Source of the DNA: Deltaproteobacteria bacterium | GTDB taxonomy: Bacteria; Desulfobacterota; Desulfuromonadia; Desulfuromonadales; BM103 | Length of the DNA: 20,999 bases | Direction: 5' to 3' | Assembly (NCBI GenBank): GCA_006226895.1 | Contig: SBFN01000152.1 | Span: 1-20,999, forward strand | Part shown: piece after piece, positions 1 through 20,999 of the stretch | Position numbering within the stretch: the stretch's first letter is position 1 | How the letters are laid out: each line of letters starts with the position of its first letter | Notes under the pieces: generated by a model | Seen by the model: the letters and a program-made list of their open reading frames with translations, nothing else | Database searches by the model: none | What the model was told of the DNA's origin: nothing | Program-made: the position numbers and the translations under genes

Positions 1-76
1 AGATTTGAACACCGCAACTTATCAAAATGGCTGAATAAGTCAAGGTAAATCAGGGGATTGAGCTGAGGCAGAACCT

Positions 77-117
77 CTGAACAAGGGCTTTTCTGATTGA
101 TCCTGTCCCTTGTTCAG
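77..117. repeat. 11-bp inverted repeat over the end of the ribbon-helix-helix gene
   Basis: CTGAACAAGGG at 77-87 is perfectly complementary to CCCTTGTTCAG at 107-117, with a 19-nt loop. The right arm contains the stop codon of the minus-strand gene ending at 114. There is no T-run after the stem on either strand, so it is not a standard intrinsic terminator. It may be a 3'-end mRNA stabilising stem or a protein-binding palindrome. The role is inferred; the pairing is seen directly. Confidence 0.45.
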
Positions 118-293
118 GCGGCTTGCTGGGTGCCCTGGTGAGGCTGGTCGCAAAGTTGTAAGAGACTTTGCCGCAAGAGTTCAGAGATGCTGATGCCGGA
201 CTCTTCGGTCAGGTGCTGAAGGGTTTCCATTTCACCTTCGTTGACGCGGCAAGAAACGATGTGCTTTTTAGGGTTTTTGACAGATTTTCCCAC
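114..293 (-). CDS. Small ribbon-helix-helix-like protein (59 aa)
   Basis: I start this gene at GTG 293 because GGAGG lies about 8 nt upstream; the longer open frame to 473 has no comparable site and runs through the preceding gene's tail. The 59-aa product begins with basic residues (VGKSVKNPKKHIV), followed by a short strand-like segment (VSCRVNEGEMETL) and two predicted helices (LQHLTEESGIS, ISELLRQSLLQL). That is the layout of MetJ/Arc-type ribbon-helix-helix DNA-binding proteins such as CopG-like repressors. In that family the basic strand enters the DNA major groove as a dimer. There is no toxin-like partner next to it within the window; the gene on the left is outside. It follows the endonuclease III-family gene on the same strand. 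The fold is inferred from pattern only and no target can be named. Confidence 0.65.
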   Translation of the reverse strand: MGKSVKNPKKHIVSCRVNEGEMETLQHLTEESGISISELLRQSLLQLCDQPHQGTQQAA

Positions 294-375
294 GGTTTGA
301 TACCTCCAGATGTTAACGTGTGATTTTCTTGGAGGCAGGTTTTTGCAGGAGGAATGCCAGTGTGACGCATGAGGA

Positions 376-1218
376 TTAAAATAGGTGCAAAAGGCCATAT
401 TTTGAGTCTTCATGGCTTTTTGCCGGGTCAGATTCTCTAGTGCTTGTGGGCGCAATTGGCCATAAGGATACAATATTCTCTAAGAATGTATCTTTATGGG
501 ACTTTTTCTGGGCTGGCCTCGTTTGTCTCGCCAGGTGCTGCCTGGGTTGGGAAACGGCAACGTTTGTAGAGCGGGCATTCGTTGCAGAGAGGTTTTCTCT
601 TTCTGCAGTCTTTCTGCAGCAGGTTTTGGCCAGTTGTACGATCTGCGCGTGGTAATCGTTGTAGAGGGCAACGTTTTCAGGGAGTGCCCGCATAAAAAGT
701 TCGCGAATTTCATTATAGCTCTCGTTGCCCTGCAATACACCAATTCGTTCGAAAACACGTTTTGTGTAGGCATCGACGACGAACGTGGGCCTGCCTGCAG
801 CGTAAAGGAGGATTGAGTCAGCTGTTTCTGGACCGATTCCGGGCCTGGCCAGTAATCTTGCCCTGGCTTCCTCCAGCGGTCCGCTGCAAAAGTCGTTCAG
901 GTTGCTTTGCCATTCTGTTGCCAGGTGCCAGGAAAGATTTTTCAGCCGATTTGCTTTCTGTCGGAAAAACCCGGAGGGCCTGATTAAATCTTCGAGTCGA
1001 TCAATCGGCAGGTTCGACAATTTGTCGGGAGAAAGAGCTTGTTCTTTTTTTAGATTCGCGATGGCCAGTTCTACATTCGTCCAGGCAGTGTTTTGAGTGA
1101 GGATGGCACCGATAACAACTTCGAAGGAACTGTCCGCGGGCCACCAGTTGAGTGGCCCAAAATGGTCGAGCAAGGTCCGGTACAGGGAAGGTAGTTCTGT
1201 CTCTATGGGTTTAAGCAT
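376..1218 (-). CDS. Endonuclease III-family DNA glycosylase, frameshifted at the Fe-S loop
   Basis: The first ~200 residues are a HhH-GPD base-excision glycosylase: the N-terminal GAILTQNTAW segment, the helix-hairpin-helix ARPGIGPETADSILLYA (about residues 124-140) and the catalytic aspartate in VVDAYTKR (Asp149). The position of the Nth catalytic lysine is Glu131, so like MutY and MagIII-type proteins it is probably a monofunctional glycosylase without lyase activity. After Lys203 the frame is wrong. An 11-bp tandem duplication at 598-619 shifts it, and the remaining ~77 residues are unrelated to the family. Without the duplication the protein would be 237 aa, ending at 494, with C201-x6-C208-x2-C211-x5-C217, the standard [4Fe-4S] loop. 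As given, only the first cysteine is kept and the protein is 280 aa. The catalytic core is intact, but the cluster domain used in folding and DNA binding is lost, so this is likely a recent pseudogene, a phase-variable allele or a sequencing error. Confidence 0.85.
   Translation of the reverse strand: MLKPIETELPSLYRTLLDHFGPLNWWPADSSFEVVIGAILTQNTAWTNVELAIANLKKEQALSPDKLSNLPIDRLEDLIRPSGFFRQKANRLKNLSWHLATEWQSNLNDFCSGPLEEARARLLARPGIGPETADSILLYAAGRPTFVVDAYTKRVFERIGVLQGNESYNEIRELFMRALPENVALYNDYHAQIVQLAKTCCRKTAERENLSATNARSTNVAVSQPRQHLARQTRPAQKKSHKDTFLENIVSLWPIAPTSTRESDPAKSHEDSKYGLLHLF
598..619. repeat. Exact 11-bp tandem duplication causing the glycosylase frameshift
   Basis: TCTTTCTGCAG occurs twice back to back (598-608 and 609-619) with no spacer and no extension of identity on either side. 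The length is not a multiple of three, so the downstream frame changes. Removing either copy restores an open frame that encodes the canonical endonuclease III cysteine cluster and stops at 494-496. This is a direct observation; whether it is a real mutation or an assembly artefact cannot be decided here. Confidence 0.92.
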
Positions 1219-1277
1219 GGTCTCTGTGGAAGACGCCGGTCATCCCTGTGGTATTTGTACTCATTTGAGTGGGTGAT

Positions 1278-2771
1278 TTACTTGATGTTCTCACCGAAGG
1301 CCGCTGTTTTCGGTAAGGAGATGCAGAAGGTTGCACCCCCGCCGGGCGTTTGTTCTACCCAGGTCTGACCCTGGCAGCGCAAGGCAATTTTACGCACAAT
1401 GGCGAGGCCGACCCCTGTGCCCTGTTTTCCCTTGGATCTTTTACCGCGGGAAAAAATGTCGAAAATGGTTTCCTGTTCTTTGGTGGGCACACCCGAACCG
1501 TGGTCACGGACAAAGTAGGTCGTGCTCTTGTTTTCATCCCAGCTGCCGACTTCGATGGCACCACTTCCCTTTGGCACGTAGTGGTTGGCATTGCCGAGTA
1601 AATTGATGAAAACCTGGTAAACAAGGGTTTCTGGAACCCACGTCTGGGGGAGTTTTTCGGCAATGATCTCCGGACCGCTTTTCTTGTTGATGTTCAACTC
1701 GCGGACAACCTCATCGACTATCATGTTGACATCGGTGGGGTGGTCACCGGCTTTGACGTGGCTGATCTGGGCGAGGTCCAGAAGATCATCAAGGAGAGCG
1801 ATCGCCCGTTCACTCTGGCGTTCAACCTCTCCCAGGATCTGCAAAATCTGCTCATCGAAGACCTCGCTGTAGGTTATGCTCAGGAAGTCCATGTAGGTGA
1901 CGACCGGGGCGAGAATGCCGCGCAGGTCGTGGGAAATTGAATGTGCAAAAGCATCCAATTCACGATTGGCTTCTTTCAGGTCGTCTTCAGTTTTTTTGCG
2001 TAGGGTGATATCTCTGCAGACGGCAAGTTTCTGCCTGATGCCGTCTTCTGTCGGCAACGGGGTGTGGACAATTTCGTAGGTTCTCTCGTGCCTTCCGAGT
2101 TTGCGTTCGTCACGGACCGTGCGGTTCTTGAAGACCTTGTCCATAGGGCACCAAGAGCAGGGGGCTTTTTCGTTGTGGAGGATTTCATGGCAAGATTCTC
2201 CAACGCGATCCCCAAAGGTCTCCAGCATGGCACGGTTCATAAAGGTGAGCTTGAGGTCTTCATTGGCGATGTAGGCCATGTCGTCCATGTTGTCAAGGAC
2301 GATACGGAAGCGCTGTTCGCTCTTCTTGAGTTCTCCTGTGCGTTCCTTGACCCTGACTTCCAGCGTTGCCGCCTGCTCGCGCAAAGATTCTTCCAATGCG
2401 TACTGTTGAGAAAGATCATTGAACGATTCGATGCCGCCGATAATTTCACCGTCAGCGTCGCGAAGAAACTCCATATTCTTGATCAGTTGAGCCGTTTTGC
2501 CCGACTTGGTAACGATGGTGCATCTGCCGCCTATAATCGGTTTAGGGGTGTCGGATTGAAAAAGCCCGCATTTTTCATCGCAGGGGATCCCCCGCAAAAA
2601 AGAACAATGCTGTCCGACGGCTTCTTCGGCGCTGTAGCCAGTGATCTGCTCTGCAGCAGGATTCCAATAAACGATATGCATCTCTGTGTCGACAACAAAC
2701 AGGCCGCTGGGGATGGTCCTCAGCGCTTGCTCAAGGGAGATGTCTTTTATGATGGCGCTGGCATTTGGCAT
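1278..2771 (-). CDS. Cytoplasmic two-PAS-domain sensor histidine kinase
   Basis: The 497-aa product has two PAS domains (about residues 5-120 and 150-260), a coiled linker (ALEESLREQAATLEVRVKER), a HisKA dimerisation domain with the phospho-acceptor His281 in SISHDLRGIL, and a HATPase_c domain with N box NLLGNANHY, G1 VRDHGSGVP and G2 GTGVGLAIV. I find no transmembrane segment, so it senses an internal signal. Each PAS domain carries a cysteine set: C-x7-C-x3-C in the first (CSFLRGIPCDEKC) and C-x10-C-x2-C in the second (ending CSWC), which could bind metal or respond to redox. The start at 2771 follows AAGGAG by about 11 nt; an in-frame TTG at 2840 has no ribosome binding site and would overlap comF. 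No response regulator is adjacent, so it is an orphan kinase here. The ligand is unknown. Confidence 0.9.
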   Translation of the reverse strand: MPNASAIIKDISLEQALRTIPSGLFVVDTEMHIVYWNPAAEQITGYSAEEAVGQHCSFLRGIPCDEKCGLFQSDTPKPIIGGRCTIVTKSGKTAQLIKNMEFLRDADGEIIGGIESFNDLSQQYALEESLREQAATLEVRVKERTGELKKSEQRFRIVLDNMDDMAYIANEDLKLTFMNRAMLETFGDRVGESCHEILHNEKAPCSWCPMDKVFKNRTVRDERKLGRHERTYEIVHTPLPTEDGIRQKLAVCRDITLRKKTEDDLKEANRELDAFAHSISHDLRGILAPVVTYMDFLSITYSEVFDEQILQILGEVERQSERAIALLDDLLDLAQISHVKAGDHPTDVNMIVDEVVRELNINKKSGPEIIAEKLPQTWVPETLVYQVFINLLGNANHYVPKGSGAIEVGSWDENKSTTYFVRDHGSGVPTKEQETIFDIFSRGKRSKGKQGTGVGLAIVRKIALRCQGQTWVEQTPGGGATFCISLPKTAAFGENIK

Positions 2772-2836
2772 AGGAAGATAAGCTCCTTGATGAAGAATTT
2801 TATCACTAATGCTCTGTGCGTCACAATCCCCGATTT

Positions 2837-3562
2837 TCAAGCGCGTCCGATCACGGCAACCTGAACTTCAGCAATATTGTTTTCCATAAGAACCCTGCAG
2901 CATTCACGGACTGTTTCACCGGTTGTCATGACATCATCCACAAGTAAGATGTTGCGTGCAGAGGTTGTTGTGGTGACTATGAAAGCGTTGCGTAGATTCC
3001 TTCTTCTCTCTGCGGCGGTCAGCCCTTGCTGTGGCGGTGTTTTAAGGGTGCGATGCAAAAGGGTGGTGTTGATAGGAACCTGTATCTTTCTGGCCAGCGG
3101 CCGGGAGATTTCAAGTGCCTGGTTGTAGCCACGTTTTTTCAAGCGGTCGGGGTGTAAGGGGACCGGAATAATACAATCTGGCTTGAAGCCGGCCTCAGCA
3201 ACCTCAAGCGATTTGCCGAGAAGTTTTCCTAGCGGCTCTGCCAGGTAGACCTTGTTGCGATACTTTAGCTGATGGATAGCGTCTTTGACGCTCTCCTGGT
3301 AGGTGCAGGCCGCGTGGACGATTGAAAAGGCAGGTGGTCGCTGCAGGCAAGTTGCGCAGAGATGTTGTGATGAAGAGGCGGGGAAAGGTTGGCTGCAACA
3401 GCGGCAGTGCGATCTCCCCATGGGCGGCATGGTTGCCTGACACTCTGCGCAGAATTCCTGCGGGTCGAACCCTGGCGGCAGAAGCTGTCCACAGAGCAGG
3501 CAGACCGGCGGCAAAAACAGATCTATGCCTGCCGATAGTGCACGACGCAAGTTGGTCCACAT
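2837..3562 (-). CDS. comF: ComF family phosphoribosyltransferase-like protein
   Basis: The 241-aa product has the ComF layout. The N-terminus has four cysteine pairs (CLLC 21-24, CAEC 38-41, CRCC 53-56, CATC 69-72), a double zinc-ribbon. The C-terminal phosphoribosyltransferase fold includes IIPVPLHPDRLKKRGYNQA and a PRPP-binding loop ILLVDDVMTTGET (205-217). ComF proteins are needed for DNA uptake in naturally competent bacteria, where they act in the cytoplasm on incoming single strands, but they are also widespread in bacteria not known to be competent. The ATG lies 4 nt after a run of nine G residues that serves as the Shine-Dalgarno sequence. It lies 37 nt after gpmI, so it is probably cotranscribed. 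Family assignment is firm; the role in this host is not known. Confidence 0.92.
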   Translation of the reverse strand: MWTNLRRALSAGIDLFLPPVCLLCGQLLPPGFDPQEFCAECQATMPPMGRSHCRCCSQPFPASSSQHLCATCLQRPPAFSIVHAACTYQESVKDAIHQLKYRNKVYLAEPLGKLLGKSLEVAEAGFKPDCIIPVPLHPDRLKKRGYNQALEISRPLARKIQVPINTTLLHRTLKTPPQQGLTAAERRRNLRNAFIVTTTTSARNILLVDDVMTTGETVRECCRVLMENNIAEVQVAVIGRA

Positions 3563-3599
3563 GGATCCCCCCCCCAGAGGTATGACAACTCATTACACT

Positions 3600-5129
3600 T
3601 TATGAAATAAGATTCTTGCCTGTCATCTCAACAGGAGCTTCGAGCCCCATCAGGTTGAGTATGGTGGGTGCGATATCCGCAAGAATGCCGGGCTGAAGGT
3701 TACTGTCACGTTTTGCAGCGTCAACGAAGATGAGCGGAACCCTGTTTGCCGTGTGCGCGGTATGAGGTGTGTTGTTTTCGTCGAGCATCTTTTCGCAATT
3801 GCCGTGGTCAGCTGTTATCAGGGCACAGCCCCCTGTCGCCAGCAAAGCATCAATAACTTGGCCCGTGCAGAAGTCGACTGCTTCCATCGCCTTTATTGCC
3901 GCTGGCAGAACTCCTGTATGGCCCACCATGTCCGGGTTGGCAAAGTTCAGGATAATCAGATCATAGTGTTCTGATTGAATACGCCTGATAACCTCTTCGG
4001 TGACTTCAGGAGCGCTCATCTCGGGCTTCAGGTCATATGTAGCGACTTCTTTGGGTGATGGAATCAATGCGCGATCTTCGTTGTCAAAAGGAGCTTCGAT
4101 GCCACCGTTGAAGAAGAAGGTGACGTGAGCATATTTTTCTGTTTCGGCAATCCGCAACTGGTTCATTCCAGCGTCTGCCACAACTTCGCCGAGGATTTTG
4201 GGATAACTTTCGGGCCTGTAAGCGACCGGCAGGTCAAAGGTCTCATCGTATTCAGACAGGCAGACGAAAGCTGAGAGTTGAGGTGTTTGTGCACGTTCAA
4301 ACTCATTGAAGTCTTTTTGTGTGAAGGGCCGAGTGATCTCCCTGGCCCGATCGGCGCGGAAATTGAAAAAGATGATGCCGTCCTGATCATTGATCGGGCC
4401 GACCGGTGCGCCATTTTTATGGACGACCTGTGGTTCGACAAACTCATCGGTTTGGCCGGCCGCGTAGGCCGCTCCGATCGCCTCAGCACTTGAATTGACA
4501 GCGTGCCCCTGGCCGAGGGTTATCGCTCGCCATGCCCGCGATACCCGGTCCCAACGATTGTCGCGATCCATGGCGTAGTAGCGGCCGATGACGGTTGAGA
4601 CCTGACCGTGCTTGATGCGCTGTATCTCCGCTTCGAGTTGTGCGAGATAATCTGCTCCACTCTGCGGAGGCGTGTCCCGACCATCCATAAAGGCGTGGAT
4701 GCAGGCTTCAACGCCCTGGCGTTTAGCCAGTTCGATCAAGGCGTAGAGGTGGGTGTTGTGCGAATGGACGCCACCGTCCGAGAGCAGACCCATCAGGTGA
4801 AGTTTGCCGCCAGCTTTGTGAATCTTCTGCAGTGCTTCGAGCAGGACCTGATTGGTAAAGAAATCTCCCTTGGCGATGCTCTGACTGATGCGGGTCAGGT
4901 CCTGATAGACGATACGGCCGGCGCCTATATTGAGATGTCCGACCTCCGAGTTGCCCATCTGCCCTTCAGGCAGGCCGACGTTGAGTCCCGAGGCATTCAG
5001 CCAGGACGACGGGTAGCTCTGAAAGAGATCATCCAGGCGCGGAGTCTTTGCCAGGCAGACGGCGTTGTTCTCGCAACTCTCGTTGATGCCCCAGCCGTCC
5101 AGAATGATCAGTGCTACCGGTTTTTTCAT
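3600..5129 (-). CDS. gpmI: 2,3-bisphosphoglycerate-independent phosphoglycerate mutase
   Basis: This 509-aa enzyme interconverts 3- and 2-phosphoglycerate in glycolysis and gluconeogenesis using two Mn2+ ions and a phosphoserine intermediate. Alkaline-phosphatase-fold metal motifs are visible: Asp11 in ILDGWG, the nucleophile Ser61 in [23 protein letters not shown], the arginine-rich [23 protein letters not shown] and NTPHTAHT near the C-terminus. Length and motif order match the family. I start at ATG 5129, whose ATGA overlaps the stop codon of the upstream lapA-lapB gene, rather than at the in-frame GTG four codons earlier. The overlap implies translational coupling to the upstream gene. 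Confidence 0.97.
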
Positions 5130-6511
5130 GCACCTGCCCACTCTTTACGCTCGCCGTGGTGGATGACCATCTTGTCGAGAGCCAGAGGGCGTGCATCCTG
5201 GATCAGCTTGCGGTCGACCAGGCTGCTTGCATTCCATTCGCCACAGGATGGGCAACGGCTGTTCCATTCGGCAGAGACGCTCTGACATTTTTCGCAGACG
5301 AAGTTCAGGTGCAGGCGTTTAGAGATGCCGAGAGCCTTTTGGTATTCGCTGATGGCCTGCTCCGGCTCGCGGCAGCGACGGTAGGTCTCTGCAAGCAGGA
5401 GATGCACTTGAGGGGACTCGACGCCGGAGCTCTCGATTGCCTGCAGCTGCTCTTTGGCCTCGTCGACCATTTCCAGGCGAAGGCAGAGCTTGCCGTAGAA
5501 GAGGCGGAATATGAGATCGTCGCCCTGTTCGAGAACCTGGCCGCGGAAGAAGTTGAGGAGTGAAGAAGGATCTTCACGCTCCATGAAGTAGTCCTCAAGA
5601 CGTTCGAGGAAAACACCTTTGCCAAGCTTCTTGTAGCCTTCCTGCCAGATTTTGACCGCGTCGTCTCCTAGGTTTAAAGCCACCAGGGCATCACCATAGG
5701 AAACTTGTGCAGGAACAAAGTCAGACTCCTGGCGCAGGATATCCTTCAGTTCTGATTTAGCCTGATCTGCGGAACCGCTCAATATTGACTGGCTGGCTAC
5801 TTCATAGCGCAGGTAGAGCAGAAGGGCTTTCTCGTCGGCAACGCGGTTGGCTCCCGGTCCGGCCTTGAGCACCCGACGCTGGGTTTCCAGTGCCTCCTGC
5901 CAGCGGTCGTGCTTGATGTAGAGGTCGCGCAGAGAGCGAAGTGCTTTACGGTTGTCCTTCTCTCGGCTAATAAGCTCCTGGTAAGACGCCATGGCCTCGT
6001 CATCATGGCCGGTCTCTTCCTGGATAGCCGCAGTCTTGAAAAGAACCTCGAGACTTTTCGGGTCCAGATCTCCAGCTTTTCGCAGCAGGCCGAGGCTCTC
6101 CGTGGAGTTGCCCTCCTGAGCGGCCAGGTTGGCCATGGCGATCAGTGTGTCGACCCGTTTGGGGTCACGATCAATCGCCTTATTGAGAAGTACACGCGCT
6201 TTTTTCAGGTCGCCGGAGAGGAGTCGGCCGACGCCTTGGCGATAAATGGCATTGGTTTCCTGGGCTTTTTTCTGGCTCTGATCGCGACGCCAATGAGAAA
6301 ATGAATGAGCGATAAGACTCAGGATATGAAGCCCGTTACCCAGCAGCAAGCCGATCAGAATCGCCCCGATGAGAATGATTGGAGTAGGAAAGGTCAGTCC
6401 CTCGCCTGCCGCGTAGAAGACTGTCATGTCTCCCGGGTTGATACCCCAGAAGTAGAGGAAGCAGAATGCAAAAATAACAAAAACGAAGGTTAATATAGCC
6501 AGATAAATCAT
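5126..6511 (-). CDS. Fused LapA-LapB-type membrane TPR protein with rubredoxin-like zinc ribbon
   Basis: The 461-aa product has two N-terminal membrane helices (about residues 4-22 and 44-66) separated by a short loop containing a [14 protein letters not shown] strand, the pattern of LapA/YciS (DUF1049). A run of tetratricopeptide repeats follows (about 85-400), then a rubredoxin-like metal site, C406-x2-C409 and C420-x2-C423, as in LapB/YciM. In E. coli LapA and LapB are separate inner-membrane proteins; LapB recruits LpxC to the FtsH protease and so sets the rate of lipid A synthesis. Here both appear to be one polypeptide, with the LapA part as membrane anchor and the TPR part cytoplasmic. 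The start at 6511 follows GGGAGG by about 7 nt; twelve extra codons upstream lack a site. It is preceded by a dksA-like gene and overlaps gpmI by 4 bp. The LPS role is inferred from E. coli. Confidence 0.82.
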
Positions 6512-6559
6512 TGTGACCCTCCCGGTACGCTTATCGTCATGAAGCACTTAAGATCAGGG

Positions 6560-6910
6560 TTATTCACCAAATTTTTCAATGTCGGTTTTGCATTCTATAC
6601 AATAACGGGAAAATGGTCTGACTTCCATTCGCCGGGGTGAAATATCTTCGCCGCAGCTCATGCAGATGCCATATTCCCCTTTTTCAATCTGTTCCAGGGC
6701 TACATCGATGTCGTTAATGCGCTGACGTTGAGTTTCGCTGACGTTGAAGAGGACGTCGCGACTGTAGGCTGCAGAGGACATGTCACCGATATCAGGCACG
6801 CCATCCTGTCCAATCTCACGGCAGGCTTCATAGGAATTGCTGACTTCCTGAAGAAGGTCCTGGCGTTCTTTCAGCAACTGCTCCTTGACCTGGGTGAAAC
6901 GTTTACTCAT
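6560..6910 (-). CDS. DksA/TraR family zinc-finger transcription regulator
   Basis: The 116-aa product has an N-terminal coiled-coil region and a C4 zinc finger, C83-x2-C86-x17-C104-x2-C107, with the family sequence GICMSCGEDI and RYCIECK. Proteins of this family bind in the RNA polymerase secondary channel and, with ppGpp, adjust initiation at rRNA and amino-acid promoters. The coiled-coil tip reads D40-x2-D43-x-S45, close to the DxxDxA tip of E. coli DksA but with serine in place of alanine. It is shorter than E. coli DksA (151 aa), as is common for short DksA-like proteins in this phylum. AAGGAG lies 6 nt before the ATG. A candidate promoter precedes it at 6936-6964. Whether it replaces DksA or is a paralog cannot be told from one window. 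Confidence 0.92.
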   Translation of the reverse strand: MSKRFTQVKEQLLKERQDLLQEVSNSYEACREIGQDGVPDIGDMSSAAYSRDVLFNVSETQRQRINDIDVALEQIEKGEYGICMSCGEDISPRRMEVRPFSRYCIECKTDIEKFGE

Positions 6911-6935
6911 GCTGCTCTCCTTAACATGTCTGAAA

Positions 6936-6964
6936 ATTGTATGGTCTGTTAGTTAACCACAAAA
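6936..6964 (-). promoter_or_regulatory. Candidate sigma70 promoter of the dksA-like gene
   Basis: On the minus strand a good -10 (TACAAT, 6936-6941) lies 17 nt from TTTTGT (6959-6964), or 15 nt from TTGTGG. The -35 is poor. It lies 26 nt upstream of the start codon in the 115-nt gap after rlmH, and would let the dksA-lapAB-gpmI-comF group be transcribed separately. Confidence 0.35.
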
Positions 6965-7025
6965 GAGGGCTTTCTGGCGAAGAAAAAATCACCTGAAAAG
7001 GGTTGACGGAACAATCTTTCTGCTC

Positions 7026-7496
7026 CTAGTGATGGTAGGGTTCGTTGCGAATAATCGTACAGCATCTGTAGAGTTGTTCAAGCAGCAGCAGGCGTGCCAT
7101 CTGATGCGTCAGGGTCATGGGCGACAGGGAAAGGACCAGGTCTGCCCGTTTCCTCAAGGAGTCACTCAAGCCGTAGGGGCCACCTATTAAAAGTGTCCAC
7201 TCCGGGATGCTGCGCAGCATATGATCTTTCATTAGGTCTGCGAGCGCCTCGGAACTCAGCTTCTTGCCGCCCTGGTCCAGTGCAATCACAAAGGCTCCGG
7301 GTGGAATTTTCTGCTCGAGAGCTTGACCTTCTGTAGCTACGATGCGTGGCAGGTCCTGTTTGCGTCCCGTCTTATGCTCTTTGATTTCATGGATGACGAG
7401 CGGCAGGTAACGTTTCAACCTCCCGGAAAATTCGGCGCAGCCTTCGTTCGCGAACGGCAGGTTGAGGCGACCGACGCAGAGCAGGCTTAATTTCAC
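7026..7496 (-). CDS. rlmH: 23S rRNA (pseudouridine-1915-N3)-methyltransferase RlmH
   Basis: This 156-aa SPOUT methyltransferase methylates pseudouridine 1915 in helix 69 of 23S rRNA, using S-adenosylmethionine, on assembled 70S ribosomes. Family marks are the N-terminal KLSLLCVGRL, FVIALDQGGKKLSSEALA, the knot segment LLIGGPYGLSDSLRKRADL and the C-terminal EQLYRCCTIIRNEPYHH. The length is the standard one. The start is GTG at 7496, whose GTGA overlaps the rsfS stop by 4 bp, so translation is probably coupled. The rsfS-rlmH pair is a conserved ribosome-function neighbourhood. Confidence 0.97.
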   Translation of the reverse strand: MKLSLLCVGRLNLPFANEGCAEFSGRLKRYLPLVIHEIKEHKTGRKQDLPRIVATEGQALEQKIPPGAFVIALDQGGKKLSSEALADLMKDHMLRSIPEWTLLIGGPYGLSDSLRKRADLVLSLSPMTLTHQMARLLLLEQLYRCCTIIRNEPYHH

Positions 7497-7867
7497 GGGG
7501 TTTCCTGGACCGTCATGCTGTCTTCCTGAATCTGGACCTCTTCAGCATCACACCAGAGACCGTCCAGGTCGTAGAAGAGTCGAACCGGTTCGTGGAAAAT
7601 GTGTACCATGACATCACCGTAGTCGATCAGCACCCAGCGCCCTTCGTTAAGGCCCTCAATACCGATCGGCATGGTGGCGTGTTCGTTTTTCAGGCCAAGA
7701 TGTACCGATTCGGCAGCTGCTTTGACCTGGCGATCGGAGCTGCCGGAGGCGAGTACAAGAAAATCGGTTAACGACGAAATTTTGCGAACATCGAGAACGC
7801 GGACATTAAAAGCTTTTTTGTCGAGAGCTAAAGCGGCGCATTTTTGCGCCCGGTCTTGCGATAACAA
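7493..7867 (-). CDS. rsfS: Ribosome silencing factor RsfS
   Basis: RsfS (Iojap/YbeB family) binds ribosomal protein L14 and blocks joining of the subunits, which lowers translation in starvation. The 124-aa product shows the family's KAFNVRVLDVRKISSLTDFLV, ASGSSDRQVKAAAESV and WVLIDYGDVMVHIFHEPVR segments. The start is TTG at 7867, with AGGGAG 8 nt upstream; no ATG is available nearby. It follows nadD by 50 nt and overlaps rlmH by 4 bp, matching the common nadD-rsfS-rlmH order. Confidence 0.96.
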   Translation of the reverse strand: MLSQDRAQKCAALALDKKAFNVRVLDVRKISSLTDFLVLASGSSDRQVKAAAESVHLGLKNEHATMPIGIEGLNEGRWVLIDYGDVMVHIFHEPVRLFYDLDGLWCDAEEVQIQEDSMTVQETP

Positions 7868-7917
7868 ATTAGTGACTCCCTAGTGTTAGGTTTTTTTCTG
7901 CTTGAAGTGTGCTTCTT

Positions 7918-8574
7918 TTATCGATACAGGCGCTCTTTATAGAGGGCATGCTCTTCAATGTAGGCTGCGACGGCAGCAGGAACCAGGTGCTCAATCGGTT
8001 GGCCTTTTCTTTTCAGATCGCGAATCTGCGTTGATGAGATGTCGAGTCTGGTCTCTTCCAGAAAAATCAGATAATTGCCTGATTTGTGGCGTATTTTTTT
8101 TGCTTCTTCATCGTAGCAGAAGTCTTTGTGCATCGCAACGGGGAGGGGCTCCAGAGTGTCCTTGATCACGACGCCGGGACGGGTTGTTACAACCAGATGG
8201 CTTAGACTGAAAATACGAGGAAAATCTTTCCATGAGGCGATGTCGCGATAAGAATCGAGGCCAATGATGAAGTAACGTTCCCCTTGCGGGTCTCCCTGGC
8301 GCAAAATATCCAAGGTGTCGACAGAGAAGCTCTTGCCGTTACGCTGCACTTCGAGATCGGAGGCCTGGAAGGCCGGGTAATCTCTAACTGCAGCTTCGAC
8401 CATGGCGAGACGGTGGGCGAAGGAAATTTCGCCGGCGACATCTTTGTGGGGAGGTTCTGCTGCCGGAATAAACAGGGTCCTGTCGAGTTCAAGCGTCTGA
8501 TGCACTTCTTCCGCAATGCGCAGATGAGCGAGGTGGATCGGGTTGAATGTGCCGCCGAGGATGCCGGTCTTCAT
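7918..8574 (-). CDS. nadD: Nicotinate-nucleotide adenylyltransferase
   Basis: NadD transfers AMP from ATP to nicotinate mononucleotide, giving deamido-NAD in NAD synthesis. The 218-aa product begins with the nucleotidyltransferase motif GILGGTFNPIHLAHLRIAEE (GTFxPxHxAH, residues 4-23). It has PAAEPPHKD for substrate binding and the C-terminal ISSTQIRDLKRKG (SSTxIR) motif, then the family ending VPAAVAAYIEEHALY. Length is typical. The ribosome binding site before the ATG is weak. It is separated from proA by 154 nt that hold a candidate promoter and a degraded repeat-like stretch, so it may have its own transcription start. Confidence 0.96.
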   Translation of the reverse strand: MKTGILGGTFNPIHLAHLRIAEEVHQTLELDRTLFIPAAEPPHKDVAGEISFAHRLAMVEAAVRDYPAFQASDLEVQRNGKSFSVDTLDILRQGDPQGERYFIIGLDSYRDIASWKDFPRIFSLSHLVVTTRPGVVIKDTLEPLPVAMHKDFCYDEEAKKIRHKSGNYLIFLEETRLDISSTQIRDLKRKGQPIEHLVPAAVAAYIEEHALYKERLYR

Positions 8575-8598
8575 GCTTTAAGTCCAAGGCAAAATGGT

Positions 8599-8720
8599 CA
8601 TGATTATTAACACGGAGGCGCTGAGGAACAAAAAAACACCATTCTTTTCGGCGCCGTTAGAAAAATTCTCTCCGCAGCTGTGGGTCTCTGCGCTGAAGTG
8701 GGTTCTTGCCTGCTTGGCTC
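8599..8720. repeat. Degraded intergenic repeat-like stretch between proA and nadD
   Basis: The gap contains ACACGGAGGCGCTGAGG near 8609-8626 and, further on, CTCTCCGCAGC and TCTCTGCGCTGAAG. These word types (CACGGAGGC, CTCTGCG) resemble the dispersed intergenic repeats often seen in Deltaproteobacteria genomes. The two sides are loosely complementary rather than exact. Only one such stretch is clearly present here, so repeat status is inferred from familiarity, not from copies in the window. No protein is encoded. Confidence 0.3.
8604..8631 (-). promoter_or_regulatory. Candidate promoter of nadD-rsfS-rlmH
   Basis: On the minus strand TTGTTC (8626-8631) and TAATAA (8604-8609) are 16 nt apart, about 30 nt upstream of nadD. 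Four of six bases match the -35 consensus. It sits in the longest gap of the obgE-rlmH run. No promoter activity can be shown from sequence alone. Confidence 0.3.
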
Positions 8721-8728
8721 TGTTTTTG

Positions 8729-9985
8729 TCAGGTCCGAATCTGACCGTCCCCAAGGACGATGAACTTACGTGTCGTCAAATCTTCGAGCCCCATAGGTCC
8801 GAATGAATGCAGCTTTGTGGTTGAAATGCCGATTTCCGCACCGAGCCCGAATTGATTACCATCGGAAAAACGCGATGAGGCGTTGACCATGACGACGCTC
8901 GAGTTGATTTCGCGCAGGAATCGTTGTGAATTCTCGTAGTCGCGGGTGACGATGACCTCCGTATGCAGCGAGCCGTAGCGCTGGATGTGGTCAATTGCTT
9001 CATCGAGACTCTCGACAACACGTACCGCCAGGGTCAGATCGAGGTATTCGGCGTGCCAATCCTCTTCGGTTGCCGGTTGTGCCTCCGGAGCGAATTCTCT
9101 GGTTGTTTCGCAGCCGCGCAGTTCGACGCCCTGGCCGCGCATGGCCGAAGCGATATAGGGGACGAAGGTTTCGGCGATGTCCTGGTGGATCAGGAGTGTC
9201 TCCATGGAGTTGCAGACGCCTGGGCGTTGAACCTTGGCGTTGATGCAGATACTCTCCGCCTTGGCATAATCGGCGCTGGCATCGACAAAGGTGTGGCAGA
9301 CGCCTTTGTAATGTTTGATGACAGGGATACGGGAATTCTCACTGACAAAACGAATCAGGCCTTCGCCACCGCGTGGAATGATCAGGTCGATCTCCTCTTC
9401 CAGCTTGAGTAGTTCGAGGACGGCAGACCGGTCAGTTGTTTCGATCACTTGCAGGGCTGCTGCGGGGAGTCGCATGCGTTCCAGTTCGTTTTTCAGGATT
9501 CTGCCGATCGCCAGGTTAGAGTGAATGGCCTCTTTGCCGCCGCGCAAAATCACAGCATTGCCACTCTTCAGACAAAGGCCTGCGGCGTCGGCGGTGACGT
9601 TGGGACGAGATTCGTAAACGATACCGATCACGCCGAGCGGGATGCGCATGCGACCGATCTGCAAGTCGTTAGGGCGGCGCCACATGCCGGTGATTTCGCC
9701 AACCGGGTCAGGAAGGTCGGCGACCTCACGTAGACCGTCCGCCATGCTACGGATGCGTTGCGAGTCGAGAGTCAGACGATCTACCATGGCCGGAGCCAGC
9801 CCTGCTTCACGGGCCGCCATCAGGTCTTTTTCGTTGGACTCGATCAACTGTTCGGTGTGGTCTATAAGTGCCTGCGCCATCTTCTGCAGCAGCTCGTTCT
9901 TGACTGCGGAGGAGAGGTTGGACAACATCCGGGACGCCGCTTTGGCATCCTGTGCGATCTTCAGCATCTGTTCAGCTACGTTCAT
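8729..9985 (-). CDS. proA: Gamma-glutamyl phosphate reductase
   Basis: ProA reduces gamma-glutamyl phosphate with NADPH to glutamate semialdehyde, the second step of proline synthesis. The 418-aa product is a full-length member of the aldehyde dehydrogenase superfamily: cofactor segment [20 protein letters not shown] (118-137), [17 protein letters not shown], and the catalytic Cys258 in [21 protein letters not shown] lies 8 nt before the ATG. It lies 13 nt downstream of proB, so the two enzymes that handle the unstable phosphate intermediate are cotranscribed. Confidence 0.97.
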
Positions 9986-9998
9986 CTTGTTTGCTCCT

Positions 9999-11120
9999 TC
10001 ATGTGTTGATCACCATGTTGTCCCGGTGAACGACCTCGTCGCCATACTGGTAGCCGAGGATCCCTTCTATCTCCTTGGTCTTTTTGCCGAGAATTCGCAC
10101 CAGTTCTGCTGAGTTGTAGTTGGTGACACCCTTGGCAAATTCAGTGCCTTCCAGGTCGCAGATACGTACGGCGTCGCCGCGCTCAAACGTGCCTTCAAGC
10201 TGATGAATGCCTGAAGGTAAAAGGCTTTTGCCACGTTCGGTGACTGCCGCCTGTGCGCCATGGTCGAGGATCAGCTTGCCCTTTGGCTTCTTGGTGAAGG
10301 CGATCCAGTGCTTGCGGGCGGCCATCGGGTCGCGCGCTGGCAGGAAATAGGTGCCAAGCTCATGGCCATCAAAAAGGTGGAGCAGGTTGTGCGGTGTGCG
10401 GCCGTTGATGATGGCCGTGCCCGCACCAAAGAGAGTGGCGCGCTTGGCAGCTTTGAGCTTGGTGGTCATGCCGCCGGTGCCGAGGTCCGTGTCTTCGTTG
10501 CCGGCCATGGCTTCAATCTTGGGGCTGAGTCGTTCGACTTCTGACACCAGTCGCGCTTCTGGATTCTTGCGCGGGTCACTGTCGTAGAGTCCATCAACAT
10601 CGGAGAGAATGACCAGAAGCTGGGCTTCGACCAGGTTGGTGGCCATGGCAGAGAGATTGTCGTTGTCGCCGAAACGGATTTCGTCAATCACGACTGAATC
10701 ATTCTCGTTGATAATCGGTACAATGCCGTATTCAAGCAGAGTCATCAACGTGTTGCGTGCATTGAGATAGCGGCGGCGGTTGGCGAGGTCATCGCGTGTC
10801 AGGAGGATCTGGCCGGCTTTGAGGTCGTATTGGCGTAACGAATCCTTGTAGGCGCGCATGAGCCGACTTTGACCAATGGCGGCAGCGGCCTGTTTCAGGG
10901 GGATTGTCTGTGGCTTGCCGACAATGCCCAGGTCTGCCTTGCCTGCCGCGACCGCAGCAGAAGAAACCAGGATGACTTCGTAACCACGCTGGCGAAGTTT
11001 GTGGACATCTTCGCAGATGGTTGCAATCCGATCGAGGTCAAGGCCATCACCGTTGGAGATGACGCCGCTGCCGATCTTAATAACGACTCGTTTGACATGT
11101 GCCAGAAGAATTGTGCGCAT
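9999..11120 (-). CDS. proB: Glutamate 5-kinase with C-terminal PUA domain
   Basis: ProB phosphorylates glutamate at the gamma carboxyl with ATP, the first and usually feedback-controlled step of proline synthesis. The 373-aa product has the amino-acid kinase fold: [11 protein letters not shown] near the N-terminus, [33 protein letters not shown] and the nucleotide segment [18 protein letters not shown] domain follows from about residue 285 ([26 protein letters not shown]), so this is the long, E. coli-like form. The ATG at 11120 has only a weak ribosome binding site. It lies between obgE (41 nt) and proA (13 nt). Confidence 0.97.
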
Positions 11121-11161
11121 TGTGCTCTACTTGTAGAAGTTGTTGAAAAGACTGGAAAACT

Positions 11162-12202
11162 TTACCCTTCGTCGCGAGAGCTGTCAAGCGGTTCGGCCTG
11201 ACGCATACGATCGAGTTCTCTGGCGATGATCGTGACGAGCTCGGGGAGACCTTCTCTGGTCACCGCGGAGATGGCAAAAGTCTTGAAACCCCGCTGCTCG
11301 AACTCGGCGCGAATTTCCTCGGTTTCTTCACGAACTTCGGTAATGTCCTGCTTGGTAAAGACCACCAGCATGGGACGTTCACTCAATTCTTGCTTGAAGC
11401 GTTCGAGTTCACGATTGATCTTTTCGAAGTTTTCAATCGGGTCACCTTCTTGCAGGCAGGAGAGGTCGACGAGATGCAGAAATAGGTCAGTGCGCTCGAT
11501 GTGCCGCAAGAAACGCGCGCCGAGGCCATGGCCGTCACTGGCGCCTTCAATGAGGCCGGGGATGTCCGCCATAACAAAGGAACGAAAGTCGCCATGTTTG
11601 ACGACGCCGAGGTTCGGCACCAGAGTCGTGAAGGGATAGTCGGCAATCTTGGGTCGAGCTGCGGAGACACATGAAATCAAAGTCGATTTTCCGGCGTTGG
11701 GTAAGCCAACCAGGCCGACATCGGCGAGCAGTTTGAGCTGCAGTCTCAGAATGCGTTCTTCACCGGGCATTCCGGGTTGAGTGTGACGGGGCGCACGATT
11801 GGTGGAGGTCAGAAAGCGGGCATTGCCACGACCGCCCTGGCCGCCTTTGAGCAGCAGAAAGCCCTGATCGGCTTTGGTCAGGTCGGCAAGCAGTTCTCCT
11901 GTTTCGTCGTCGTAGACCAAGGTCCCTGGCGGAACCTTGATGACGAGGTCCTCGCCACTTTTGCCGTGCCTGTTCTTGCCCATACCGGGAATGCCATTCT
12001 TGGCTTTAAGGTGATGTTTGTAGCGCAGGTCGAGGAGGGTCGTAAGGGCCGTATCCACCTCAAGCAGGACGTCACCGCCACGGCCGCCGTCACCGCCGTC
12101 AGGGCCGCCAAGGGGGACAAACTTTTCGCGGAGGAAGGAAAGGCAGCCGCGGCCGCCATCGCCAGCCTTGACGTGTATGTTGACCTCATCAATGAATTTC
12201 AT
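11162..12202 (-). CDS. obgE: Obg family GTPase (CgtA/ObgE)
   Basis: This 346-aa GTPase binds the 50S subunit late in its assembly and links it to the stringent response. The glycine-rich Obg fold is at the N-terminus (about 1-158, with [10 protein letters not shown] and [14 protein letters not shown]). The G domain shows P-loop GLPNAGKST (166-174), switch [10 protein letters not shown] (213-220), the G4 variant TKQD (283-286) and SAVTR (312). It ends soon after the G domain, without the OCT domain of some Gram-positive Obg proteins. A terminator (12295-12332) separates it from rpmA, so it needs its own start of transcription or read-through; no clear promoter is seen in the 92-nt gap. Confidence 0.97.
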
Positions 12203-12294
12203 ATGAATAGGCTCGGGGTAAGGGGTGAAAGGTTCAGGGGGAGACCCTTAACCATCGTCCCTGAATCCTTCTCCATTATTTAAAGTCTTAACAT

Positions 12295-12332
12295 AAAAAA
12301 CCCGAAGCTCACTAAAGAACCTCGGGTTTTTT
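12295..12332 (-). terminator. Intrinsic terminator after rpmA
   Basis: AAAAAACCCGA at 12295-12305 pairs with TCGGGTTTTTT at 12322-12332 around a 16-nt loop, with T-runs on both strands. It follows rpmA by 21 nt on the minus strand and precedes obgE, so it separates the ribosomal-protein transcript from obgE, perhaps partially. Confidence 0.85.
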
Positions 12333-12353
12333 AAGTTGTTCGGGAGCCTGACC

Positions 12354-12605
12354 TTAAGCGTAGACGCTAACTTTCTTGCGGTCTTTGCCGAGACGTTCGA
12401 ATTTGACCTTGCCTTCTACCAGGGCAAAGAGAGTGTAGTCTTTGCCGCAACCGACATTGTTGCCGGGGTGGATGGTCGTGCCGCGCTGGCGTACCAGAAT
12501 TGATCCGGCGGTTACCAGTTGGCCATCGTAACGCTTGACTCCGAGGCGTTTGCCTACGCTATCCCGGCCGTTTCTAGTACTGCCGACACCTTTTTTATGA
12601 GCCAT
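12354..12605 (-). CDS. rpmA: 50S ribosomal protein L27
   Basis: L27 is a small basic protein of the large subunit whose N-terminal tail reaches the peptidyl transferase centre. The 83-aa product begins [20 protein letters not shown], as in Gram-negative bacteria, with no cleaved N-terminal extension of the Firmicutes type. It continues with the family's [25 protein letters not shown] and [20 protein letters not shown] lies 7 nt before ATG. It sits 11 nt after rplU. Confidence 0.98.
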
Positions 12606-12616
12606 GAGTCTACTCC

Positions 12617-12925
12617 TTAAGCTTCAATATTCGTTATCTTGAGACGGGTGAGGGGCTGACGGTGGCCGTACTTCTTGCGATAGTTCTTACGGCGCTTCGA
12701 TTTGAAGACCAGGATTTTTTTATCTTTACCCTGCTCGACGATCGTTGCTGTTACTTTCGCATTAGGTAAGAGAGGTGTTCCGATTTTAACCTCTTCTCCG
12801 CCAACCATGAGGACTTCGTCCAGCTCGATGGTTTCACCCACCGCACCAGCAAGTTTTTCGACCTTAAGAAGGTCGCCTGCGGAAACTTTATACTGCTTTC
12901 CTCCGGTTTTAATGACCGCGTACAT
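12617..12925 (-). CDS. rplU: 50S ribosomal protein L21
   Basis: L21 is an early-assembling large-subunit protein that binds 23S rRNA. The 102-aa product shows [20 protein letters not shown] at the start, the middle [16 protein letters not shown], and the basic C-terminal [19 protein letters not shown]. Length is standard. GAGGT precedes the ATG by 9 nt. A strong sigma70-like promoter and a leader with a palindrome lie upstream (12958-13016). It is the first gene of the rplU-rpmA transcript. Confidence 0.98.
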
Positions 12926-12957
12926 AGCCTATACACCTCGCTTTCGTTCCTTGGATT

Positions 12958-12973
12958 ACGGACCCTGGTCCGT
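12958..12973 (-). promoter_or_regulatory. Palindromic stem in the rplU leader
   Basis: ACGGACC and GGTCCGT are perfectly complementary around two bases (or a 6-bp stem with a 4-nt loop). The stem lies in the predicted 5' leader between promoter and ribosome binding site of rplU. A role in autoregulation by L21 is possible, since ribosomal-protein leaders often do this, but is only an inference. Confidence 0.35.
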
Positions 12974-12986
12974 TTAGGAACTGGTA

Positions 12987-13016
12987 CTTATACGTCCGTC
13001 GGTATAAGCATGTCAA
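12987..13016 (-). promoter_or_regulatory. Sigma70-like promoter of rplU-rpmA
   Basis: On the minus strand a perfect -35 TTGACA (13011-13016) is 18 nt from the -10 TATAAG (12987-12992). It lies 61 nt upstream of the rplU start in the gap after rng, and fits a strongly expressed ribosomal-protein transcript. Confidence 0.75.
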
Positions 13017-13025
13017 GAAAAATTC

Positions 13026-14537
13026 TTAGCCGACAATGATTTCAAACTGCTCAAGGTGAAAGCTTTGGCGTGCCGTAATCGTAATCTGTTTTTCGAACTT
13101 TTTCTCCAGCTCTTCGATGCCGTGACGCTCATCATCATAGAGGAGCGAAGCAATGTCGGGATGAACCAACAGGGTCATGCGGTAGCCCGGTGCAGGCCCC
13201 ATTTCTCGCTGTAGTTCACGGAAAATTTCATAAACGGTGGTCGTGCGGCTTTTGACATACCCTTTGCCGTCACAATAGGGACAGGCTTCGCACAGGGTGC
13301 GGCCGATACTTTCACGAACCCGCTTGCGGGTCATTTCGACGAGGCCGAGCTCAGAGATCTTGAGAATGTTGGTTTTCGACTTGTCGTTTTTGAGAACTTC
13401 TTCCAGTGAGCCGTGCACCTTCTCACGGTGGGCCTCTTTCTCCATATCGATAAAGTCGATAATGATCAGGCCACCGATGTTGCGCAGGCGCAACTGGAAG
13501 GCAACCTCTTTGACTGCCTCGAGGTTGGTCTTGAGAATCGTGTCTTCGAGATTGTGCTTGCCGACAAAGCGCCCGGTGTTGACGTCGACGGCCGTAAGAG
13601 CTTCTGTCTGCTCAATAATGATGTAGCCGCCGCTCTTCAGCCAGACTTTCCGCCCGAGCGCACGGGCGATCTCCACCTCGAGACCAAAACTGTCAAAAAT
13701 CGGCTCACCGCCTTTGTACTGGTCGACCTGAAAATTGTGTCCAGGCATAAAGGTGTTCAGGAAACTGCCGATTTTGTCGAACTCGATGGGGCTGTCAACG
13801 ATGATCCGCGAGACGTCTTCTGTAAGGATGTCGCGCAAAACCTTGCTGGTGACATCGAGATCGGAATGGATCAGGCAAGGTGCACTTTTGTCTTCGCAGT
13901 GCTCGCTGATTTTTTCCCAGAGGTTGACCAGGTAGTCCATGTCGGCCTTGAGCTCTTCACCATCCCGGCTTTCGGCTACGGTGCGGACGATGAAGCCGGT
14001 TCCCTCCGGGCGCATGACATCGACAAGGTGCTTCAGGCGATCGCGTTCTTCCTCGTTCTCGATGCGACGGGAGATGCCGACATGGTCAACCGTCGGCATG
14101 TAGACCAGGTTGCGTCCCGGCAGGGAGATGTGCGACGTGATGCGTGCGCCCTTGGTGCCGAGCGGTTCCTTGGCAACTTGAACCAGGATCTCCTGACCTT
14201 CCTGCAACAGTTCTTCGATTGGCGGTAGTGGCGGGCGCTCTTCACCTGTCTCCTCACTGTGCTGATCGTGACGATGGCCAACCTCGACATAATGCTCTAC
14301 GGCTTCCATCTCATCGAGAACATCGGCGACATAGAGAAAGGCTGCTTTCTCCAGGCCGATATCAACGAAGGCCGCCTGCATGCCAGGGAGAACCCGGATG
14401 ACTCTGCCGCGGTAGATGTTGCCGACAATGCCCAGTTCACGGTTGCGCTCGATGTAGAGCTCGGCAATATGGCCGCTCTCCAGAAGGGCAATCCTCGTCT
14501 CATGGGACGTGGTGTTGATGACCAGTTCTTTGGCCAT
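13026..14537 (-). CDS. rng: Ribonuclease G
   Basis: This RNase E/G-family endonuclease matures the 5' end of 16S rRNA and cleaves 5'-monophosphorylated RNAs. The 503-aa product has an N-terminal S1 domain (about 38-125) with a charged insertion at about 88-105 (HRHDQHSEETGEERPPLPP). The DNase I-like catalytic region follows, with the Mg2+ ligands Asp318 in TAVDVNTGRFVG and Asp361 in LIIIDFIDM, and the zinc-link pair C419-PY-C422. It lacks the long C-terminal scaffold of RNase E, so it is the G type. AAAGGAG lies 7 nt before ATG. It sits between the radical-SAM gene and rplU-rpmA. Confidence 0.95.
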   Translation of the reverse strand: MAKELVINTTSHETRIALLESGHIAELYIERNRELGIVGNIYRGRVIRVLPGMQAAFVDIGLEKAAFLYVADVLDEMEAVEHYVEVGHRHDQHSEETGEERPPLPPIEELLQEGQEILVQVAKEPLGTKGARITSHISLPGRNLVYMPTVDHVGISRRIENEEERDRLKHLVDVMRPEGTGFIVRTVAESRDGEELKADMDYLVNLWEKISEHCEDKSAPCLIHSDLDVTSKVLRDILTEDVSRIIVDSPIEFDKIGSFLNTFMPGHNFQVDQYKGGEPIFDSFGLEVEIARALGRKVWLKSGGYIIIEQTEALTAVDVNTGRFVGKHNLEDTILKTNLEAVKEVAFQLRLRNIGGLIIIDFIDMEKEAHREKVHGSLEEVLKNDKSKTNILKISELGLVEMTRKRVRESIGRTLCEACPYCDGKGYVKSRTTTVYEIFRELQREMGPAPGYRMTLLVHPDIASLLYDDERHGIEELEKKFEKQITITARQSFHLEQFEIIVG

Positions 14538-14563
14538 GGGCTGTCTCCTTTAAAGATAAAAGT

Positions 14564-14592
14564 TTAATATGTGAAAACTGAAAATGTGTAAA
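14564..14592 (-). promoter_or_regulatory. Candidate sigma70 promoter of rng
   Basis: On the minus strand TTTACA (14587-14592) and TATTAA (14564-14569) are exactly 17 nt apart, 26 nt upstream of the rng start. Both hexamers match the consensus at four or five positions. This would give rng its own start downstream of the radical-SAM gene. Confidence 0.5.
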
Positions 14593-14692
14593 CTGGCTGT
14601 ATCCGACCCGCAGGAGCTCGATAAGAGAGGGTCTCTTAACGGCTTCGTCCGCAGGCTGGAGTGCTTCGCGACAGTGCCTGTCTCTCTACCTA

Positions 14693-17212
14693 TTAATCTA
14701 ACGGCATATCCTGTTCTTTCAACTCGATGGCGGTTTTACATATGCCGAGTGATCGTACCTCTTCGACATCTTTGTCCAACAGGAATGCCGCTAGAAAGAG
14801 CGGGCTACCGCAATACATGTCCATCCACAACAGGTTGTCCTGTCGTTTCAGATTATGAACCCAGGGGCGCAGGTTGATCTCCACGGGGCGATCTTTTTTC
14901 ATTCTTGTGCCCAGAACCGCCTCCTGCTCGAGGAAAGCGCTCAGTCGTTCCTCAAGGTCTTCCACTGTATCTTCCGGTAGCGGAACTTTGAAAGTCGCGG
15001 TAAAGAGACTGTTTGCCGGTGATTCCCCTTTGCGCGGCCAACTCGTAGCAGCCAGGACCTCGACCCCTTCCGGAAGCTCCCGGTTAAGCCGTGTGAGAGC
15101 CTCCTGAGCGAGACATGGTTCCCTTAGCTCCAGGTCGATCAGTTCAGCTTCGCTTGAAACTCCCAAAGGCAGAGCGTCTCCAAAGCTGATGCGCGGTGCC
15201 GGATGGAAGCCCGCAGAGTATTTAACCGGCAGGTCCGCTCGGCGAATCGCACGATGGACCAGGGTCATGTACTCAAGGTGACTCAGGCTGGCTGTGCGCC
15301 CGGTTTTGGTTAATGTCAGGCGCAGTTTGGGCAGGAGTGTTGGCTCTGTTGGCTCCTCTGGTTCTGTTGCCTCATGCGCTTGTAGCCGGTTTATGTCAGC
15401 GAGCCTCGGTTTGAGGGTTTCAAGGTCACAGAGGCCGCAGTAGCTGCACTGACCGTTGCGACAGTCCGGGGTTGCTTGGCCGAGCAGAGCGGCTTGACGT
15501 TCTCGTACAAGGAAATCCCTGCTGACTCCGGCATCGATATGTTCCCAGGGGAAGGTCTCTCCCGGCAGGCGTTGGCGCAGATACCAGGCGGGATCAATCT
15601 CAGCTTTAATAAAGGCTTCCATCCAGAGGTCGTAGCGAAAGTGCTCTCTCCAGCCATCGAAACGACAACCCTGTTTCACTGCTTCCTCAAGAACAGCGCC
15701 CAGGCGACGGTCTCCACGGGCGAAGACTCCTTCGAGAAAAGAAAGCTCGGCGTCATGCCATTTGAGGCGCAGGCGTTTCTTTTTCAGTGCACCACGCAGC
15801 ATTTCCTGGCGCTCAATCGTTTCTTCGTAGCCGATCTGTGCTTCCCACTGAAAGGGTGTATGTGCTTTGGGAACAAAGGTTGAAACCGATACGTTGACAT
15901 CTGCTCCACCCTGCGTGCCTTTGCCGGCTTTCTTAACTCTGGCCGCAAGCTCAACGAGCGCGTCAAGGTCCTCGTCCGTTTCCGTTGGCAGGCCGATCAT
16001 GAAGTACAACTTGATGATTCTCCAGCCGAGTTCAAAGGCCGTGGTGGCACTGTCAACCAGGTCTTCAGCATTGATCCCCTTGTTTATCACCTGTCGCAGT
16101 CTTTCGCTTCCAGCTTCGGGGGCCAGTGTAAAGCCGGTTTTTCGCACCTTCTTGATTTCGTTCATCAGCTCCGGTGTCAGGGAGCCAACGCGCAGACTGG
16201 GCAAGGAAACCGCAACACTCTGGTCGGCGTAACAGCCCATAAGGTTCTGCATCAAGGTCTCGATAGCACTGTAATCACCGGTCGACAGGGACAGCAGAGA
16301 GACCTCATCATATCCGGAGTGGCTCAGCAGCTGATCGATCAGGTTGCGGATGGTGTCCGGTTGACGTTCACGAACCGGCCTGTAGATGTAACCGGCCTGG
16401 CAGAAGCGGCAGCCCCGGGTGCAGCCACGGGCAACCTCTATGGCGACCCGGTCATGGATCGTTTCTAAGAAAGGGACGATCGGCTGCTCCGGGTAGGGCG
16501 CGGAGTCGAGGTCGGCGAGGACCCGGCGGCGAACTTTTGGTTGTTGCGGATCCTTTGCGGTGATCGCTTCGATGCGACCATCAGCTTGATAGCTGACGAT
16601 GAAGTGGGAAGGAACATAAATTCCCTCAATGGCAGCCAGTCGTTTCAAAAGTGCAGCACGGTTCTCATTAGTGGCTTTGCTGGCTCGGACCGTAGCGCAT
16701 AGTTCAACGACCACTTCTTCACCATCGCCGATAACGGCACAGTCGAAAAAGTCAGCAAGGGGCTCAGGGTTGAATGCGCAGGGACCACCAACAACGATCA
16801 GGGGGGCCTGCTCGTCCCGTTCTGTGGCCCTCATTGGCAAGCCTGCCAGATCGAGCATTGACAGGACATTTGAGTAGCAGAGCTCGTATTGCAGAGAAAA
16901 ACCAACAATGTCGAAGTCAGCGAGGCTGCGGCCATTTTCCAGCGAGGCGAGGGGACGCTTCGCTTCTCGTAACTGTTGCTCACGATCGGGCCAGGGGGTG
17001 TAGGCTCGTTCTGCTGCAATCCAGGGCTGGTCGTTGAGTGTCCGATAAAGAATGGCTGAGCCGATATGGCTCATGCCGACTTCGTAGACATCGGGGAATG
17101 CCAGAGCAAAGGTCACCTCGACCTGCGCCCACTCTTTACGGATGCTGCCCCGTTCCCCACCCAGGTAGCGAGCCGGACGTTTCAGCTGATAGAGGGATGT
17201 TTCTTGCGTCAT
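14693..17212 (-). CDS. B12-binding radical SAM protein fused to a DUF2344 domain (TIGR03960/TIGR03936 type)
   Basis: The 839-aa product joins two parts. Residues 1 to ~610 are a B12-binding-like region (FPDVYEVGMSHIG, ADFDIVGFSLQYEL, VVGGPCAFNPEPLADFFD) and a radical SAM domain with the 4Fe-4S motif C264-x3-C268-x2-C271 in ARGCTRGCRFCQAGYIYRP. It ends in a cysteine-rich segment (CRNGQCSYCGLCDLETLK). From ~625 a DUF2344 domain follows (LRLTLTKTGRTASLSHLEYM, GFHPAPRISFGDALPLG). In many bacteria these are two neighbouring genes; here they are one. The B12-like region shows no DxHxxG motif, so cobalamin may not be covalently positioned in the usual way. GGAG lies 4 nt before ATG. The substrate is unknown; linkage to rng, rplU and rpmA hints at RNA or ribosome modification. 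Confidence 0.9.
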   Translation of the reverse strand: MTQETSLYQLKRPARYLGGERGSIRKEWAQVEVTFALAFPDVYEVGMSHIGSAILYRTLNDQPWIAAERAYTPWPDREQQLREAKRPLASLENGRSLADFDIVGFSLQYELCYSNVLSMLDLAGLPMRATERDEQAPLIVVGGPCAFNPEPLADFFDCAVIGDGEEVVVELCATVRASKATNENRAALLKRLAAIEGIYVPSHFIVSYQADGRIEAITAKDPQQPKVRRRVLADLDSAPYPEQPIVPFLETIHDRVAIEVARGCTRGCRFCQAGYIYRPVRERQPDTIRNLIDQLLSHSGYDEVSLLSLSTGDYSAIETLMQNLMGCYADQSVAVSLPSLRVGSLTPELMNEIKKVRKTGFTLAPEAGSERLRQVINKGINAEDLVDSATTAFELGWRIIKLYFMIGLPTETDEDLDALVELAARVKKAGKGTQGGADVNVSVSTFVPKAHTPFQWEAQIGYEETIERQEMLRGALKKKRLRLKWHDAELSFLEGVFARGDRRLGAVLEEAVKQGCRFDGWREHFRYDLWMEAFIKAEIDPAWYLRQRLPGETFPWEHIDAGVSRDFLVRERQAALLGQATPDCRNGQCSYCGLCDLETLKPRLADINRLQAHEATEPEEPTEPTLLPKLRLTLTKTGRTASLSHLEYMTLVHRAIRRADLPVKYSAGFHPAPRISFGDALPLGVSSEAELIDLELREPCLAQEALTRLNRELPEGVEVLAATSWPRKGESPANSLFTATFKVPLPEDTVEDLEERLSAFLEQEAVLGTRMKKDRPVEINLRPWVHNLKRQDNLLWMDMYCGSPLFLAAFLLDKDVEEVRSLGICKTAIELKEQDMPLD

Positions 17213-17409
17213 GGTGCTCCGCGCTATGTAGTTCTGTCTCTGTCGACAGTTGTGTGTGTTAAATCGTTAAATAAAGGCGAATATTCAGGATAACACGTTA
17301 TTTTTTGTTGGAACAATCAATTCGGTGGGAGTAATCGATAACTTGACTGATATCTTGAAGGTTTAACTCAATTCGAGAGGCTTTAAGTCATAAATTCAAG
17401 GGTAGGCAA

Positions 17410-17440
17410 AAGGCCCGGCTTTCTTTGAAAGCCGGGCCTT
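17410..17440 (-). terminator. Intrinsic terminator after the cytochrome c gene
   Basis: AAGGCCCGGCTTTC (17410-17423) pairs over 14 bp with GAAAGCCGGGCCTT (17427-17440) around a 3-nt loop. On the minus strand it ends in CCTTTT. It stands 52 nt after the cytochrome stop codon and isolates this gene from the radical-SAM operon. Confidence 0.9.
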
Positions 17441-17492
17441 CCCATTGGTCAGTTTTCTTGCCCTGTCCAACTGAGGGGGAAGCAGCCTCTGT

Positions 17493-17819
17493 CTATTTGC
17501 TCTGTTCGACCATGTAGATTGTCGCAGAGGTTACCTCTTCATCCGTTAACGCACTGTTGCCGCCTTTGGCCGGCATGAAGCCGCTTGAGCCTTGAAAACC
17601 TTTGATCGCCAGGGCGGCCATCGCTTCTTCCCCTTTGCCAATACGTTCCTGCCAGGCGGCTTTGTCGCCGGTTTTGGGCGCGCCTGCAACGCCACTGGCA
17701 TGACAGGGCGCGCAAAAGTTCATATAGACGCCTTGTCCCTGTGCGGTGTCGGCAGCAACGGTGGAGGAAAATACAAAGGGAAGTGCCAGCATTAAAACCA
17801 AGATCAGAAATTTGTTCAT
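17493..17819 (-). CDS. Periplasmic monohaem cytochrome c (cytochrome c5-like)
   Basis: The 108-aa precursor has a signal peptide (positive MNK, hydrophobic core LILVLMLALPFVF, likely cut after VAA at 23). The mature class I cytochrome of about 85 residues has a single haem site C36-x2-C39-H40 (NFCAPCHASG). The distal ligand is probably Met82 in SGFMPAKGG, which fits the cytochrome c5/c555 group of small electron carriers. The C-terminal helix is TDEEVTSATIYMVEQ. AAAGGA lies 6 nt before ATG. It is a single-gene unit with its own terminator. Redox partners are not evident from the neighbours. Confidence 0.93.
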   Translation of the reverse strand: MNKFLILVLMLALPFVFSSTVAADTAQGQGVYMNFCAPCHASGVAGAPKTGDKAAWQERIGKGEEAMAALAIKGFQGSSGFMPAKGGNSALTDEEVTSATIYMVEQSK

Positions 17820-18333
17820 GATGGGTCCTTTCTTCTGTTGTGACTATGAACTGTAATGAGAGACGCAGGTGCTGTTTGTTAATCCGACTTGTTGTAATTT
17901 CCTGTTGTTCTGCTGGGAGGCTGACACTGGCGATCTGCTGCAGAGTCGTGCTTCCCGCATGTTTTGCACTCTTGTCTTTTGGGCTGTTTAAAGTGTCCTC
18001 ATAGCATTGCTGAACGAAAGTATCTATAGCTCAATGGGTTTCATGTTAAATGAGTGCCTTTGAGAGGCGCAAGTTAATTTTTATCAGAATGGAGTGGTTA
18101 TCAGTCTTCTTTTGTCTTAGTAAGAAGAAAATTTTGTCCTTGGATGACGGGGCTGTTCCTGAGTCAGGCTCAGAATATTGTCCGCGGGGCGAAAAAAGAT
18201 TGGTGCTTGCTAATAAAAAGTTAAAATTAATTACAACAAAGGCCTACATTTTTCACCGAAAAAAACCCCAATACCCTGTAAAAACAAATATTTGCAAGTG
18301 TTAACAAAAAATGAAAATATTTTAATTTGTTTG
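17820..18333. other. Long intergenic region with no recognisable gene
   Basis: About 500 nt separate the divergent cytochrome and small-protein genes. The left half is of normal composition; from about 18180 it becomes very A/T-rich, with A- and T-tracts running up to the promoter at 18334 that could act as an UP element. An 84-codon plus-strand frame (18050-18304) has no ribosome binding site and an unlikely composition. I see no tRNA-like fold, riboswitch motif or repeat array. Confidence 0.5.
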
Positions 18334-18362
18334 TTGACATGAGTAAATTTTAATGGTAAAAG
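18334..18362 (+). promoter_or_regulatory. Sigma70-like promoter of the small membrane protein pair
   Basis: A perfect -35 TTGACA (18334-18339) is 17 nt from TAAAAG (18357-18362), with A/T tracts immediately upstream resembling an UP element. The start would be near 18369, giving a leader of about 45 nt before the first small gene. Confidence 0.6.
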
Positions 18363-18413
18363 TTTAATCAACAGTGAGGAACAACTTTAAAACCCAATCG
18401 ACAGGAGGTCGTT

Positions 18414-18560
18414 ATGAAAACTCAAAGCAATTTTATGGATACCGTAAAAAGTAGTTACATGGTCCTGATCATTGCGTTGCTCGGCATCTTCGCTTTTATC
18501 TCTGCTGTGTTGATCGCCTGGCCTGCTCTCGCTTACATCGGCGCGAAACTGTTTAACTAG
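18414..18560 (+). CDS. Small single-pass membrane protein, first of a tandem pair (48 aa)
   Basis: This 48-aa gene is easy to miss because of its length. AGGAGG precedes the ATG by about 6 nt. The product has a polar N-terminus (MKTQSNFMDTVKSSY), one hydrophobic segment of about 25 residues from Met16 on (MVLIIALLGIFAFISAVLIA) and a short conserved tail (WPALAYIGAKLFN). It is 31/48 identical, without gaps, to the product at 18618-18764. Residues 26-41 are identical in the two, and nine of those sixteen codons differ, all synonymously, which is strong evidence that both are translated and under selection. The AGGAG lies in the loop of a 4-bp CGAC/GTCG stem (18399-18411). I do not recognise the family. 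It could be a regulator of a membrane complex, a stress small protein or a type I toxin-like peptide; nothing here decides. Confidence 0.85.
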   Translation: MKTQSNFMDTVKSSYMVLIIALLGIFAFISAVLIAWPALAYIGAKLFN

Positions 18561-18581
18561 GGTCAGACTTTAACAACTAAC

Positions 18582-18599
18582 ACTCTCAGTAAAGAGAGT
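18582..18599 (+). promoter_or_regulatory. Small hairpin between the two small membrane protein genes
   Basis: ACTCTC (18582-18587) pairs with GAGAGT (18594-18599) around a 6-nt loop in the 57-nt spacer. It stands just before the second ribosome binding site. No full T-run follows, so it is more likely a processing or stability element than a terminator. Confidence 0.35.
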
Positions 18600-18617
18600 T
18601 TCCCCAGGAGGTACATC

Positions 18618-18764
18618 ATGAAAAGCGCAGCCAATATCGTCAATAACGTAAAAGCCAGTTACACTGTCGCAGTTATGGGTGTTCTCGGGGTCTTTGCTTT
18701 TATCTCGGCCGTACTGATTGCCTGGCCGGCGCTCGCCTACCTTGGCGCTAAAATGTTTAACTAG
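18618..18764 (+). CDS. Small single-pass membrane protein, second of a tandem pair (48 aa)
   Basis: This is a paralog of the preceding gene with the same length, topology and tail: MKSAANIVNNVKASY, a hydrophobic helix from about residue 17, then WPALAYLGAKMFN. CAGGAGGT lies 6 nt before the ATG. The N-terminal third has diverged most (Asn6, Val11, Lys12, Ser14, Tyr15 and Val17 are kept), while residues 26-41 and the final GAK.FN are fixed, so the helix and tail are the functional part. The gene is followed after 23 nt by an intrinsic terminator, and no second promoter is seen, so the two are probably made from one mRNA. The equal, strong ribosome binding sites suggest high and similar output, perhaps as a heteromer. 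Function unknown. Confidence 0.85.
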   Translation: MKSAANIVNNVKASYTVAVMGVLGVFAFISAVLIAWPALAYLGAKMFN

Positions 18765-18787
18765 GCATAAACCAAATAATCGAAAAG

Positions 18788-18812
18788 AGCCTCGCAAGTC
18801 GCGGGGCTTTTT
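18788..18812 (+). terminator. Terminator of the small membrane protein pair
   Basis: AGCCTCGC (18788-18795) pairs with GCGGGGCT (18801-18808), with one G-T pair and a 5-nt loop, followed by five T residues ending at 18812. It is the expected end of the short bicistronic transcript. Confidence 0.85.
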
Positions 18813-18917
18813 GCTTTTGATCTATAAACCCTTGCGCAACTTTCAGTCTTTTCTTTGCGCCTTGGCGTTAGGAAAAGGTTTTGAGTTGCACTTGTTGGGT
18901 GTGATGTCTCTGTAATT

Positions 18918-18951
18918 AAAAAGGCCGCTCTCCGTTGAGAACAGCCTTTTT
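18918..18951 (-). terminator. Bidirectional terminator after the ferritin-like gene
   Basis: AAAAAGGC (18918-18925) pairs with GCCTTTTT (18944-18951), with an inner TCTC/GAGA stem. Both strands end in T-runs. It stands 29 nt after the stop codon of the minus-strand ferritin-like gene and also backs up the plus-strand terminator at 18788. Confidence 0.8.
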
Positions 18952-18980
18952 CGTTTTTTTGTCTGCATGTATGAGAAGAA

Positions 18981-19445
18981 TCAGCTGCTCATGCCAAGCA
19001 TGGCCTTGTAGTCTTCTTCAACCACTTCAAGGTGATTATGAGTTGATGTCGCATTCGCCAGGTAGACCCTTGAGATGTCCGGGTCATCAATCTGGGCCGC
19101 CATCTCGCGGAGTGATTTCTCCAGAGCCTCTTCTTGATCAATCGCCAACTCCAACGCTTTTCGCTCATCAAAATCCTGGACCAACAAGCTCTGCAGGCCC
19201 TTCCACCATGAGGACTCTGTGTTCGGTGGCGCATTCATGAATTCTTGAAAAGAAGGAATGTCATCGCCGGAGTAGATTCTATAAAAAGATTCGGCATGTT
19301 GATATTCTTCACGAGCCAGTATCTCAAAGGTCTGCCGAGCTTTATCTTCAGCCATACGTTCCGCGCCATACTTGTAGTAATCCATGGCGTCTTTTTCCGT
19401 CTGGATGGAGTCCTTGATCGCCTTTTGCACGTCAATGATTCCCAT
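18981..19445 (-). CDS. Ferritin-like / rubrerythrin-type diiron protein
   Basis: I start at ATG 19445, preceded by GAGGAGG at a good distance, giving 154 aa; the longer frame to 19634 adds 63 unrelated residues. The product is all-helical with carboxylate and histidine residues spaced as in ferritin-like diiron proteins: Glu17 (IQTEKDAMDYY), Glu47 and His50 (AREEYQHAESF), Asp103-Glu106 (AIDQEEALEK) and His136-x-His138-x-Glu140 (STHNHLE) late in the chain. It has no rubredoxin domain, so it is not a full rubrerythrin. Such proteins handle iron or reduce peroxide in anaerobes, in the cytoplasm. The exact ligand set is inferred from spacing. It is a single-gene unit with a likely extended -10 upstream. 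Confidence 0.85.
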   Translation of the reverse strand: MGIIDVQKAIKDSIQTEKDAMDYYKYGAERMAEDKARQTFEILAREEYQHAESFYRIYSGDDIPSFQEFMNAPPNTESSWWKGLQSLLVQDFDERKALELAIDQEEALEKSLREMAAQIDDPDISRVYLANATSTHNHLEVVEEDYKAMLGMSS

Positions 19446-19496
19446 GATTGAAACCTCCTCTGGTAGTTCGTTTTCATAAAAATTAAATCGGTAGTA

Positions 19497-19505
19497 TTTA
19501 TAACA
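19497..19505 (-). promoter_or_regulatory. Possible extended -10 promoter of the ferritin-like gene
   Basis: TGTTATAAA on the minus strand fits an extended -10 (TG adjacent to TATAAA), about 50 nt upstream of the start codon. No good -35 is seen at 17 nt, as is allowed for extended -10 promoters. Confidence 0.3.
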
Positions 19506-19945
19506 CATTTTAAGGAACAGGTCTTGCTTTTTCTTCTCTCTGGGGAGGGGGCCAGAAGTGGTTTTCTCTACCTTTTCACGCTTTTGCGCACTGCCTTGAA
19601 TGAGGCGCGTGCGGCAAACTACAGTTGCGAGCAATAATCAATGCCAGGTTAAGATCGTTAACCGAGCGGCAGGATCTAAGCTCGTTACCACATGTTATGT
19701 CTTGCTGGGCAACTACTTGAATGGTTTCCTGTTGCAAGTCAATAAAAACAGGCCTTTTATGGATTTGAGAGAGATCGATCCTCAAATGCCACCCGCTTTC
19801 GGGGTATGTTCTGATCGTTGATGGCGACGGTAAAGTGAGCCTGGAGAAAGTCTTGAACTCTGCAGTGAGTTCAAGTTAGACTGACCAATATTCGGTATTT
19901 CTATCTGAACCTTCTCGTTAACCTTCTCTGATTCGAGGTTTAATC
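19506..19945. other. Intergenic region between divergent genes, no gene recognised
   Basis: About 440 nt lie between the ferritin-like gene and the DUF4350-like gene. A 73-codon plus-strand frame (19600-19821) has no ribosome binding site and no recognisable features. The only clear structure is the palindrome at 19852-19875. No RNA gene or repeat was seen. Confidence 0.5.
19852..19875 (+). promoter_or_regulatory. Perfect 9-bp palindrome, possible operator upstream of the DUF4350-like gene
   Basis: CTTGAACTC (19852-19860) is the exact reverse complement of GAGTTCAAG (19867-19875), with a 6-nt spacer. TTGAAC inside the left arm lies 18 nt from TAGACT (19877-19882), so the palindrome would cover the -35 and spacer of a weak promoter about 65 nt upstream of the gene. 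No T-run follows, so it is not a terminator. Operator role is inferred. Confidence 0.35.
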
Positions 19946-20707
19946 GTGCCCTTTATTCTACGTGTCATTTTCCTGTGTTCACTGATTGTCTCACCTTGTG
20001 CATCTTATTGCCTTGCAGCACCTGTGGTGCTTTTTGATGAAGGCCACGCGCAGCAGTTTTTGACAGGCAAGAGTGGAGATCTTGACCTTTCTGAACTGGC
20101 GGCACTCTACCAGGAGCAGGGTGTTGTGGTCTCCAGTTCGGTCGAAGCCTTGAGCAAAGATTCTTTGGCCGCGGTTGATGTGTTGGTGATCTCCGGCCCA
20201 TTCCGCCCGTTAGGCGGGGCGGAGATTGAAGCTGTCGTCGAGTTTGTAAATGCTGGCGGGGGGCTCGCCGTGCTGTTGCATATTGCGTCACCTGTGGGTG
20301 ATCTTTTACAGCGCCTTGATGTCGATCATACCAACGGCACTTTACGTGAGACGCGTGACGTGATTGGCGACAATCCGCAGAATTTCAAGGTCACTTCTCT
20401 CAAAGAGCACCCTCTGACAGCCGGGCTGGAAAGTTTTTCCATCTATGGCGCGTGGGCTCTGCGTGGCACCGCGCCACATTCCGTTATTGTGGCGGAGACG
20501 GGAGAGAAGAGCTGGGTAGATCTTGACCGCGACAAAAAATTTTCCAGCAACGATGCAGTTCAGCGCTTCGGTGTGATGGTGGCAGGAGAGCTAGGTGAGG
20601 GCCGCTATGTTGTTGTCGGCGACGATGCCATTTTCCAGAACCGTTTCTTCGATAAGGCAAACCGGCAACTGGCCGTTAATCTTGTCGATTGGCTTAGTCA
20701 ACGCTAA
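19946..20707 (+). CDS. Secreted DUF4350-like protein
   Basis: The start is GTG 19946 with GAGG 7 nt upstream. The 253-aa product has a signal peptide (MPFILRVIFLCSLIVSP, likely cut after CLA near residue 24), so it is exported. The rest resembles a glutamine-amidotransferase-like flavodoxin fold as found in DUF4350 proteins: VVLFDEGHAQQFL, then LAAVDVLVISGPFRPLGGAEIEAVVEFVNAGGGLAVLLH, then EHPLTAGLESFSIYGAWAL and a closing GEGRYVVVGDDAIFQNRFF ending in LVDWLSQR. It lacks an obvious catalytic Cys-His-Glu triad, so it is probably a binding rather than an enzyme domain. No lipobox fits (VSPC has Pro before Cys). It is alone on its strand, followed by a shared terminator. The biological role is unknown. 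Confidence 0.75.
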   Translation: MPFILRVIFLCSLIVSPCASYCLAAPVVLFDEGHAQQFLTGKSGDLDLSELAALYQEQGVVVSSSVEALSKDSLAAVDVLVISGPFRPLGGAEIEAVVEFVNAGGGLAVLLHIASPVGDLLQRLDVDHTNGTLRETRDVIGDNPQNFKVTSLKEHPLTAGLESFSIYGAWALRGTAPHSVIVAETGEKSWVDLDRDKKFSSNDAVQRFGVMVAGELGEGRYVVVGDDAIFQNRFFDKANRQLAVNLVDWLSQR

Positions 20708-20730
20708 CTTTCCCCGCATAATTTCAATAG

Positions 20731-20764
20731 AAAAGGCAGCCTTCGGAGTAAGGGCTGCCTTTTT
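20731..20764. terminator. Bidirectional terminator between the DUF4350-like and PilZ genes
   Basis: AAAAGGCAGCC (20731-20741) pairs with GGCTGCCTTTT (20753-20763 region) around a loop of about 11 nt, with T-runs on both strands. It serves the plus-strand gene ending at 20707 and the convergent minus-strand gene ending at 20784. Confidence 0.88.
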
Positions 20765-20783
20765 GCGTGCTGGTGGGGTTTCT

Positions 20784-20999
20784 TTATGAGTTGCTAAGCC
20801 AGGCGCCTAATTCGCTACGTGTCGCTTCTGTATCACCTGTGTTGAGTTCAATTAACTTGCGCAGGTGGGTCAGAGTTTCGAGGTCTTCACTGATAAATTT
20901 GAAGCCGTAACAAAGCTCTTCCTGGTGGACAAGTTCTGCCTGAAAATTGAGAGAGATCGGGGTGCCCGGCAGGACAATACAGAGACTGCACTTTGCTCC
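20784..20999 (-). CDS. PilZ-domain protein, C-terminal part only
   Basis: The minus strand is open from the window end to a TAA at 20784-20786, giving the last 71 residues of a protein whose start lies beyond 20999. The segment IVLPGTPISLNFQ, then HQEELCYGFKFISEDLETL and THLRKLIELNTGD matches the C-terminal strands and helix of PilZ domains, including the usual YGFKF and LRKLIELN ending. PilZ domains bind cyclic di-GMP through an RxxxR and a (D/N)xSxxG motif; both would be in the missing N-terminal part, so binding cannot be judged. It ends at the shared terminator. Confidence 0.7.
   Translation of the reverse strand, partial: GAKCSLCIVLPGTPISLNFQAELVHQEELCYGFKFISEDLETLTHLRKLIELNTGDTEATRSELGAWLSNS

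Follow-up and report, generated by a model that had tools for sequence, protein, structure and literature searches.

A multi-copy pair of one-helix membrane proteins whose wider family often lies near multihaem cytochrome genes

Two small membrane protein genes in a compact unit

The window analyzed here, positions 1-20999 of contig C219, is a 20,999-nucleotide stretch from a genome of 59.9% completeness. It carries two adjacent genes of 48 codons, A and B, each preceded by a strong AGGAGG ribosome-binding site (Table 1). The original prediction, made from the sequence letters, had described this arrangement, and both open reading frames were found where it had placed them. Recounting also agreed with it on the relationship between the two products, which share 31 of 48 residues and are identical across residues 26-41, where 9 of the 16 codons differ, all of them synonymously. 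Each product was expected to have a single hydrophobic helix. In keeping with this, an AlphaFold2 model of A is one helix covering residues 2-47 (mean pLDDT 87.7), and both proteins, each shorter than 60 aa, contain a strongly hydrophobic segment. Protein length and the tail WPALAY..K, which had been singled out as conserved, agree in most of the alignments listed.

Table 1. Features of the A/B locus in the window
Feature	Position	Strand	Description
Conserved promoter block	18311-18369	+	A/T-rich upstream stretch, -35, and -10 with TG before it
-35 TTGACA	18334-18339	+	part of promoter block
-10 TAAAAG	18357-18362	+	17-nt spacer; extended -10 TG
Ribosome-binding site AGGAGG of A	18403-18408	+	sequence
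Gene A	18414-18560	+	48 aa, one-helix membrane protein
Small hairpin between A and B	18582-18599	+	stem conserved in position
Ribosome-binding site AGGAGG of B	18606-18611	+	sequence
Gene B	18618-18764	+	48 aa, paralogue of A
Terminator-like hairpin	18784-18812	+	sequence scan

The pair had been assigned one promoter with a perfect TTGACA and one terminator, and elements answering to both are present. A simple promoter scan did not report the A promoter because it demands T at the last -10 position; the TTGACA-17-TAAAAG arrangement was read by eye. The element is conserved in relatives, with the promoter block preceding A in 21 of 22 aligned loci as judged by eye and being most diverged in L058. 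A search with the pattern TTGACATNA-N8-TAATGKTAA, allowing at most one mismatch, returned 36 matches in 19 of the 22 family genomes, against a single match for the reversed control. Each of the 36 stands immediately in front of an A start, as shown by coordinates for 32 and by a start codon still visible at a contig end for four; the motif is specific to the A/B unit. Two weak minus-strand promoter-like sites were also seen at the locus, about as many as shuffles give. In 14 of 18 loci, 17-20 nt separate the stem of the intergenic hairpin from the B start, and the stem sequence varies between genomes while the pairing is kept.

An undescribed family under purifying selection

The original prediction recognized no known family, and we found none either. 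Neither A nor B had a significant match in Pfam, NCBIfam or PHROGs, where the best hits were weak or below cut-offs, and the 30 members of a wider alignment (A2) had none in Pfam. PDB chains gave no family match, and Rfam gave nothing above the gathering score, only weak sub-threshold hits with one antisense family over the terminator hairpin. Mpv17_PMP22, a Mbov_0395 pilin-like family and designed binding domains from the PDB were rejected as far below cut-offs or covering few residues. A literature search that included text strings from the WPALAY tail returned nothing on the family. It is undescribed in the libraries searched.

Homologues in related genomes, for which the prediction had proposed searching, were readily found. 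A protein search returned 321 relatives at E <= 1, and among the 120 matches listed every named relative is a ‘hypothetical protein’. The A protein alone matches 45 of the 136 genomes of the order at E <= 0.001, including all 22 of its own family (22/22), and alignment A2 matches 51 of 136 at E <= 0.01. In a draw across the phylum, 8 of 395 genomes match. Six are the genome of the window, four more from its order and, from the class, G335; the other two are weak matches that sit in long frames and were taken as chance. The convincing matches all fall within the class.

Purifying selection on both copies had been proposed, and pN is lower than pS in every pair compared, 153 for A and 105 for B. 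The median pN/pS is 0.146 for A and 0.142 for B, across pairs that are not independent of one another. Neither a lack of homologues nor a ratio near 1, two results that would have counted against the prediction, was obtained. A and B are real, conserved coding genes. A minus-strand frame also recurs over B (cluster c0); because it overlaps a conserved coding region, we judged it a reverse reading of B and no gene. The supposed tandem order is conserved in part: among 42 loci (the window and 41 others), A is followed by B in 25, including two with A cut by the contig start, while A stands alone in 12. One further locus has a much diverged second gene and four are cut by contig ends.

In a tree of the family, A copies form one clade (support 0.81) and B copies another (0.87), so both stem from one old duplication. 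Copies from tandem arrays outside the taxonomic family (L081, L075, L086, L093) fall outside both clades, and the A/B unit is one branch of a wider protein family. Two oddities were seen along the way. In the genome of the window (G000), positions 243-299 of contig C223 (L003) match A residues 10-28 at 63% identity, after which the frame departs from the family sequence; this may be another copy that is broken or was mis-sequenced. In P0059, a protein of 64 aa from a contig of 677 bases, the beginning of A is fused to most of B, through either recombination or an assembly artefact.

The unit recurs at conserved sites and is homogenized in two genomes

The promoter-to-terminator unit recurs at conserved, unlinked places, which account for many of the loci; others lie elsewhere (L045, L046, L047, L058 and more). 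Site I, that of the window, runs RNase G, radical SAM, cytochrome c, unit, rubrerythrin-like, DUF4350, PilZ, NUDIX, CLC. Site II runs UvrB, UbiD, ImcH-like, unit, NrfD, FeS, tetrahaem cytochrome, DUF2339, 8-haem cytochrome, with the unit in opposite orientation to the flanking respiratory genes, and in L286 and L287 the gene order continues to a CbcL-like gene. Site III consists of an Asp-Al exchanger, the unit, a response regulator and cobalt-transport genes. Pfam supplied the radical SAM, cytochrome, rubrerythrin, DUF4350, UbiD, NrfD, FeS, DUF2339, exchanger and response regulator assignments; RNase G, PilZ, NUDIX, CLC, UvrB and cobalt transport were assigned by reading of the sequences. The stretch common to the units begins just upstream of the promoter and ends at the terminator, with edges read by eye.

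Two genomes, Ww219 and LH_M62, each carry the unit at sites I and II. Between these genomes identity is 70-79% for five flanking genes and 74.4% and 75.5% for units at the same site. Within a genome the site I and site II units are closer: they do not differ over 531 bp in Ww219 and share 93.9% identity over 543 positions in LH_M62. Since both genomes have both sites, the simplest account is that the copies were homogenized by gene conversion after the two split. The A coding sequence is 0.92-0.94 identical between sites within IMCC39146 (I/II), 4281-140 (II/III), MAG37 (IV/V) and CSMAG_2077 (I/II), and the mean for the same site between genomes is 0.836. Within-genome values are lower where site III of Dive100 or CSMAG_2077 (0.81-0.84) or site II of MAG37 (0.84-0.86) is compared. 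Homogenization is uneven and is clear in two genomes only. Assembly error may affect single copies, as most of these genomes are metagenome assemblies; the record of IMCC39146 carries no such label.

Other repeated sequence was observed around some units. The usual terminator is replaced in L048, L052 (both site I) and L054 (site II): right after the last stop codon comes a repeated stretch of over 100 bases, starting near ggcgttgcaaaaagtccgccctac, that looks like a dispersed repeat. Outside the unit, L045:8610-8751 and L053:5592-5733, from the same genome, share 142 bp at 91% identity in inverted orientation.

Relatives often lie near multihaem cytochrome genes

To describe the surroundings of the wider protein family, we fetched 51 regions outside the taxonomic family of the window and counted CXXCH haem motifs in ORFs of at least 80 aa in 49 of them. 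L255 and L256 had no copy above 15 bits and were dropped, and L252 and L253 overlap, sharing one copy. The controls were 28 regions from 14 of the same genomes (29 fetched, L271 uncounted), giving 56 windows of 10 kb that were placed by hand, many of them within three complete genomes. Haem-motif density drops from 0.81/kb in the first 2.5 kb around a copy to 0.35 at 2.5-5 kb, 0.26 at 5-7.5 kb and 0.07 at 7.5-10 kb; it is 0.027/kb in the controls. At least four motifs lie within 5 kb at 24 of 49 loci versus 1 of 56 control windows (Fisher p = 3.7e-9), and at least one at 29 of 49 versus 7 of 56; a Mann-Whitney test on the densities gives p = 2.4e-8. Shared descent among the loci makes these p values optimistic. 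Where copies are scattered, the locus covers more than 10 kb. Some loci score partly by construction because alignment A2 includes them; many had already been found with the window protein alone, and the neighbourhood was unused in choosing loci. No haem motif lies within 5 kb at 20 of 49 loci, and fewer than four do at 25 of 49.

At 12 of 40 loci, a same-strand gene with at least three haem motifs lies within 200 bp of the copy. The small gene stands 83-189 bp before a CbcL-like gene in L168, L178, L184 and L187, and it follows a tri-haem c7-type gene and/or precedes an 8-haem NapC-type gene in L171, L172, L174, L180, L181, L183, L185 and L196. In a second layout, found in L171, L172, L174, L180, L183 and L196, the copy has a tri-haem c7-type gene on one side and an 8-haem NapC/NirT-type gene on the other. 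A third is a cluster of a sigma-54 activator, an AVPYYG-type protein, NifX-like and zinc-ribbon proteins and a CbcL-like gene (for example L167, L190, L191, L195, L197 and L262), whose members are not all present at each locus. In a fourth, the copy is flanked by an ImcH-like gene on one side and an NrfD-FeS-tetrahaem operon on the other (L194, L199, L254 and site II of the own family). Copies occupy two positions in L180, L188, L189 and L196. The gene recurs in several differently built quinol-oxidase clusters.

The names ImcH-, CbcL- and Cbc4-like were assigned by features, not by orthology. The CbcL-like neighbour has nine CXXCH motifs and a hydrophobic C-terminal half, matching CbcL as described in excerpts of PMC9129911 and PMC6295460. 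Three hydrophobic regions, one CX3CH and five CX2CH place the ImcH-like neighbour in the range that an excerpt of PMC6295460 gives for ImcH homologues. NrfD, FeS and tetrahaem cytochrome genes are the make-up of Cbc4 (cbcSTU) in the excerpted text of PMC11434368. A partnership with every CbcL-like gene is ruled out by the 51 of 92 genomes that have a CbcL-like gene and no family match. Given these, and the ATP-synthase-c-like ORF found upstream in 16 of 50 CbcL-like loci (some genes counted twice), the family is not an obligate part of CbcL. The listing of upstream ORFs yields no rate, because its filter missed known small genes (L222, L223). In the maps of sites I and III, no multihaem gene lies next to the unit, and site I has a single-haem-type cytochrome c.

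The AVPYYG protein (L086:11057-11398 and relatives) is about 115 aa long, has no Pfam match and recurs beside the small genes, NifX-like and zinc-ribbon proteins in respiratory clusters. The nearest known neighbours in L177, L198 and L258 are sigma-54 activators. As such activators lie nearby, we considered sigma-54 promoters upstream of the small genes and found no clear enrichment (4 of 73 copies versus 38 of 1460 random 250-base stretches).

A putative accessory role in quinol oxidation

Relatives of A and B often lie within clusters that pass respiratory electrons outward, and they may therefore be overlooked helper parts. We favor a reading in which A and B act as small accessory proteins to the inner-membrane quinol:cytochrome c oxidoreductases of extracellular respiration and are present in extra copies in this taxon, and put its probability at about 0.5. 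Weighing against it are the loci poor in haem motifs, the lack of multihaem neighbours at sites I and III, the CbcL-like genes in genomes without the family or with an ATP-synthase-c-like ORF upstream, the opposed orientation at site II and the loci next to sigma-54 activators. Each protein would span the membrane once, with the conserved WPALAY..K tail binding the membrane domain of a quinol-oxidizing cytochrome. Such binding would steady or tune the cytochrome, in the way that CydX acts on cytochrome bd oxidase. A higher dosage would come from the extra, separately promoted copies, and A and B would either serve different partners or form a pair. The stress or quality-control role first suggested for the pair has not fared well: nothing that we saw points there, and the neighbourhoods of the relatives point to respiratory quinol oxidases.

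It is possible, if rather unlikely, that these are general small membrane proteins, serving as envelope, redox or stress factors and found near cytochromes since both are needed in the same respiratory conditions. About half of the loci have no nearby multihaem gene, at several sites in the own family the copies carry a promoter of their own, and the gene accompanies several unrelated enzyme types, all of which would suit such a protein. However, the 12 loci with a cytochrome gene close by on the same strand, and the steep drop of haem motifs with distance, speak for a closer tie. A wider reading, which we hold only tentatively and regard as doubtful, would make the family an interchangeable one-helix adaptor common to chemically different inner-membrane electron gates, the ImcH, CbcL, Cbc4 and NapC types. 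It would dock each to the quinone pool or to other gates, with a surplus supplied in this taxon through the gene-converted, separately promoted A/B cassette.

Given its common edges at unrelated places, its identity at two sites in Ww219 and the several contigs that break at it, the discrete unit of promoter, A, B and terminator could be taken for a small mobile or repeat-like cassette that spreads itself. This is improbable: the sites are conserved between genomes, which fits old insertions homogenized later, no relatives turned up in the viral contigs, phages and plasmids searched, and the proteins are under purifying selection. A type I toxin-like or two-peptide bacteriocin-like pair, suggested by small, hydrophobic, tandem and multi-copy genes, is very improbable given the strength of purifying selection, the respiratory genes around the relatives and the want of an Rfam match above threshold or a significant Pfam, NCBIfam or PHROG match.

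In Geobacter-type bacteria, inner-membrane quinol oxidation runs through several enzymes in parallel, of which chiefly the large subunits have been described. How electrons exit the quinone pool in Geobacter-type extracellular respiration is an open question, and a conserved small protein that recurs in several quinol-oxidase clusters is a concrete candidate part.

Comparison with known systems

CydX-type small subunits are very short single-helix proteins of cytochrome bd oxidase. Compared by description, they resemble A and B in their size, their predicted single helix and, at many loci, a gene neighbourhood shared with a membrane quinol-oxidizing enzyme. Unlike CydX, A and B have no match among solved chains, lie near other partner types and form a multi-copy, separately promoted pair that is not obligate with one enzyme. 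Light-harvesting alpha and beta proteins are also single-helix proteins of about 50 aa, encoded by adjacent genes with several copies of the pair per genome; the likeness is one of layout only, and A and B have no significant Pfam match.

A further comparison is with Cbc4 (cbcSTU), CbcL and ImcH of Geobacter, whose described features are shown by neighbours at site II and in relatives. The excerpted descriptions of these enzymes (PMC9129911, PMC11434368, PMC6295460) mention no small one-helix subunit. Concerted evolution of bacterial paralogues, as presented in an excerpt of PMC6053082, involves rRNA operons and 26 genes. The A/B unit differs from those cases in being a two-gene mini-operon of about 0.5 kb with its own promoter and terminator, for which the pattern is clear in two genomes only. 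It shares with them the central feature that paralogues are closer within a genome than orthologues are between genomes. A promoter-to-terminator unit homogenized at fixed, unlinked sites would be an unusual instance of concerted evolution in a bacterial protein-coding mini-operon.
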